A stretch of 64,000 nucleotides of DNA from a virus. The position numbers and the translations under genes were made by a program. Shown piece after piece: positions 1 through 64,000 of the stretch. Each line of letters starts with the position of its first letter. Position 1 is the stretch's first letter. Below the pieces are notes generated by a model. That model was not told the DNA's origin, ran no database searches, and worked only from the letters and a program-made list of their open reading frames with translations. The stretch lies in IMG/VR virus record IMGVR_UViG_3300043465_001492, positions 1 to 64,000 of that record, one strand, 5' to 3'.

Positions 1-643
1 TCAATTTAATTTTATTTTTTTGGGGATTTTTATCATATCCGCTCATTATCATAGATACACTATCTTCAACATTAAATGTATCATCAGATTTAGAATACTC
101 TTCAAAATCTTTTGTCATTTGGTGAACGAGTGATGTTGTAGGCACTACAATCAATACCTTTTGGTCATAATGTTCTAAAAACCAACGAACACATAAGTAG
201 ATAATTAAACTTTTTCCAGAACCTGTAGGAGATATTACAAGACTGCGTCCTTCAGTGCAAGCATGTACATATGCTTCAAGTTGATAGTCTCGTGGTGTTA
301 TCCGTGTTTCACCACCTGTAATATGTAAACTATTTGCATAATCTAACAATGACTGTGATGTTGGTACATCTCGTTCAGTTATGCTAGGATGCAATTCATA
401 ACTATAACCATGAGAGTTTGCAAACTTTAACACTTCAAACAACAGTCCATATGGCAAGCGACCAGTACGCGAATCATAGAGACGCACCTTGCCGTCCCAC
501 ATCTTATTTCGATACAGCGGCATAAACTTATATCCTTCAGCAAAAAAAGTAAAATGTTCTGAAAGCTCCATAAGAATTCCAGAATCATTAGAGACTATTC
601 TCAATGAAGTTTCGTCAACTTTAGTTATGCCTAGGTTTGTCAT
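1..643 (-). CDS. uvsW: UvsW-like DNA/RNA helicase, N-terminal part (runs off the window)
   Basis: About 214 N-terminal residues are visible; the C-terminal helicase lobe lies outside the window. A Walker A motif (SPTGSGKS, about residues 138-145) is followed by a helicase motif Ia-like stretch (VPTTSLVHQM). An N-terminal segment of about 110 residues precedes the ATPase core, with the MWDGKVRLYD and TPRDYQLEA (Q-motif-like) signatures of phage UvsW. In T4, UvsW is a superfamily 2 helicase that unwinds recombination intermediates and R-loops and helps switch from origin- to recombination-dependent replication. The start ATG at 641-643 overlaps the uvsY stop (TGATG), so the two are probably translationally coupled. 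The family is clear; completeness cannot be judged. Confidence 0.93.
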   Translation of the reverse strand, partial: MTNLGITKVDETSLRIVSNDSGILMELSEHFTFFAEGYKFMPLYRNKMWDGKVRLYDSRTGRLPYGLLFEVLKFANSHGYSYELHPSITERDVPTSQSLLDYANSLHITGGETRITPRDYQLEAYVHACTEGRSLVISPTGSGKSLIIYLCVRWFLEHYDQKVLIVVPTTSLVHQMTKDFEEYSKSDDTFNVEDSVSMIMSGYDKNPQKNKIKL

Positions 644-1092
644 CAAACGCCTGACGTAAATCGCTTCCAATCTATAATATTTTTAATTGTAGACTGTCTC
701 CACTTTATATTGTCCATAATATCTTTAAGAGCTTCAACAATTGTAGATTGATATTCTATTTGTCCTTGAAGTTTCATAATATCAGAGTCTGTAGTGTAAA
801 ATAACTCCATATCACTTTTAAGTGGTTTGCTCATACCAGAGAATGGATCATATTGCCATCCTTTGGCATCCATTTCATCTTTAGTCATCTTACCATTATA
901 GTACAACCACTTATCTTTGCGTAAATGAGCCATAGAGAGCTCTTTCTTTTTGAGATTTAACTTTGCAATGCTATAAAGTTCTAGATATTTAGAATGGAGA
1001 CTCGCGCTTTTGACACTTGTTTCATCTAAATTAATCTCATCAATAACGCTGTCAGTTTCCCATAATTTAAGTATATCTTCAAGTTGCATCAT
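643..1092 (-). CDS. uvsY: UvsY-like recombination mediator
   Basis: A 149-aa protein, close to T4 UvsY (137 aa). It has the family's Leu/Trp-rich N-terminus (MQLEDILKLWETDS), a conserved HSKYLELYS helix, a lysine-rich middle and a helical C-terminus ending in an IIDWKRFTSG motif. UvsY is the mediator that loads the UvsX recombinase onto gp32-coated single-stranded DNA. It lies directly upstream of uvsW with a one-base overlap, as in many exo-T-even phages, where this pair follows the capsid gene. Two ATGs are adjacent at the start; either is possible and they differ by one residue. No uvsX is present in this window. Confidence 0.87.
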   Translation of the reverse strand: MMQLEDILKLWETDSVIDEINLDETSVKSASLHSKYLELYSIAKLNLKKKELSMAHLRKDKWLYYNGKMTKDEMDAKGWQYDPFSGMSKPLKSDMELFYTTDSDIMKLQGQIEYQSTIVEALKDIMDNIKWRQSTIKNIIDWKRFTSGV

Positions 1093-1108
1093 ATATTATA
1101 TATCTATA

Positions 1109-1564
1109 TCACTCTATAAATTCAAAATAGTCATATCTAAAAGTAACATCTACATAGGCATATTCTGAATCAGTTTGTTGTACGCTAAATTCAATCCCAC
1201 CAATATTTGTTGGAAAAGCATTTGCAAAACGTACGCTACGTGATATATTATTATGATTTGTTAAAAAGTGTAATGACATATCATAGTTAACAGGTGCATC
1301 AGATGATGTATTAGCATAGATCCAATTAAAAATCTCTCGATATGACTCTAAACTTTCATCTATTGCAATGCGTACAGTTAATGGATCATATGCCAACTTA
1401 TCGCCTGGAACAAACCCTTGTAAGTTTCGAAATCCAGTAGTTACCTCTGGTAATGACACAGCAGGAAAACTTGCACTTACCGCAAAATATTGGGTATGCT
1501 TAAAATTTTCAGCATGTATGTAGAGTTTGAATCCAGTTAACGCTAATAAATTTGAATCTATCAT
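1109..1564 (-). CDS. gp19-family tail-tube paralogue (tube-like virion protein)
   Basis: A 151-aa protein that resembles the true tube protein encoded at 11139-11678. Both carry the AFPTNIGxIE block near the C-terminus followed by a beta strand of alternating aromatic residues, and both have a PEVTTGFRN/EVPYRGRK-type strand near the N-terminus. The T4_gp19 beta-barrel family includes the tube gp19 and the baseplate tube initiator gp54, so this copy is probably a specialised tube-like protein such as an initiator or tail-end component. It sits between gp23 and uvsY, where other T4-like phages carry gp3 or a second gp19-like gene. An ATAAATA element lies only 5 nt upstream of the ATG. Family is confident, exact role is not. 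Confidence 0.65.
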   Translation of the reverse strand: MIDSNLLALTGFKLYIHAENFKHTQYFAVSASFPAVSLPEVTTGFRNLQGFVPGDKLAYDPLTVRIAIDESLESYREIFNWIYANTSSDAPVNYDMSLHFLTNHNNISRSVRFANAFPTNIGGIEFSVQQTDSEYAYVDVTFRYDYFEFIE

Positions 1565-1569
1565 AATAG

Positions 1570-1576
1570 TATTTAT
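1570..1576 (-). promoter_or_regulatory. Late-promoter-like ATAAATA upstream of the tube paralogue
   Basis: The minus strand reads GCATAAATACTATTATG, with the last three bases being the start codon. This matches the T4-type late core (TATAAATA) except for its first base. It would restart transcription after the terminator at 1584-1609, giving a very short leader. Confidence 0.45.
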
Positions 1577-1583
1577 GCAAAAA

Positions 1584-1609
1584 AGAGGCTATCCTTTCGG
1601 ATAGCCTCT
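1584..1609 (-). terminator. Rho-independent terminator after gp23
   Basis: A perfect 11-bp stem (AGAGGCTATCC / GGATAGCCTCT) with a GAAA tetraloop on the minus strand is followed immediately by a run of T residues. It lies about 30 nt after the gp23 stop. This is the only strong factor-independent terminator noticed in the window and probably insulates the abundant capsid transcript from the recombination genes. Confidence 0.9.
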
Positions 1610-1639
1610 AATTTTAAGGTTATTACCTATTGCAACAAA

Positions 1640-2932
1640 TTATGCTGCGTTAGTGTAAGTAGAACCACCGATACCAGTTACTGTGAACTTACGGAAGTAT
1701 GGGTTAGCTGCATTAGCACCTGTACCGCCGTTAGCTGTTGGGTTACCAGCAAATGGGTTAGCAACGAGACCATAACGTGTCTTGAAGCCAATCTTTGGTT
1801 GGAATGTGTCTGGATCAACTGCACGAACCATTGTGAGTGGAACGTATGGGCAATAGAACATACCTGCGTCGTATGCATTTGTACCGCGATAGCCAACAGT
1901 TACATAGTCTTCGGATGCGAATGGGTCGATGAACACCTTGAGGCGGCCATTTACCATACCAGCGAATACATTGCCAGTGTCGTCAACATTGAGGTTGGTT
2001 GCAAGAGCTGGAGCATAGTCAAGCACACCAGCTGCAGCAAGAGCACTTGCAACATTGCTGCTGCAAAGTACAAAGTTTGCCTTACCACGGCGTGTTGCCT
2101 TAGCAACTGCGTTAGCTTCAACTTCAATTTGGAAAAGAAGTGACTTGAACTTCTCAACAGCCCAACGACCATCAGCATCTTGGTCAAGATCGAAAGTACC
2201 ATTGATGCCAGCAACTTGTGCTTTTGCGTTAACGGTATCGATAACTTCACGGTTGATTTCTGCAAGAATCTCAGTGCTGAGGATGTTTGCAAGTTCTGCT
2301 TCTGCATCGAGGCCGTGAACAGCCTTGAGGTCTTGAGCAAGTTCCATTGAATATTCAGCCTTAAGAGCGCGTGTCTTAGCAGTAACGGTTGTTTTGTCAA
2401 CGGTGAATCCCATTTGACCAAAGCCACCAGCAGCAGCTGTACGACCAATTTGAACAGTACCAACAGCTGGATCTGGATCAACATAGCTACCATTTGTACC
2501 ATTGCCAGTGAGAGCTTCACCTTGTGCAGTAGTAACTGGACCACCGAATGCGGTGTCTGGCTTATTGAAGAGAGCTTCAGCAGTATTTACACCAGCTGCA
2601 TTTTGATATTGACTGCGCATAGCGAAGATCAAGCCAGTTGGCATGGTCATTGGCTGAACACCAGCGATATCATAAGCAACGATGTTTGGCATCGCACGAC
2701 GAACAAGGCTGATAAGAACTGGATCCCAGGTCTTAACTGCACCGGTACCGTCACCGATTGAGTTGCCTTCAGCAAGATATGCAGCTTGTGCATTTTCTTC
2801 CTTAAGTGCTTTTTCTTGGTTTTCGAGAAGAACTGCAGTAATTGACTTACGATAGTTGTCCTTGAACTTAGGGGCGTCTTGAGCCTCAAGAATTGGGGCC
2901 CACTTTTTTTCTAGTGTTTCTGAATTAAACAT
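1640..2932 (-). CDS. gp23: Major capsid protein gp23
   Basis: A 430-aa protein with the diagnostic gp23 blocks: a helical N-terminus (FNSETLEKKWAPILE), RRAMPNIVAYDIAGVQPMT, the MRSQYQ segment and the conserved IGFKTRYGLVANPF near the C-terminus. gp23 forms the hexamers of the T4-type head. The N-terminal propeptide is expected to be removed by the gp21 protease after an (I/L)xE motif; LAE at residues 53-55, followed by GNSIGDG, is a good candidate. The gene lies 50 nt after the scaffold gene gp22 and is closed by a strong terminator. No exact TATAAATA lies directly upstream, although AATACTATTATG at its start matches the sequence before the tube paralogue. Confidence 0.97.
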   Translation of the reverse strand: MFNSETLEKKWAPILEAQDAPKFKDNYRKSITAVLLENQEKALKEENAQAAYLAEGNSIGDGTGAVKTWDPVLISLVRRAMPNIVAYDIAGVQPMTMPTGLIFAMRSQYQNAAGVNTAEALFNKPDTAFGGPVTTAQGEALTGNGTNGSYVDPDPAVGTVQIGRTAAAGGFGQMGFTVDKTTVTAKTRALKAEYSMELAQDLKAVHGLDAEAELANILSTEILAEINREVIDTVNAKAQVAGINGTFDLDQDADGRWAVEKFKSLLFQIEVEANAVAKATRRGKANFVLCSSNVASALAAAGVLDYAPALATNLNVDDTGNVFAGMVNGRLKVFIDPFASEDYVTVGYRGTNAYDAGMFYCPYVPLTMVRAVDPDTFQPKIGFKTRYGLVANPFAGNPTANGGTGANAANPYFRKFTVTGIGGSTYTNAA

Positions 2933-2982
2933 AATAGTATTTTTTCTTTATTGTTTGTTGTTGTTTGGGGTTGGAACCTTTA

Positions 2983-4572
2983 TCAACGTACTGGAACAGT
3001 GGCTTCATTTGCCTTGTTCAGACGTGATAATGCGGTCAAGTATTTTTGCATTGCAGGCGAAACTGTTTCTTCTGCAATTGTTTCATTTTCTATAACTGTT
3101 TCGGTTGTTATATAGGAAGATTCATTGGCATTTTCTTCAACCAATGTTTCTGTTTCTTCGACTGCAGCGCCATTAAGGTAAAATTCCTTGATGGTAGCTA
3201 CCTTCTTGCGAAATGATGTTTCTGATGTGCATTCGATATCTTCAAGTAATGACTTGAGTTTTTCAACTTGGGTATCAGCAAGATCTGTTGTAGACTCAGA
3301 GATTACCTTTTCACGAGTAAGGCTATTAACCTTTTCGTTGAGGGCAAGCACTGTGTTTTCCAATTCTGAAGACTCAGTTTGAAGTTGAGCGATTGAAGTT
3401 TCCATCTCAGCGACCAAATCCTTCTTGGATTCAGGCACTTCAATATAGTTTTCAACAAATACTGTCTTGAGTGATTGAATAAAGTTTTCAGCAATTTGTG
3501 TACGAAGTCCGCCTTCGATTGCAACCTCGTTATCTTCTACCCAGCTTTCAACTGCATAGGTAAGATAGTTGTCAATCTTTTCAACGAGTTCGTTTTTAAT
3601 TGTTTCTACTTCTTCAATAAGAGCGACTGCATAGCTTTCTTTAAGAGTTTCTTCAGTTTCTTTGATCTTGCTCTTAACAGCAGCTTCAAAGATTGTAGTA
3701 GCTTTTTCTTTAAACTCTTCAGTCAATCCTGTTTCACTTTCAACGAGACGAGTAATGTCAGATATATCAATTGAGATTGTGTTTTCTTCAATAACTTCTT
3801 CTGATTCTTTCATCTCAACTTCTTTTTCGTCTTCCATTTCTTCGCCAAGACCACTTGTAAGCATACCAATTGCTGAACCATAATCTCCATCAGCCTTTTT
3901 AAGGATGCCTTCAATTGCGGCCATTGCCTTGGTTTCATCATAGTTGTCTCCATGAGCAGCCTTAAGAATACCCTTAGCGTATGAGGTAAACTCTTCATCA
4001 GAGCTTACTTCAGCTTCAGTCATCTTTTTAGCTTCATAATGATATTCTAAATCATCTATTTCTGGATCATAACCATCACTAGCTTCTTTATCAAGCTTCT
4101 TAAAGTCTCCTGATTTAGCAAGACTAATTAATTTTTTTTGTGTATTACCTGTTGCTTCATCACGTATAAACTCCAGAATATGATGTAAACGTATCCATCC
4201 CCAGTCACTTCCAGCAGCGCCATAGACTTTTATGCTTTTAATTATGAGTTTATTGACTTCGTCTTCAGTTATTCCTAATTTCTTTGCAATAGCATAAATT
4301 TGTTTTTTACGTGATGCATTTATAGCTTCAGTCATCTTTTTAGCTTCAGTCATTTCTTCTTCGTCATCTTCACACTCTTCTTCATCCTCTTTTTCGTCTT
4401 CATCAGACTCTTCTTCATCTTCCATGTCTTCTCCCTCTTTCTTACACTTGCCTTCAGCGATCTCAGTTTGTTCCTGATCAAGCTCTAAGGTTTCGTCAAG
4501 AGAAAGTAATGTTTCTTCGTTGATGTCTTCAATGACGACATCTTCTGTGTTTTCAATTATTGTATTTTCCAT
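2983..4572 (-). CDS. gp22: Prohead core scaffold protein gp22 with inserted modules
   Basis: A 529-aa, very acidic, lysine- and glutamate-rich helical protein between the prohead protease and the capsid gene, the fixed position of gp22. The C-terminal 250 residues look like ordinary gp22: long coiled helices, a VESWVEDNEVAIE block and a PAMQKYLTALSRLNK tail. It is much longer than T4 gp22 (about 269 aa). The extra N-terminal half holds an Asp/Glu-rich stretch (about residues 35-75) and two apparently folded helical modules (about 85-180 and 190-245), preceded by EMTEA/KKMTEA repeats that resemble gp21 cleavage sites. gp22 forms the assembly core and is degraded to peptides during maturation. 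Late transcription is expected, but no exact late promoter is visible directly upstream. Confidence 0.85.
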   Translation of the reverse strand: MENTIIENTEDVVIEDINEETLLSLDETLELDQEQTEIAEGKCKKEGEDMEDEEESDEDEKEDEEECEDDEEEMTEAKKMTEAINASRKKQIYAIAKKLGITEDEVNKLIIKSIKVYGAAGSDWGWIRLHHILEFIRDEATGNTQKKLISLAKSGDFKKLDKEASDGYDPEIDDLEYHYEAKKMTEAEVSSDEEFTSYAKGILKAAHGDNYDETKAMAAIEGILKKADGDYGSAIGMLTSGLGEEMEDEKEVEMKESEEVIEENTISIDISDITRLVESETGLTEEFKEKATTIFEAAVKSKIKETEETLKESYAVALIEEVETIKNELVEKIDNYLTYAVESWVEDNEVAIEGGLRTQIAENFIQSLKTVFVENYIEVPESKKDLVAEMETSIAQLQTESSELENTVLALNEKVNSLTREKVISESTTDLADTQVEKLKSLLEDIECTSETSFRKKVATIKEFYLNGAAVEETETLVEENANESSYITTETVIENETIAEETVSPAMQKYLTALSRLNKANEATVPVR

Positions 4573-4592
4573 ATATTACTTTTTTCTATTGT

Positions 4593-5237
4593 TTAGAGTT
4601 TGGAGAGGAAATCAGTCCAGATTTTTGTTTGTGCTTCGGCAAGACTTGCAGAAGAGGCCTTTTTGATTTCTGTCTCATAATTTTCAAGTTGTTGCGCCTT
4701 TAACAAACCATTGTCCCAGATCCATTCGACACCTTCCATAATTCCATTTACAAAAGCAGATGGAGCACTTGGGTCTTGAACAATATCAACTGTTGACAAC
4801 ACAAAGTCGTCATTAACAAAGGATTGGCCGTTTTTACTCGCAACGGTTCCCATACCACGACTAGAGACGCCTAGTTGACAACCACCTTCTAAAAGTCCTT
4901 TCACAATTTTACCCATCGGTGTGTCAAGTATAAGCGCCTTTCCAACAACATCATTGCCGTTCCATTGCAGTTCGGTAATGCGATGTGAAACTTTATCAAG
5001 GTTAATAGTAGGACCTTCTGGGTGATTAAGCTCACCTACAGCACGTCCTTTATTAACATATTCCGCGACGTATTTACGCACGGCTTTTTCTAAAACTGTT
5101 TTTGGATATATACGGCGATTACGATTCACCTGTTCAGCTTGCATAAAAATACCGTCAATGATGAATTTCTTTTCACCATTGTCGGCAGCTTCTGAGATAT
5201 ATCTTAAATCTTCTGAATGTTCGGTAATTAACTTCAT
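4593..5237 (-). CDS. gp21: Prohead core maturation protease gp21
   Basis: A 214-aa protein of the T4 gp21 family (herpesvirus-assemblin-like serine protease fold, MEROPS U9/S80 type). The catalytic histidine is in GELNHPEG (H72) and the nucleophile serine in QLGVSSRGMG (S125 or S126). The conserved NRNRRIYP and VDIVQDPSAPSAF blocks are present. It cleaves gp23, gp22 and the core proteins after (I/L)xE motifs, then autodigests. It is placed between the gp68-like core protein and the scaffold, as in T4. An exact TATAAATA late element ends 17 nt upstream of its ATG. Confidence 0.95.
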   Translation of the reverse strand: MKLITEHSEDLRYISEAADNGEKKFIIDGIFMQAEQVNRNRRIYPKTVLEKAVRKYVAEYVNKGRAVGELNHPEGPTINLDKVSHRITELQWNGNDVVGKALILDTPMGKIVKGLLEGGCQLGVSSRGMGTVASKNGQSFVNDDFVLSTVDIVQDPSAPSAFVNGIMEGVEWIWDNGLLKAQQLENYETEIKKASSASLAEAQTKIWTDFLSKL

Positions 5238-5253
5238 TCGATTGTTGTGTATT

Positions 5254-5261
5254 TATTTATA
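5254..5261 (-). promoter_or_regulatory. T4-type late promoter for gp21
   Basis: An exact TATAAATA on the minus strand, ending 17 nt before the gp21 ATG. T4 late promoters consist of this single -10-like element read by gp55-RNA polymerase with the gp45 clamp. Transcription would begin a few bases before the start codon. Confidence 0.7.
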
Positions 5262-5272
5262 AAAATTAACGT

Positions 5273-5443
5273 TTATACTTCACTTTGTGGCTGTGAAGCG
5301 TTATAGATATTTGCTGATAGTTCAACCTTTTTGATATCTAATACTGTACGAACTTTATCACGTATCATGCCAGAGAATAATGAATTTGAGGTCTCTTTTT
5401 GACCATTCATTAGGCTGTCAATAAATTCTTTTGTTTTTTCCAT
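5273..5443 (-). CDS. Short prohead core protein, gp67/gp68 position
   Basis: A 56-aa ORF (ATG at 5441-5443, TAA at 5273-5275) between the tail-fibre block and the protease gene, where T4 has genes 67 and 68. The sequence starts MEKTKEFIDSLMNGQ and has a helical region with DKVRTVLDIKKVELSANIYN. That pattern (charged helix, then a KKxExAxxIYN-type ending) is seen in small core proteins of T4-like phages. It is probably an internal scaffold component that nucleates the prohead core on the portal. An exact TATAAATA ends 8 nt before its ATG, which strongly supports expression. The assignment rests on position and pattern, not on a full family match. Confidence 0.65.
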   Translation of the reverse strand: MEKTKEFIDSLMNGQKETSNSLFSGMIRDKVRTVLDIKKVELSANIYNASQPQSEV

Positions 5444-5451
5444 ACTTTAAC

Positions 5452-5459
5452 TATTTATA
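5452..5459 (-). promoter_or_regulatory. T4-type late promoter for the gp68-like gene
   Basis: An exact TATAAATA on the minus strand, 8 nt upstream of the ATG at 5443. It is the first late element after the two fibre genes and would drive the core-protease-scaffold series separately from the fibres. Confidence 0.7.
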
Positions 5460-5484
5460 CATTTTATGATTTCAACTTTAATAA

Positions 5485-5877
5485 TTATGCCCAAAATATA
5501 TTTGGAACATTTGGATCTTCTATTGGTCTAGAGACATATACTTCTTGGTCATCCTTTAAAAATGTTTGATTAGATGACCAATAGATAAACTGATCTGCTC
5601 CATCGGGAATTGGAATCCCTACTAAATCACGAAAAAGAACCCAATATCGGCCGTCACCAATTAATGCTGGCTGTTCAATAATGCTTTCTGTTTCAGACTC
5701 ATCGACGATGTCTGTCTGCTGTGCAATAAAATGTTCTCCAATCTCATACAACGCATGCTCATAACTTGCCAGACGCGAGACTATATCCCCACTTTCATTT
5801 TGGACAGCAAAACCATTAGCGAGTCCAAACTGTTGAGCGACTTCTTTAGATGGAAATTTAAGTATATAGTCAATCAT
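5485..5877 (-). CDS. Uncharacterised protein downstream of the fibre genes
   Basis: A 130-aa soluble protein not assigned to a family. It begins MIDYILKFPSKEVAQQFG, has an acidic linker near residues 58-68 (DESETESIIEQ), and then a beta-rich, aromatic C-terminal half (GDGRYWVLFRDLVGIPIP, FIYWSSNQTF). There is no signal peptide or membrane segment. It follows the lectin-like fibre gene by 17 nt and is co-directional, so it may be a fibre-associated structural protein or chaperone. Small proteins with a similar opening occur beside fibre genes in related phages, but no function is claimed. Confidence 0.6.
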   Translation of the reverse strand: MIDYILKFPSKEVAQQFGLANGFAVQNESGDIVSRLASYEHALYEIGEHFIAQQTDIVDESETESIIEQPALIGDGRYWVLFRDLVGIPIPDGADQFIYWSSNQTFLKDDQEVYVSRPIEDPNVPNIFWA

Positions 5878-5894
5878 AAGTAAAGATTATAAAT

Positions 5895-7789
5895 CTAATC
5901 TGGCTGTGTGAGAGCCAGAAGTTTAGGGTTCGGCAATCGGCGACGATAGTATCGAATAGAGGAGATTATTCCATTGGTGTATAATCGCGAAAACCCAACT
6001 GCAGCATCACCAATAGTCAACGTGGTTGGAGAGATGGGCATCGCACCATCAGTGTCTGTTCCAATCAAAGTATTGTTAGCGTAGAACGCATAATCATTCT
6101 GTTTAAATCCTACAGAATATTTTTGAATCTCAAACGGCTGAGCTGCAACCGAAGTAGTAATTGAAACATTTGTTATCGAATTAGATGTATTGTTAAATCC
6201 ACTATATCCAGTACTATTTTGTCTAAATATTCTTAAGCGATTTGATACAGTAGTATCATTTATATCCACCAACATTTGTGAAGTTGAGTAATTAATAGGA
6301 GCATTGAAAATTGCTGATACACATAATGTGCCTTCAAGTGGGTTGTACATCTCAGCGAATCCTGCACCATTAATATCACAAACATCAACACTGCGAATAG
6401 TATTAGCATTCGTAGTTGGATTGTATCGAGTGACAAAAGGTCCAGGTTCAACCTGTGCACCCCAAAGATAAACATCTCCAGATCCATTTCCAGGATAGCT
6501 TATGTTTCCATCCGCAGACGCAATACGCATGTATGTACTCAATAAACCAGCAGTTGGCGTTCGCGTTATTATACACCTCCACCAACCATTTCCAGCATTT
6601 TGCATAGAAGCAGAAAATCCAGTTGATATTGTTCCAATAGTTCCATTAGCAAGATTAAACCATACATTGTCTGGAGTTGGATTTCCAAATCCTAATCGTA
6701 TCCAGTTTCTTGTACCGGCTTTTGCATAGAGACTAAATGTATGAGGAGTTGCAGTATATGTTATGTTTTGCGCTATACCGTGCGCAGCAGTTGAGGCATC
6801 TTCAATAAGTCTATCTGCAGTACGATCTCCAGATGGTGATATTTCAACATTTGAGGAAATAGTTATAGCAGATCGCGTCCAAGTTGTTTCAAAGGCTTCG
6901 CTTTGTCGAACTATATTGGTTCTGCCTTCTTCTGTATAGAGTCCTCGACTTTGCAGAGACGCCGGATCATGATAAAATGATGGAGCAAATCGTGGCGAAG
7001 TGGTTGTTAAGATATATGGTCCAGTAAAAGAGTTTCTTTGAAACTGTCCCATAGCAGCAAACACTCGATTAGCTGGATTTCCAGCATAAACAGGAAGTCG
7101 TACCGTACCATTTATATTATTGATAAAACCTAGAGAAAATGCAACAGAGTTTGTTGTGTTAGCAGTCGCTACTGCAGCTATACTTACTCGATACCAACCA
7201 TCGCCATACGCTTCGATAGTAGGTGTTGTGCCAGGAGCTAAATTTGCAAAGTTACCAACTGTTCCATTGGCAATATTAAAATTTGCATATTGTGCAGTTC
7301 CAAACCCACCACTACCCATAGTAATTTGAATCCAATCAATGCTACCCTCTACTTTTTTTACAAAGAGCGAGCCAGTATAGATCATTCCTAGCATTGTAGT
7401 TATTGCACCAATATTTGTAGTAGATCCATATGAAGCGCAGTTATGTAATGCATTATCTGTAGTTTCTGTAATCAGATAAGCATTTCCACCAAGCGGAGCG
7501 GTTCCACTTAGTGTAGATGTAGTAGCTCCTAAAGCCCACCCTCTGTTTAATATAATTTCATTTGAGTATAGTGCAAAATTTTCATTAGAAAATACTATGC
7601 GTCCAGCGCTATCTACTTCGGTTGCGCCTGAAGCTCGTGAAAATGTTGCAGGTGGACCAACTCTTGAATTTATTAGAAATCCAGCTGGATTATTTGGATC
7701 AATGCTATAAGACTTATCAGCAGCGATTTGTAACTCAAGTGCCAACTGATCACAACTAGAAAGTAAACTACGTGTTGGTTGTAAAATAA

Positions 7790-7793
<4 letters not shown>
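5895..7793 (-). CDS. Tail-fibre/adhesin with two lectin-like modules and a LamG-like end
   Basis: A 632-aa virion-adhesin candidate. Near residues 51-66 it has the FSRASGATEVDSAGRI motif found at the start of phage head-spike/fibre carbohydrate-binding regions. Two related jelly-roll modules follow (about 75-265 and 290-455). Each contains SLFVKK/SLYAKAG, a DGWYR/NGWWR beta strand and a final LWGAQVEPG- or AAMGQFQR-type strand. The C-terminal 165 residues resemble a concanavalin/LamG fold (FEIQKYSVGF...YANNTLIG...ISSIRYYRRRL). It overlaps the collagen-like gene by ATGA, so the two are probably made in fixed ratio and may form one appendage. Its position between portal and prohead core genes is unusual for a fibre. 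Confidence 0.7.
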
Positions 7794-9481
<1,688 letters not shown>

Positions 9482-9485
9482 AGAG

Positions 9486-11111
9486 CTATTCTTCTAGAAT
9501 TTTAGTCATACTCTCAATCATTTTTAATTGAGCTTCATGAATTTCTTCTTTATGACTATTATCTATATATGTGTCGCCTGAGGTGCTTTCAAAATTTACT
9601 GACTCTTCATCTCCGCTAGACTCCTCTGGTGGAGACTCTTCAGCAGGTTTTTCTTCAGAGATCTCAGCGTTCATGCGCTCAATATCAGCTTCAGATTGAT
9701 TAAGTACATTGCTGCGCACCCACTTGTCACTATAGTATTTGCCAATATGAGAACTTATAGTATCAAGCATGTTTATACGTTCCCGCATAATCTCAAAGTC
9801 TTTTAATTCCGAAAAATAGTTGTCTTCAATATAGTCAACCGAAATGCCTTCGCGTATAGTTTCCCAATCATCTGTAGTGCATATTCCTTTTAATAACAAC
9901 TGCACTCGCAGTGCTTCAATAAAGAGCATTGAAAACTTTTTACGTAACCGGTTGATGAACTTTTGGAACTTGACCTCTTCACGTGATATCTCACTCGCCC
10001 TACCAATATTAAATCCAGTTTCACTCTCAAGGCGATTAACTGGTACATTTAGTGAGCGATAAAGTTTCTTTTGAAAGAAAATTACGTCTTCAATCTGGCT
10101 GAGATTGTCTCCGCCCGGGAGTGTAGTAATTTCTGTGCCACGACCACCTTCACGACGAGGCAACCAAAAGTCTTCAAGCATACTCATGCTTTTACGATCA
10201 TCACGTATTTCACCGGTGTTTGCGTCATAGACAAGTTTATTGCGATATTTCGCCATAATTCCCTGGACATACTCTTCAGCCTTACCCTTTGGCAAGTTAC
10301 CAATATCAATATAGAAAATACGACGTTCTGGTGCGCGCGATATACGATAGATCACAAGTGCGTCTTCCATCATACGCAATTGGTTAACCAACTTTACACT
10401 CTTGTGTAGATATGAAACTGCAAACTTATTGCTTTCATCAAGTAGTCCAGACGGAGCATAGACTATACTATTAGGGTCAATCTTAAAGCCACTGTTACTG
10501 TTAAAGTCGTCTGAATATAAGAAATATTCTGCGGTAACATCTGAAGTTTTTACTCCAGTAACTTTATCAACTTTGGTCGTTATTTCTTTGACCTTTTTAA
10601 TTTTTAATGGATCAATCGCACGCAGTTCCTTGATACCTTCTTTTGGCTTTTTAGGGTCAACCATCATGTGGTAATAAACCTTACCATCAATATACCACTT
10701 TCTAAAGATGTCTTGCCCGTTGTAGTTAAATGATAACAGTTTAGTAATTGTAGCAAATTCTTCAAGAATCTTTTTCTTGATGTTTTCAGGTTGTTCTAGA
10801 TTATCAAGTACTAGGTTAACTGGAGAGCCATCAGAGTCTGAGATGATTGACGCATTTATAATATCTGATATGGCAGAGTCACATTCTGGTTGAGTTGATG
10901 CCGCACGACATTTTAAAATCAGATCCTTTTCATTTGTAAGAGCAGTACCATCAATGTCAAGTACCTGTCCATAATAACCGGCAGTAGCCGATGACGTTAT
11001 AACAGAAGTACCATCGTTTTCAATTGGAGCTGAAAACGATGGTACTGTATTAAGTTCTGAGGTATCTTTTTTATTGATTACCTTTGATATTTCATAGCCA
11101 AATAGCTTCAT
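9486..11111 (-). CDS. gp20: Portal vertex protein gp20
   Basis: A 541-aa protein clearly of the T4 gp20 family. Signatures include MKLFGYEI at the N-terminus, KCRAASTQPECDSAISDIINASI, the RAPERRIFYIDIGNLPKGKAEEYV clip/stem region, the LPRREGGRGTEITTLPGG block and the NRLESETGFNIGRASEISREE helix. The portal forms the dodecameric DNA gate at the head vertex, nucleates prohead assembly and docks the terminase. The C-terminus is strongly acidic (EEKPAEESPPEESSGDEE). The gene follows the tail tube gene and is preceded by a late promoter at 11118-11125. Confidence 0.97.
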   Translation of the reverse strand: MKLFGYEISKVINKKDTSELNTVPSFSAPIENDGTSVITSSATAGYYGQVLDIDGTALTNEKDLILKCRAASTQPECDSAISDIINASIISDSDGSPVNLVLDNLEQPENIKKKILEEFATITKLLSFNYNGQDIFRKWYIDGKVYYHMMVDPKKPKEGIKELRAIDPLKIKKVKEITTKVDKVTGVKTSDVTAEYFLYSDDFNSNSGFKIDPNSIVYAPSGLLDESNKFAVSYLHKSVKLVNQLRMMEDALVIYRISRAPERRIFYIDIGNLPKGKAEEYVQGIMAKYRNKLVYDANTGEIRDDRKSMSMLEDFWLPRREGGRGTEITTLPGGDNLSQIEDVIFFQKKLYRSLNVPVNRLESETGFNIGRASEISREEVKFQKFINRLRKKFSMLFIEALRVQLLLKGICTTDDWETIREGISVDYIEDNYFSELKDFEIMRERINMLDTISSHIGKYYSDKWVRSNVLNQSEADIERMNAEISEEKPAEESPPEESSGDEESVNFESTSGDTYIDNSHKEEIHEAQLKMIESMTKILEE

Positions 11112-11117
11112 AATATA

Positions 11118-11125
11118 TATTTATA
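11118..11125 (-). promoter_or_regulatory. T4-type late promoter for gp20
   Basis: An exact TATAAATA on the minus strand, 6 nt upstream of the portal ATG (11109-11111), within the 27-nt gap after gp19. The predicted transcript would have almost no leader. Confidence 0.6.
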
Positions 11126-11138
11126 GTGCAAAAACTAA

Positions 11139-11678
11139 TTACCCAATAGTACTATCAGAAGTCCAATACTGATAGTTTAATTCAACTGTAAATTCTTCTA
11201 CAGTATCATTAGTTTCGTAATTAAGCTCAATTGCACCTATATTTGTTGGAAATGCACCCACGAATGTATATTTTTTCGTAGGGTTTGCATCTTCACGTGT
11301 TAATTGTTTGATGTGCAGGTCTTTGTAGTAACCAAGTGGAGCAGCAGTGTACGCACTTGTGTTTGAAGCATGACGATTAATCAAATTCATCCAGTTTTCA
11401 AACGCGTTGCGAATTTCCATTTTGCTGTCATTAATTACTGTGATTGTCCATGGTTCAAATGTACGATCTCCAGCAACTTTTAATTTACGTCCACGATATG
11501 GCACTTCAATAGGAGCAATAATACTACTTGGAAGTTGTGCAGCCTTAACTAAGAAACGTGACTTTAATGATGCCGTAGCACCACTGGCAACATTGCTTGG
11601 AAAATAAATTTCTGCTTCAAATAGATTTGGACGAGCTCCACCTAAAAATTGATTTTTAAATTGTGATAAATTACTCAT
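11139..11678 (-). CDS. gp19: Tail tube protein gp19
   Basis: A 179-aa protein, near T4 gp19 (163 aa). It opens MSNLSQFKNQFLGGARPNLFE, a typical tube N-terminus, then shows the beta-barrel strands with VPYRGRKLKVAGDRTFEPW, the ENWMNLINRH helix and the terminal VGAFPTNIGAIEL block. It polymerises into the inner tail tube. It lies directly downstream of the sheath gene gp18 and carries its own late promoter at 11700-11707. A paralogue is encoded at 1109-1564. Confidence 0.95.
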   Translation of the reverse strand: MSNLSQFKNQFLGGARPNLFEAEIYFPSNVASGATASLKSRFLVKAAQLPSSIIAPIEVPYRGRKLKVAGDRTFEPWTITVINDSKMEIRNAFENWMNLINRHASNTSAYTAAPLGYYKDLHIKQLTREDANPTKKYTFVGAFPTNIGAIELNYETNDTVEEFTVELNYQYWTSDSTIG

Positions 11679-11699
11679 TGTATTTTTCTATATATTTAG

Positions 11700-11707
11700 T
11701 ATTTATA
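11700..11707 (-). promoter_or_regulatory. T4-type late promoter for gp19
   Basis: An exact TATAAATA on the minus strand followed by CTAAATATA, 21 nt upstream of the gp19 ATG, in the 36-nt gap between sheath and tube genes. Confidence 0.65.
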
Positions 11708-11714
11708 CGTTTTA

Positions 11715-13430
11715 TTATGCTCCAATTTCAGTGAATGATATACCAGTGCGTGTTGCAATAAAATTAAGTGAAATATAATTAATTGAACGAGCAGGTTTGA
11801 TATAGATGTCAGCCACGAAACGATTGGTATCAATTACTTGCGGTGTATTATTTGTTTCATTACATACAACCTTATAGTCAGTAATACCACGACGTCCTTG
11901 AACGTCTCGTAAGTATGGGTCAATCGTATTAATAAATGCATTACGAGTAAATTCATCGTTTAATTCAAACAACTGGAATTTAGCAGCTTGTGCACACACA
12001 CGTTGTATTGTGATGAAAAGACGACGCACGTTTATACGATCAAATGCACTTGGACGTGTTTGGCCGGTTTTGTCTCCATAGAGAATAATCCCTTGGCCAG
12101 TAACGTTCACAATTGGATTGATATTAGAGTTGTATAAATCATCACGATCAATACTTTTTGGATTGTATGCCAACTTAGTGACTCCACGCAATTGACCACG
12201 ATTAAATCCTGCTGGTGAGAACCATGGATCAGAGATTTCATCAGTGTATGCACAGAGACCTGCCATATGACCGCATGCTGGAACCCACTCATAACGATCA
12301 GCGTACTTATTGTACACATATACAGGAGTACTATCAAATACTGTGTAACTTAAAATGCTATTGCTTGTAGATGAAAATGATTCCTTTGCGGTTTTAAGTG
12401 CAGTTAATTTTGCATCATCTGTTGATAGTGTGTATAAGTTAAGTGGAGCCGATAAAAATGCAATAGAATCTTTGCGATTCTCAACAACTGAAATTAATGC
12501 TGCATTAATTTCATTTGCATTATCACCAATAAATGCTTCAGCAAATATCAAATTAACATCAATATTATCAGTGTCTTCTAGTATGCTTAAAGAATTAACT
12601 ACATTATCAATGTCTCTTGTTCCATTAGCACCACCAACAAAGGAATAAAATCCAATTCCAGACAAAGAATATGTATCAGTTGATAATGATGCGACGTCAA
12701 GTGGAGCTGTTACATAGATAAATTCTGAACCGAGGTTAATTACATCAGCCCAATAGTTATTGGAACCATTTGAATTGCGCGCATCTGGATGCAATGAAAG
12801 ACCTTGCCAGGTTTCAAGTACTGTACCCTTTGTTCCGCTAATTAATCCTTTTTCATCATAAACTGCAATATGAATTTCGTCTGAAGCTAGTTGTGTTTCG
12901 GCAACTTCCTCTGCCCAAAGAGTAGTATCAGCTAAATTAGTGAAGAACTTTTTAGATTCTACTGAAGTAGTCCCTTGGTTGTCTTTATGAAAAATTTGTA
13001 CACTTAATGAATTACCAAGTTCACCAGGGTAACGTGAGTACAATGGAGCTTGTAATTCATTTGTTGATAAATTATCAAATTGTGTTTTGTTTTTAATTAA
13101 TGTGGCAAATTCAGATGTGCCTTCATAACCAGCAACGGCAGCAGCATTTTTTGCTGTAGCGCTATCAACTGTACGAATTGCTCTCAACGAATTTCCATAT
13201 TTAAGAAAACTTTCTGCAGTTAGGAATGACGCCGCATTGACATCATCACTTTTACTTGGTGTGCCAAAGAGTTTTCCTAATGCCGTTTCAGAACCAACAT
13301 TAGTAACTTCGTCTGCTGGACCCCAATTAAAGTGACCGACATACGCTCCGACTGATGCTGATACTGGTTGTGTTACTGGTGTCAAGTCTGTTTCTGTGAC
13401 TTGCACTCCTACGCTTTGTAAGGTTGCCAT
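11715..13430 (-). CDS. gp18: Contractile tail sheath protein gp18
   Basis: A 571-aa member of the Phage_sheath family, somewhat shorter than T4 gp18 (659 aa). Typical features are the N-terminal QVTETDLTPVTQPV, SASVGAYVGHFNWGPADEVTNVGSE with a hand-over strand, and the conserved C-terminal domain containing DRINVRRLFITIQRVCAQAAK and a final FIATRTGISFTEIG beta strand that interlocks subunits. It forms the contractile sheath around the gp19 tube. It follows the terminase and precedes the tube gene, as in T4. A late promoter at 13503-13510 gives a leader of about 70 nt. Confidence 0.96.
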   Translation of the reverse strand: MATLQSVGVQVTETDLTPVTQPVSASVGAYVGHFNWGPADEVTNVGSETALGKLFGTPSKSDDVNAASFLTAESFLKYGNSLRAIRTVDSATAKNAAAVAGYEGTSEFATLIKNKTQFDNLSTNELQAPLYSRYPGELGNSLSVQIFHKDNQGTTSVESKKFFTNLADTTLWAEEVAETQLASDEIHIAVYDEKGLISGTKGTVLETWQGLSLHPDARNSNGSNNYWADVINLGSEFIYVTAPLDVASLSTDTYSLSGIGFYSFVGGANGTRDIDNVVNSLSILEDTDNIDVNLIFAEAFIGDNANEINAALISVVENRKDSIAFLSAPLNLYTLSTDDAKLTALKTAKESFSSTSNSILSYTVFDSTPVYVYNKYADRYEWVPACGHMAGLCAYTDEISDPWFSPAGFNRGQLRGVTKLAYNPKSIDRDDLYNSNINPIVNVTGQGIILYGDKTGQTRPSAFDRINVRRLFITIQRVCAQAAKFQLFELNDEFTRNAFINTIDPYLRDVQGRRGITDYKVVCNETNNTPQVIDTNRFVADIYIKPARSINYISLNFIATRTGISFTEIGA

Positions 13431-13502
13431 ATATTTTTATCTTTCTTTCAGTGTTGTAATTATAAGTTTAAGTTGCATAATAAGAAAAATTCAATCTATC
13501 GA

Positions 13503-13510
13503 TATTTATA
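13503..13510 (-). promoter_or_regulatory. T4-type late promoter for gp18
   Basis: An exact TATAAATA on the minus strand within the 91-nt gap between the terminase C-half and the sheath gene. The remainder of the gap shows no gene or clear hairpin. Confidence 0.65.
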
Positions 13511-13521
13511 AAAAGTCACTT

Positions 13522-14640
13522 TTACAGCGCATTCCACTCTTGAAGCGATGACACTTGGCGTTCATAGTCAATCATGCTAGGAGTTTGTGATGTTTGTGGA
13601 GTATCAAATATACCAAATGGAGGCAAGTCCTCTTCCATCTCTTTAATTTTTTCACTATAGAGCAGTGATTTTAGTTCAATATTACTGAGTCCTCCAAACG
13701 CATCTGTACTTACAAACCAAGCAAAGAGTACAAGATTCATAACCATATCGTCATGTGTGTTTCCACGAGCTGCATAGCTGTCTCCCTTTGGTTCAAAACT
13801 GCTGAGTTCAACTATTGTGTCTGCGTCACATAGTTGAAGTTTACCACTCTCAAGCAGGTCTTTTAAGTTACTACAACCAATACGTTTTACACGTTTTGTC
13901 ATAGTCACCCCAATGCCACTGCTTTTTACTGAGCTTTGCACAAAAGTATTGTCATATTCATAGTCATAATAGATTGCATTACACACAACTTGTCCAGCAT
14001 CATTGTTTTCAACTATTACAAGCGCATCATTGTATGTTTTCGCGGCACGAACAATAAATTCTGGAAACATAAGTGGAGACACAAGATTATCTCTATAGGT
14101 ACACACCTGTTTAAAGACACCATCAACTCCAGATATATCAAATACTGTAAAAGTGCTGTAATCTTGACCGCGTCCTTTACTGACATCTGCGGTTATTATA
14201 TAGTCATGACCTTCAATTGGTTCAATATAATAGCGTATGCCATGTTGTAATTGCAACGGATCATATGATTGCAGCCCCAATAGAGTGTCTGAACCTATTA
14301 ATGTTTGACTACTGCCAATAAAATTACAATTATGTGAAATGATATTGTCATCATGATAAAAGGTATGAGAATTGCTAACATTAATGGGATCATATAAATC
14401 AATTGATTCGTTAACGATTTCAATATGAATAATTTTATTATTAGAGTTTATATGGTCTCCAATCTCTAATCTGTTAGCGAAAATAATATTATCATTAACG
14501 ACAAATCTATGATCAACTGAACATTTTATGATTTTATTTGTAGATAGTGTTAATTTGATATATTTGTCGTGTACAGTTTTTCGCACACCATCAAATTTAA
14601 CATATTCACCATCACCATTTTTAATTAAAACGTTTTGCAT
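13522..14640 (-). CDS. gp17: Split intein C-fragment fused to the nuclease half of large terminase gp17
   Basis: A 372-aa precursor. Residues 1-104 are a C-intein: a block B-like SVDH (H44), a block F with LYDPINV...HTFYHDD, and the terminal IISHN followed by Cys105 (block G: His103, Asn104, Cys+1). Residues 105-372 are the C-extein, starting CNFIGSSQTLIGSD. It carries the RNase H-like terminase nuclease, with DVSKGRGQDYS (first catalytic Asp), VIVENNDAG (second acidic site) and THDDMVMNL (third). Trans-splicing with the product of 15249-16142 would give a 532-aa gp17, close to other exo-T-even large terminases. The ATG is one base after the stop of the homing endonuclease gene. No ordinary gp17 copy is seen in the window. 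Confidence 0.93.
   Translation of the reverse strand: MQNVLIKNGDGEYVKFDGVRKTVHDKYIKLTLSTNKIIKCSVDHRFVVNDNIIFANRLEIGDHINSNNKIIHIEIVNESIDLYDPINVSNSHTFYHDDNIISHNCNFIGSSQTLIGSDTLLGLQSYDPLQLQHGIRYYIEPIEGHDYIITADVSKGRGQDYSTFTVFDISGVDGVFKQVCTYRDNLVSPLMFPEFIVRAAKTYNDALVIVENNDAGQVVCNAIYYDYEYDNTFVQSSVKSSGIGVTMTKRVKRIGCSNLKDLLESGKLQLCDADTIVELSSFEPKGDSYAARGNTHDDMVMNLVLFAWFVSTDAFGGLSNIELKSLLYSEKIKEMEEDLPPFGIFDTPQTSQTPSMIDYERQVSSLQEWNAL
14329..14640 (-). other. C-terminal split-intein coding segment (IntC, 104 aa)
   Basis: This covers codons 1-104 of the downstream terminase ORF. Its length (104 residues) and the LYDPINV and SHNC motifs match the atypically split terminase inteins of the AceL-TerL type, in which the break lies very near the intein N-terminus and most of the fold is in IntC. 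Catalytic residues are intact: block B His44, penultimate His103, Asn104 and Cys+1. Confidence 0.92.
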
Positions 14641-14641
14641 A

Positions 14642-15277
14642 CTACAAATCTTTTACATACCCATATATTGCAACTGGAGTGACATTAAAAAAACGAGCAA
14701 TAACATTGGAAAAAACTCTTTGTTTGGTAAGTATTCTTCCATTTTTTGATTTTTTACCAATATCTGGATGGTCAAACGTAGTATATTGTTCTATTAGTAG
14801 AGCAATATCATTATCATTTAATTTAAATGCCGCCTTTTTTCCACGTCTATTTTTTGATATTTTTTCTCGCACTTCTGGATTATCATTATAAAATTTTTTA
14901 CTTCTATTAGATCTAATTTCAAATCCTTCACGCTTAGCTCGTCCCTTTGCTGCTAAAGACATTTTCTGTCTAGATTCATCGTCGAATTTATAACCAAATG
15001 TAGTAAATGACGATGAATTGTGTCCATACCCTTTTCCGCTTTTAGTAGAATTTAATCCATTATTAAATGTATCATATTCATCTATTGCTTTTTCTTCTGC
15101 TATTTCAATGACAGATCTATCATCAGATTCTAGCAATATTTCATATTCAAAATCATAACCTTTAAATTTATCACTTATTTTATGTTGGGACATTCTATTT
15201 TTTAGTCTATAATCAATAGTGATACCAATATATTTTTGACCATCACTTCTAGTTATTTTGTAAAGGATATGTTTCAT
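14642..15277 (-). CDS. GIY-YIG homing endonuclease between the terminase halves
   Basis: A 211-aa free-standing endonuclease. The N-terminal domain (about 1-90) is GIY-YIG type. ILYKITRSDGQKYIGIT supplies the two tyrosine-bearing strands, arginines follow in DYRLKNRMSQHK, and a likely catalytic Glu lies in the IAEEKAIDEYDT helix before GLNSTKSGKG. A NUMOD3-like motif (FDDESRQKMSLAAKGR, about 108-123) and a C-terminal helix-turn-helix (IARFFNVTPVAIYGYVK) would bind the target. The ORF overlaps the upstream terminase-IntN ORF by 29 nt and ends one base before the IntC-terminase ATG. This places it exactly at the break of the split intein, so it is inferred to drive homing of the whole split-intein unit into intact gp17 genes. 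Confidence 0.9.
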   Translation of the reverse strand: MKHILYKITRSDGQKYIGITIDYRLKNRMSQHKISDKFKGYDFEYEILLESDDRSVIEIAEEKAIDEYDTFNNGLNSTKSGKGYGHNSSSFTTFGYKFDDESRQKMSLAAKGRAKREGFEIRSNRSKKFYNDNPEVREKISKNRRGKKAAFKLNDNDIALLIEQYTTFDHPDIGKKSKNGRILTKQRVFSNVIARFFNVTPVAIYGYVKDL

Positions 15278-16142
15278 ATAAATTCTTAAGTTTGACTTTA
15301 ACTTTTTTGTTATTTATAATAACATCAACTTCAGAATCACCTGATAAACATTCAAATTCCTGAGTAAATTGTAGTTCACTACTGTTTGCAATTGTCTGAC
15401 GTTTCCATTCCTCATCTCGTCCTGGCACATCATTCCAACGAATTGTAAATGATTGAAACTCATTTGTGCCCTGTATTGCTCCCTCCCAAAGCTTATAAAA
15501 CATATTACCAACTCCATTAGGAGTGCTCGTTATTATAACCTTTGTATCTTTACCAGAAGAAATAACTGGGTAGGTACTCGTATAAAACTCGTTTGCTCCA
15601 TGCACGAACGCAAACTCGTCAAGGAAGATAACATTCATTGACAAGCCACGAATACTTGAACCACTTGTTGCTGCAGCAATAACTTCAGAGTTATTACTAA
15701 ATTTTATGTTTCCTTTATTTAGGATTTTGCAACCAGGTTGCAAGAAAAATGGTAAGTTTTCAAGCATAAGTGTAAGACGACTCAACATCTCACGCGCAGT
15801 CGCCCCTTTGTTTGCTAGTATACCTATTTTCTTATCAGGGTTAAATATTGCATAATGTAACAACCATGCAACACTTGTCACAGACTTTCCGCTTTGACGA
15901 CACGCAAGTACAATACTAAATCTGTTGTGCGTAAAGTGATCGACCATCTTTTCTTGATAGCCGCGCAACTTAAAATTTACGAGTCCACGATCAAGATTTA
16001 TAACCTTTACATAGTGTTCAGCAAAGTATGACACACTCGCCATACATTTTTTATACTCAGATATTTCATGAGCGGTAAACTGTTGTTGAATACCGTCTCT
16101 CTTGATATATGGATTGCCATTATACGAATCTGGAGTAGTCAT
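15249..16142 (-). CDS. gp17: ATPase half of large terminase gp17 fused to a split intein N-fragment
   Basis: A 297-aa precursor. Residues 1-264 are the N-extein: the packaging ATPase with a Walker A variant CRQSGKS (81-87), Walker B plus catalytic Glu in VIFLDEFAFV (about 171-180) and a coupling motif around IITSTPNG (203-210). Residues 265-297 are a 33-aa N-intein starting with Cys265 in CLSGDSEVDV (intein block A). The extein sequence breaks at QEFE, just where T4-type terminases continue into the FxGSSxTLI stretch found at the start of the other ORF. The start ATG overlaps the gp16 stop (ATGA). The gene ends in TAG inside the start region of the endonuclease gene. The N-half alone lacks the nuclease. 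Confidence 0.93.
   Translation of the reverse strand: MTTPDSYNGNPYIKRDGIQQQFTAHEISEYKKCMASVSYFAEHYVKVINLDRGLVNFKLRGYQEKMVDHFTHNRFSIVLACRQSGKSVTSVAWLLHYAIFNPDKKIGILANKGATAREMLSRLTLMLENLPFFLQPGCKILNKGNIKFSNNSEVIAAATSGSSIRGLSMNVIFLDEFAFVHGANEFYTSTYPVISSGKDTKVIITSTPNGVGNMFYKLWEGAIQGTNEFQSFTIRWNDVPGRDEEWKRQTIANSSELQFTQEFECLSGDSEVDVIINNKKVKVKLKNLYETYPLQNN
15252..15350 (-). other. N-terminal split-intein coding segment (IntN, 33 aa)
   Basis: Codons 265-297 of the upstream terminase ORF. The segment opens with Cys1 and the CLSGDSEV block A signature, then a short basic beta hairpin. At 33 residues it is far shorter than the roughly 100-residue IntN of canonical split inteins such as Npu DnaE, placing it in the atypically split class. 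Confidence 0.9.
15311..15318 (-). promoter_or_regulatory. Late-promoter sequence embedded in the IntN coding region
   Basis: An exact TATAAATA on the minus strand, inside the codons for Ile-Ile-Asn-Asn of the N-intein, 33 nt upstream of the homing endonuclease ATG (15275-15277). The distance suits a late transcript for the endonuclease and the IntC-terminase ORF. It could be a chance match in AT-rich DNA. Confidence 0.45.
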
Positions 16143-16597
16143 TCAACATCAATAGGTTCATCTCTATTAGCATCACCTCTCAACAACTTTTGCAGTTCTG
16201 TAGTGGTGCCAACAAATATAGCATTATTTGTAGTACTTTGAGCAGCAGGTTGTCCTCGTTTATCGTCAACCTGTATAATTTTTTTGCGTTCTTTTTGCAG
16301 TCCTAATAACTGTCCATTTATATCAGCTGCAGTTTTTATCATGCCAGCAAGGACTTCGAATGCGCGTGGATGTTCAGCATCACTTGCAAGAGCATGCATT
16401 GTACTTATGGCCTCATCACTCGTGTCTATAAGTTTTTTAATACGTTCACGAGCAAATCGATAATCTTCCTCAGCGTGCAGCACAATTTCGTCATGCGATG
16501 GACCAACTGGTGCGCCATCCGCAATTGCAATCTCGTGTTTTACTGGTAAAACGTTTTTTTCAAGAGACGCTAGTATGCTGTCTTTGTCTTTTTTCAT
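16139..16597 (-). CDS. gp16: Small terminase subunit gp16
   Basis: A 152-aa protein, near T4 gp16 (164 aa). It has a central helical oligomerisation region (EEDYRFARERIKKLIDTSDEAISTM, then a helical hairpin with GMIKTAADINGQLLGLQKERKKI). The C-terminal tail ends in a TELQKLLRG-type segment that contacts the large subunit in related phages. gp16 recognises DNA and stimulates the gp17 ATPase. It sits between gp15 and gp17 with ATGA overlaps on both sides, indicating coupled translation of gp15-gp16-gp17. Confidence 0.92.
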   Translation of the reverse strand: MKKDKDSILASLEKNVLPVKHEIAIADGAPVGPSHDEIVLHAEEDYRFARERIKKLIDTSDEAISTMHALASDAEHPRAFEVLAGMIKTAADINGQLLGLQKERKKIIQVDDKRGQPAAQSTTNNAIFVGTTTELQKLLRGDANRDEPIDVE

Positions 16598-17376
16598 GGT
16601 ATAGGGCTTTCATCAAATCCGTAAGTCGTAATGACAGTATAGTTTTCTGGAGTATCATTTATAGGATCACCCAACTCAACTCGCACACCATCAACTGGTA
16701 ATGCATCTGGCATTATAGGCGTATCATAGAGGTCAACATCAACAACTTTAATAATTTTTGATGGGCCAGACTGTATACCCATAAACTTAAATTTGATATC
16801 AAAATCAAGGGTATAAATGATTGTGCGACGACTGTTGCCAAAGTCACCTTCATAGTCATCTTGTAAATTTGTGGCTGTTAGCAATATAGGTACGTCAGTA
16901 ATAGAACCTGGTCCTTCAAGATCTTTTACTGCAACTGTATAATCAGGTGTAAAGTACGGAACAATCTGTTCAAACACCTGGAGCGCATCATCCTGATGAT
17001 GTGCAAGTATACTCAATTGAATACTGACTTTATATGGAATGCCTTGATATATTTTGGTCTTTGTATCAGAGTCACCTTCAACCAGATATAATTTACTATT
17101 AAGTTTGTTTAATTTACTCGTCGAGTCATAGGCTATTGAAGTAATCTCAAAACTCATACGTGGAAGCTTAATCGCTACATCACCATACTTTTCGTTTTGT
17201 TGACTTGACAGACGTGCCAAAAACTTTTGGTGTGGACCATATGATATAGGCACACGTTGTATTCCAGTCATTTTACCATTTACCTTTTTTGCAATAGAAA
17301 TATCATTAAAAATTGTACCAAAAACTGCTACAATTTTCTTTAGGTTTCCATTATAATAGTATGATGAATTTAACAT
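16594..17376 (-). CDS. gp15: Tail terminator / sheath stabiliser gp15
   Basis: A 260-aa protein, close to T4 gp15 (272 aa). Shared features are the aromatic N-terminus (SSYYYNGNLKKIVAVFGTIF), RVPISYGPHQKFLARL, the LPRMSFEI strand, and the YKVSIQLSILAHHQDDALQVFEQIVPYFTPDY block. gp15 hexamers cap the completed tail and join it to the neck. The ORF overlaps gp16 by 4 nt and follows gp14 by 3 nt, the T4 order. Confidence 0.93.
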   Translation of the reverse strand: MLNSSYYYNGNLKKIVAVFGTIFNDISIAKKVNGKMTGIQRVPISYGPHQKFLARLSSQQNEKYGDVAIKLPRMSFEITSIAYDSTSKLNKLNSKLYLVEGDSDTKTKIYQGIPYKVSIQLSILAHHQDDALQVFEQIVPYFTPDYTVAVKDLEGPGSITDVPILLTATNLQDDYEGDFGNSRRTIIYTLDFDIKFKFMGIQSGPSKIIKVVDVDLYDTPIMPDALPVDGVRVELGDPINDTPENYTVITTYGFDESPIP

Positions 17377-17379
17377 ATC

Positions 17380-18306
17380 TTATGACGGGTCTCCAAATGG
17401 GTTACTTTCACTAAAATCGATATAGTCGTTTCCAATCACTTCAAACGAACTATTTTGAGTCAATGCGTCATTATTATAGAGTGCCGCATCTCCATCCTCT
17501 AATCCTATAAGAGAAGTTATTGTTGAAGTTGTGCCGGTAGTTTGTCCTTCTATAGTAGTGTCAACTGTTAATGAGTGGAACTCACCATCATCAAATGTCA
17601 GCGTACCAAAGTTTGCTATCGTGCCATCTTCAGTATGTTCGTATTGTAGCAGTTCTGCCTCACCTGTAATTCCAGAAGGTAATGTAAAGACTAATGTTTC
17701 ACCAAGATCATGCACATCTCCATCAAAGTCTAGTATAGCGCGTGCACTTTGGGTCTGTCCAACTTGTATAAGATCGACTTCAGGCACTCCAGTATCAATT
17801 TCCTGACCACTATATTCAAAGAGTTCGCATGTAAGTTTAAACGTTGGAGTCGTCCCCTTGCTGTCTCCAGTACCACCAAGTTGGAAAAACGGACTCTTGT
17901 CTTCAACAAATTTAATTTCAAAGAGTCCACCAGTTAGTGGCAAATAGATAAGATCGCCTTCACGCGGACGTACTGCGTCATTTGTATAGCCATGACGTCC
18001 AATCAAAGCATTCCATCGACGACGACTGCAGACAAGTGTAACCTGGTCACGAACTTCAAGTCCGAATTTTGTCATAAGGTCGCCATCACCTTCAAAGCCA
18101 TCAACACTTTCAACATACATCTCAATCGAAAATGAAGCATCAAACGTTGATATGACATCCTCGTTTAGGATAAAGTCTTGCTTTACAATTTTACGAGGTA
18201 TATAATAGACATCATGCCCCATAATTTTCATAGACTCTATAAGCAAATCTTCAAGTAAGTTTTGCTCGGCTCTATAACGTTCACTAAAATATACACTGCG
18301 TGGCAT
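17380..18306 (-). CDS. gp14: Neck protein gp14
   Basis: A 308-aa protein, slightly longer than T4 gp14 (256 aa). It begins with RSVYFSERYRAEQNLLEDLLIESMKIMGHDVYYIPR, the family hallmark, followed by VICSRRRW-type and REGDLIYLPLTGGLFEI beta segments. gp14 forms the head-tail joining ring with gp13. The extra C-terminal 80 residues are acidic and beta-rich (TTSTITSLIGLEDGDAAL) and may be a lineage-specific addition. It is placed between gp13 and gp15. Confidence 0.92.
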   Translation of the reverse strand: MPRSVYFSERYRAEQNLLEDLLIESMKIMGHDVYYIPRKIVKQDFILNEDVISTFDASFSIEMYVESVDGFEGDGDLMTKFGLEVRDQVTLVCSRRRWNALIGRHGYTNDAVRPREGDLIYLPLTGGLFEIKFVEDKSPFFQLGGTGDSKGTTPTFKLTCELFEYSGQEIDTGVPEVDLIQVGQTQSARAILDFDGDVHDLGETLVFTLPSGITGEAELLQYEHTEDGTIANFGTLTFDDGEFHSLTVDTTIEGQTTGTTSTITSLIGLEDGDAALYNNDALTQNSSFEVIGNDYIDFSESNPFGDPS

Positions 18307-18319
18307 AACGTATTATCTA

Positions 18320-19066
18320 CTAACCCATGTAAAAATCTGGGGGCATTTGATACTTGGTATCAAAATCAGTCTCAATCTTTTCAATATCAGCAATTGCATC
18401 TTCATAGATTGCACGACCATTTATCGTAACTCCACCTGGAAGAGTCATGCCTTCAAATTTCAGCAAATTTGTCCCCCATTGTTTTTTTAACAGTGCGGTA
18501 AGATATTTTTTAAGAAGCATATCATTGTACACGTCAGTAAAATCATTTGGGTTGATGGTTTGATAACCTTCAATTATAATATACTGACCAATATTTACAT
18601 AAGTTTTCCAGTCGTCTTGAATGCTCAGACGATTCATGTGACGAGTAAATATAATCTGCTGAGTTGAGCCTGTAAGTATAAGCTCAATCGAGTTCATATA
18701 CTGTTTCGTCATCTCATAGTTGATGAGTGAGTCAGGTTTGCGTAGTCCATACAGATCATTTAAAAACATCTGATATTTAACGCTAAACATATCAGCAGCA
18801 TCACCGCTGCTCAAGTTTAGGACGCGAAGTACACTAATAAGTTGATCGGGTAGAGTAATATAGTTGTTGTCATAGTCTGCTTGAGTGACCTGATGCTTTA
18901 AGAATGTGCGCACAACCGCGTCGCTATGATACTCTTGATAAAACTGAAGTGCCTCATCGATACGATCCTCAATCTGATCTTCATCGATGTTGATTTCGAG
19001 TACTGGAGCACCGAGTGCTCTTAAACAATAGTCTGCTAATTCTTGGCGTGATGCTGGTTTTGCCAT
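18320..19066 (-). CDS. gp13: Neck protein gp13
   Basis: A 248-aa protein of the gp13 family: KPASRQELADYCLRALGAPVLEINIDEDQIEDRIDEALQFYQEYH at the N-terminus, ending in a DFDTKYQMPPDFYMG tail. gp13 is the adaptor that closes the portal vertex after DNA packaging. It is shorter than T4 gp13 (309 aa) but typical of exo-T-even versions. An exact late promoter lies 8 nt upstream of its ATG. It starts the contiguous neck-terminase-tail-portal series. Confidence 0.93.
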   Translation of the reverse strand: MAKPASRQELADYCLRALGAPVLEINIDEDQIEDRIDEALQFYQEYHSDAVVRTFLKHQVTQADYDNNYITLPDQLISVLRVLNLSSGDAADMFSVKYQMFLNDLYGLRKPDSLINYEMTKQYMNSIELILTGSTQQIIFTRHMNRLSIQDDWKTYVNIGQYIIIEGYQTINPNDFTDVYNDMLLKKYLTALLKKQWGTNLLKFEGMTLPGGVTINGRAIYEDAIADIEKIETDFDTKYQMPPDFYMG

Positions 19067-19073
19067 AATATAT

Positions 19074-19081
19074 TATTTATA
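19074..19081 (-). promoter_or_regulatory. T4-type late promoter for gp13
   Basis: An exact TATAAATA on the minus strand, 7 nt before the gp13 ATG, in the 21-nt gap after the 138-aa ORF. Confidence 0.65.
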
Positions 19082-19087
19082 AGACTA

Positions 19088-19504
19088 TTATGGAACCTCA
19101 GGATAATTAGTTGTCTTCACATATGAAGAAGTAATCTTTGCGGCAGAGAAACCATTATTCCATGTTGTTACCAACCAAGGACGGCCTTCATAACTATAAG
19201 CTCTGGCTATTTCTCCAAGTGTAGAATTTAAATAGAGCCAAACGCCAGTTTCATATCTTACAACTTCATCTCCATAAACATATGTTTCGTTACCATATGG
19301 TGCATATCCAATCGGAGCCATCTTACGCCAACTTTGTCCGCCAACAAAACCAGAACTTTGGTCTCCCGGAGTGTTGTACCATGGACCGTCCATTAACACC
19401 CATGCTGTAGCATCTGGTTCAGCAGCATTTGCTGGATTATCACTACCAATAGTAGCAACTGGATTGACATATTTGTATGCCAAATTTAATCCTAGGCCTA
19501 ACAT
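19088..19504 (-). CDS. Uncharacterised small protein beside the neck genes
   Basis: A 138-aa protein rich in Tyr, Trp and Gly (PWYNTPGDQSSGFVGGQSW, YGNETYVYGDEVVRYETGVWLYLN). The N-terminal 12 residues (MLGLGLNLAYKY) are mildly hydrophobic but no real signal peptide is seen. The aromatic beta-rich composition suggests a structural or surface-exposed virion protein. It lies between a small beta protein and gp13, with a 4-nt gap to its upstream neighbour, so they are probably co-expressed. No family is recognised. Confidence 0.6.
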   Translation of the reverse strand: MLGLGLNLAYKYVNPVATIGSDNPANAAEPDATAWVLMDGPWYNTPGDQSSGFVGGQSWRKMAPIGYAPYGNETYVYGDEVVRYETGVWLYLNSTLGEIARAYSYEGRPWLVTTWNNGFSAAKITSSYVKTTNYPEVP

Positions 19505-19508
19505 ATTA

Positions 19509-19793
19509 TTAGAATAATACTGTTACAGCAGCTTCAGATATAGTAGTTCCACTATCGACTATACGCTGACCACCAAGAGGCCATACTCCTGGACTCAATG
19601 TAAGTGTAGCTGTCTCTCCATCTACTCCTTCAATCACAATGTTTCCGTTAGCAGTACCTGGAGCAATATACAAACCAGCAAACACTTTACCAACAGTTGG
19701 TGTGTAAAAGCCATCTGTAAAAGTCAATGCTTCATATGCAACAGCAGATGTGTTTTGGTGTATTAAACCCTTTTCGTAGACGTTAGTACTCAT
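19509..19793 (-). CDS. Small beta-rich structural protein candidate
   Basis: A 94-aa protein made almost entirely of predicted beta strands (FAGLYIAPGTANGNIVIEG, TATLTLSPGVWPLGGQRIV, then TTISEAAVTVLF). The layout, with a GV.PLGG turn and a final hydrophobic strand, recalls small phage decoration or spike-like beta-sandwich proteins, but no family match is certain. An exact TATAAATA element lies 5 nt upstream of the ATG, supporting strong late expression, as expected for a virion component. Confidence 0.6.
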   Translation of the reverse strand: MSTNVYEKGLIHQNTSAVAYEALTFTDGFYTPTVGKVFAGLYIAPGTANGNIVIEGVDGETATLTLSPGVWPLGGQRIVDSGTTISEAAVTVLF

Positions 19794-19798
19794 AGTCT

Positions 19799-19806
19799 TA
19801 TTTATA
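19799..19806 (-). promoter_or_regulatory. T4-type late promoter for the 94-aa ORF
   Basis: An exact TATAAATA on the minus strand followed by AGACTATG, in the short gap after the 51-aa membrane ORF (stop at 19807). Confidence 0.65.
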
Positions 19807-19962
19807 TTATTCTCTTATAGCCATTCCAGTATATAACGAAAGACCAAGCGCAATCAATACGACATAGTGAGAAATGACTTCATTTGGATTAACGACAGCA
19901 TTAAATGCTATTATTTGTATAATAACAATAAGCGCTAGTGCTAACCATATTACAGTTTTCAT
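19807..19962 (-). CDS. 51-aa protein with two membrane spans
   Basis: A short ORF (51 aa, MKTVIWLALA...GMAIRE) whose ATG overlaps the stop of the putative holin gene (ATGA). It has two hydrophobic stretches, about residues 3-20 and 33-49, separated by a short polar loop (NPNEVISH), and a charged C-terminus. Its size, topology and coupling to the holin-like gene suggest a role in lysis, such as an antiholin, pinholin or spanin-like accessory. This is inference from position. The overlap with the neighbouring stop codon was used to fix the start. Confidence 0.6.
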   Translation of the reverse strand: MKTVIWLALALIVIIQIIAFNAVVNPNEVISHYVVLIALGLSLYTGMAIRE

Positions 19963-20279
19963 GGCTTCTTTACATATTTTTCTGGGGCGCGTTCAAAATT
20001 CTTGGCTAGCTTGATGATGCCTGTAATAATTTCTGGGGAAACGACTCCTATAATACCATATGTAATTGCCTTGTATAGGCTGGGAATATCGGTCTGTTCC
20101 AATATAAACCAAGCGATTGCTGCAGAGAGTGCGGCTGATATTATATTTTTAAACTGCTCGAGAATTGTATACTCTTTTTTTGCTGTCATGAGTCGAGCAA
20201 GCATGCCTGCCGCTCCAACAAGAGGGATTATCCACCCACCCTCTAGAAACTCTTTTAGCATCGATCTTTCTGGTTCCAT
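19959..20279 (-). CDS. Putative holin (LydA-like, holin superfamily III type)
   Basis: A 106-aa membrane protein with three hydrophobic segments (about 14-31, 45-61, 70-92). It has a GGWIIPLVGAAGMLARL start and a GVVSPEIITGIIKLAKNF end, a pattern seen in LydA-type phage holins, and a basic C-terminus (KYVKKP). Holins form the inner-membrane lesion that lets the endolysin reach peptidoglycan. It is followed by a 51-aa membrane ORF with an ATGA overlap and has its own late promoter 56 nt upstream. No classical endolysin is adjacent; the M15 peptidase at 63076-63879 may be a partner. Confidence 0.68.
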   Translation of the reverse strand: MEPERSMLKEFLEGGWIIPLVGAAGMLARLMTAKKEYTILEQFKNIISAALSAAIAWFILEQTDIPSLYKAITYGIIGVVSPEIITGIIKLAKNFERAPEKYVKKP

Positions 20280-20334
20280 TTATAACTATACTTTTAAAGT
20301 GTGAAACATCACAATATGACTATCAATCTAAATG

Positions 20335-20342
20335 TATTTATA
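20335..20342 (-). promoter_or_regulatory. T4-type late promoter for the holin
   Basis: An exact TATAAATA on the minus strand in the 75-nt gap between the glycosyltransferase-like gene and the holin gene, giving a leader of about 50 nt. This separates lysis genes from the carbohydrate island. Confidence 0.6.
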
Positions 20343-20354
20343 AAAAACACCGTT

Positions 20355-21032
20355 TTAACGGGTCAAGGCATGATCAACTGCATATTTATAAAAGAGTTCT
20401 TCCTGGAGGGCTCTTACATTATATTTTTTGACAATATCATCTAAAGAATAATGAAACGCTGAAGTTATGTCATACATGCTTTTTATGTCTCCTGCATAAT
20501 AGTTGTCTATACCCTTAAATTGTCTGTAATATTGAGGATATTTTAGACTCAATCCATTTCCAACTGTTGTCATTTTCAAGAGATTTTTAGTTGGTGTATA
20601 ACACACTGGCGTAGTAAATTTATCATAACGTGTATTTACTACGAGGTTATAGTCATAGGTATGATTATGATACAAGTGGGACACCAGATTAAACTTTCCG
20701 GCCCACATGCGTTTCCATGCCAATATTGGGCAAGGACTGCCAGGAATGACGCCTTCTAAGTTGCCGTGTAATTTTAAACGTGAGTCGTCTTCGATACACA
20801 CATGTTTTATAGTTTGGTCATGGAAATAATCAGATAGATGAGTTTTTTCTACTGTAAAAATACCGTTATAGTCTAGTTTTCGGTATGAGCTTTTTGCCTC
20901 TGACTCACACCATGTATGAAGAAAAAGATCAACCGCGTGGCCGTTTTGCTTTAACAGATTTATATAGTCATTTAAGCGTGAGTCTTGTAACCCGCCTCTT
21001 AGGTGTCCACGAATACAAAATGCCAGTTTCAT
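20355..21032 (-). CDS. Glycosyltransferase-like protein, copy 2
   Basis: A 225-aa protein, clearly paralogous to the neighbour at 21029-21700. Both start MKLAxCxRGHxRxGL, share a beta strand ending LHTW (about 37-41), SEAKSSYR, CPxLAWKRMWAG (about 101-112), NTRYD/NTRFD (133-137) and GIDN(Y/F)Y. The NTRYD sequence sits where an acidic metal- and nucleotide-binding motif of GT-A-like enzymes would be. It is therefore a candidate sugar transferase, though no named GT family is claimed. It overlaps its paralogue by ATGA and lies downstream of glf, so it may use UDP-galactofuranose. It could instead be a non-catalytic copy. Confidence 0.55.
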   Translation of the reverse strand: MKLAFCIRGHLRGGLQDSRLNDYINLLKQNGHAVDLFLHTWCESEAKSSYRKLDYNGIFTVEKTHLSDYFHDQTIKHVCIEDDSRLKLHGNLEGVIPGSPCPILAWKRMWAGKFNLVSHLYHNHTYDYNLVVNTRYDKFTTPVCYTPTKNLLKMTTVGNGLSLKYPQYYRQFKGIDNYYAGDIKSMYDITSAFHYSLDDIVKKYNVRALQEELFYKYAVDHALTR

Positions 21033-21700
21033 AATATGTTGTTGTCCGCTGCATAACGATATACTATTTCTTCTTGATGTTTAATAGTTGAATAAGTTTT
21101 TAAAATATCATCTAAAGAAACATAAAAGTTAGAGACTAATTTATACATCATTTCAATTTTTCCAATATAAAAATTATCAATACCAACTATATTTTTAGTG
21201 TATGTTGGATATTTAAATACTATATTGTCTTTTTGTAAAATTAAACTATTCAGGGTTGAAGGAGGTGTATAGCATATTGGTGTAGTAAACATATCAAAAC
21301 GAGTATTAATGACTACATCATATTTTTCCTGACACTCATAGACGTATGATAGTATTTTATGCTGGCCAGCCCACATACGTTTCCATGCTAGTAATGGACA
21401 TGTGCTCGCACTTACATGCCCTGTTTTTTTCCCGTATATTTTTATTTTTGAGTCATCATCAATGATTATTTTTTGAACATTATAGTCCTTAAAATAATTC
21501 TGCAACAACTCTTCACTTACCTTAAACACATATTTTCGATCGAGTACTCGATAACTAGATTTTGCCTCTGACTCCTTCCACGTATGCAAATATAACTGAA
21601 CGTCATGACCCTTAGCAGTTAACTGGTCTATATATTGAGTTAAACCTCGGGTAAATAGTCCATCACGAACGTGCCCACGCATGCATAATGCTAGTTTCAT
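21029..21700 (-). CDS. Glycosyltransferase-like protein, copy 1
   Basis: A 223-aa paralogue of the 20355-21032 protein with the same order of motifs: RGHVRDGL near the N-terminus, YLHTW, SEAKSSYRVLD, CPLLAWKRMWAG, NTRFD and GIDNFY. It starts inside the end of the UDP-galactopyranose mutase gene (ATGA overlap) and ends inside the start of its paralogue. All three are therefore expected to be translated together. Most likely it transfers a sugar made available by the mutase. The acceptor is unknown; a virion protein, a DNA base or a host surface glycan are all possible. Confidence 0.55.
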   Translation of the reverse strand: MKLALCMRGHVRDGLFTRGLTQYIDQLTAKGHDVQLYLHTWKESEAKSSYRVLDRKYVFKVSEELLQNYFKDYNVQKIIIDDDSKIKIYGKKTGHVSASTCPLLAWKRMWAGQHKILSYVYECQEKYDVVINTRFDMFTTPICYTPPSTLNSLILQKDNIVFKYPTYTKNIVGIDNFYIGKIEMMYKLVSNFYVSLDDILKTYSTIKHQEEIVYRYAADNNIL

Positions 21701-22695
21701 AGATCCTTTAACTTTAACATGACGTGTTTAATCGCCATCCACATGTCTAGGTATTTATAGGTTGCAAGTCGACCAACAAAAATCACTCCCTTTTCTGCCT
21801 TTGATAGTGATTCATAGAGTCGATATGTTTCCTGTCCTTCACCCCATGGAATAGGATAAAACGGAATGTCTCCCTGCCCGCATTCTTTCGGGTGCTCAGT
21901 GGTGACTACTGTTGGACCGGCATGATCTGGCATAAAATAACTGTGATCATAGATTCGCGTATAGTCGGTTGTGCTATTGTTTTGGTTTACAATAAATGTG
22001 TCTTGCTTTTCGCACAACACATGATGTTTAAACTCAAGTGAACGATATGGCAGACGTCCATGTATTGTGCCAAAATAACTGTCAATCTTGCCAGTATAGA
22101 CAATCAAATCACCTGCCTCCCGTTTGTACATCCAATCATCCTCTCCACAATTTAAATGCACAATAATACCTTCTAACATCTTTGTAAACATTGCAGAGTA
22201 ACCATCTTTTGGAATGCATTGATACTTTTGACCTTCAAACCATGTTGGATCTTCGCATTCTGCAGTCTTTGGAATTCGATTTGTAATAGTCTTAGGAATC
22301 TCGTCGAATGGCACGCCCCATTGCTTTTCGCTATACTCTTTAAAAATATACTCAACAATCTCTTCTTGTGACAGCTCACGACCAATCTCACTTATCGTCT
22401 TTTTGCTGTACGGCAAACTCACACGTCCGAGTCGGGTGTCTCCCTTTGGTTGCAGCGCAAACGGAGTCCACTCAGTATAACGACTGAGAAACTCATAGAC
22501 CTCTTCATCATCGGTATGAAAAATATGAGGGCCATACTGATGTACAAGCGTATTGCAAATGTAGGTATCATAGCAATTTCCACCAATATGAGGACGAGTC
22601 TCAAAAATCTCTACGGCGTATCCCTTTTCCTTTAGCAACACCGCAGCAGTAATTCCAGATAACCCACATCCAATTATTTTAGCACTTTTTTTCAT
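21697..22695 (-). CDS. glf: UDP-galactopyranose mutase
   Basis: A 332-aa flavoenzyme, slightly shorter than bacterial Glf (about 370-390 aa). Visible features are the FAD-binding GCGLSG (9-14) with a downstream IFETRPHIGGNCYD, the YGPHIFHTDD active-site loop, EYSEKQWGVP, the PYRSLEFKHH strand with the first substrate Arg, and GRLATYKYLDMWMAI with the second catalytic-site Arg (R309). It interconverts UDP-galactopyranose and UDP-galactofuranose. It is the first gene of a three-gene ATGA-coupled set with two glycosyltransferase-like genes. Neither E. coli T4 nor typical cyanomyovirus core gene sets include it, so it is probably acquired from a bacterial surface-polysaccharide locus. Confidence 0.93.
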   Translation of the reverse strand: MKKSAKIIGCGLSGITAAVLLKEKGYAVEIFETRPHIGGNCYDTYICNTLVHQYGPHIFHTDDEEVYEFLSRYTEWTPFALQPKGDTRLGRVSLPYSKKTISEIGRELSQEEIVEYIFKEYSEKQWGVPFDEIPKTITNRIPKTAECEDPTWFEGQKYQCIPKDGYSAMFTKMLEGIIVHLNCGEDDWMYKREAGDLIVYTGKIDSYFGTIHGRLPYRSLEFKHHVLCEKQDTFIVNQNNSTTDYTRIYDHSYFMPDHAGPTVVTTEHPKECGQGDIPFYPIPWGEGQETYRLYESLSKAEKGVIFVGRLATYKYLDMWMAIKHVMLKLKDL

Positions 22696-22734
22696 ATATT
22701 TTTATTTTATCATAGTTTATTGAGCATGTACACA

Positions 22735-22741
22735 ATAAATA
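22735..22741 (+). promoter_or_regulatory. Late-promoter-like ATAAATA on the plus strand
   Basis: The plus strand reads ACAATAAATACTATCTATATG, the last three bases being the start of the plus-strand ORF at 22750. The ATAAATACTAT part repeats what stands before the gene at 1564 on the other strand. It is the only such element noticed in plus orientation next to a start codon. Confidence 0.4.
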
Positions 22742-22749
22742 CTATCTAT

Positions 22750-22932
22750 ATGAAACTAAATGAAAAAGTCTATATCAACAGTGAATTTAAAGATCTTCTC
22801 CGCAGTATGAATGTCGGCATTGTCGACTATATTGTTGTCTATAAAAAAGAAGGAGACAAGATATTTTTTAAAGCAAACTCTGCAAAACTACATCTCTCGA
22901 AAGAAGAGTTTGAAGAGGTTAAGTTAGCCTAA
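22750..22932 (+). CDS. Small plus-strand protein of unknown function
   Basis: The only plausible plus-strand gene in the window. The preferred ATG at 22750 gives 60 aa (MKLNEKVYINSEFKDLLRSM...EEFEEVKLA); upstream ATG 22726 or TTG 22720 would add 8-10 residues. The product looks like a compact alpha/beta protein with balanced charges: a YINSEFKDLLRSM helix, IVDYIVVYKK and DKIFFKAN strands, and a final acidic helix. It fills the divergent space upstream of glf and ends convergently, overlapping the 51-aa minus ORF by 9 nt. A late-promoter-like element precedes it. No family recognised. Confidence 0.5.
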   Translation: MKLNEKVYINSEFKDLLRSMNVGIVDYIVVYKKEGDKIFFKANSAKLHLSKEEFEEVKLA

Positions 22933-23079
22933 CTTAACAAGCGTGGCTTGAGTTTCAGCTATTTCAGTGTCTAGTGATGTGTATGTCGCTAGATCACCAG
23001 ACATATATGCAAGGTTTTTCCGATTGGTTAAATCGTTTAATTTATTTTGTAGTATCTGTTTGATTTCTTCTATTGTCAT
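22924..23079 (-). CDS. 51-aa coiled-coil protein
   Basis: A short ORF (ATG 23077-23079, TAA 22924-22926) encoding MTIEEIKQILQNKLNDLTNRK followed by NLAYMSGDLATYTSLDTEIAETQATLVKLG. The pattern of two helices separated by a short 'GDL' turn resembles small proteins common beside tail-fibre genes of aquatic T4-like phages. It follows the 957-aa structural gene by 4 nt and ends tail to tail with the plus-strand ORF. The function is unknown. Confidence 0.65.
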   Translation of the reverse strand: MTIEEIKQILQNKLNDLTNRKNLAYMSGDLATYTSLDTEIAETQATLVKLG

Positions 23080-23083
23080 AAGA

Positions 23084-25957
23084 TTAATTAAAAAGTAGCG
23101 TTCTCCATAGTTCAGTACTTGAATGACGTGCTATATACAAATATTTAAGACCATCTGGTGTAGTAAATATTTCCATGCGATCACCAATCTGAGCAGTACC
23201 CATACCATAAGGAATTGTGCCGGCAGGAACTGTTATATTTTTTACAATATCATAATACATTATACGACCAGTTGCTTCTTTTGTAAAATACACTCTATCA
23301 ACTCCATCATATGCATACATAGAGCCTGTAGTTAGTGTCTCTGTGAGTGGGAAGTATGTTAGCAAGTCATATTGTTCTGTGTTAATATTATAACGTGCAA
23401 TCTCAGAAGTAGCTGCGCCTCTCCATGCATACAGATAACGACTGTTTAGCGATGCGTCTGTAGAATCTTTAGCACCAACGAGATTTGTACCAGCACCGCG
23501 TGGTGGAACTTCAAGAATAGCGTATGTACAGTTAGAGTCAGGTGTGTTGGTTACAGCACCAAATGTTAGTGTAGTTTGAGTGTTAGAAGTTATAGTAACT
23601 TCAGTGTCTGCAGATCCTGAAGACGCTCCAGACGTAATACGTAAACGTTTACCAGCCCAAATATTTGTTGCCCAGTTTTGAGTTGTATCAGTGAGTGATG
23701 TTGAACTTGTGCTTGTTGCAACTCCATGACAATCCATAATAACATAGACACTAGTTGCGTCTGGCGCAGTTGCGCTTGCAAAATTTAAAGTGTTTGCTGT
23801 GTTTGAAGTAATTGTCAGTTCCTGACCTACTCCGGTTCCGGCAATAATTTTTACTTTACGTCCAGTATTGCTTGCGCCCGATGGAAGCGTATTGCTCCAA
23901 TAGTTAACAGGCCAATTTTTAGTAGTGTCAGTAAGTGATGTAGATGTACCTCCAGTAGCAATTCCTGCACGTCCACCGGCAGTGCGGGCATACATCGACA
24001 TTTCAGTGCCAAACGGCTTTACATCATATATAACATATCGTGTTGTTCCGTTTGTAGGAGTAGTGCCAGAAACAAACGTAATAGTATTTGCGGTATTACT
24101 TACAATACGTCGTTTGTTTTCTGAATTTGTTGGACCTACCGATGCAGTATATTGTAAAATCTTACCGGCATGTTCATTTACAATCCAATTTTTAGAAGAG
24201 TCGATTAGTGTAGTCGCGCTGTGCGAGCCAAAGGTTGGAGCAGCGTCGGCTGGAGCAATATATTGAAATGTAGTGTGTGTAAGAATGCCTAGTATTGTTT
24301 TTGCTCCATTATAATTTGCAGCAGACGCACCAGATATAGTAACAACTTCTCCATGTTTAAAGTTATGGAAGTATGGTGTAGTTACTGTAGCAATATCACC
24401 GATAGTTGTAATATCCAGAGTACAGCCAGACCCACCAGTTACGTTTACTGTTGTAGCTTTACTTGCACCAGTTGTATATCCAGATCCGCATGTTTCAAGT
24501 GCTACAGACAATACTGCGCCTGAAGCGTTAACGCTGGTAATACGTGCAGTCGCATTAGTACCGCCAGTTGAAATTGTTAATATTTGATCAGCAAGATAAC
24601 CACTACCTCCAGCAGTTGGAGTTGGATTTAATACAGTTACGCCGCCTGTTGCCTTTGTTATAGATGTAAGAGGAATAGCATCTTGACCAGGCAATGCAGC
24701 GCCACCTATACGTGCAGCACCATAATCTAACTGACGACCTAATGAAAATTGATCACTCTCTAGACTATATTGATATGTTTGACTACGACCATCACCGATA
24801 AACCAAATTTTACCAGTGTCGCTATAGATTTCATATGTTGATGTGTTGTTTGGATTAACATCCCAGCGACGAGTGACGTAAAATGTTGTAGCTGTGTTTG
24901 CTAATATTGTACGAGCCTGTCCACGACCTGTACCTCCAGTGATTCGAATTTCAAAGTTGGCATACTGATTATGAGCTAAATTTTTGCTGCTATCAACCAA
25001 TGACATATCAGTTGCGGCACTTGCTGTACCACTTAATGGAGGAGTGTCTTCTTCGGAAATTACCGCAAGAGAGGCTTCAGTACCGAGAGCAGCAGGCAAC
25101 ATATTGTCCTGTGAACTTTTATAATACCAAGCGTCAGCAAGAACATCATAATATTGAAATGAATATGAACCAGTTACAGTTGACATTGCCCATATTCCAC
25201 CACCCATAACTACAAATTTTGAAGATGCATCAGGATTTACATCCCAGTTGCTATCAACTGTAGCAACGTGCGACTCAATTTGATACAATGTTTGGGTACC
25301 TGCAGTGTTACTCGTAGCTGGGTTTGTTAGACGTCCCCACCAAGGATCAATTGTTGCATAGTCAGCAACATACCAGTTTAATACAGTTGCACGATTATTT
25401 AAAATCGGACGACATTGTGTTTGACCACCAGTACCAGCAGAATAGTCAAGACGTACTTGATAGTCACGCCATTGATTAATTCTCCAAGCCTTTGCACCAA
25501 TACCAGTAGAGCCATCTGTTAAACCAAGGTTAGATGAGTCAGTAACTATTCCACGATCATGTATAGTAGGAGCAGACACTGCAGTAATTGTACGCTCTTG
25601 GCCAGCACCAGTTCCAGAAATTATACGAATCTTTTGTCCGACAAGACGATTTCCTACAAGTCCAGCAAGTTGAATGGTATTATTTCCACCACCTGCACTG
25701 ATTGCTCGACCATAATATCCTTGAGTCTTGCAATATTCCATTGCAGTGCAGTTACCAATGCCAAGAACTGGGGTCGCTAGTTGCTGCCAAGAGTCGTTGT
25801 ATGTGTCATAGCGCCAAAATGCCGTAGTATAGATATAATAGATATATCGATCATCTTTGGTAAAGCATGAACTGTTGCTTGTGTTTGCTGGTAAAAATCT
25901 TGCCCATTCAAATACTGGAAGATCGACTATTGGTTTTAACTGACTAGTTACTGACAT
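23084..25957 (-). CDS. Large repeat-rich virion protein (propeller-like)
   Basis: A 957-aa beta-rich protein. Kelch-like stretches (YDTYNDSWQQLATP, RYNINTEQYDLLTYFP) at both ends suggest a beta-propeller. Between them at least five copies of a module of about 55 residues occur: a (S)LTDTTKNW opening, a helix-breaking N.WAGK turn, a RITSGTGxGQ core and an ITSNTANTLTF ending. Other copies read MSLVDSSKNLAHNQY and TLIDSSKNWIVNEH. A Gly-rich segment near the middle (GGSGYLADQILTISTGG) resembles other fibre linkers. No signal peptide. Position in the fibre block and composition support a virion surface protein. The enzymatic role, if any, is unknown. Confidence 0.65.
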   Translation of the reverse strand: MSVTSQLKPIVDLPVFEWARFLPANTSNSSCFTKDDRYIYYIYTTAFWRYDTYNDSWQQLATPVLGIGNCTAMEYCKTQGYYGRAISAGGGNNTIQLAGLVGNRLVGQKIRIISGTGAGQERTITAVSAPTIHDRGIVTDSSNLGLTDGSTGIGAKAWRINQWRDYQVRLDYSAGTGGQTQCRPILNNRATVLNWYVADYATIDPWWGRLTNPATSNTAGTQTLYQIESHVATVDSNWDVNPDASSKFVVMGGGIWAMSTVTGSYSFQYYDVLADAWYYKSSQDNMLPAALGTEASLAVISEEDTPPLSGTASAATDMSLVDSSKNLAHNQYANFEIRITGGTGRGQARTILANTATTFYVTRRWDVNPNNTSTYEIYSDTGKIWFIGDGRSQTYQYSLESDQFSLGRQLDYGAARIGGAALPGQDAIPLTSITKATGGVTVLNPTPTAGGSGYLADQILTISTGGTNATARITSVNASGAVLSVALETCGSGYTTGASKATTVNVTGGSGCTLDITTIGDIATVTTPYFHNFKHGEVVTISGASAANYNGAKTILGILTHTTFQYIAPADAAPTFGSHSATTLIDSSKNWIVNEHAGKILQYTASVGPTNSENKRRIVSNTANTITFVSGTTPTNGTTRYVIYDVKPFGTEMSMYARTAGGRAGIATGGTSTSLTDTTKNWPVNYWSNTLPSGASNTGRKVKIIAGTGVGQELTITSNTANTLNFASATAPDATSVYVIMDCHGVATSTSSTSLTDTTQNWATNIWAGKRLRITSGASSGSADTEVTITSNTQTTLTFGAVTNTPDSNCTYAILEVPPRGAGTNLVGAKDSTDASLNSRYLYAWRGAATSEIARYNINTEQYDLLTYFPLTETLTTGSMYAYDGVDRVYFTKEATGRIMYYDIVKNITVPAGTIPYGMGTAQIGDRMEIFTTPDGLKYLYIARHSSTELWRTLLFN

Positions 25958-25975
25958 AATTTATGTATATTTGTT

Positions 25976-26482
25976 TTAAGAGAATGTTAATTTTGTTCGA
26001 AGTGTGTCTGCAGCAGCACGCGCCCAATCTATAGTTTGCCAACGCGGATCAATACCACCTATACCTGCAATATTACCAAGAGTGGTAACAGTCGCAATAG
26101 TTGGCACAGCTTCAACGTTAACGCGCTGACGTTGGTTAGAGTCTACAACCTGAAGAGACTCCATATTTTTTGCGATACGTTTAAGTGTTAATACGGCATC
26201 TACAATTGCCTCGGCAGTAATTTCAGACGCAGACTCAACTCCATCATCATAATATACTTGAAGAGCGTCACTGTTTGACATTAATGTAGTGTCATAGTTT
26301 AACGATAAGACATTACCAGCAACACTTCCACCTTGCGCAGGATTTGCAAAATTATAGACGATAACGTTAGAGGTGACATTAGTAATCAACAACACACTTT
26401 CAAGATCTATAGAAGTTTGATCGACAAACGTTATCGTCTGCGCCGTGGCATTGAAAGTGTAATTTGTTATTAACTTCTTCAT
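25976..26482 (-). CDS. Virion structural protein candidate
   Basis: A 168-aa protein with an N-terminal beta half (TFNATAQTITFVDQTSIDLESVLLITN, IVYNFANPAQGG) and a C-terminal half with a long helix (EAIVDAVLTLKRIAKNMESLQVVD) and Gly-rich end (IAGIGGIDPRWQTIDWARAAADT). It lies between the repeat-rich protein and the 1585-aa fibre. Proteins of this build are often fibre-associated adaptors. An exact late promoter lies 7 nt upstream of its ATG. No family claimed. Confidence 0.6.
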   Translation of the reverse strand: MKKLITNYTFNATAQTITFVDQTSIDLESVLLITNVTSNVIVYNFANPAQGGSVAGNVLSLNYDTTLMSNSDALQVYYDDGVESASEITAEAIVDAVLTLKRIAKNMESLQVVDSNQRQRVNVEAVPTIATVTTLGNIAGIGGIDPRWQTIDWARAAADTLRTKLTFS

Positions 26483-26489
26483 GTAGATA

Positions 26490-26497
26490 TATTTATA
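26490..26497 (-). promoter_or_regulatory. T4-type late promoter for the 168-aa ORF
   Basis: An exact TATAAATA on the minus strand in the 15-nt gap after the 1585-aa fibre gene, 7 nt before the ATG at 26482. Confidence 0.65.
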
Positions 26498-29400
26498 TTA
26501 ACCTAGAGCTATAGCCATTGCAATTGCGAAGTTTTCTGTGGTCGCACCAACTTCTGCTGCAGTTGGAAGCGGATGAACATGATCTGCTCGAGCAGAGCGG
26601 CCGCTTGTTCCGCTGCTAGCGACCGAGGAGAGCGGTCGTGGAATTGCATTTGAATTGTATGAAACTGGATAGCGAGAAACTGAAGTACTTGGCCAAGTAG
26701 CTTGCCATGGATAAAGTTCAGTTCCAAGATTAGCTTCAGCTTCAGTATAAGTTTCTTCTCCATATGATATTATCTTCCATCGTCCAGTGTTATAAAAAGT
26801 ATAAGTTTCGTTAAGTATAGACTTATATTGATTGCGATCTCCAGTTAGACCTGATGGTCTAAATAATACAGAATTACCCGATATGTTTGCAATAAAAGAT
26901 GCCTGGCTATTTGATGGATTAAGGTCACTTAACGGCGCACATTCTATATAACGAGAAGGAAAAGAAGCATCTTGCCAAACATACATTCTCTCAGCTTCAT
27001 AATAAATATTGTTAAAGTATGTTTCATTGAGTGCAATATAGACCTTTCCAGTCTCTCCTGTTACTGGAAAGTTTGCTCTGCTATTAAACACAAGCACATC
27101 ATCTGATGCAGATGGAATATATTCTATTGGAATCTTTCCACCAACTAATGGTGCTGCTCCAACTTGAAGTGCAGAAGGAAGCGGGTGAACGTGATCTGCG
27201 CGAGCTGCGTAATTTGAAACTCCATCAGACGCCATTGATGCCAATAGAGCACCCACTATTCGTGGATATGAATATTTTTCAACACTATATCCGCTCCATG
27301 TTGCAAGCCAAGGATAGAACCCATCACTTGTAGAAGTTGCATACACACCATCTACATTATCGCCTAGTTGCCAACGATTGATGCTAGAATTATAATTAAG
27401 CCAATTATTGTTGTTTCCTGACTCCTCATAATATTGTGCACCAGTCTTTATATAGAGCGTACCACCTACAGTTATATTTGAAGTTGCATCAGGATCTTGT
27501 TGTGGCGATGGTTGATATAGGTCAGTTATTTGCGATGTGACATGTGTATGACCTGAAACGCTGTATGTATTTGAATCAACACTTCCGTCAGCTTTTAAAA
27601 ACTGAGAACTTGTTCCACCAAGTCTTATAAATGACGATGCAGTCGCTGAGCCGCTTGCATTTATTGCAGTGTTTAGTGTAAGAGTGGTGTTTGATAACTC
27701 TAAAAGGTTGGATCGACTAGAGTCACTTGATCCCCAACCAACGATGAATGGTTTTGTGTTTGATGAATCAATCGTGTTATACTTGCCGATAATCGTCTGA
27801 TATGCTCCAGATGAAACTAGTCCTTGACCGCCAAGCGTCGTAGAATAGTTGCCAGTGACAAAACTGTCTTCTCCGCCAAGAGCTACTGAGTGTGCTCCAT
27901 AGACAGCAGACTTATGACCTAAAGAATATGAAAAGTCACCGTCAACCTCTGCGCTGTTTCCTAGCGCTACGTTTCGGTTTCCACCAGTAGTTGTCGGTGA
28001 CGTGTCAGATGTCGGAAAGCGCTGATAGTAAAAATGTTGAAGCGCAGGCGTGTATTGATGAACCGCATCTGTTGATCCTTTATAAAGAATCCATCCAGCG
28101 CTTCCAGTCGATCCGCTTGTAGACGACCAACCATTTATAGCGTTGCCGACAGAAATTACAAAACTATTAGAGCCAATCACGCGCTTAACAAAACAGTTAT
28201 AGCTTCCAACAGCAAGACCAATTTTTGATGTAGTGTTTATTACAAGAACTGCACTTTGACCTTCGAATGCAGTATGACCAGTGATATTAACAAGCACATA
28301 TCTTCCAATTCCAGAATAGTTGCCAGTTAACGACACTCGAGTGCCATCAATTTGTGTAGGCGCATAAGAGACGCGAACGTTATTAACGCTACTCGAATTT
28401 AAGTAGATTAATTCAGCGCGCGCAGACGCTGCCACCCAGTTAACGCTACTAAAATTTTCTAATGAAAATGTATATTGATGTTTAGTAGTACCAGCAATCG
28501 TAACTGCGGTAGGACCAGCAGTTACAACACCTGGATAGGTATTTGCTACAACACCCGCAGCGCCAGGATTAAACGTAATTTGCACATAGTCTCCAATCGC
28601 TAGTCCAGAACCAGCAGTATTATAGTTTACCTTTATTCCAGTCGCGATAAATGGAGAGACGCTGCTTGCTACTACACCCGTAGTATCAACGTTGTATGCA
28701 TTCGACTCATTAAAAAACGTTTGCGATGCAGTGGATCCTACAGTCGTTAGTAAAAATGTATTTCTATTGGTAGAACTTGTTCCACCATTTTGAATCATCT
28801 GCCAATTACCACGACCTTGAGCTGTCCATTGAACGTGTGTGTGATCGCTATTATTCGTAAAGTTTGTTATGCCTGCTGCAAATGATACACCATGCACAAA
28901 TCGTGCTCGACCGTCAACAAGCAACGGCGTTCCAGGATCAAATGAATTTGTATTTGCTATCTTTAAACCGTATGATGGGTTTAATGCATCACTTTGAATC
29001 GTAAGAAAATTACTATTCATCGTGACTGGAGCATTTATCGTTTTTGTTCCAGTTATAGTTTGAGTGCCAGTTAAATTTACAGCATCAGTAATGCCATATC
29101 CAGACAGCGTGGTTGGTTTATTTAAAATTTGGGTGTCTCCACTCGCTGCGCTCCAGTCAGCGTTAACATTTACCTCGGCGCCTGCAGCAATACCATCAAG
29201 TTTAGATTTATCACTTGCTGATAAAAATCCAGCGACGCTTGTAGTTGCAGCAGAGTGTGTATGACCGCTTGCACTCTTGCCGTCAAGTTGACTCTGTATA
29301 TTTGATGTGACGTTAGACAGATAGTTAACCTTTTCAGATGTCACAGTGATGCCATCAAGCAGCGTATTTTGTGTGCTTGTTAGGTGAACTGTAGCATCGC

Positions 29401-31255
29401 TAATATGATTGCTTAGAGCAGTTGAAGATGCCGCATCTGTAATTCCATAACCGTTTAATGTAGTCGGATTGCTGCCAGCTGTGACTCGCCCATAAGAGTC
29501 AACAGTCACTGAACGATATGTGCCAGTTGATATTCCAGTCCTTGCAAGATCAACGCCAAGCACATCAACAATGATTCTATCAATACCAGCACTTTTTACT
29601 GAAAATGTTGTGCCATCGCGAGAGAGTCCCGACCCAGCTTCATATGTGCCTGCTCCAGAAAATTGTGTGAATATTACTGCAGTTGCACCAACCTCAGTCA
29701 CTGGCTCAGAGAGTACCCAACCAGTGTCAGCGTATGTTCCATGAGTAACAAAAACAAAGTCACCTCCTGCCATTTCTGTTGGAGTATTAAAATCATCTGC
29801 ACGAGTTAATTCGGTGCTAGAACTTACAACATATATACCATTATGAGCACTTGTACTTTGACCAGCAATTATTACTCGACTGCCAACTATAATATCAGAG
29901 TCATTAAAAACCGTTGTCCATGTTACTGGAGCAGACACTGTTAATTTTGCTCCAACTCCATTTGTGCCATTGCTATAAATTACATAAGTTCCATCATCTA
30001 GATATTGCGATAATGGACCGGTGATAATCGCATGCGTAGCAGCATGCACATGCAGTCCTTCAGAGAGTGTATCAACATATGCTTTTGATGCAGCGTGTCC
30101 AGAAGCAGTTGGTATAAGTGGAACTGTGGGACTGCTTGTAAAATCTTTATGCCCGCTTATAGTTTGAGAGCTAGACAGGTCAACAGCATCTGAGATGCCA
30201 TAACCAGACAATGTGGTTGGCTTATTTGTTACCGAATTCCAGTGTGGAGAAATTGTAATTGGATTTCCAACTGCAGTAATGCGTCCTTTGACGTCTATTG
30301 TAAGTGGAGAGACTACTGTAGCACTATTATTATATGTTCCGGCAAACACTCCAGTTGAAGATAGAGTAACATTTAATAATCCAGTTCCGCTGCCACTTGC
30401 ATCGCCGCCAAGGGTAATAGTCTGGTCACCAGTATTTGTACCGCTTGAAGTCCCACTAAAAGTCCCACTTTGAGTTGCAAGTGTGCCTAGGCCGGTTATA
30501 GTTGTGTATGATTGACTGCCAGTATGATTTGCTCGGTCAAGTAGATATGCATCAGTTGAATTTGCGGTTGCGCCATTTGCTATCCCAGCTAACTTAGTCT
30601 TTTCAATTGCTGTATAATTTTCATCTGAAAGTGCTTTTCCAACTATTACGTTGACTTTTGTATTTAACGCAGACTGTATTGCGGTTGAAATTGGTTTATT
30701 AAGATCACTTGTATTGTCTACAGCACTCAGTCCGACCATCTCCTTTGTAATTCCACTTACGGTTCCAGTAAATGTAGGAGAATGAGATGGTGCCTTAGCG
30801 TTTAATTTAGCAGTTAGATCAGCATTTGTAATTGACCCGCTTAGTGTAATATTATTAAATGTAGGACTCGATGTAGGCGCTATGGATTGTGGTAAACTTA
30901 GTGTAACTGCAGCAGACTCGACTCCAGATCCACCTACAATAACTTGATCTGACGTTCCAACAATTGTTGACACATATTGACCAGTTGTATCACTGCCAAG
31001 TGTCACAGAATTTGGAGATATTGTTGTGACTCCTGAAGAGTTTATAGTAACATCACCAGTCAATGCGCGTGACACAAATTCGTTTGTATCATAAATTAGT
31101 ATTGATCCAGATGTTACGCCTTGTAAATCAACGTCAGTAAGCTCTGAAAGTGTGCGTCCACCCTCACTAAATGTAGAAACACTTACAGTAATTGGTGATG
31201 ATACTGTAGATGTTATAAGAGTGTCAGGTGTTATTGTAGAAGTTATATTTGACAT
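26498..31255 (-). CDS. Long tail-fibre protein (1585 aa)
   Basis: A very long fibre. N-terminal half: repeated SPTFTGTVSGIT, LSGYGISDAVDL and VDNTSDLNKPIS motifs typical of trimeric phage fibre shafts. A module around residues 390-600 (EGLHVHAATHAI...NGIYVVSSSTEL...MAGGDFVFVTHG...VTVDSYGRVTAG) is shared with the fibre at 36113-37900. Around residue 1130 there is a YadA-head-like run of left-handed parallel repeats (YSLGHKSAVYGAHSVALGG). The C-terminal 400 residues carry two copies of a receptor-tip-like unit that each end with ...RADHVHPLP. There is no S74 chaperone domain. It is presumably a distal or long tail fibre. Confidence 0.82.
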   Translation of the reverse strand: MSNITSTITPDTLITSTVSSPITVSVSTFSEGGRTLSELTDVDLQGVTSGSILIYDTNEFVSRALTGDVTINSSGVTTISPNSVTLGSDTTGQYVSTIVGTSDQVIVGGSGVESAAVTLSLPQSIAPTSSPTFNNITLSGSITNADLTAKLNAKAPSHSPTFTGTVSGITKEMVGLSAVDNTSDLNKPISTAIQSALNTKVNVIVGKALSDENYTAIEKTKLAGIANGATANSTDAYLLDRANHTGSQSYTTITGLGTLATQSGTFSGTSSGTNTGDQTITLGGDASGSGTGLLNVTLSSTGVFAGTYNNSATVVSPLTIDVKGRITAVGNPITISPHWNSVTNKPTTLSGYGISDAVDLSSSQTISGHKDFTSSPTVPLIPTASGHAASKAYVDTLSEGLHVHAATHAIITGPLSQYLDDGTYVIYSNGTNGVGAKLTVSAPVTWTTVFNDSDIIVGSRVIIAGQSTSAHNGIYVVSSSTELTRADDFNTPTEMAGGDFVFVTHGTYADTGWVLSEPVTEVGATAVIFTQFSGAGTYEAGSGLSRDGTTFSVKSAGIDRIIVDVLGVDLARTGISTGTYRSVTVDSYGRVTAGSNPTTLNGYGITDAASSTALSNHISDATVHLTSTQNTLLDGITVTSEKVNYLSNVTSNIQSQLDGKSASGHTHSAATTSVAGFLSASDKSKLDGIAAGAEVNVNADWSAASGDTQILNKPTTLSGYGITDAVNLTGTQTITGTKTINAPVTMNSNFLTIQSDALNPSYGLKIANTNSFDPGTPLLVDGRARFVHGVSFAAGITNFTNNSDHTHVQWTAQGRGNWQMIQNGGTSSTNRNTFLLTTVGSTASQTFFNESNAYNVDTTGVVASSVSPFIATGIKVNYNTAGSGLAIGDYVQITFNPGAAGVVANTYPGVVTAGPTAVTIAGTTKHQYTFSLENFSSVNWVAASARAELIYLNSSSVNNVRVSYAPTQIDGTRVSLTGNYSGIGRYVLVNITGHTAFEGQSAVLVINTTSKIGLAVGSYNCFVKRVIGSNSFVISVGNAINGWSSTSGSTGSAGWILYKGSTDAVHQYTPALQHFYYQRFPTSDTSPTTTGGNRNVALGNSAEVDGDFSYSLGHKSAVYGAHSVALGGEDSFVTGNYSTTLGGQGLVSSGAYQTIIGKYNTIDSSNTKPFIVGWGSSDSSRSNLLELSNTTLTLNTAINASGSATASSFIRLGGTSSQFLKADGSVDSNTYSVSGHTHVTSQITDLYQPSPQQDPDATSNITVGGTLYIKTGAQYYEESGNNNNWLNYNSSINRWQLGDNVDGVYATSTSDGFYPWLATWSGYSVEKYSYPRIVGALLASMASDGVSNYAARADHVHPLPSALQVGAAPLVGGKIPIEYIPSASDDVLVFNSRANFPVTGETGKVYIALNETYFNNIYYEAERMYVWQDASFPSRYIECAPLSDLNPSNSQASFIANISGNSVLFRPSGLTGDRNQYKSILNETYTFYNTGRWKIISYGEETYTEAEANLGTELYPWQATWPSTSVSRYPVSYNSNAIPRPLSSVASSGTSGRSARADHVHPLPTAAEVGATTENFAIAMAIALG

Positions 31256-31258
31256 GCA

Positions 31259-31594
31259 TTAAGGACGTGTTGACGCTGGAGAAATCTCGACTTGACCTTC
31301 ACTTATACGAATAACATGACCACCATTATTATAAATTTCAACGTCATAGACATATCGTCCAGACTTCATGACTCGAGTTTGGCTTGATGTCAACGAAATA
31401 TTGACTTTACCAGTAAGAGGAAGATTAATATTTGTAGCAAAAGCTATTGCATTTGTCGATGAATAACTTTTACGAATTTGACCACGAGCAGAATATCCAG
31501 TCAAATTAAAAGGCAATCCATTAGCATCAAGTACATCTATAGTTGAGGAATATGTACTGCCCTGGTCTATAAAAATATCAGAATATGTAGCCAT
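31259..31594 (-). CDS. BppU/Ig-like baseplate-accessory protein
   Basis: A 111-aa all-beta protein: IFIDQGSTYSSTIDV at the N-terminus, GLPFNLTGYSARGQIRKSY, a central GKVNISLTSSQTRVMKSGRYVYDVEI and a final RISEGQVEISP strand. This is the pattern of small Ig-like domains found at the N-terminus of BppU-type baseplate proteins and as standalone accessory proteins in aquatic T4-like phages. It lies 3 nt downstream of the 469-aa gene's series and 3 nt upstream of the 1585-aa fibre, with a late promoter 6 nt upstream. It probably attaches or spaces a fibre. Confidence 0.65.
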   Translation of the reverse strand: MATYSDIFIDQGSTYSSTIDVLDANGLPFNLTGYSARGQIRKSYSSTNAIAFATNINLPLTGKVNISLTSSQTRVMKSGRYVYDVEIYNNGGHVIRISEGQVEISPASTRP

Positions 31595-31600
31595 ATTCTA

Positions 31601-31608
31601 TATTTATA
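31601..31608 (-). promoter_or_regulatory. T4-type late promoter for the Ig-like ORF
   Basis: An exact TATAAATA on the minus strand, 6 nt before the ATG at 31594. It would also serve the long fibre gene that follows. Confidence 0.65.
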
Positions 31609-31625
31609 ATATTTTAATATGATGA

Positions 31626-33035
31626 TTAAAAATAATTTGGATATGCTTGATCAGTATAACCATTAAAATGCGATGATACTATTCCAGTTTTAGTTGTGCC
31701 TGCAAGAGTATCTTTTATAGTTATTGTAGTATTTGAACCCCATGGTATACCATTAGTTTCTGACCATCCCGCTGTCGATGGAGTTGGTAATGTACTTGTA
31801 ATATCATAATATCCTGTATCATTTGCTCTACCTATAACAGTATTTGGTACTTTAGTTTTTAACTCTTGTTCAGTTAATCTGAGAGTAAAATTCCAATTAA
31901 ATGATGTAAGTGGAATAAATCCGGAAAAAACTGTGTTATTCCATTGTCTTAATAGATAATATCCAGTATTTATTCCATCTTTATCTGGATCCATAAAGTT
32001 ATTTGAAACTCTTACAGTCACGTTACAATAACCATCTGATCCATATTTTAAAACACTATCACGGTTTATTAAAACTCGTACTTTACCGTTATCAGCATTA
32101 CCATTTCTTCCACCAGAAGTATTTCGATATACATCAATTCTAAGACCTATAGAATAATTTATTGGCGTGGTTGATGTATCATTTATACCAACTGTACCGC
32201 TTGTAGTTAAAATTCCGCCAGTCACGCTTCCTGCGCGTAAACTTGCAGTAAATGTAGTGTATCCTTCAGTTGTACTATCTAAGTTTGCAGTAACTGCAAA
32301 AGAATTACTGCCACTAGATACTATAAAACTCCCATTATTAGGCGTCAAATCTGTTCTAGATGTGGTCCAGTATAATGTAGTTCCAGGATTAACATTTGTG
32401 GTAGAGACATTAAATGTTACTGAACCCCCTTCATTAATGGCAGATAATGAAGGGGCAATAGAATATGTTGGAATTGGAATCGAAGAATCAACCAACCCAA
32501 TAGCATTGCTGAGTGCAACCTCTGGACCAGACTGAGAACCAGTACGAAGAATTGCCTGAAATGTAACATATCCTTCAGCAACTGCGTCATCTGTTGCAGT
32601 CGCGCTAAAACTTGCTGTGTTAGAGTTTACTGTAATCGTACTTGCACTTAATGTCAAGTCAGTTCTAGACAGTGACACATACAGGATTGTTCCATTAGGC
32701 ACATCAGTTGTGGTTAATGTAAAGGTTACAGTTCGGTCAGTCGTTTCATTGATTGAAGTTTTATTTGCAACAAGTGTGTATGTAGGAATAATTTCAAAAC
32801 CGCCATTCATAAACAAATCACGCAGGTCAATGCCAGTTGATGTTTTAAGTCTCGTAAATTCAGGTATTCGATCCACTGCTCCTCTACTAGGCTCATAGCG
32901 GCTCGCTAAATCTTGAGTCGTGTATGGGTTTGTAGAAGTTACTACATTATAACCACACGCCGCCCCAGCAGTTCCTACGCGTGGTTTAAACAGTTCATCA
33001 AAGTCAGTACCGTTTATTGTATAACCGGTTGGCAT
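31626..33035 (-). CDS. Ig-like/Calx-beta-like virion protein
   Basis: A 469-aa protein. The N-terminal segment contains GYTINGTDFDELFKPRVG, a motif common at the start of virion surface proteins. Two tandem Ig/Calx-beta-like domains (about 90-190 and 193-290) have the pattern PTYxxxxxxxxINEGGSVTFxxxTTxxxxGTxLYxxxSRTDLT...GYxTFxAxLRxGSxxG. The C-terminal 170 residues are a distinct beta domain (SIGLRIDVYRNTSGGRNGNADNGKVRV). The 55102-57654 wedge protein carries a similar repeat near its end (NIFEGESVRFYVNTKFIPDGTILYY), so the domain is shared within the virion. Probably a surface or fibre protein. Confidence 0.7.
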   Translation of the reverse strand: MPTGYTINGTDFDELFKPRVGTAGAACGYNVVTSTNPYTTQDLASRYEPSRGAVDRIPEFTRLKTSTGIDLRDLFMNGGFEIIPTYTLVANKTSINETTDRTVTFTLTTTDVPNGTILYVSLSRTDLTLSASTITVNSNTASFSATATDDAVAEGYVTFQAILRTGSQSGPEVALSNAIGLVDSSIPIPTYSIAPSLSAINEGGSVTFNVSTTNVNPGTTLYWTTSRTDLTPNNGSFIVSSGSNSFAVTANLDSTTEGYTTFTASLRAGSVTGGILTTSGTVGINDTSTTPINYSIGLRIDVYRNTSGGRNGNADNGKVRVLINRDSVLKYGSDGYCNVTVRVSNNFMDPDKDGINTGYYLLRQWNNTVFSGFIPLTSFNWNFTLRLTEQELKTKVPNTVIGRANDTGYYDITSTLPTPSTAGWSETNGIPWGSNTTITIKDTLAGTTKTGIVSSHFNGYTDQAYPNYF

Positions 33036-33038
33036 AGT

Positions 33039-34610
33039 TTATCTTTGTTTTAATTGTTTTTCAAGGGTCTGTACACGACAAGTCAACTCTTTTACTGCTT
33101 CAATAAGTACCGCAGTTAATTTTCCATAATCTATGCCCTCAACTTCGTCAGTCTCTGTCTTATGCACAAGATCTGGATAAACCTTATACACTTCTTCTGC
33201 TATTAATCCAAGATCAGCCTTTTTAGTTTCTTTCCAAACATATGAAACTCCATTTAACGAGTTTACTTTAGACAGCGAATCTTGTAGCGGTTGTATGTTT
33301 TTCTTATAACGAATCGAAGAACGAGAAGTAAATGAAGCAGCATTTACATCTGCACCAAAGGTCGCGTTATTTGTCTCTAGGTTGATGTCTAGTGGCCAAC
33401 GACCATTAAGATCTTGCATCGTTGTAGAATTATTGCCAGACGACCGACGTATAGAAAATATATTGTTGTCTACATATATCATCGAACCACGATGATTTGT
33501 GTCTTGAAGATATATTGTTGGAGTTTCGTAGTTTAAATAGAGCGCGTTATTACCTGTAAATGTTGAAGCCTTCAGCGGAGCAAAGCCAGTGTCTCCCGCG
33601 TCACGTATTTCTAATCCTGATCCGCCACGAACATGTTTTAATAGAGTTGCGGTTGAACCAACAGCATGTAATGCTAGCAATGTATTTCCAGATGTGCTGC
33701 GTGTTTCAAGTCCAGCGGTAGCCCACCCAACTTGTCCGTTTGTTACTGAACGACACGGCCCATATGTTTCAAGTGTTTTTGTGTCACCAAAAAACTTTGC
33801 AGAAACTTCACGTTTACCGTTGTATATTGTAGTATTTAAGAAATTTGCAACCGTACTATCGCTGTTTTCAAAGTTGAGCGCAATTTCTGCATTATTTGCA
33901 AACGTCGTATTAATTTGATTTCCAATAATTTCTAATCTGCCTATTAATTGACGTGATGTGGTTACTGTATTATTAGATGCAATCGACAAACCATAGCCAA
34001 CATTTATTGGACCAGTACCGACATTAATAATATCTAATGCTCCATTAACACCTGATTTGCGTTCTATTCGAGCGTCATAATCAACTATTGGGAAAGATGA
34101 ATGAAAATCTACAAAAGAAGAACCATCGGCAATAATGTTATTTCCAAGTTCTAGACCAGATGATAAAAATGTAGTGCTGCCAGCCCAAAATGGTCCTCCA
34201 GCAGAAAGTTTTGCCGGAGTAACTTCACCATTTTTAATTTTAGATGCAACTACAGCGTCTGTAGCTAATTTAGATTCAGTAATTGCTCCAGGATTAATGC
34301 TTATTGGTATATTAACGTCTTCAGTTCCATCGAAAAGTGGAATTGGAGTTGCTGTAGTAACTTCACCGGTAATGTTAAGTGCCCGCGCAAAACGTAAACG
34401 ATCGGCTACCGCTGATCCAAAAAGAGTTTTATCAAGTATAATTTTACGAGTAGAATTATTTGGGTCAGCAAATTCTAATCTGTTATTATCTAAAAATTGT
34501 CCTTGTAAAAGAGAAGCTGATCCAAGACTTAAACTATTACGTATATGCCCCTTTTCAGTTTCTGTTGGAGCGTTAAGTAAATATGGACCTAAATTAATTG
34601 GTGTTGACAT
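33039..34610 (-). CDS. Tail fibre with C-terminal S74 intramolecular chaperone
   Basis: A 523-aa fibre. The N-terminus (PINLGPYLLNAPTETEKGHIRNSLSLGSASLLQGQF) resembles virion-attachment ends. The middle is a beta-helix-like shaft with an internal head (about 170-400). The C-terminal 93 residues are a Peptidase_S74/ICA chaperone: SSIRYKKNI at 431-439 with the candidate nucleophile Ser432 and Lys nearby, then LGLIAEEVYKVYPD, GIDYGKLTAVLIEAVKEL and a terminal coiled coil. In this family the domain trimerises the fibre and then cuts itself off. An exact late promoter lies 6 nt upstream of its ATG. Confidence 0.88.
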   Translation of the reverse strand: MSTPINLGPYLLNAPTETEKGHIRNSLSLGSASLLQGQFLDNNRLEFADPNNSTRKIILDKTLFGSAVADRLRFARALNITGEVTTATPIPLFDGTEDVNIPISINPGAITESKLATDAVVASKIKNGEVTPAKLSAGGPFWAGSTTFLSSGLELGNNIIADGSSFVDFHSSFPIVDYDARIERKSGVNGALDIINVGTGPINVGYGLSIASNNTVTTSRQLIGRLEIIGNQINTTFANNAEIALNFENSDSTVANFLNTTIYNGKREVSAKFFGDTKTLETYGPCRSVTNGQVGWATAGLETRSTSGNTLLALHAVGSTATLLKHVRGGSGLEIRDAGDTGFAPLKASTFTGNNALYLNYETPTIYLQDTNHRGSMIYVDNNIFSIRRSSGNNSTTMQDLNGRWPLDINLETNNATFGADVNAASFTSRSSIRYKKNIQPLQDSLSKVNSLNGVSYVWKETKKADLGLIAEEVYKVYPDLVHKTETDEVEGIDYGKLTAVLIEAVKELTCRVQTLEKQLKQR

Positions 34611-34616
34611 ACTAAT

Positions 34617-34624
34617 TATTTATA
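34617..34624 (-). promoter_or_regulatory. T4-type late promoter for the S74 fibre
   Basis: An exact TATAAATA on the minus strand overlapping the stop codon of the 89-aa ORF, 6 nt before the ATG at 34610. Confidence 0.65.
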
Positions 34625-34889
34625 ATTCCTCGCCAATGTAGTTTGGCTGAAGTTTATTTTTAAATATTAAATTATTATCAGCAATATATTGCTCAAGTTC
34701 TTCTATAGCATCAGCAATAACCATAGCAAGAGGGCTTGAAGTATAGCCAGAGCATTGTTGCGGTTCTACAATTATTTGTTTAGTGGTAGCATCATATATC
34801 ATCCACCAATCTTGTTCCGTTGTATAAACTTTATCTGGAGAAGAAATTATTTCTTCTGCCTCTAATTGTTTTGTATATATTTTAATCAT
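34620..34889 (-). CDS. Small uncharacterised protein between LRR and S74 genes
   Basis: The likely product is 89 aa, from the ATG at 34887-34889 (MIKIYTKQLEAEEI). A longer reading from 34919 would overlap the LRR gene by 26 nt, whereas the internal ATG sits 4 nt after the LRR stop. Features are EQDWWMIYDATTKQIIVEPQQ (beta hairpin) and an amphipathic helix SPLAMVIADAIEELEQYI. It may be a fibre-assembly chaperone or attachment protein, given its place between two fibre genes. No family recognised. Confidence 0.6.
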   Translation of the reverse strand: MIKIYTKQLEAEEIISSPDKVYTTEQDWWMIYDATTKQIIVEPQQCSGYTSSPLAMVIADAIEELEQYIADNNLIFKNKLQPNYIGEEL

Positions 34890-34893
34890 AATA

Positions 34894-35910
34894 TTAATTT
34901 GTAGTAACTGACCATCCACGATTTCTCAACGTAGTCACGTCTGTTAGCCCTTGACCGGTTGGGGCTGCATTACCAGTTCCGCCAAGATTTAATACCCTTG
35001 TCCCGGTTGTTTTATTGGCAGCAACAAAAGCCGCTAAAATCGCGTTTACTGCTGATGCTGACAATAGATTAACATTAGCTCGAAAGTCTCCTAAAGTAGC
35101 AGAAACAGAACCACCCGCAAAGCTAGTAAGTTGATTTAGGGTGCAATCAAAAGATTGCAAATTACTCAATCCGCTTAAACTGGGAATAGATCCTGTTAAT
35201 TTTGTTGTTCCCAGTTGGTTATTGCAATAAAAATATCGCAAATTACTCAACCCAGTCAAACTTGGAATCGATCCGGTAAGTTGATTTGTGTGGCAATAAA
35301 AACCCTGTAAATTACTCAACCCAGTCAAACTTGGAATCGATCCAGTAAGTTGATTTATTTCACAATGAAACTCTTGTAAATTACTCAACCCAGTCAAACT
35401 TGGAATCGATCCGGTAAGTTGGTTACTTTGAATAAACAAATTAAGTAAATTGGGCGCTCCAGTTAATGATGGAATGCTCCCAGTAATCAAATTATTGTAA
35501 GCGTTTAATGTTAACAAGCTAGCCAACCCAGTCAAACTTGGAATCGATCCGGTAAGTTGATTGGTGTGACATGCAAATAGTTGTAAATTACTCAACCCAG
35601 TCAAACTTGGAATCGATCCGGTAAGTTGATTTGTGTGGCAACGAAAAGTTTGTAAATTACTCATCCCAGTCAAACCGGGGATAGAACCAGTTACTTTATT
35701 AACAGCAAAATCCACAATTGTCAAATTGCTATTATTTGTATAACCAGACAATGCTGTTATATCATTAGAATTGCACCTAAACTCCTGCAAATTAGGAAAA
35801 GCAGATACATCTATTGTGCCGCCTAATTTTGGGGTTGAAGTACCACAGTTTATTGCCGTTACTGAGGCATTACCATTTTGCGGTACAATGTTGATAGATC
35901 TAGTAGGCAT
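34894..35910 (-). CDS. Leucine-rich repeat protein (virion surface candidate)
   Basis: A 338-aa protein built of LRRs. Residues 73-260 are eight consecutive units of 23 aa (one 27) with the consensus LTGSIPSLTGLSNLQxFxCHTNQ, flanked by degenerate N- and C-terminal repeats. The GSIP signature is like plant- and bacterial-type LRRs (BspA-like), which form a solenoid for protein binding. There is no signal peptide. It starts 2 nt after the stop of a 65-aa ORF whose sequence looks like the missing N-terminal PKD-like domain. It lies inside the tail-fibre block and probably belongs to the virion as a receptor-binding element. Confidence 0.75.
   Translation of the reverse strand: MPTRSINIVPQNGNASVTAINCGTSTPKLGGTIDVSAFPNLQEFRCNSNDITALSGYTNNSNLTIVDFAVNKVTGSIPGLTGMSNLQTFRCHTNQLTGSIPSLTGLSNLQLFACHTNQLTGSIPSLTGLASLLTLNAYNNLITGSIPSLTGAPNLLNLFIQSNQLTGSIPSLTGLSNLQEFHCEINQLTGSIPSLTGLSNLQGFYCHTNQLTGSIPSLTGLSNLRYFYCNNQLGTTKLTGSIPSLSGLSNLQSFDCTLNQLTSFAGGSVSATLGDFRANVNLLSASAVNAILAAFVAANKTTGTRVLNLGGTGNAAPTGQGLTDVTTLRNRGWSVTTN
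35131..35694 (-). repeat. 69-nt LRR coding repeats
   Basis: Eight tandem units of 69 nt (one 81 nt) encoding the LRR solenoid. Several are nearly identical at DNA level, with the plus-strand block ACTCAACCCAGTCAAACTTG recurring, which implies recent expansion or gene conversion. Confidence 0.88.
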
Positions 35911-35912
35911 AG

Positions 35913-36110
35913 TTATAAGGTATATATATGGGAAATATTTTGACCAGAGGTAGCAATGTCTGGCGGCGTACCATCAGACCAAATAATTTTAATATTACCA
36001 CTGCTAGTAGTCACATTAAAATTAGATAGTGTGGTGGTTCCAGACGTCGTAAATCTCCAAAATTCACTTACTTGGGCAATTGTTGCGCGTTTAAAATCTT
36101 CTAAATTCAT
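35913..36110 (-). CDS. 65-aa PKD-like domain ORF preceding the LRR gene
   Basis: A short ORF ending ...IIWSDGTPPDIATSGQNISHIYTL. The 'I.W.DGTPP....SG...SH.Y' pattern is typical of a PKD/BspA-type beta-sandwich strand pair. The last 48 residues align with the C-terminus of the wedge protein at 55102-57654 (IIWGDATPSTTINSGDTTSHTYT). The stop is 2 nt before the LRR protein's ATG. It may be a stand-alone small structural protein, or the detached N-terminal domain of the LRR protein. Confidence 0.6.
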   Translation of the reverse strand: MNLEDFKRATIAQVSEFWRFTTSGTTTLSNFNVTTSSGNIKIIWSDGTPPDIATSGQNISHIYTL

Positions 36111-36112
36111 AA

Positions 36113-37900
36113 TTAATATAAGACACCAATTGCAATAAATTTATCAGATACATCTGATTTATACACATAAAAAGATGACCATTTAACAGTATTGCTTATT
36201 GTAGTGCCATCATTTATAGTATTTCCAGAACCATCCGCAATATTGAGAGTAAGCGCGAGTCCGCCGACATTTACAATACCAATGATCCATCCGCTGCTTG
36301 CCGATGCATAACTTGGAAGAGTAAGTGTATTTGCTCCAGTGATATGAAATATTTTGCCATCATCAGCGTTTGTAAAAGTTTTACCACTTCCAGTTATGCT
36401 TGAATCAAATGTAGTATTTGTGCCAGAAGTAACACGACCATATGCGTCAACAGTTACATTTTCATATGTACCAGCTGACACCCCAGTCGTAGCAAGATCA
36501 ATTGAATCTGAATTTGTAACTATGCGGCCGCTTGTACCTCCAACGTTCAAGATCAATCCGTCAGCGGACAGTCCAGCACCTGCTATAGGTGTGCCTGCTC
36601 CAGAAAATTGAATAAAGTTTACCGGAGAAACTCCAACTGATGCTACAGCTTCACCGAGCACCCAACCAGTATTCGCGTATGTTGAACCATGAGTGACGAA
36701 TACAAAATCTCCACCAGCCATTGCAAGAGGGGTATCAAAATCAGTAGCACGATCTAAACGTGTTGTCGATGCAATAACATAGATCCCGTTGCGAAGTGCT
36801 TGGCTTTGCCCGTTGACTATAATTCGTGAACCAACCCCAAGATCGAGATCACCTTCTAGTCCAGTAGTAAAACTAATAGGATTGCTAAGTGTTAAGAACG
36901 CACCTACACCATCAGTTCCATTGTTATAGGTGACACTTCCACCAGTAATAGTTTCAAGCGGTGTATTTAGTATAACATGCACTTGGGCATGAACGTGTAG
37001 TCCTTCAGCAAGTGTATCTACATAACTTTTAGTAGCTAGAATCTCATTGTTAGCATAGATGTTTCCTCCAGCATACAAGTTTCCACTGACTCCAACTCCA
37101 CCAGTTACTACGAGCGAACCTGTAGTTGATGAACTAGATGGAATATTATCTGGCATTAATATTCCAGCATTAGCCTTTCCTATGTTTGTTGTGGAACGTA
37201 GAGTTAGTGTTCCGCTTGCCGACCCTGAACCATTTATAGTGCCAATAATTGGTTCATTTAATACTGGGTTAATTGAAAATACTAATGAACCGCTTCCGGT
37301 TTCATCTGGAATCAAGCCTGCAAGCTGTGCTGAAGTTGTAGACGCGAACTGACTAAGATTTGTTTCTCTGTTTGCGAGTGTACCACTCGTCGGCAAAATC
37401 ACACTGGTATTTCCAGTTGCGATTAGCGTAGTAGTGAATGCTCCACTTGTTGTTAAGTTACCACCAAGAGTTATTGTTTTGACACCATTATTGACACCAG
37501 TTCCTCCATAAGTTGGACTTATAATTGTTCCAGCCCACGTTCCAGTTCCGATTGTTCCTACGCCTGTTAATGATGAACCAGTTACTCCACTTCCTAGTGT
37601 AGTTGAACTTAATACACTGATTCCATTTATCTCGTATACCTTTCCAGAGGACAGGTTTAAATCCTCAGAAGAAGTCCAAGAAGAGGTGGATGAAGTCCAA
37701 TTAAAAGTTTTATCAGTAGTGCCACGTAGTGTGATGCCTCCTCCATCTGCTGTAACATTTGTAGGAGTGTCATCGACATTGCCTAGTATAATATTTTTAT
37801 CTTCTACAATTAAATTTGTAGTGCTAATTGTAGTTGTGGCACCTGATACGGTTAGGTCACCAGTAATTACCAAATCGTTATATAGTGTTTGTTGACTCAT
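36113..37900 (-). CDS. Tail-fibre protein with shared insertion module
   Basis: A 595-aa fibre beginning SQQTLYNDLVITGDLTVSGAT, a classic beta-solenoid fibre start (xxGDLTVSGxT). Residues about 290-500 are the module also found in the 1585-aa fibre and, more divergently, in the collar fibre at 51674-53086: EGLHVHAQVHVI, GVGSRIIVNGQ, NGIYVIASTTRL, AMAGGDFVFVTHG, VTVDAYGRVTSG. The C-terminus is a small head (GKIFHITGANTLTLPSYASA...FYVYKSDVSDKFIAIG). No S74 domain or collar is seen. Confidence 0.8.
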   Translation of the reverse strand: MSQQTLYNDLVITGDLTVSGATTTISTTNLIVEDKNIILGNVDDTPTNVTADGGGITLRGTTDKTFNWTSSTSSWTSSEDLNLSSGKVYEINGISVLSSTTLGSGVTGSSLTGVGTIGTGTWAGTIISPTYGGTGVNNGVKTITLGGNLTTSGAFTTTLIATGNTSVILPTSGTLANRETNLSQFASTTSAQLAGLIPDETGSGSLVFSINPVLNEPIIGTINGSGSASGTLTLRSTTNIGKANAGILMPDNIPSSSSTTGSLVVTGGVGVSGNLYAGGNIYANNEILATKSYVDTLAEGLHVHAQVHVILNTPLETITGGSVTYNNGTDGVGAFLTLSNPISFTTGLEGDLDLGVGSRIIVNGQSQALRNGIYVIASTTRLDRATDFDTPLAMAGGDFVFVTHGSTYANTGWVLGEAVASVGVSPVNFIQFSGAGTPIAGAGLSADGLILNVGGTSGRIVTNSDSIDLATTGVSAGTYENVTVDAYGRVTSGTNTTFDSSITGSGKTFTNADDGKIFHITGANTLTLPSYASASSGWIIGIVNVGGLALTLNIADGSGNTINDGTTISNTVKWSSFYVYKSDVSDKFIAIGVLY

Positions 37901-37909
37901 ATTTTAAAA

Positions 37910-39553
37910 TTAATAAGTGTTTATGTCCGCGTCGACTGTGAATGTACCAATCTTAAATGTAACGTTTGAAGTTGCTGGCACTGATGCAAATGTACCATAT
38001 GTGCCTACATTTATAGGTACATTAGAACTTAGACTGTTTGCAGTAGCCGCACGCATTATATTTGTTTGGTATAGTCTAATGATTTTATTAGTTGTTGAAC
38101 CATTGGTAGAAGCAAATGTTATATTCGGTTGACCAGCTGAACTAGTCCAAGTAATTCCTCGGAAAGCATGACTTTCAAATGTGGTATTTTCTGTCCAACT
38201 TAATGCAGCACCTACACCCGCATGATTATAATTAACTATGCTAAAGTTAGTGATAATTAAACTTAGTAGCATGCCAGCAGTTGCGTTGTATGTAGCTAAT
38301 GTCCAAACGTCAGCATTGATTTGAGCACCAGTAGCATTACCTGGATTAGCAGCACCAGCACCATTAACAAACACACCGCAATATACAAATAGAATTCGTG
38401 TTGTAACTTTCCCAGCACCAGTGACATTAAACACAGTAGCACTAGAAGCAGTAAACGTCGTGGTCATCTGAACCACCTTAACATCGACAACCAATACACC
38501 AACTGCGCAATTAAAGAGTGTGCCACTAACACTATTAGGACCACTTATATTATTACATTCAAAGGCAACTGCTGTTGCGGCATTACCGCTAGGCATTGTT
38601 AATATGCCCGCTGCACCTCCAGCCAGTACAAAATCTGCAGCTCCTTTAATATAAATTGGAATGCTATTTTGACTATATGAGAATGCTACAATTCCAGTCG
38701 CAACATTAATAGTTGTTCCGGTTTCAAAATATAAGTGACCTTTAAGATTTAAGTTAATTTGAGCGGATATTGTGTATGTTCCAGCGCGTACATAAACTAA
38801 ATCACCACTTTCAGAAGCTGCAACTGCTGCTGAAATACTTGCATATGGTTTTAAAGAATATTTAGTAAGATTTGTGCGCGTGTCTGTTCCAGAAGTTGCA
38901 TCAACAAATATTGTTTTACCAGTGACTTCACTTGAGTCTAGTACTATTGTGCCACTTAAATTTGGTAGTGTCCAATTGCGGTCTGCAGTTATATTTGAAG
39001 TCTGTAATCGACCTTTAAATGTGTTATAGAACCACACAAACGCGCCACGAATTCTTTCAATTGCAGATGAATTATTGGTTGCAATGTTACCAAATTCTGC
39101 GTGATATGTGGAACTATTACTACTTATAACTGCAGCTGTAGAACTGCTGCTGCTTATAACCGAACCTATGCCAGAAACGCTGTTTATATTTGCACCAATA
39201 CCGCTCACCGCAGATGCATTTATTGCGGTTTGTGCATTTAGAGCAGACACCCGAGCGGTAGTAGATGCACTAGAAGAAATATCTAATGCATATAGGTCTG
39301 GATCAGATACATTACTAATGACTCCATTAAAAATACCGGAACCATCACCATTTCTCTTTACTACAGAATTTTGACTGCCTTCAACGTCAAGATATGGAGT
39401 CTCATGTACAACAATTCCGCCTCCAAGTTCTTTATAATATAGTTTGTTATCAGCATAATTTAATGCAAGTTCACCAAAATCCAAGAAATTTTCTAGCGGA
39501 ACTGCACCAGCAACTGGACTATTTTTTAAAATTATTTTTTTATAATCTGACAT
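37910..39553 (-). CDS. Tail-fibre-like protein with beta-helix region
   Basis: The likely product is 547 aa, starting MSDYKKIILKNSPVAG (ATG 39551-39553), chosen because it lies directly after the stop of the upstream fibre gene. A 19-residue N-terminal extension would overlap that gene. The N-terminus has the fibre-attachment pattern FGELALNYADNKLYYKE. A beta-helix/pectin-lyase-like part follows (TSGTDTRTNLTKYSLKPYASISAAVAASESGDLVYVRAGTY, about 240-290), then repeated strands. Fibres with such folds bind or depolymerise surface glycans, but no catalytic residues are claimed. Confidence 0.78.
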   Translation of the reverse strand: MSDYKKIILKNSPVAGAVPLENFLDFGELALNYADNKLYYKELGGGIVVHETPYLDVEGSQNSVVKRNGDGSGIFNGVISNVSDPDLYALDISSSASTTARVSALNAQTAINASAVSGIGANINSVSGIGSVISSSSSTAAVISSNSSTYHAEFGNIATNNSSAIERIRGAFVWFYNTFKGRLQTSNITADRNWTLPNLSGTIVLDSSEVTGKTIFVDATSGTDTRTNLTKYSLKPYASISAAVAASESGDLVYVRAGTYTISAQINLNLKGHLYFETGTTINVATGIVAFSYSQNSIPIYIKGAADFVLAGGAAGILTMPSGNAATAVAFECNNISGPNSVSGTLFNCAVGVLVVDVKVVQMTTTFTASSATVFNVTGAGKVTTRILFVYCGVFVNGAGAANPGNATGAQINADVWTLATYNATAGMLLSLIITNFSIVNYNHAGVGAALSWTENTTFESHAFRGITWTSSAGQPNITFASTNGSTTNKIIRLYQTNIMRAATANSLSSNVPINVGTYGTFASVPATSNVTFKIGTFTVDADINTY

Positions 39554-39554
39554 A

Positions 39555-42500
39555 TTATTTAATGCGTGTAAAGTCTGTTCTGTAAGCGTTGTTTGGTAAA
39601 TTTGGATCAATCATATAGGCATTATGTCCAGAAAAATATAATGTGCCATCGTCTAATAATAAAATTGTATAATCCTCAGAACCGTATGGAGACACGCACT
39701 GGATGTCAACTATTTTTTGTACAATTTCTGAACTTAAATTAAGACGAGTCCAAGTATTTAGCTGTATATTACTACCATTTCCACTTTGATAACTACTATT
39801 TGCACCAACTACAAACAAGTAATATTTGTCATCACTTTGACGATAACCCTTTGCAAAGTTTACATTATCCGAATAAAATCCATTACCACACCAAAAGTCT
39901 TGGAGACTATATCCAGACGGCAGTGGACCAGACAGTCTCCATTGATTGCTGTTTCCAGTTATACCAAATTTATTTCCAGTATTTGTACCAGAACACCATA
40001 ACTCATTAGTTATTGTTGGAGTAGATACAAAAGATATTGCACGAACAAGTCCACGATTCGCATTATATGTTGGGGCACCAATTATTACAGTATTGCCATC
40101 TGAACTGAGTGCAACAACTGATCCTGATTTTTCATTAGAATTTTCTCCAGATAAATTACCGGTTAATAATTTCCAACTATTACCTAAGAGTTTATACAGA
40201 CGAACATATCCATTATCAGTTCTTCCAAGTGAGTCCGCATTTGGTGCGCCTATTGCAAGATTTTGTCCGTCACGCGATAATACAACATCACTTCCACTAG
40301 CGTCTCCTATACCAAACCCATTGATGTTTGTACCAATCTGTTCCCAAGTAGTTATAGTTGAGTTGTACTCAAATACTCGTGTTTGTCCACTGTTTGCTCC
40401 ATTGATATCACTACCAGGTGCACCTATTGCAATTCTAGTGCCATTACCACTGAGTGATATATTAATAAAATTATCGTTTGCACTATTTCCAGCAATGTCT
40501 CCACCTAGTTGCGACCATTGACCTGCCACTAATTGATAAATCCTAACAACTCCCGCACTAGAAACACCCATTGAAGAAATGGCGATTATGGTACCGTCAG
40601 TGTTAATTGCAACATTTGATCCACAAAGTTGGCCTCCTCCAGACCCGTATATTGATGATCCAAGTTCAACAGCATTTGCACCAACTAAAGAATAAACAAA
40701 TACTTGACCAACATTTGTAGTGTTTACACCACTGATTAGTCTATTTGTGTTTGGTGCACCAACTATTAAGACGTTACCATTTCCAGACAATGCGACACTA
40801 TTACCAAATTTCGATAAATTTTTATTTTCACCAGTTAAATTTGTACCAAGTTGAGACCAGGTTCCAGCAGAATAATCATAAATACGCACTTGTCCTCTAA
40901 TTTCTGAGCCTACACGTTGTCCGTCAGGTATACCAATTGCAAGGCGATTACCAGACGAGCTTAAGCTTACAGAATTACCAAAATTACTGGCGTTTTCAGA
41001 ACCATTTATAATTGCTCCATATGCATTCCATGCTGTTCCAGAATATTGATAGCATTGTACACGTCCAGTTCCAACACCTGGAGAGCCAGCTGCGATTATA
41101 CTGCCAGCATCATTGGAACTAATAGACGTTCCTAAAAGGTGATCACTAACAGTTGAAATTATATCAGAACCGAGTTTTGCAGTAGAGTTATTTTTACTAC
41201 CAAACAAGTATGCTGCGCCTGTTCCATCCGCGTGTGTTGTCGTATAAACCTTATCAATGTTTAAATCTGGATTTTCCCAAATTACAGTTGGACGATTTTT
41301 ATTTGATGTTGTATTATCGCCAAGTATTCCATTACCATTATAACCCCAACCATAAACTACATTTCCAGAGTCTGTAATTAAAAATGCTGTAGTTGCAGAG
41401 TCTTCTCCTCCAGCATACAGTTTGCATGACGAGTAGTCAGAGATACCTGATATTGTAACAGTATTAAATGTATTATTAACTGCTGCTGGATTTAATCCGT
41501 CACCACGTAAACCGCTACTACCATATCCAGATACACGTATACCAGTTGAAGTTAGTGCTATACATGTTGCATATTCAGCTGCTCCTGACCATGTACCAAT
41601 AATACATGCGTCATACACATTTTCAAGTACTGGTGTTGTCTCTCCAGTTGGTTTTGTTGCAGTACTTGTAGTAGTTGTCCCATTGTTACCACGACCTAAT
41701 ACACCATGTTGGTTATATCCTGCAATCCAAAGACGATTTGATGTGTCGATTACGGCAACGTTGTTAATGTCATAACCACCACTAATTACAACTTTAGCTA
41801 TTTTATTGTCAGCTGAATAGTTATAGAGGGGATTGTATGCCTTTGTCCATTCTTTTACTCGTGAATCTACATTTGCTGTTCCTGGAAATGGAACAATATT
41901 AAATGGATTATGCCAAATATTTCCAAGTGCCCATAACTCACCCTCATCATCAAGAGCACACATATTATATCGATTAACATGCAACTGCACTGCTTTCCTG
42001 TTGTCTGGCAATGGCATTTCGCAATGTGAAAATTTATCAGCATAGCCAAATCTATTATATCCATTGCTTCCAGATATTATTGGAACGCCGTCATGATTTA
42101 TATAACAAAACTCGCCAAATCCAGGAGCAGAACTATATGGAGAATGCGAAGGTTTACTTGCTAACTTTGCAGCAGGTCCCTTTTTAAATACGAGTGAGTC
42201 GACATATTCGCGTGTTGCAACTCTACGACGGGTGTTAACGTCATTGCCTTCATATAAAGCTGCAGAAGTTAAATCCCATGACGGACCACCAAGACTTAAT
42301 TTAGAAGGGCTGACTGAGTTGTTTGCAAGTCGATCAGACGTAATTGCAAGAGGTGCAACACCCAACTGACGATCAACATTTATAGTTAATGTTGGGTCAT
42401 AGCGTAAGTTTAACACACCAGTGCCACCATTTGCAATAGACAGACTTTGAATAGACTCTGTGCCTCGTATTATATCAAATACATTACCACGATCTATAAA

Positions 42501-43265
42501 TGTATTAATTACAGAATCTGGTTTTGCTTTTATGAGTGCTCCGCTTATGTTTGGCAAAGTATACCACCAAGAAGCATTGTATGACACTGAAGGAGCAATC
42601 GTATTTCCGGTTTGAGTTGTATAGATTGCGGCATATTTATTTAATAACGCAGTCGCAAGTTCTGGGTATGCACTCCCTTGAAAACGTGATCCAGTGCAAC
42701 GTAACCAATCTGAAGAAAATGTGGTGCCATTCGGAGCATAATCAACGAGAGAACCAACTGCAAGAATTTCATTTGTGCTTACAACATTTGCAGCACCTTC
42801 ACTTTGAACTTGAGAGATTATGCTACTTAGCGTTGTCCATGACAGAGAGTTTCCAGACTTTCCTAAGATCGAGGCTTCACTTGGGTTTGTGTTTGGTATA
42901 GCATATGCATGTTCACCAAATTGTAATTGAGACTGTAATATAAGTTTATTTACTTGAATCGGAGTTGTGGTTGATAGCGCTCCGTCACTTTCATAGAGTC
43001 CAACCTCCCCAATCTTTAGCACTGGGGCGGTTGATGTGCCACCGATAAAGGTTTTGATACCAGAGATTGTTTGTGGTGTATCAAGAGTGACAGTACGCAG
43101 CAATGACGATGAGTTTTGGCCAGTACTATAAAATAATGGCGATATATCATTACGCAAATCGGTTAGTTCTGTTACTACACCATTCGTTTTTTGACGCCAA
43201 ATATCAAAGGTGTCAGATATATTAACACCAACAGTAGAAAATTCTGAAAATTGAATTGAATCCAT
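39555..43265 (-). CDS. Giant collar-domain fibre with RCC1 and FG-GAP-like propellers
   Basis: A 1236-aa protein. Residues 1-60 are an attachment region (TFDIWRQKTNGVVTEL). About 165-250 is a tail-collar-like domain (AVGSLVDYAPNGTTF...WLRCTGSRF...YPELATALL). About 395-690 are RCC1-like propeller blades (LWIAGYNQHGVLGRGNNG, VVYGWGYNGNGILGD). About 697-1080 are integrin-alpha-like FG-GAP blades (FGNSVSLSSSGNRLAIGIP, FGNSVALSGNGNVLIVGAP, each ending in GQVRIYD or GQVFVYS). About 1085-1236 RCC1-like blades resume (LWCSGTNTGNKFG, LYFSGHNAYMI). One propeller therefore looks inserted in another. It probably is a gp10/gp12-like baseplate fibre that binds a host receptor. Confidence 0.8.
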   Translation of the reverse strand: MDSIQFSEFSTVGVNISDTFDIWRQKTNGVVTELTDLRNDISPLFYSTGQNSSSLLRTVTLDTPQTISGIKTFIGGTSTAPVLKIGEVGLYESDGALSTTTPIQVNKLILQSQLQFGEHAYAIPNTNPSEASILGKSGNSLSWTTLSSIISQVQSEGAANVVSTNEILAVGSLVDYAPNGTTFSSDWLRCTGSRFQGSAYPELATALLNKYAAIYTTQTGNTIAPSVSYNASWWYTLPNISGALIKAKPDSVINTFIDRGNVFDIIRGTESIQSLSIANGGTGVLNLRYDPTLTINVDRQLGVAPLAITSDRLANNSVSPSKLSLGGPSWDLTSAALYEGNDVNTRRRVATREYVDSLVFKKGPAAKLASKPSHSPYSSAPGFGEFCYINHDGVPIISGSNGYNRFGYADKFSHCEMPLPDNRKAVQLHVNRYNMCALDDEGELWALGNIWHNPFNIVPFPGTANVDSRVKEWTKAYNPLYNYSADNKIAKVVISGGYDINNVAVIDTSNRLWIAGYNQHGVLGRGNNGTTTTSTATKPTGETTPVLENVYDACIIGTWSGAAEYATCIALTSTGIRVSGYGSSGLRGDGLNPAAVNNTFNTVTISGISDYSSCKLYAGGEDSATTAFLITDSGNVVYGWGYNGNGILGDNTTSNKNRPTVIWENPDLNIDKVYTTTHADGTGAAYLFGSKNNSTAKLGSDIISTVSDHLLGTSISSNDAGSIIAAGSPGVGTGRVQCYQYSGTAWNAYGAIINGSENASNFGNSVSLSSSGNRLAIGIPDGQRVGSEIRGQVRIYDYSAGTWSQLGTNLTGENKNLSKFGNSVALSGNGNVLIVGAPNTNRLISGVNTTNVGQVFVYSLVGANAVELGSSIYGSGGGQLCGSNVAINTDGTIIAISSMGVSSAGVVRIYQLVAGQWSQLGGDIAGNSANDNFINISLSGNGTRIAIGAPGSDINGANSGQTRVFEYNSTITTWEQIGTNINGFGIGDASGSDVVLSRDGQNLAIGAPNADSLGRTDNGYVRLYKLLGNSWKLLTGNLSGENSNEKSGSVVALSSDGNTVIIGAPTYNANRGLVRAISFVSTPTITNELWCSGTNTGNKFGITGNSNQWRLSGPLPSGYSLQDFWCGNGFYSDNVNFAKGYRQSDDKYYLFVVGANSSYQSGNGSNIQLNTWTRLNLSSEIVQKIVDIQCVSPYGSEDYTILLLDDGTLYFSGHNAYMIDPNLPNNAYRTDFTRIK

Positions 43266-43271
43266 TATCTT

Positions 43272-43282
43272 TATTTATTTAT
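43272..43282 (-). promoter_or_regulatory. Late-promoter-like ATAAATA elements before the giant fibre
   Basis: Two overlapping ATAAATA copies on the minus strand (AATAAATAAATAAAG) overlap the end of the 76-aa gene and lie 6 nt before the ATG at 43265. Neither has the full TATAAATA. Confidence 0.4.
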
Positions 43283-43505
43283 TCTCTTTTTTTGCTAGCA
43301 TTTTCATTATTTCAACTTTCCAAGACAACAATTCTTCAACTTTTGCTTGTAAATCTGCAATTATTCGTTCTTGATTTCGTATATGCTTTTTACGATTGCG
43401 TGCCGCAGTGTATGCAGCAAAATCAGTATTTAAAATTGCATTAGAAAAAGAATCTCTTTCTAATGATATATTTTCTTCTACTTTAATTTTTTTTCTTGTA
43501 GCCAT
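43275..43505 (-). CDS. Small coiled-coil protein
   Basis: A 76-aa basic, helical protein with a heptad-like region (ERIIADLQAKVEELLSWKVEIMKML). Sequences of this kind, found between large baseplate and fibre genes in aquatic T4-like phages, are probably trimeric connectors or fibre chaperones. It lies 5 nt after the 1840-aa gene and 9 nt before the giant fibre. No membrane or signal segment. Confidence 0.65.
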   Translation of the reverse strand: MATRKKIKVEENISLERDSFSNAILNTDFAAYTAARNRKKHIRNQERIIADLQAKVEELLSWKVEIMKMLAKKENK

Positions 43506-43510
43506 ATATT

Positions 43511-46500
43511 TTATACTGTTGCAATTGCTCTAAAGTCTCTAATTGTTGGTATATCAAAAATATTGTCTGATAAGAGTACAACCTTTACTTGGAAAGAAAT
43601 AAAGTCATCACCTGGGTCAATTCTATATTGTGTTTCAGAATATACATCAAGATTAGCATTAATTGGTATAGGATTTGTAGGTGTCAATTCTGTCCACAAC
43701 AATTGATCATCTGGAGTTGTAGTATCAAAACCTAGTTTGGCATAAACCTTAATGTTTGTTTCAGCCGTAGGACGATTAGTAGATATATAAATGTCTAACC
43801 AATCAGACGGAGCATTTAAATTAACTTTACGAGTAATGTAGCGAGTGAGTGCAGCACCAACATTACCGGTTTCATCTGTAGAGTCATCATTAATAAGATT
43901 TGTTATTGTTAATAATGATGAGCCATCGGCATCAATTACTGGTGATATTGCTGAATCAGCAGTGGCAAGGGTTGATGTTATTACTGCACGCGGTCCAAAC
44001 GGAATGTTTTGATTTAATGAAGTGAGTGTATGTGAATTTAAATTACCATAACTACTTGGAATATAATTATTTGTATTTGATTCAATGCGCACAGATGATT
44101 CTGCACCAAATTGAATGTTATGAGAAATTGCAGAATTATTAAATATTAAATTTGGTTGGCGCAAATTATAAATTGACACTGGAACTTCTGCCCGTTTAGC
44201 AATTAGATTTGCCACAACTGGAGTATTAGTGTCTGTTGGGTCTTTAGTTACAATTACTGCTGGTGGATTGTTTGTGTAACCAGCACCGCGATCATGTATA
44301 ATTATACGTGAAACGCTTCCATTAGATGGATCAAGAATTGCTTCTGCGCGAGTTCCTCTGTCTGGACTAAATGTTAAAATTGGAGGCAACCCATAACCAC
44401 TTCCGCCATCTACAATTTCAATGGCTTCAACACCGGTGTGTAATTGTGTTCTAAATGAAATGTTACCAGATTTAAATGAAGTTGTTGCAGGATCAAAGAA
44501 TTGAGCACGATTAATTTTAAACTTTAAATCTTGTTCTTGTTGTGGCGTCCACGTAAATGCATTTGCACTAGTAAAGAATGTTCCAAGATATTCTTGTTTT
44601 TCTATGCGCTTGCCAGTAATTACATCAGACTCGCCAAGTATAGCATACCAGCAACGATAGTCACCGTCATTTGAAGACACAATTACTGCATACTCTTCAT
44701 CACTCTTTAAAAAGACCGGATCACTAAATTTAAAGTTTGTAGGTAGTGATCCATTTGCACTTATTTGCACCTCAGACGGACGACGGAAAGTGCGTGAATA
44801 TGGAACAATTTTACGTGTTGGTGCGCCATTTTCCATAGTTACAATATAAATTTCAACTGGTTGGAAGAGTGCTTTTTGGGCAAAATATAAGTCAACTGAA
44901 GTTATAAACACACCAGTTGGATAGTCTTCTGGACTAATTACAAATGACTGCGCAAGAGGGTCATGATATGTAGTTGTTGAAGTTACAACACTACCAGAAC
45001 GCGTTTCATTTAATGGTGTTACAGTAAATTGCGGGGTTTTTGTAGACAATATTGTCTCTTGAACAGTTTCAAGTATACCACTTGCAGTATATTTCGATAG
45101 CGCGTATGTCGTCTCTGATGATAAGTTTCTAGGATCATCTGTAAGCTTAAATGTGCGATCACCAGTTCGGAATCTCATTGAACTATTATTTGGAATAATA
45201 AATGATCCATACAATTCACCGGATGCATCAGTAGTCAATACACTTCCATATGCGCTATAACCAGACTCTGAAGCCGGCAATTCATTTGATAAAATTCCAT
45301 CAAAACGACGAGTAGTGTTATCATTTACTGTTGTAGGAACAATAAATTTACTAGAATCATTATTTAATATTTGATTTGTGTAGGCTGATATATCTTTGTC
45401 TTCAAAAAATGGATAGACACGAGTAGACGCCTTTAAGCCAGTCGCATGGAAATATACTATTCGTGAGCGAATAAATGGTATAATTGCAGTGTCAACTACA
45501 TTTTCGCCGAGACTTTTTGGAACAAATGAAAAACCAAGTGTCGTATTTGTGCCTGTACGCTCTTCAGTGTATTGACGTGTGGTTGTAGTAGTAGTTGGTA
45601 TACCTCTACCTTTTTGAAATTTTCCTACTACTCGAGTAGTTGTAGAACCACCCCATTCACGTTCCCAGTTGTTCCAGTCTGTGCCAAGTATATCAAGGCT
45701 TGGGTCTTCAGCAATAAATTTAATTGCGTCAAACGCGCTGTTATCAGTGACGATAAGATCAGGACGAGTGACAGTGTCTTTCCAATTGTCTGCTGCTGGA
45801 GACAGACGAATTGAACCATTAATTTTAGCATAGACGTGTGGGTGAACGCTAATGTGTGCGGTTGCTTTTAAGTGAGATACAAGTTCAACTTCATCATATG
45901 AAAGTGTAATTATGCTGTCATGCACTCTTATTTTCCCATTGTCTGCAAGCTTTGTTGTGTCAGAAAGTGCGCTGTCAATTGCGAGATCAATATTATGACT
46001 GTTATATCTTGGGCGTAAAATTCCTTCATTTCGATCAACTGCACACTGATATTGTGGATCAAATACATCTCCTACGCCATGACCAATAAAGTTATCAACT
46101 AATATTCCATTTTTAAATCGTTCACCGGTATCATCAAATATCGATTTATCATTTGCAGAGCGTTCTAATAATGATAATGACGTATAATATTCAATATTGC
46201 CAATACGTTTTTCAAGAGTGCCAATGTCTCTCATTGTGTATCGACGATTATCAATGTAATTTTTTACGATTTCTGAAACATTTGCTGTGTATGCTGGAAC
46301 ATTCAATGAATAAAGCGTCATTGAATTTTTTGGGGTGTTTGGCTCAATTGGAGTCAAAGATGGAATGCCTTGTATAATTGAAAATTCATTTTTAGAATTT
46401 ACTGTAAGTTTATCAATGCGTGGCAAATAAAATGTAGCTGCAGCAGTTATTGGAGTGTTTGGGTCAATAACAGCTTTGCCAAGATTTTGTACTACACTTC

Positions 46501-49033
46501 CAACAACTCCACCAGTTACGCTGTATAGTACGTCTTGTCTAAAGTCTAGTACATCAGAAAGTTTAACTCCTGCATATGTTGGAATGTCATCAAATGCTGT
46601 GCCAACACTATTGTTATTTGAGCTGTATGAATCAACAGTATACATTACCAAGTCACGACCAGACACTCCACCAAGTCGCTCATAATATTCATATGTTATA
46701 TTAATATTAGCATTTAATGTTGCAGATCCAATATATTGAACTCGCCCATTTGTATAGACATTATCACGTTGTCCATCATCAATTAATTTAAATGATGACG
46801 TAATGTCTTTACTGTTTGAAGTTACACTTATTATGCGTATAATGTCTGTATTTTTAAGAGTGTATATTTTTGCAGTCCCACCTGACGCAGGCGTAATTCC
46901 GCTATCAGTAGTAGTTGCTTTGCTTTTTGTTACTCGTGATGCAGTATTAGCATTTGTAACTTTAACTTTTGCTATTACGCTATAAAGCGCGCCGGATGAC
47001 CAGTTGCTACTAATTGGAACAATCGTAATAGTTTTTGTGTTTGACGAAAGTGTTGCAGTATAATGTGTGCCAACAGTTTTAACGTCTCCGTTGACAAGAA
47101 CAACTATATCACTCGTATCAGTAAATACTTTATTGTCTCCAACAGTTAATGTTATATTTGGCCCAGTTGAACCACTAAAGGTTTGTTGAACATAGTATGA
47201 TATATTTTGAAGAGTCTTTGTTTGCGGATGTGGAAGGTCAAATAGATTTGTATTTGAACCAGTTTCTAGTAGATTACCACTAGAGACATTAAACATAAAA
47301 TTATTTCCAACAATTTGATCTATATTATCAAATCGACGAATATTCCAATCTGCTGTAGGTGCAGACGTATTAAATGTTATATCATATACATAACATTTAA
47401 ATTGCGTTGCTGAACCACCGGTTGCCTCAAATGCTTTTATACGACAAGTTCCAATTATTACGCCGCCAGACGTACTATTTGATGGTGCACCATTTGCATA
47501 TGCATACAAATTATAAACATTTGTTATTGACGAAAGAGTTGGAAAAGTGGAATCGGAATTATTAGCCTTTTGTATATTACCAATAAAATAATTACCAATA
47601 TTAGCACTTACGCTAATATTAAATTCTCCAGTCTCAAGAGCTTTTGGGGCAGTTATATTTAAACTTTTATCCAATGAGACTCGATAGCCATCTACATAAG
47701 CTATTGAAGGATCAACGGTGAGGGTATATTTACCGCGGGCGTCTTCAATTGCCGACTTTTGCTGAGCTAGTGTATCAAGCGTGTATCCTATTTGGTCAAG
47801 GTCATCAGCGCGATATGCGCCGTGTATGTATGCAATCTCACTAACACGTCCGCCATTTACAGTTGCAGTTCCGTTTGTGCCATCGCCAGGAGGTAATACT
47901 GCGACAAATTCTGAACCTACAGTTGCCGGAGACGTTGCACCGAGAGCAACCCAATCAGTGAGTGGAGCAACTGTACTACCAAGATCTTGAATGCGATAAC
48001 GTCGACCAACCACTATACAATTTGCAGGCAAAGCGTCACCATCAAACGTTTCGCGTATTTGTATAGAAAATGGATTTACTGTATAGTTACCAGACTCTTC
48101 ACTTGTACGCTTTGCAAGTATATCAACAATTTCAGAGTATTCTGCAGTTTCAACAACTTCTACTGGACGCGAAGAATTTATTACAAGTAGTTTTATATAT
48201 GAATTTAATGTGTCAGAGGCATATGCTGTTGACGTGATCCATTGCAGTGTTAAGTCTATTGAATAGCGATCAGCGCCTGGAGCACTATAGTTTGGCGTGC
48301 CATTTGCATTATCAAGTAGTGTATTATCACTTGAATATATAACAATATTTTCGTCAATTTTTAAAACAGCATATCCAGAGAGCGTTGTTTCTTCAGATGT
48401 CTTATCAATGAAAACTGTTTGACGTGGAACTGCTACAAATGATCCTTTTGTAAAAAATACACCTTCTTCACAGACTAGCCCAGATGCAAACCCAACAGAG
48501 ACATAAGTTAATGCAGTTACTGTGGGCAACTCATTTTCAGTTAAATTTAAATCTGAAGAACGCATTATTAGACTATAACCGGTAGGAGTATCATCGTCAA
48601 ATTCTGTTTCTCTAGAGTCTCCTGTACTGATGTATGTAAAATAAAACCTATAGATATTTGCCTCTATTTGTCTATAACCAAGTATTTCACCACGAAGACC
48701 TGAGATATATTCAATAGTTTTTGCAGTCTCGGCAATTTGAGCGACAGTAAATGCGGTTTCGGCAACAGATGAAACTGCAGTTGATAGGTTTAATGTGAGT
48801 GAGCGTACACTAGGCAAAAAAGAAGTCTTGCCGCCAATTACCGCAGTATCATTTTTCCAAACGCTGCTGCCAAGGCGATTAACTTGATCTTGCAGTGCAG
48901 ACTGCAACTGATTAAGTTCTCTTACCTGTACACTATAACCAGGTTTAAATAATACGCGAAGATAATTTTTATCGTCATTTCCAGACGCATTATAATCATC
49001 ATGATATGTAGTGTTGTATGTTGTAACAGACAT
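43511..49033 (-). CDS. Very large baseplate-associated protein (DUF4815 family)
   Basis: An 1840-aa protein. The N-terminus has NYLRVLFKPGYSVQVRELNQLQSALQDQVNRLG, the hallmark of the DUF4815 family of large virion proteins in T4-like aquatic phages, and a central QYTEERTGTNTTLGFSFVPK block. Later parts include beta-sandwich domains (SYVALGES-like LYFAQKALFQPVEIYIV) and a C-terminal NLNAPSDWLDIYISTNRP...VYAKLGFDTTTPDD...ISFQVKVVLLS domain. It overlaps the gp8 stop region by one base and probably forms the outer baseplate in place of gp9/gp10. The exact position in the particle is unknown. Confidence 0.82.
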   Translation of the reverse strand: MSVTTYNTTYHDDYNASGNDDKNYLRVLFKPGYSVQVRELNQLQSALQDQVNRLGSSVWKNDTAVIGGKTSFLPSVRSLTLNLSTAVSSVAETAFTVAQIAETAKTIEYISGLRGEILGYRQIEANIYRFYFTYISTGDSRETEFDDDTPTGYSLIMRSSDLNLTENELPTVTALTYVSVGFASGLVCEEGVFFTKGSFVAVPRQTVFIDKTSEETTLSGYAVLKIDENIVIYSSDNTLLDNANGTPNYSAPGADRYSIDLTLQWITSTAYASDTLNSYIKLLVINSSRPVEVVETAEYSEIVDILAKRTSEESGNYTVNPFSIQIRETFDGDALPANCIVVGRRYRIQDLGSTVAPLTDWVALGATSPATVGSEFVAVLPPGDGTNGTATVNGGRVSEIAYIHGAYRADDLDQIGYTLDTLAQQKSAIEDARGKYTLTVDPSIAYVDGYRVSLDKSLNITAPKALETGEFNISVSANIGNYFIGNIQKANNSDSTFPTLSSITNVYNLYAYANGAPSNSTSGGVIIGTCRIKAFEATGGSATQFKCYVYDITFNTSAPTADWNIRRFDNIDQIVGNNFMFNVSSGNLLETGSNTNLFDLPHPQTKTLQNISYYVQQTFSGSTGPNITLTVGDNKVFTDTSDIVVLVNGDVKTVGTHYTATLSSNTKTITIVPISSNWSSGALYSVIAKVKVTNANTASRVTKSKATTTDSGITPASGGTAKIYTLKNTDIIRIISVTSNSKDITSSFKLIDDGQRDNVYTNGRVQYIGSATLNANINITYEYYERLGGVSGRDLVMYTVDSYSSNNNSVGTAFDDIPTYAGVKLSDVLDFRQDVLYSVTGGVVGSVVQNLGKAVIDPNTPITAAATFYLPRIDKLTVNSKNEFSIIQGIPSLTPIEPNTPKNSMTLYSLNVPAYTANVSEIVKNYIDNRRYTMRDIGTLEKRIGNIEYYTSLSLLERSANDKSIFDDTGERFKNGILVDNFIGHGVGDVFDPQYQCAVDRNEGILRPRYNSHNIDLAIDSALSDTTKLADNGKIRVHDSIITLSYDEVELVSHLKATAHISVHPHVYAKINGSIRLSPAADNWKDTVTRPDLIVTDNSAFDAIKFIAEDPSLDILGTDWNNWEREWGGSTTTRVVGKFQKGRGIPTTTTTTRQYTEERTGTNTTLGFSFVPKSLGENVVDTAIIPFIRSRIVYFHATGLKASTRVYPFFEDKDISAYTNQILNNDSSKFIVPTTVNDNTTRRFDGILSNELPASESGYSAYGSVLTTDASGELYGSFIIPNNSSMRFRTGDRTFKLTDDPRNLSSETTYALSKYTASGILETVQETILSTKTPQFTVTPLNETRSGSVVTSTTTYHDPLAQSFVISPEDYPTGVFITSVDLYFAQKALFQPVEIYIVTMENGAPTRKIVPYSRTFRRPSEVQISANGSLPTNFKFSDPVFLKSDEEYAVIVSSNDGDYRCWYAILGESDVITGKRIEKQEYLGTFFTSANAFTWTPQQEQDLKFKINRAQFFDPATTSFKSGNISFRTQLHTGVEAIEIVDGGSGYGLPPILTFSPDRGTRAEAILDPSNGSVSRIIIHDRGAGYTNNPPAVIVTKDPTDTNTPVVANLIAKRAEVPVSIYNLRQPNLIFNNSAISHNIQFGAESSVRIESNTNNYIPSSYGNLNSHTLTSLNQNIPFGPRAVITSTLATADSAISPVIDADGSSLLTITNLINDDSTDETGNVGAALTRYITRKVNLNAPSDWLDIYISTNRPTAETNIKVYAKLGFDTTTPDDQLLWTELTPTNPIPINANLDVYSETQYRIDPGDDFISFQVKVVLLSDNIFDIPTIRDFRAIATV

Positions 49034-50418
49034 TAGAATTGAATAATAATCTTGATTTCTTCAGTTTGAGCACTTTGACGATTTATTTTTTTGCGATTTT
49101 CAGCAAATATAACTTCGCCGCTACGTGGTGTATACTCATTATTATTTACTGTTAAATAATTTATAGTGTTATTATTAGGCGCTGTAAATGAACCAGTTGA
49201 TGGTATCACACCATATCCAGTAGTTGAGTTTTGGTGAAAATAAACACGATGTTGAGTGCTTCCACCAACAGAAACAGCAGAATAGTTATCAAAATACGCC
49301 TTTATTCCAGTCGTACCAAAAGTTATTAAACTACCAACTGGAGGAGTACTTGTTGGAGCAGACGCTAATGTTAGGTAACGAAGCGCAGCTAGTGTATCAA
49401 TTGATGAACCTTCAGAATATTCTATATCTTTTAATATTGATATTTGACGATACGGTATATACAACCCATCATCCGAAATGGTATCAACTGCGTCTACCGC
49501 AATTCCAACATACCACGATGGTAAAGTTGCTGATGGTTTGTATGCAAATCCACTGGCAGGAGCAATATGTGGAACTATAACCGCCCCAGATCCAGTTTCA
49601 GCCGGGCCAAAAATAAAATATCCATCAACTATACCTTTTGAAGACTCCGAGATATAAGAATAGTCAGCAGGCAATAGCACACTTTCAATCGCTCCAGTAG
49701 TAGAATTTATATTTACTGGGCATGTTATTGTAATTTCGGTGTTATTGTTTTTTCGCGCAACAAACTGAACAGAATTTGTAGATGTATATCCACTGCCTCC
49801 AGAAGTTACTGTAAATCCATATAATAACCCTCCACCATCATTTTCAATTGCTGCTGAAATTGAATCAGCAGCAACTCCAGAAGAAATGCTAATAAATTGA
49901 TCAGTATTGATATTTGCAGTTGCAGTAACTACATTATCAACAAGTATCCATATATAACCATCACTGCCATAACTAAGGGCACGATAGTCGGTAGACACTG
50001 GAATGTTAGCAACTGCTCCGTCGCCAGCCTTTAAGCATAGATAAATTCGTCCACTTATAACTGCATAGCATGGATTAACTTCTCCTCCACCAATAAGCGT
50101 GCTAGGATAAAAACAATCAGGATAAGTTGGGCCGTATGCCTTATAGCGAGCGCCAGCTTTCCATTTTATTTGTGGAATTACCAGTCCGCTACTAAACGCA
50201 TTAATCTTAATTAATGTAGTTAAATTTGATTTTATATCAGAGTCATCTGAAGGAATTCCGAGAGGAATAGGTATAACTAAACTTGTTGACTCCTCGTCGG
50301 TCGCCCATTGTTCAGATTTACCAAGCCCAAGATAATATTTACTGTCTGTAAGAGCAATATTGTCTAGAAAAAATTGTGTATTATTTCTACGAAAGGAGTC
50401 TGTTACGATTGCTGCCAT
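49033..50418 (-). CDS. gp8: Baseplate wedge protein gp8
   Basis: A 461-aa protein with gp8 hallmarks: FFLDNIALTDSKYYLGLGKSEQWATDEE near the N-terminus, WKAGARYKAYGPTYPDCFYP, and INTDQFISI-type strands. T4 gp8 (334 aa) forms dimers in the baseplate wedge. Extra beta segments in the middle (LLYGFTVTSGGSGYTSTNSVQF) resemble a linker also seen in the 1840-aa protein. It is followed by the DUF4815 gene with a one-base overlap. A late promoter lies 18 nt upstream, so the gp8-DUF4815 pair probably forms one late transcript. Confidence 0.85.
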   Translation of the reverse strand: MAAIVTDSFRRNNTQFFLDNIALTDSKYYLGLGKSEQWATDEESTSLVIPIPLGIPSDDSDIKSNLTTLIKINAFSSGLVIPQIKWKAGARYKAYGPTYPDCFYPSTLIGGGEVNPCYAVISGRIYLCLKAGDGAVANIPVSTDYRALSYGSDGYIWILVDNVVTATANINTDQFISISSGVAADSISAAIENDGGGLLYGFTVTSGGSGYTSTNSVQFVARKNNNTEITITCPVNINSTTGAIESVLLPADYSYISESSKGIVDGYFIFGPAETGSGAVIVPHIAPASGFAYKPSATLPSWYVGIAVDAVDTISDDGLYIPYRQISILKDIEYSEGSSIDTLAALRYLTLASAPTSTPPVGSLITFGTTGIKAYFDNYSAVSVGGSTQHRVYFHQNSTTGYGVIPSTGSFTAPNNNTINYLTVNNNEYTPRSGEVIFAENRKKINRQSAQTEEIKIIIQF

Positions 50419-50436
50419 ATTAGGATATATTTAATG

Positions 50437-50444
50437 TATTTATA
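50437..50444 (-). promoter_or_regulatory. T4-type late promoter for gp8
   Basis: An exact TATAAATA on the minus strand, 18 nt upstream of the gp8 ATG, in a 91-nt gap. The remaining gap sequence shows no ORF and no clear hairpin. Confidence 0.68.
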
Positions 50445-50509
50445 TAAATTTTTTTAGTTGCAATAACAAAGAGTGTAATGAAATTTTGTAAATATTTTTA
50501 GAAAGTTGT

Positions 50510-51661
50510 TTATGCCGACCTAATAAGGCAACCAGAAAAGTATGTTTGATTCCCCCCAGTTGCTATTACTGCGCTTGTGCTGGACACATGATATCCATTA
50601 AGCTCAACATAATCAGATGATCCATTTAGATAAATTATATCACTCACTGTAGATCTTAATCCCGCTGCATTGACCTGTCCAGAACCAAATGAAACAATGT
50701 TTCCATTTTTTGATATTGACGCTAAAATAGAAAATATTGAGGATGTATTTGTAGCTATTGTTCCAGTTATTAAATAATAACCAGCTACACTTGGCGTAAA
50801 TCTACTATTAGAAAAGTTTGAATTTGTATCAAATTCTTCAATCGTAAGGTTTATTTTTGTATGAGAGTTGGTTGGAAGTGTTGTAGTTGTGCCGGCATAT
50901 GCTCTAAATGTCGGGCCATTTCCTGCAACATTAGATGCAAGTTTACCTTGGGTTACATTAGCATCCGCGATCTTTAAAGTTGTTATGGAAGAATCATTAA
51001 TTGTAACAGGAATTGTAATATTTTCACTTCCATTAAAACTAGTTGCCGTTCCACTTACGCTGCCAGAAATTGCAATTGTTCTGGCATTTTGAAGAATAGT
51101 TGCGGTATTAGCATTTCCAGTAAGTGCACCTATAAATGTTGTTGCTGTTGTCGTACCAGTTGTTACAATATTTTGTGATCCAAAATTTGGAGATATTTTA
51201 GTTCCAGCAATCGCAGCAGATGCATTAATATCAGCATTTACAATTGTGCCATCAAGGATCATACCACTCGTTACAGTACCAGTTGGAAGAGTAACTGTTC
51301 CAGTAAAGGTTGGGCTTGCAAGCGGTGACTTAAGATCTAATTGTGTTTGAATAGAACTTGTAACACCAGACAACCGTCCTATTTCAGCACTATTAACGGC
51401 TCCTATAGAGGTTGTGTCTGGTAACACTACATTTCCATCAAATGTAGGAGAATTAAGATTTGCCTTTGTTGCGAGTGACGACACAACTATAGGTGGCACA
51501 CTAGAAATTAAATTTGCAAGTTGATTTGCAGCATTAGATGCAGTTATTTTTTTATTTGTTCCGGTAGGAGACATGTCAGTGTCATCACTATCAATAATTT
51601 GAATAAAATCATTACCTGTAATAGTAGTTGATGCACGTAAATCTGTAATTTTAACTGGCAT
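50510..51661 (-). CDS. Fibre with a C1q/TNF-like C-terminal domain
   Basis: A 383-aa fibre. Residues 1-60 form an attachment domain shared with 51674-53086 and 54034-55068 (VKITDLRASTTITGNDFIQIID...GTNKKITASNAANQL). A beta-solenoid shaft follows with SPTFTGTVTLPTGT and TTTATTFIGAL units. The C-terminal 130 residues resemble a C1q/TNF jelly-roll: PTFRAYAGTTTTLPTNS...NSRFTPSVAGYYLITGTIAT...NGSSDYVELNGYH...YFSGCLIRSA. Such domains form compact trimers and bind proteins or sugars. AATAAATA precedes the gene. Confidence 0.82.
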   Translation of the reverse strand: MPVKITDLRASTTITGNDFIQIIDSDDTDMSPTGTNKKITASNAANQLANLISSVPPIVVSSLATKANLNSPTFDGNVVLPDTTSIGAVNSAEIGRLSGVTSSIQTQLDLKSPLASPTFTGTVTLPTGTVTSGMILDGTIVNADINASAAIAGTKISPNFGSQNIVTTGTTTATTFIGALTGNANTATILQNARTIAISGSVSGTATSFNGSENITIPVTINDSSITTLKIADANVTQGKLASNVAGNGPTFRAYAGTTTTLPTNSHTKINLTIEEFDTNSNFSNSRFTPSVAGYYLITGTIATNTSSIFSILASISKNGNIVSFGSGQVNAAGLRSTVSDIIYLNGSSDYVELNGYHVSSTSAVIATGGNQTYFSGCLIRSA

Positions 51662-51667
51662 ATTTTA

Positions 51668-51675
51668 TATTTATT
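51668..51675 (-). promoter_or_regulatory. Late-promoter-like AATAAATA before the C1q fibre
   Basis: The minus strand reads AATAAATATAAAATATG, one mismatch from TATAAATA, overlapping the stop of the collar fibre gene and 6 nt before the ATG at 51661. Confidence 0.4.
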
Positions 51676-53086
51676 AGAATTTTATGCAATAACGTAAAGC
51701 AATATTTACTGGGCGAGTTTCATTTGAAGTCCTAGCTACAGTACTTGGATCAAAAGTAACTTCTGAGCCAGTATCTGTAGCGCCAGTATTATCAATATAC
51801 GAGCTAGGAGTTGTGTTTTCTGAAAAAACACCAGTACCTTTCATCCAGGAATCAATTCTTAAAGTTCCAGTAAATTTTTGAAATGCATCTTTTACTGTTT
51901 GACCAAAGGTTGCACTATAAGAAGTTCCATCAATAGTTTGACTGCCACTTCCACGTATAAAAATACCACGCAAATCAGGAAGTCTAAATTGTGTCGATGA
52001 CTCACCTCCAATGTTATATGTAGTGCCAATTACATTAAAAAGATCAGCATATGTTCCAATACGATTCACGACTGCTCCATTACATGTTACCCATCCAGCA
52101 GGCGTACTATTCATAGCAAATGGAATAACTGCGCCCACTGGTATAAATTCAGAACTAATCGTAACACCATCAACTTTTGTAGTGCTTGGAAGAGATACAT
52201 TTCCTGTAAAAGTAGGACTTGCAAGATTTGCTTTTAAATCTAGTTGACTTTGTATGCTACTTGTAACTCCAGACAAACGTCCTAATTCTGTGCTTGTGAC
52301 AGCAGACACTGCAACTTTACCAGACGAGTCAGAAACTAATGCTCGATTAACAGTAAGATTGTTTGAGACTATTGATGTTGCTCCTCCTGTTATTGTAGCC
52401 TGTTTGCCGTTTAATACAGTTGCAGTTGCTGTTGATATTGGCTTGTTTGCATCGCTCGTGTTGTCTACATTACCCAATCCAATGGACGCCTTTGATACGT
52501 TAGTTATAGCAGAGGAAAATTGAGTAAAATTTATAGGGTCAGTGCCAAGTTCTTCTACTACACTCGTTACAACCCATGCGCTGCCTTTAAGTGTATTGCC
52601 ACCATCTACAAGTACATAGCCGTCATTAATTTCTAGCAGAGTGTCAAAATCTGTTGCGCGTAAAGGTACCCCTGATGATTGAACCACATAAATTCCGTTT
52701 TGCGCTGGGGCCGTTTGATTTTTTAATAACACACGATTACCAGACACTAATGTTACTCCATCAAGTATAGAACCTGGAATAATATTAGACAGCGCATAGT
52801 TAAGGCCTGGAGACGCAGCAACTACTGGAACTGCAATTTTTAAACCAGCGCTATTAAAGTTTTCAAGCGATACTTTGCTGTCTAATGCAGCCTGTACAAC
52901 AGGTGATATTGTTGTAGTCAGACGAGAGAGTCCATTTGCGAGGGTACTCGCTTTAATCTTGCGATTTGTACCAGCTGGATATGTCGACGAAGTCTGCTCA
53001 ATATTAATTATTTGTAAGAGGTCATTTGACGTTACATCTGTGTCAACTGTTAGTTCGCTTAACTGTGAAATTTTTATGGTAGCCAT
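51674..53086 (-). CDS. Tail-collar-domain fibre (short tail fibre-like)
   Basis: A 470-aa protein. Residues 1-70 are the shared attachment domain (TIKISQLSELTVDTDVTSNDLLQIIN...GTNRKIKASTLANGL). Residues about 85-195 hold a shortened form of the fibre module found in the 1585- and 595-aa fibres (GNRVLLKNQTAPAQNGIYVVQSSG...FINFTQFS-like). The C-terminus is a Phage Tail Collar domain: VGAVIPFAMNSTPAGWVTCNGAVV, TYNIGGESSTQFRLPDLRG, FIRGSGSQ and RPVNIALRYCIKF. T4 gp12-type short fibres end in this fold, so it may bind the host at the irreversible step. Two late promoters lie upstream. Confidence 0.85.
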   Translation of the reverse strand: MATIKISQLSELTVDTDVTSNDLLQIINIEQTSSTYPAGTNRKIKASTLANGLSRLTTTISPVVQAALDSKVSLENFNSAGLKIAVPVVAASPGLNYALSNIIPGSILDGVTLVSGNRVLLKNQTAPAQNGIYVVQSSGVPLRATDFDTLLEINDGYVLVDGGNTLKGSAWVVTSVVEELGTDPINFTQFSSAITNVSKASIGLGNVDNTSDANKPISTATATVLNGKQATITGGATSIVSNNLTVNRALVSDSSGKVAVSAVTSTELGRLSGVTSSIQSQLDLKANLASPTFTGNVSLPSTTKVDGVTISSEFIPVGAVIPFAMNSTPAGWVTCNGAVVNRIGTYADLFNVIGTTYNIGGESSTQFRLPDLRGIFIRGSGSQTIDGTSYSATFGQTVKDAFQKFTGTLRIDSWMKGTGVFSENTTPSSYIDNTGATDTGSEVTFDPSTVARTSNETRPVNIALRYCIKF

Positions 53087-53092
53087 ATACAG

Positions 53093-53100
53093 TATTTATA
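53093..53100 (-). promoter_or_regulatory. T4-type late promoter for the collar fibre
   Basis: An exact TATAAATA on the minus strand, 6 nt before the ATG at 53086. Confidence 0.65.
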
Positions 53101-53136
53101 ATAATTTTAATAGTGATTATATTAGACACGTGTTGT

Positions 53137-53144
53137 TATTTATA
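53137..53144 (-). promoter_or_regulatory. Second TATAAATA upstream of the collar fibre
   Basis: Another exact TATAAATA on the minus strand, 3 nt after the stop of the FGE-like gene, giving a leader of about 45 nt. Two tandem late elements in a 61-nt gap imply strong expression. Confidence 0.55.
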
Positions 53145-53147
53145 GAG

Positions 53148-54032
53148 TTAATTTATTTTACTACGAACGACTCGGAAACCGGTCGTGTTTGAAGATCCTG
53201 GTTGGCCACCACCATTTCTAATTGCTACTCTTACATCGGTTGCGTTTGTCGAATCCCAACTACCGCCTCGAAGTACTCTACTGTTAAGGTTTATACCTGA
53301 GGTTGGTCCACGCGGATTAATAAGATCGGTAGGGTTATAACTTTCTGCATAATAATCCCAACACAACTCACTAATATTGCCTGCAACATCGTATAGACCA
53401 TAACCGTTTGGTGGAAAGGTTCCTACTGCAGTAGTATTCGGCATATCTGGCCCGAGAAGTTGGCTAGGATTCATATAATTTGCTTCAGCTCGTGTAATAG
53501 TATCACCTAACGAATATCTTTTCCCAGTTAGCCCTCCCCTCGCTGCTTTTTCCCATTCGGCCTCAGTCGGAAGCCTGTAGCCATTAGCATTCCATTTTAC
53601 ATGCGTGCTAGGTAGATTTGTATTTCCAGTCTTGTAAACCGCGGTCTGAGCGCTATCACTGTAGTAAACTGGAGTAAGTCCTTCCTTCTGACTACGCGCA
53701 TTACACCATTTTACAGCATCAAACCAAGTGACATAACTGATAGGGTGATTGCTAGCTGTGCCGAATCCCATAGTTGGGTTTATCGTAGTTTCTGAAGCTA
53801 AATCTGTATATCCGTTGATTAATCCCCAAGTTCGCACTTCATTCCACTCGCCCCTTGTCACCTCACACTTACATATATAGAATCCATCTAAGGTTACTGT
53901 ACGCGTAGGAGTAGCATTTGCGATACCATCTAATGAGTCACCCATCGTGAAGGATCCCTGTGGAATGAAAGCCCATGCGTTTGATCCCACATTACGCCGA
54001 CGTCGCTTTCTTTTAATTGCAGAAAATAACAT
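53148..54032 (-). CDS. FGE/sulfatase-modifying-factor-like C-type lectin-fold protein
   Basis: A 294-aa protein of the FGE-sulfatase family: FIPQGSFTMGDSLDG, RTVTLDGFYICKCEVTRGEW, PISYVTWFDAVKWCNARS, GYRLPTEAEWEKAARGG, YGLYDVAGNISELCWDYY, RVLRGGSWD and the final NTTGFRVVRS. Catalytic formylglycine-generating enzymes need a cysteine pair near the last block; the GGSWDSTNATDVRVAIRN segment has none, so it is most probably a binding protein rather than an enzyme. The fold is a C-type-lectin variant used in phage receptor-binding and DGR-diversified proteins. The N-terminus is very basic (KRKRRRR). It lies among fibre genes, 2 nt after the 344-aa fibre. Confidence 0.85.
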   Translation of the reverse strand: MLFSAIKRKRRRRNVGSNAWAFIPQGSFTMGDSLDGIANATPTRTVTLDGFYICKCEVTRGEWNEVRTWGLINGYTDLASETTINPTMGFGTASNHPISYVTWFDAVKWCNARSQKEGLTPVYYSDSAQTAVYKTGNTNLPSTHVKWNANGYRLPTEAEWEKAARGGLTGKRYSLGDTITRAEANYMNPSQLLGPDMPNTTAVGTFPPNGYGLYDVAGNISELCWDYYAESYNPTDLINPRGPTSGINLNSRVLRGGSWDSTNATDVRVAIRNGGGQPGSSNTTGFRVVRSKIN

Positions 54033-54033
54033 A

Positions 54034-55068
54034 TCAAATAAAGTCCCAAGTATTGCTGCTTATATTTTTAATCGCACACACTTCACCAGCAAGCACAGTT
54101 GCGGCATCATTATTATTAACTGTAACGCCATTTGCTGCAGTTAGTGTCAATGAACCAGCGCCAGTGTTGCGTCTAAATGTAATTGTAGTTCCTACTGGAG
54201 CTGACGTTAAAACGGGTAGTGTAATAGTTATAGCACTTGCATTTGAAAGACGCACATATTTATTATAATGAGTGCTGCTAAGAGTCAGCGTAGATGTGGA
54301 TATTTCTAATATATTATTATAACTATCAGTTATTGCAGATTGCACAAATTCCGTCGTAGCAATTTGAGTGGTATTTGTGCCAACGTTTGCTGTAGTTGAT
54401 AACGGAGTCCCAGTAAAGGTAGGACTGCTAAACATCGTAGACTTGCTTTCATTTGTGACAGCGCCCAATCCAACCATAGTTGCAGTTATACCGCTCACTG
54501 TTCCGGTGAATGTTGGACTCGCAAGGTTTGCTTTAAGATTTAATGCGGTCTGTGTCGCCGACGATACTGGTTTGTTTGCATCACTTGTATTGTCTACGTT
54601 ACTCAATCCTACCATCGATGCAGTAATGCCACTTACAGTTCCAGTGAATGTAGGAGATTCACGGGGTGCTTTAGAGTTTAACTGAGTTTGAACGCTAGAC
54701 GTTATTCCACTGAGGTAACCTATTTCTGTACTAGTTAGACCGCCAAAAGTAAAACCATCAAGTTGAGATTGTATATTATCTCTCAATCCTAACAAGAAGC
54801 TTATTTCAATACCAGTCACACTGCCAATGCTTGTTGTAGACGGCAGTGTAACGTTACCGGTAAAAGTTGGATTTGTTTGAATCTTGGCACTGCTCAATGC
54901 ACCATCAGAAAGTCCGTCAAACAACGAATCTGCAAGATCACCTACAGATATAATAGCATTGCTGCCATTTTCTGACATAAGTGGGTTAGAGGCGTCAATA
55001 ATTGGTATTGAATCATTTGCTGCCGCCGCCGGTACAACCTCTAATTGTGAAAATTTAATATCTGGCAT
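54034..55068 (-). CDS. Tail-fibre protein (344 aa)
   Basis: A fibre with the same N-terminal attachment domain as the two at 50510 and 51674 (DIKFSQLEVVPAAAANDSIPIIDAS...NAIISVGDLADSL). A solenoid shaft has three SPTFTGTVSGIT(A)xMVGL units and VDNTSDANKPVSSATQ. A small C-terminal head (SSTHYNKYVRLSNASAITITLP...TITFRRNTGAGSLTLTAANG) resembles tip domains of other phage fibres. Its stop is 2 nt before the FGE-like gene, so the lectin-like protein may be its tip-binding partner. A late promoter lies 6 nt upstream. Confidence 0.8.
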   Translation of the reverse strand: MPDIKFSQLEVVPAAAANDSIPIIDASNPLMSENGSNAIISVGDLADSLFDGLSDGALSSAKIQTNPTFTGNVTLPSTTSIGSVTGIEISFLLGLRDNIQSQLDGFTFGGLTSTEIGYLSGITSSVQTQLNSKAPRESPTFTGTVSGITASMVGLSNVDNTSDANKPVSSATQTALNLKANLASPTFTGTVSGITATMVGLGAVTNESKSTMFSSPTFTGTPLSTTANVGTNTTQIATTEFVQSAITDSYNNILEISTSTLTLSSTHYNKYVRLSNASAITITLPVLTSAPVGTTITFRRNTGAGSLTLTAANGVTVNNNDAATVLAGEVCAIKNISSNTWDFI

Positions 55069-55074
55069 ATCTAT

Positions 55075-55082
55075 TATTTATA
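55075..55082 (-). promoter_or_regulatory. T4-type late promoter for the 344-aa fibre
   Basis: An exact TATAAATA on the minus strand in the 33-nt gap after the wedge gene, 6 nt before the ATG at 55068. Confidence 0.65.
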
Positions 55083-55101
55083 AAATTAAAACTACTTTAC
55101 T

Positions 55102-57654
55102 TTATGTGTATGTATGAGAAGTTGTGTCTCCGCTATTAATTGTAGTAGAAGGTGTAGCGTCACCCCATATTATTTCTACTTGTGATGGCGGAAAAGTGTT
55201 AATACTAAATTCATTTAAGACACTACTAGAAGCTGCAAATTCCCAAAGTTCATACACTATTTTTTGTACAATTACTGGTGCTGAGCCGCCAATAAGTATT
55301 GGCCCATCGGTTGCTCCTTTTCTTATAAAAATTGTAAATGTTTCAGATATTCCAGAGTTTTCACCCAATACCGGCACAACTCTAAAATATCCTGAATTAT
55401 TTTTAATTACAAAACTACCAGAGTCCGATTCGATATTTGTGCCAACTATGTTATAATATAGTATAGTGCCATCTGGTATAAATTTTGTATTTACATAAAA
55501 TCTCACTGATTCGCCTTCAAATATATTAGTTTTATTTGAGAAAAATGTGCCCATTTGCACATTTGTTTGACCTTCAGTTATAAGTGTGTATTCGTCGTCT
55601 TCAGTTAAAAATGACTCTGAATCTTGTGTAGTAAATGGATATCGATAAACTAGTGGTTCTTTGTCTTCAAGTGTACTATTCATATAGGCTTCCATAGTTA
55701 TATCAAAAGATTCGACGACTGCTTCATCATATTCTGGGTCCGTGTCTTCATATGTTGGATCAAGTGGAATTAATTCACTATAAAACCATGGGTAGTATGA
55801 AAGATCGAGTACTTTAAATGTTATAAAACTTGATATATTACTAAACAGTCGATCAGCATTTGGTGTGTATGGCGCACTTGCCTGAGCAATAGTCTTGTGT
55901 GAAAAGCCAGAGACTAGTTCGTTTGGATCAAAGAATTTTATCCAACGTTGATAGTCTTCATAGACTACTTTGTCTCTATAATTGGCATTAATTGCAAATA
56001 TGCGAAGGGCAAGTTGAACCATACGTACTAGAGACTCCGGCGCGTTGCGATCTAGCAGTCTTGTAAGTATAATTGTTAGCAGTCTTTCGTTTGCCGTTAA
56101 CCAACCTGGTTGACTACGAGGGCTATGATAGCCGAGTACTGGAGGATGATATGCATTTAGCCATGAATAACTTTCCTGCGGTTTGCGAACGACATAGTCA
56201 ATAATATCGTACCATTCACTACGAGCAATAAATTCAAAGATTATAGCGCTAAATAGTTTTAACCCAGAAGGGTGTACAAACCGCAAATAATCATCGCCCC
56301 ACTCATCATATGGTAATTCACTTTTGATTTCATATGAATAATTTTGCCAATAATAACCGTCATGCAACTTATATAGATTAGAAGCAAATGATTTGTTATC
56401 AGAATATGTCCATACATCTTCATCACTTGGAATTACACTCCATAGAATTGGATCTAGGTCTTCACACCGATAAATTGTTGGTGTTGGTGCGTCTTCTAAT
56501 GAATATATAAGGTCACCAATTTTAGATGTATATTCTGGGCTTGCCGTTACGCTAAATATATGAGCATACTCGACATTTGAAATGTCAACTACATATGTTG
56601 AGCCGCCCGCTTCTTCTGTGACAATACCATTGTCTTCAGGAGGCAGTCCTTTTTGAGTTAATATATAGTCTGCCGTGCCCTCTTCAGTCTCTAAACCAAA
56701 AACTGAAATGTTTATACTATCATCACCAAGAGTAATTATTTTTTCAGTAATTATTTCGTTGTTTGTAATAGACTCATCAACTAAAACTTTACCAGACTCA
56801 TCAAGTATTTCTTCTGTGTCTGTAGATGGAACTATAGGAGTTATAGTTAACCTACTATACTCTATATTTTGAGAGTCTATTGTGTCATCATATTCAATGT
56901 TACGCGCAAAGATGTCCCAAACTGCTTCATCTGGCCAAGGCGTGTCATTTGTACTGTATAACTCAAAGTCATCTTTATATCGATAGACCCAACGATAAAT
57001 GGGATCTGCTCCTTCAGTGGCAATATTTACTTTTTGTATATATGGAAGATTAAATGACTGTTCAACTTCTCCGTATGTCCAAAGATTAGTTGAAAAACAT
57101 CTAAGAGTGACAGCATATGGCGCAACCGCAGAAGTTGGAAATGGACCAATTTTATAATCAGACGTTACAACAATTGTATTTTTATTTGGGTTTGTGCCTG
57201 ATGTGCGTAATGATGGTATGTCAATTGGGGCCCAACGGCCGCCGCCGCCTGACAAGTCAAATAGGTAATTTTTAGGGTAAAATATACTTACAATTTCGTC
57301 AAAGAAAAGTTTGAAAAATGTGTGTATGCTGTCTTCCGAACCGCGTGTATGATAATATTGTATAATAACGCGATAGAGAGTGACCTTATCAAGCACACGT
57401 GAATTTGGAATATTGCGTGCAATTAGGCTTTGTATTTGGGTTAGATATTTATCAGATACAATATCAATATCTTTTTCGCGAGTAATGGCAGCAATTTCGT
57501 TTGACGGCAAACCATTACGGTTTAGATGCTCATAATAGCGCTCAATAAAATTGATAAGATTGCTCGCAGGCTCTTTTAAAGAATCTGGATACAAACTTTC
57601 GGTTTGTATTGATTCTATATTACGCGGGCGCGAATTTGCTATACTTAAAAGCAT
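55102..57654 (-). CDS. Baseplate wedge protein, gp7-like
   Basis: An 850-aa protein directly after gp6, where T4-like phages carry gp7. The N-terminus (SLYPDSLKEPASNLINFIERYYEHLNRNG...YLTQIQSLIARNIPNSRVLDKVTLYRVIIQYYHTRGSEDS) is characteristic of the aquatic T4-like protein found here. Its middle is long, beta-rich and acidic. Near the C-terminus (about 700-790) it has an Ig/Calx-like domain similar to the 469-aa protein. It ends with a half PKD-like unit (IIWGDATPSTTINSGDTTSHTYT). The first part is confident as a baseplate wedge; the name gp7 rests mainly on position. Confidence 0.72.
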   Translation of the reverse strand: MLLSIANSRPRNIESIQTESLYPDSLKEPASNLINFIERYYEHLNRNGLPSNEIAAITREKDIDIVSDKYLTQIQSLIARNIPNSRVLDKVTLYRVIIQYYHTRGSEDSIHTFFKLFFDEIVSIFYPKNYLFDLSGGGGRWAPIDIPSLRTSGTNPNKNTIVVTSDYKIGPFPTSAVAPYAVTLRCFSTNLWTYGEVEQSFNLPYIQKVNIATEGADPIYRWVYRYKDDFELYSTNDTPWPDEAVWDIFARNIEYDDTIDSQNIEYSRLTITPIVPSTDTEEILDESGKVLVDESITNNEIITEKIITLGDDSINISVFGLETEEGTADYILTQKGLPPEDNGIVTEEAGGSTYVVDISNVEYAHIFSVTASPEYTSKIGDLIYSLEDAPTPTIYRCEDLDPILWSVIPSDEDVWTYSDNKSFASNLYKLHDGYYWQNYSYEIKSELPYDEWGDDYLRFVHPSGLKLFSAIIFEFIARSEWYDIIDYVVRKPQESYSWLNAYHPPVLGYHSPRSQPGWLTANERLLTIILTRLLDRNAPESLVRMVQLALRIFAINANYRDKVVYEDYQRWIKFFDPNELVSGFSHKTIAQASAPYTPNADRLFSNISSFITFKVLDLSYYPWFYSELIPLDPTYEDTDPEYDEAVVESFDITMEAYMNSTLEDKEPLVYRYPFTTQDSESFLTEDDEYTLITEGQTNVQMGTFFSNKTNIFEGESVRFYVNTKFIPDGTILYYNIVGTNIESDSGSFVIKNNSGYFRVVPVLGENSGISETFTIFIRKGATDGPILIGGSAPVIVQKIVYELWEFAASSSVLNEFSINTFPPSQVEIIWGDATPSTTINSGDTTSHTYT

Positions 57655-57656
57655 AC

Positions 57657-59525
57657 TTAACGGTCTCTACTAAATGTATTATACTGCACTGAACGATTTG
57701 AACCACCAACCGCAATTAGGTCAACTTCGCCATAAACATTTAGGCGTGTTGTATCAATGCGCATAAGTTGGTTGCGTTTAGGCGCAAGGTCATTTGATAG
57801 CGGTATTACGTCTATTATCATTGTGGTATCAGTGTCGGCGAGTAGCGGTTCTATTTCCATTACTCCTGTACTCAATGTAAGCGTGCCAACGTCTTTATTA
57901 CGAATAATTGGTTTATCATTGACATCATAATAATAGACATATAGCAAGCGTATGTCAGACAGTGTTGGATGCGCCTCTTCACCAATATAATATGTAACTC
58001 CATCATAAACCCAACCAGTAGAATTTACAATGGCAATATTATCGTCAACAGTTAATGATGTACCAAATTTTATTGTTATTTTTTGCGGTTGTCCACTAAC
58101 TAACGTAAAACTTTTAGAAATAAACACTCGTATAAGTGAATTTAATATTGCAGGACTTGTTCCATCAACAGTCTTTGATAAAAATGAATGACGAAACACA
58201 CCATCAAAAGATTCCAAATATTGACTATTAAATGCGCCTATACTTTCTTTAACCTTTGTTTCAAGTTGTGTTTTTGTGTATGTAGTCAGGTTACGGTTAT
58301 ACTTAAAGAGTACATCAAGCACAATATCAACATATTCAGGATCAACTATTTCAGGAAATATTGAGAGTACTTTTTTATCACTTAAATATGTTAGCAATCC
58401 TTGTTTTTCATTTGAAGTTAAAACTGATGAAGAATCCGATTTTTTTGCAGATATAAAAACTTTACCATATTGTGGCGGATCATTATCTTCGCCTCCCCAC
58501 ACAGCTACTGATTTTACATTTGTTAGATAACTGTGTACCAATGTTTTATAGTCATCAGCAGTTACTGCACGATTTTGTGAAACATATTGAAGTGGCGCGT
58601 TATATTTTATACTGCTAATAGACTCACGGTCTGACCCGCCAACTGCACTTGCAACTGTATTTAAACTAACTCGAGTTAGTTGAGTTGAATCAAAAAAATC
58701 AGAGTATGAAAAAATATTTGAAGAGTTTGCGCCAATACCATCAGTAACCAAATATGTTAACTCTAAAACGTTTAAGTTATCTGGTTTTTTGCCAAATAAA
58801 CCATTACCAAATGATATTACATAGTTGCCATTATAGTTTTCGTATAAGAAATAAATTGGGGTTGTATCATCAACAATATTAATATCCGTAAATAAAGAAT
58901 ATACTTCGTTAATTTCTGAACGTCCAGTTTGATATACCGCTACTTTTAACGTGCTCGTATCAATATTTTTATCATCTATAATATATTCATTATTACTTTG
59001 TGTAGAATTTATTTGAATTCTCTTTTTAATAAATGTACCTTGATATATGTCAACGTTATTTGCTACCAAGTTTCCACTAGAATTTTTTGTGCAGACAATA
59101 TCATTTAAATTTGTGAATTTATAGGTTTGACTTTTTGAAAGGTCTGTTATATTTGATGAAAAAGTTGAACCCACTGGAAAAACATATTCATTTAATAATG
59201 TATTTCTTGGCGTTACAGTTACGTTTATTTGTGCCTTTGCAGAGGCATAACTGCGTGGGGTATATCCAATTAACTTTGCGGCAGACACCACGTTTTGTCG
59301 TAACTGTGCAGTATCAATAAAACTTTCATTGACTGCCATGTGTGCGAGTAATGCATTGTAATGTGTGTTATGCGAGAGCACATCAATCAACATATTTAAT
59401 CCAGACCCAGCATAATCCCAGTCTTTAAATGGACTGTCTCCAGCCTTGAAATATTCTATTAGATTAGCCTTGATTTGATCAAAATCTAATTCTGTAACAT
59501 TTACTGATTGTGTAGGAATTTCCAT
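57657..59525 (-). CDS. gp6: Baseplate wedge protein gp6
   Basis: A 622-aa protein of the gp6/baseplate-J family: LDFDQIKANLIEYFKAGDSPFKDWDYAGSGLNMLIDVLSHNTHYNALLAHMAVNESFIDTAQ near the N-terminus, AKLIGYTPRSYASAKA, the GGSDRESISSIKYNAPLQY block and NRAVTADDYKTLVHSYL in the middle. T4 gp6 (660 aa) forms the ring that holds wedges together. Its start overlaps the gp25 stop by one base and its stop is 2 nt from the gp7-like start. This is the conserved gp25-gp6-gp7 order. Confidence 0.94.
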   Translation of the reverse strand: MEIPTQSVNVTELDFDQIKANLIEYFKAGDSPFKDWDYAGSGLNMLIDVLSHNTHYNALLAHMAVNESFIDTAQLRQNVVSAAKLIGYTPRSYASAKAQINVTVTPRNTLLNEYVFPVGSTFSSNITDLSKSQTYKFTNLNDIVCTKNSSGNLVANNVDIYQGTFIKKRIQINSTQSNNEYIIDDKNIDTSTLKVAVYQTGRSEINEVYSLFTDINIVDDTTPIYFLYENYNGNYVISFGNGLFGKKPDNLNVLELTYLVTDGIGANSSNIFSYSDFFDSTQLTRVSLNTVASAVGGSDRESISSIKYNAPLQYVSQNRAVTADDYKTLVHSYLTNVKSVAVWGGEDNDPPQYGKVFISAKKSDSSSVLTSNEKQGLLTYLSDKKVLSIFPEIVDPEYVDIVLDVLFKYNRNLTTYTKTQLETKVKESIGAFNSQYLESFDGVFRHSFLSKTVDGTSPAILNSLIRVFISKSFTLVSGQPQKITIKFGTSLTVDDNIAIVNSTGWVYDGVTYYIGEEAHPTLSDIRLLYVYYYDVNDKPIIRNKDVGTLTLSTGVMEIEPLLADTDTTMIIDVIPLSNDLAPKRNQLMRIDTTRLNVYGEVDLIAVGGSNRSVQYNTFSRDR

Positions 59526-59956
59526 TATCGTACTCGTGTTAAATATATTACAATTTCAGCAGTTGAATTGTATGATGCTTGAAAAGTTATGCCCACCCGA
59601 TATGCATTTTGATCAGACTCGTCCACTACAGTCACTTCATAGTCGCTTATACGTGGTTCATAATCATCAATCATTCGTTCTATTTTTGTCTTTAGCTCAT
59701 ATTCTGTAAACATGTTTGCATTTTCAAACAGCAAAGAACGAATGTCCGAAGCAATTTCTGGTTGAAACAGCCGATCATATTGATTTGTTAACAACAAATT
59801 TTTTAAACTTTGACGTATTGAATCAATATCAAGAATTGGACGTATGTCATTATAAATCGGGTGTATAGCAAAACTATTGTCTATATCGGAATATAAATTT
59901 TTTCTAGCCACATTCGATGGCCTAGAATCATTATAATCCGATAAAGTTTTACTCAT
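59525..59956 (-). CDS. gp25: Baseplate wedge protein gp25
   Basis: The likely product is 143 aa, from the ATG at 59954-59956 (MSKTLSDYNDSRPSN). The reading frame is open 14 codons further upstream, but an exact late promoter (59962-59969) stands just before the internal ATG and would exclude the longer form. It has the gp25 lysozyme-like wedge pattern with the conserved DYEPRI motif and a NSFAIHPIYNDIRPILDIDSIRQSLKNLL region. gp25 links wedges to the sheath in contractile tails. Confidence 0.9.
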   Translation of the reverse strand: MSKTLSDYNDSRPSNVARKNLYSDIDNSFAIHPIYNDIRPILDIDSIRQSLKNLLLTNQYDRLFQPEIASDIRSLLFENANMFTEYELKTKIERMIDDYEPRISDYEVTVVDESDQNAYRVGITFQASYNSTAEIVIYLTRVR

Positions 59957-59961
59957 ATTTC

Positions 59962-59969
59962 TATTTATA
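59962..59969 (-). promoter_or_regulatory. T4-type late promoter for gp25
   Basis: An exact TATAAATA on the minus strand, 5 nt before the preferred gp25 ATG. It decides the start and would lead the gp25-gp6-gp7 operon. Confidence 0.68.
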
Positions 59970-60001
59970 TAATTTATAATACGCGGTAAATTATACAAAC
60001 A

Positions 60002-62200
60002 TTATGATCTAATCAACGAACTGAGAGACGAACTGGCAGATGATATAAGTGATGAAATACCACCGATAGAAGAACCTGAACTTAGAGTGGTCCCCTCAGC
60101 AGCAGATGCGGCTGCGTTTGCTGGATTGTTGCGTATTGCATCTATGTTATTTTCCATCACAGACTTTATTTTATTTACTCTGGCATTATACTCTGCAATT
60201 GTTGCTTTTGACCAGAACGGATTTTTCTTAAGCATTTCTTTAGCAGAAAAATTAAATTCATTTTTAAATGCAGTTATAGAGAATCCAGTCTCCCCCATTG
60301 CAAAACTTGTAACTGAACTTAATCCAGCTGTAACTCCGCTAATTGTATTTGCAACTGAACCAAGTCCGGCATTTAATGAGTCTACTGAAAAGCCTGAAGA
60401 TTTTTTTGTGCCGCTTGAAGTGGTTGTCGTAGAGGCAGTGTCTGTATAGACACTTGATAATATGCTTGTAGCATCGCCTAGTACACCATACACTGATCCG
60501 AGCGAGTTGCTAAATTCTCCAATGTCATTGCCTGGATCTAATATACCCAATGCGTTTCCAGTCGATGCTATACGATCATGATAGTTATATGCGAGTTCAT
60601 GTACTGCAGTAAGCATCGAAACATATTCTTGTACGCCAACTACATTTCCAGCAGCATTCATGGTGTTTATCTTTTCAGAATCTTTGTTTAATGCATCTCT
60701 CAAACGAAATTGAAAAAGGTCATAGCGAGCTTTAGCTTCAACTGGTTGTCGTGAAGTTGCAGGGATAAATCCTACAACTGCTTCAGGCACCTTTGTATTA
60801 TCGGCCTTTATAAGTGACATATCAAGGTTACAAATATCAACAAGTCCATTTGCAACATCTTTTACAAATTGACCGACATCACCAGTCATGCCTGGAAAAC
60901 TTTCTTGTATTGCAGCAATTTGTTCATTCGCTAATTTGCCTAACGCGTCATATGCACCACTAGTTTCAAGTACCATATTCAATGCAGCCCATGGGTTCTC
61001 TTTAACAAACTCAATAAGCGCCATTATCTTTTTCACCATCTCTATCAACTCCATTATTGAAGTTAATAGCTTTATAATGCCTAACCCTGGTATATAACTT
61101 AAAACAAATGCTGCTATTTTAGCAGCTGCAAACATCATTAAACGTTGAGGTAAACTTTGAGCACATTCTGCAAGTGTTTTAATTGTACCAAGACCTTCAA
61201 TGTCTGCTTTTTCAAGTATTGTTAATACGCCAGTCTCGATAAATTCCTCCTTTGTCATTTTATTAGATGACGACGCATAACTTGAATTTATTAAACTACT
61301 ACCACTACTTACTCCGCTGGTAGAAATATAGGTGTTACTTCCTTCAAAATTATTAACATTACCGGACCCATTTGCCCCAGACGTAACATTTTGAAATAAG
61401 TCTGATTTTTCTTGATAAATTGCGGCATTTTCAGCAGCTTCTATATTTGTTAGGTTACGAATCACAAATGATGTAGTTTCAGAACCGACATAATTAAAGT
61501 CAAGAGCAGTTGCTGTTACAGTATATGTTCCAATTTCTGTGGGCGATGCTAGTGGAGCAACTACGCTATTTCCGCTATACATTAATCGTAATGGGATGTT
61601 TCCTGGAGCGTTTGGATCTGTTGGGTCTAACAACTGTGGATTTGTTATATACTCTGGAGATAGTGTATTTCCAGTGTATCCTAACTCAGTATCAGTAAAA
61701 ATAATTTCTACTGGGCAAGGATCTATTATTAAAAACTTGTATGTATTTCGTAGTCCTTGTGGTTTTGGAAATCCACTCTCCGTAGTAAATAAAGAATCGC
61801 TGTATATTGTACTATCTGGCGTAGGAGTGCCACTTGGTACACTTGTAAAATAATTTGTAGTAAAGAAATTACGATATGTACCATTATAGGAGTCGTCTAA
61901 TATATTACGAACATATGTCATCGCAATATTATAATCATAACGCCCAACATTTTTTGGAACATTTGATAGCGTAGGAATTCCACTATCATATGTTAATTCA
62001 AAGGTGACGTCATCTAAAGATATTTCTAATGCCTCCCATTCAATTCGGGTTAAACCACTACCACTACCTTTTTGTGTAATAATAAAAATATTTGAAACAA
62101 TATCACGCACTGATTTAACTGTTGCATCATATGTGTCTCGTACTGGATCATAACTAGTATTTTCAAGTACAATGTATAAAAATGGATCTACTTGTGCCAT
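60002..62200 (-). CDS. Large structural protein with MBG-like and hydrophobic helical regions
   Basis: A 732-aa protein between the spike and gp25. The N-terminal part has a beta region (residues 1-130), then an MBG-like domain (about 155-245, IIFTDTELGYTGNTLSPEY...GTYTVTATALDFNYVGSETTSFVI). Long helices follow, including a markedly hydrophobic stretch at about 350-420 (LMMFAAAKIAAFVLSYIPGLGIIKLL and IMALIEFV) unlike ordinary baseplate shells. The C-terminus is Ser-rich and low complexity. In aquatic T4-like phages a large structural protein occupies this place near gp5. It could contact the membrane or fill the hub. No precise homologue named. Confidence 0.6.
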   Translation of the reverse strand: MAQVDPFLYIVLENTSYDPVRDTYDATVKSVRDIVSNIFIITQKGSGSGLTRIEWEALEISLDDVTFELTYDSGIPTLSNVPKNVGRYDYNIAMTYVRNILDDSYNGTYRNFFTTNYFTSVPSGTPTPDSTIYSDSLFTTESGFPKPQGLRNTYKFLIIDPCPVEIIFTDTELGYTGNTLSPEYITNPQLLDPTDPNAPGNIPLRLMYSGNSVVAPLASPTEIGTYTVTATALDFNYVGSETTSFVIRNLTNIEAAENAAIYQEKSDLFQNVTSGANGSGNVNNFEGSNTYISTSGVSSGSSLINSSYASSSNKMTKEEFIETGVLTILEKADIEGLGTIKTLAECAQSLPQRLMMFAAAKIAAFVLSYIPGLGIIKLLTSIMELIEMVKKIMALIEFVKENPWAALNMVLETSGAYDALGKLANEQIAAIQESFPGMTGDVGQFVKDVANGLVDICNLDMSLIKADNTKVPEAVVGFIPATSRQPVEAKARYDLFQFRLRDALNKDSEKINTMNAAGNVVGVQEYVSMLTAVHELAYNYHDRIASTGNALGILDPGNDIGEFSNSLGSVYGVLGDATSILSSVYTDTASTTTTSSGTKKSSGFSVDSLNAGLGSVANTISGVTAGLSSVTSFAMGETGFSITAFKNEFNFSAKEMLKKNPFWSKATIAEYNARVNKIKSVMENNIDAIRNNPANAAASAAEGTTLSSGSSIGGISSLISSASSSLSSLIRS

Positions 62201-62204
62201 AAAC

Positions 62205-63044
62205 TTATCCTGCTATTGGTGGTGATGTTGGGGCAGGGGTGCCTGGGGCGCCATCACCAAGGTGAATATGTGTGAGCAATCCGCGAGCTCCAGCGAGAGC
62301 TCGCACATCTCCAGCTGCAATTAGTGCTCCACCTAATATGTTTACAAGTGGTGTTGTCATATTTGTTACAGTTGAAAACATATTAGTTGGTCCAAGTGAT
62401 GTTAGAGTTAACATTGATACACCATCAATTGCTGCAGTCATGCCGCCAATTGTAGCTGCACCGGCCGGAGCGGTCATACTTGCTCCAAGTAATGCTGTTG
62501 TACTACTCGAACCAGTATATATTCCAGTATATCCTCCAGCTACAGTTTCTTCAATGCTACCAACTACCATGCTTTTTATACCACCACCTCGTATAGTATT
62601 GTTTACTCCATTACCAATTATGCTGTCCTTTTTACCAGCAATATTTTCTGCCTTGTCGCCGAGCACTTCATTTTTGTATGCTCCGCCAACCTTTAAACGA
62701 TATTGACCCTTAACAGTTTGACTCATGCTGCCATTGACTTCAACATTGTAGTCGCCATTTACAGTTAAGTTTGCAGAACCATTTATGGTAATGTTTGCAT
62801 TGCCTATAATTGATATAGAATCTTCACCACATACAGTTGTATAGCGATTTGATACAACAGTTACTGAAAGTGCGCCAGTTGCGTCAATTGTGCGGCATGT
62901 TCCAGACTTATGCTTTTCATGTATACGTTCATTGCCTAGCGTGTCATCAACCTCAAAGACATGTCCAGACCGCGTCTGCGTCACGTTGTTATACGGATAA
63001 ACTGATTGATTTGTAGGAAATGGTTGATTATGTAAACTTGGCAT
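62205..63044 (-). CDS. gp5: Baseplate central spike, gp5-like without lysozyme
   Basis: A 279-aa protein. A short OB-like N-terminus (QTRSGHVFEVDDTLGNERIHEKHKSGT) is followed by VxGxxxxx repeats (ITINGSANLTVNGDYNVEVNG, QTVKGQYRLKVGGAYKNEVLGD) of the trimeric beta-helix seen in T4 gp5C and VgrG. The end is Gly/Ala-rich with HIHLGDGAPGTPAP. The T4 gp5 lysozyme domain is absent, as in most aquatic T4-like phages. The protein forms the membrane-piercing needle. The adjacent M15 peptidase gene, 31 nt upstream on the same strand, may replace the missing cell-wall activity. Confidence 0.82.
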   Translation of the reverse strand: MPSLHNQPFPTNQSVYPYNNVTQTRSGHVFEVDDTLGNERIHEKHKSGTCRTIDATGALSVTVVSNRYTTVCGEDSISIIGNANITINGSANLTVNGDYNVEVNGSMSQTVKGQYRLKVGGAYKNEVLGDKAENIAGKKDSIIGNGVNNTIRGGGIKSMVVGSIEETVAGGYTGIYTGSSSTTALLGASMTAPAGAATIGGMTAAIDGVSMLTLTSLGPTNMFSTVTNMTTPLVNILGGALIAAGDVRALAGARGLLTHIHLGDGAPGTPAPTSPPIAG

Positions 63045-63075
63045 AACTTATATATTAGAAAAATGATTAATAGTT

Positions 63076-63879
63076 TTACCAGTTTGTATTATAGTTTCGA
63101 GTGTCTATGTGCGTAAAACCAGGATAACTGCCAAGCCCGCCAGTAAACTTACCATTTGCTCGCCATTTTACTAGTTTTGCATAGACTGTGCTTGCTGCAA
63201 TTCCGGGAAACGAAATATCTAAAGCTTTAAACGTCATATGTAGACTATTTGGCTTACCACCAACTTTAGCATTATATTCCGGATTGCGATAAGAACTAGT
63301 AATAGTGCAAGTTACGCCAAAATCATCACAAAGATCTTCGACAATTCGCAGTGTCGGCACAATGTTATTCCAATATTTGCTAGGAGGTGGAGAATTACTA
63401 ACATTCCCTCTGGTCTTATTAAAGCTATTGATAAAAGTTTGTGCAGAAAATCTCCTAAAACCTTGTTTGTTAAACCAATCGGCAAATGATCCTTCTGGAG
63501 CTGCTGTTGGCGCAACATAGTCACGTTTTGATCCGCGCGCTCGCAATACATATGTTACTGGTCCAGACGTCTCTTTTTTAACAAATTTCTTAGTTGCTGA
63601 GTTACCTTCAGCAATTTTGTATTTTCCTGATACTGCTCCTCCCTCATATACTACCGCAATATAGTCTTGAGCTGTGTCTCTAATTATTATATCACCTTTA
63701 TATAAAAGCTTAGGGTTTAAGACTCTTTCAAAATATTTCCCGCCTTTTCCACTTGGCCAATTTGACCAACTATATAAACTACTGGTGTCGGCTGGAAAAT
63801 CTTCATTTTCAATTTTAAAACTAGATTTCAAAAACTCATTTAGTTTTTGTGCACACCATTGATTTGAAACATTTGCCAT
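63076..63879 (-). CDS. M15-type peptidase, probable cell-wall endopeptidase of tail or lysis
   Basis: A 267-aa protein. The C-terminal domain (about 160-267) is Peptidase_M15-like: TITSSYRNPEYNAKVGG, the zinc-binding SLHMTFKALDIS (His214 and Asp221, H-x6-D) and the second zinc motif FTHIDTR (His257-x-Asp259). M15 enzymes cleave peptidoglycan peptide cross-bridges. The N-terminal part (about 1-115) resembles a CHAP/NlpC-like layout, with Cys9 in QWCAQKLNEFL and GDIIIRDTAQDYIAVVYEGG. The catalytic His expected there is replaced, so this half may only bind. It lies next to the spike gene and is preceded by a late-promoter-like AATAAATA. Confidence 0.85.
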   Translation of the reverse strand: MANVSNQWCAQKLNEFLKSSFKIENEDFPADTSSLYSWSNWPSGKGGKYFERVLNPKLLYKGDIIIRDTAQDYIAVVYEGGAVSGKYKIAEGNSATKKFVKKETSGPVTYVLRARGSKRDYVAPTAAPEGSFADWFNKQGFRRFSAQTFINSFNKTRGNVSNSPPPSKYWNNIVPTLRIVEDLCDDFGVTCTITSSYRNPEYNAKVGGKPNSLHMTFKALDISFPGIAASTVYAKLVKWRANGKFTGGLGSYPGFTHIDTRNYNTNW

Positions 63880-63906
63880 AGTTTATTATTTAATTTTCAT
63901 TTAAAC

Positions 63907-63914
63907 TATTTATT
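63907..63914 (-). promoter_or_regulatory. Late-promoter-like AATAAATA before the M15 peptidase
   Basis: The minus strand reads TAATAAATAGTTTAAATG, one mismatch from TATAAATA, 27 nt before the ATG at 63879. Confidence 0.4.
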
Positions 63915-63917
63915 AGC

Positions 63918-64000
63918 TTATTGTGGCAAAGGTGGTAATAGCTCATCAGTGTTATTATCAACTGGTTCAGAGTCATCGAGGCCCGGTATGGGATCGTTGG
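63918..64000 (-). CDS. C-terminal end of an unidentified acidic protein
   Basis: The 26 final codons before a TAA at 63918-63920 read NDPIPGLDDSEPVDNNTDEL then LPPLPQ. The rest of the gene lies outside the window. The tail is acidic and proline-rich. Nothing more can be said about its identity, though its place directly upstream of the peptidase and spike suggests another tail gene. Confidence 0.5.
   Translation of the reverse strand, partial: NDPIPGLDDSEPVDNNTDELLPPLPQ

What the first reader, a model, noticed from the sequence alone, without database searches (positions are those of the whole stretch)
13522..16142. Large terminase gp17 broken by an atypically split intein, with a GIY-YIG endonuclease gene in the gap
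Seen: ORF 15249-16142 ends with a 33-aa N-intein (Cys1, block A CLSGDSEV) fused after QEFE. ORF 13522-14640 starts with a 104-aa C-intein ending ISHN, then Cys+1, then the terminase nuclease half. The 211-aa ORF between them is a GIY-YIG/NUMOD3-type endonuclease. All catalytic residues of intein, ATPase and nuclease appear intact. Known: atypically split terminase inteins of the AceL-TerL type have a very short IntN and an IntC of about this size and motif set. 'Fractured genes' with a homing endonuclease between split-intein halves have been described from marine metagenomes. Inference: DNA packaging in this phage depends on protein trans-splicing, and the endonuclease spreads the whole unit into intact gp17 genes. 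This is the strongest candidate for a novel system in the window.
Basis: partly seen in the sequence, partly recalled or inferred. Interest (0 to 1): 0.93.

Follow-up and report, generated by a model that had tools for sequence, protein, structure and literature searches.

The report
Phage packaging motor split by intein
The gene for this phage's DNA-packaging motor is broken in two by a split intein, which should re-join the two protein halves, with a homing-endonuclease gene in the gap; this is a clear new example of a known kind, also found in cultured phages, whose relatives show the endonuclease gene moving between phages.

Summary
A T4-like gp17 (terminase large subunit) gene is split into an ATPase half ending in a 33-aa N-intein and a nuclease half starting with a 104-aa C-intein. 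A 211-aa GIY-YIG endonuclease gene sits between them. No second gp17 exists in the 106.6-kb record. The joined exteins match T4 gp17 and break between residues 353 and 354, next to the hinge. 77 of the 80 closest viral gp17 genes are uninterrupted at exactly this point. The intein halves resemble the AceL/GOS-TerL type (PDB 6DSL).

The arrangement itself is known: Aeromonas phage PX29 is annotated this way in GenBank, and Providencia, Serratia and Vibrio isolates carry it too. So this is a new member of a known kind.

New here: all 23 IMG/VR contigs holding close homologues of this endonuclease carry it in a split intein at this same gp17 site. In one pair of relatives a sharp conversion tract covers the N-intein plus endonuclease but not the C-intein or exteins. 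One relative (L115) has gp17 in three pieces with two split inteins. Trans-splicing and DNA cutting remain untested.

The parts
15351..16142 (-). N-extein of gp17: ATPase half (264 aa), Walker A RQSGKS, Walker B FLDE, STPNG
   Evidence: Terminase_6N E 2.8e-25; aligns to T4 gp17 86-351; motifs
15252..15350 (-). N-intein fragment, 33 aa (Cys1, block A CLSGDSEV); stop at 15249-15251
   Evidence: block A aligns to the DNA polymerase II intein 5BKH (E 0.51)
14642..15277 (-). GIY-YIG homing-endonuclease gene, 211 aa; start overlaps the N-intein ORF by 29 nt, stop is 1 nt before the C-intein ATG
14329..14640 (-). C-intein fragment, 104 aa (block B His44, block G IISHN)
   Evidence: 6DSL CatC E 2.6e-9; invariant H44, Y83, H103, N104
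13522..14328 (-). C-extein of gp17: Cys+1, then the nuclease half (268 aa); acidic residues in ADVSKGRGQDY, VENND, HDDMV
   Evidence: Terminase_6C E 1.9e-12; aligns to T4 gp17 356-559 and to the nuclease-domain structure 3C6A
16139..16597 (-). gp16, terminase small subunit; stop overlaps the gp17 start (ATGA)
   Evidence: phrog_445 E 5e-30

Best explanation
This is a fractured gp17 gene. The terminase large subunit is made as two precursors, ATPase-IntN and IntC-nuclease. The two intein fragments should bind, splice in trans (Cys1, Cys+1, terminal Asn) and ligate QEFE to CNFIGSS, giving a 532-aa terminase. The gene in the gap encodes a GIY-YIG homing endonuclease that cuts gp17 alleles lacking it, so that repair copies it in. 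In relatives the copied stretch was IntN plus endonuclease. Shown: gene anatomy, homology, exact empty sites, patchy distribution, the site-dedicated endonuclease family, and a transfer tract in relatives. Inferred: trans-splicing in this phage, the need for it in packaging, and DNA cleavage by the endonuclease.
For: Joined exteins match T4 gp17 on both sides of residue 353/354. 77 of 80 close relatives are uninterrupted there. The intein is of AceL/GOS-TerL type, with His44, Tyr83 and terminal His-Asn invariant over 9 loci. No other gp17 is in the record. No RNA family is found in the window, and the gap is fully coding. Endonuclease catalytic residues are kept and its fold matches I-TevI. 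In all 23 contigs whose endonuclease matches at E < 1e-25, the gene lies in a split intein at this gp17 site. L121 versus L124: mismatches are 15.2% (N-extein), 1.4% (IntN), 2.0% (endonuclease), 23.1% (IntC), 14.8% (C-extein); tract versus flanks p 5e-22 and 1e-27. T4 gp17 split at the linker loses translocation (PMC3012670). IntN, endonuclease and IntC are conserved: dN/dS 0.20-0.26 against L108.
Against: No experiment was run. The window's endonuclease scores just under the Pfam cut-off for GIY-YIG, and the C-intein well under the Pfam intein cut-off. A co-conversion signature at the window's own insertion was not distinguishable from variation among intein-free pairs. Window and L108 show no excess similarity of the element over the exteins. 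The record may be incomplete, so an uninterrupted gp17 outside it cannot be strictly excluded.
Confidence: 0.9

Rival explanations
1. The two halves work unspliced as a two-subunit terminase, like the 'genes-in-pieces' ribonucleotide reductase; the intein halves are relics.
For: The break lies between two domains that keep ATPase and nuclease activity separately in T4 (PMC3012670).
Against: The same source reports complete loss of DNA translocation when the linker is cut. Intein residues needed for splicing are invariant across distant loci, and both fragments evolve under constraint.
Confidence: 0.05
2. The message is repaired before or during translation: a group I intron or programmed frameshifts restore one continuous gp17-intein frame.
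For: gp17 of Campylobacter phage IBB_35 was described as having both an intein and an intron (PMC3322345).
Against: No Rfam family matches anywhere in the window. The gap is wholly filled by the endonuclease ORF, which overlaps the N-intein ORF and ends 1 nt before the C-intein ATG, leaving no room for a ribozyme. Cultured phages with the same three-ORF layout exist.
Confidence: 0.02
3. The gene is dead, or the break is an assembly artefact.
For: Metagenome-derived record of unknown completeness.
Against: A second record is identical over 5,829 bp. No stop codons or frameshifts interrupt the halves. Constraint is visible. The same arrangement occurs in many independent contigs and in phage isolates.
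Confidence: 0.02

Closest known systems
Aeromonas phage PX29 gp17A/gp17B (GU396103)
   Same: Cultured T4-like phage; gp17 interrupted at nearly the same place; record notes name a putative N-intein, a GIY-YIG endonuclease and a C-intein.
   Different: Endonuclease is fused in frame to the C-intein (two ORFs, not three) and is of SegE type; insertion one codon earlier, QEH|C.
Providencia phage PSTRCR_127 and Serratia phage 92A1 gp17
   Same: Three ORFs in the same order: N-extein-IntN, GIY-YIG, IntC-C-extein.
   Different: Endonucleases only about 20% identical; insertion after QEH; not annotated as inteins.
AceL-TerL and GOS-TerL atypically split inteins (consensus Cat, PDB 6DSL)
   Same: Large-terminase host protein, very short IntN (25, 37 and 30 aa reported, PMC11766414) with 104-aa IntC in Cat, Cys+1, sequence similarity E 2.6e-9.
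   Different: GOS-TerL uses Ser1, this one Cys1. Those were shown to splice; this one is untested.
'Fractured genes' of Dassa et al. 2009 (own knowledge; paper not held)
   Same: Split intein halves with a free-standing endonuclease gene between them in an essential phage gene.
   Different: As recalled, their new endonuclease family is Vsr-like. Here it is GIY-YIG; L046, L002, L111 and Va1 carry DUF559/Vsr-like ones at the same gp17 site (for L111 and Va1 by sequence resemblance only).

Membership tests
Fractured gene (split intein with free-standing endonuclease between the halves) | One conserved gene in two ORFs, each ending or starting with a complementary intein fragment | tested here: met
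Fractured gene (split intein with free-standing endonuclease between the halves) | Uninterrupted homologues match the joined exteins exactly at the junction | tested here: met
   77 of 80 with gap 0
Fractured gene (split intein with free-standing endonuclease between the halves) | Endonuclease gene in the gap | tested here: met
   GIY-YIG type, not Vsr-like
Fractured gene (split intein with free-standing endonuclease between the halves) | Trans-splicing yields the ligated protein | not testable with these tools
   Needs co-expression of the halves
AceL/GOS-TerL-type atypically split intein | Sequence homology to the characterised members | tested here: met
   CatC of 6DSL E 2.6e-9
AceL/GOS-TerL-type atypically split intein | Short IntN (about 25-37 aa), IntC of about 100 aa, in TerL | tested here: met
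   33 and 104 aa; sizes from PMC11766414
AceL/GOS-TerL-type atypically split intein | Same insertion residue in TerL as AceL/GOS | tested here: inconclusive
   Original papers not held; CatC keeps Cys after the intein end
GIY-YIG homing endonuclease | Catalytic residues (Y, Y, R, H, E, N) and GIY-YIG fold | tested here: met
   Y6, Y16, R28, H32, E61/62, N72/73; I-TevI 1LN0 top fold hit, probability 1.00, TM 0.64 by target length; Pfam just below cut-off, homologue L083 above it
GIY-YIG homing endonuclease | Patchy distribution and transfer independent of the host gene | tested here: met
   Six changes on a 45-row tree, window nested among intein-free rows; conversion tract in relatives L121/L124, not shown for the window itself
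GIY-YIG homing endonuclease | Cuts the empty gp17 site | not testable with these tools
   Needs a cleavage assay

The most novel reading that the evidence does not exclude
The mobile unit is not the whole intein but an IntN-plus-endonuclease cassette that moves by gene conversion between gp17 genes already holding a C-intein. This would explain why these inteins are split near their N-terminus and why unrelated endonucleases (GIY-YIG, Vsr-like) occupy the same gap.
Probability: 0.4. Interest if true: 0.6.

Novelty: new member of a known kind. Interest (0 to 1): 0.42.

Why it matters
An essential motor whose two catalytic domains must be ligated after translation makes virion assembly depend on a selfish element. 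The close empty-site relatives and the conversion tract give a natural system for testing how an endonuclease gene splits and moves with an intein. The intein is a new naturally split, short-IntN candidate for protein labelling, and the three-piece gp17 in L115 would be a natural case of two trans-splicing reactions in one protein.

Tried and rejected
Co-conversion at the window's own site: the first 120 bp after the junction are unusually divergent from relatives (for example 31% against 6% with L021), but several intein-free pairs show the same dip (33% against 5% for L015/L021), so this is not evidence of homing here. An IntC profile of nine sequences was too diverse for a collection scan. 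Endonuclease relatives in cellular genomes: none found. The structure of the C-intein-nuclease ORF was too poor to use (pLDDT 44). A group I intron was rejected. Dassa 2009, Bachmann and Mootz 2015 and Stevens 2018 are not held, so claims about them rest on a review or on my own knowledge. Distance correlations between endonuclease and terminase were positive but not informative on transfer. The high identity at the start of the L124/L126 insert may reflect overlapping reading frames rather than conversion.

Full report
WHAT IS THERE. On the minus strand of a 106,636-bp virus record, between gp16 (terminase small subunit) and gp18 (tail sheath) in T4 gene order, gp17 is in two ORFs with a third between them. 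The first ORF (15249-16142) holds the ATPase half ending QEFE, followed by a 33-aa N-intein. The last ORF (13522-14640) starts with a 104-aa C-intein ending IISHN, then Cys and the nuclease half. The middle ORF (14642-15277) is a 211-aa endonuclease. It overlaps the first ORF by 29 nt and stops one base before the ATG of the last, so translation is probably coupled (inference from sequence). G+C is 38% in both exteins and 22-28% in every part of the insert. No second gp17 is found in the record, and a second IMG/VR contig is identical over 5,829 bp.

THE EXTEINS. The N-extein aligns to T4 gp17 residues 86-351 and the C-extein to 356-559, so the break maps to residues 353/354, beside the hinge joining ATPase and nuclease domains. 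In T4, cutting gp17 at that linker keeps both enzymatic activities but abolishes DNA translocation (PMC3012670). ATPase and nuclease motifs are intact. Of the 80 closest viral contigs by N-extein, 77 run through this point with no insertion. The other three are a copy of the window locus (L004), L046 and L083. The closest empty alleles have Val, not Cys, at +1.

THE INTEIN. The C-intein's best solved relative is CatC (6DSL), built from GOS-TerL and AceL-TerL. A review gives IntN lengths of 25 (AceL), 37 (GOS) and 30 aa (Cat), with a 104-aa IntC for Cat (PMC11766414). Across nine C-inteins from distant phages, His44, Ala55, Tyr83, His103 and Asn104 are invariant.

THE ENDONUCLEASE. Pfam scores GIY-YIG at 22.1 bits against a cut-off of 22.6; a homologue (L083) scores 30.5. 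The catalytic residues are present and the predicted fold matches the I-TevI catalytic domain (probability 1.00). A profile scan of IMG/VR returned 30 loci. The 23 contigs with E below 1e-25 all place the gene in a split intein at this gp17 site, including very divergent terminases; some contigs show only one side of the split. The six weaker hits whose surroundings were read are not in a split gp17. The family therefore looks dedicated to this site.

KNOWN EXAMPLES. Aeromonas phage PX29 is annotated with gp17A 'putative N-intein' and gp17B 'putative GIY-YIG endonuclease and C-intein'. Providencia PSTRCR_127 and Serratia 92A1 have the same three-ORF layout as the window. Vibrio 1.244.A, K469 and VP-1 have the endonuclease fused behind IntN; in PX29 and, with a Vsr-like enzyme, in Vibrio Va1 and L002 it is fused before IntC. 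The insertion point varies by one codon either way: QEH|C, QEFE|C, QEFGN|C. L046 and L111 have unrelated DUF559/Vsr-like endonucleases in the same gap. MIJ3 PolB is a published split-intein case with an HNH enzyme (PMC6892783).

EVIDENCE FOR MOVEMENT. On a tree of 45 gp17 proteins, carrier against intein-free needs at least six changes, and the window lies inside an intein-free group (97% identical to L010); the count cannot separate gain from loss. The clearest evidence is a pair of relatives. L121 and L124 differ by 15.2% in the N-extein, 1.4% in IntN, 2.0% in the endonuclease, 23.1% in IntC and 14.8% in the C-extein; tract against flanks p = 5e-22 and 1e-27. The left edge lies between 15 bases upstream of the splice junction and the junction region itself; the right edge lies between insert positions 673 and 807, around the endonuclease stop at 790. 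Four-fold sites agree (0-4% in the tract, 35-40% outside) and L122 repeats the pattern on the N side. So what moved was IntN plus endonuclease, into an allele that apparently already had a C-intein. At the window's own site the comparable signal is not above background.

JUDGEMENT. The trans-splicing reading is strong by anatomy and homology, and its function remains to be tested. The system is a new member of a known kind. What goes beyond the records I could read is the site-dedicated endonuclease family, the IntN-endonuclease conversion tract, and the doubly split gp17 of L115. I could not read the founding papers, so priority on these points is not settled.

Noticed in passing
L115 787-4745 (IMGVR_UViG_3300042458_000828): gp17 in three pieces with two split inteins: one before Walker B (IntN fused to another GIY-YIG/NUMOD3-like enzyme), one at the hinge with the window's endonuclease family. 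Two trans-splicing steps would be needed; one contig only.
   Followed up: partly
L083, L094-L097, just after the endonuclease stop: In all five contigs the C-intein frame has no ATG, GTG or TTG start and lies in the -1 frame to the endonuclease; a rare start codon or a -1 frameshift giving an endonuclease-C-intein fusion is possible.
   Followed up: partly
L128 about 2850-2992 and L129 about 2830-2963: N-inteins after QEFE appear to start with Ser (SVVGST, SCVYST) with Cys at +1, the rare Ser1/Cys+1 pairing known from GOS-TerL.
   Followed up: no
L089 (Vibrio phage VP-1), L103 (vB_VmeM-32), L101 (Campylobacter CP21), L086 (E. coli phiS): gp17 is hit by inteins at Walker A and Walker B as well as at the hinge, contiguous or split; CP21 appears to carry three inteins in one gp17.
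   Followed up: partly
window 11,100-14,100 and 18,600-19,300: 97-100% identical to intein-free contig L021 over most of these stretches, but mostly 72-95% identical to any relative in between, so the gp17 region is mosaic.
   Followed up: partly
window 7790-9481 (-): 563-aa protein with long collagen-like G-x-y repeats next to the portal gene.
   Followed up: no
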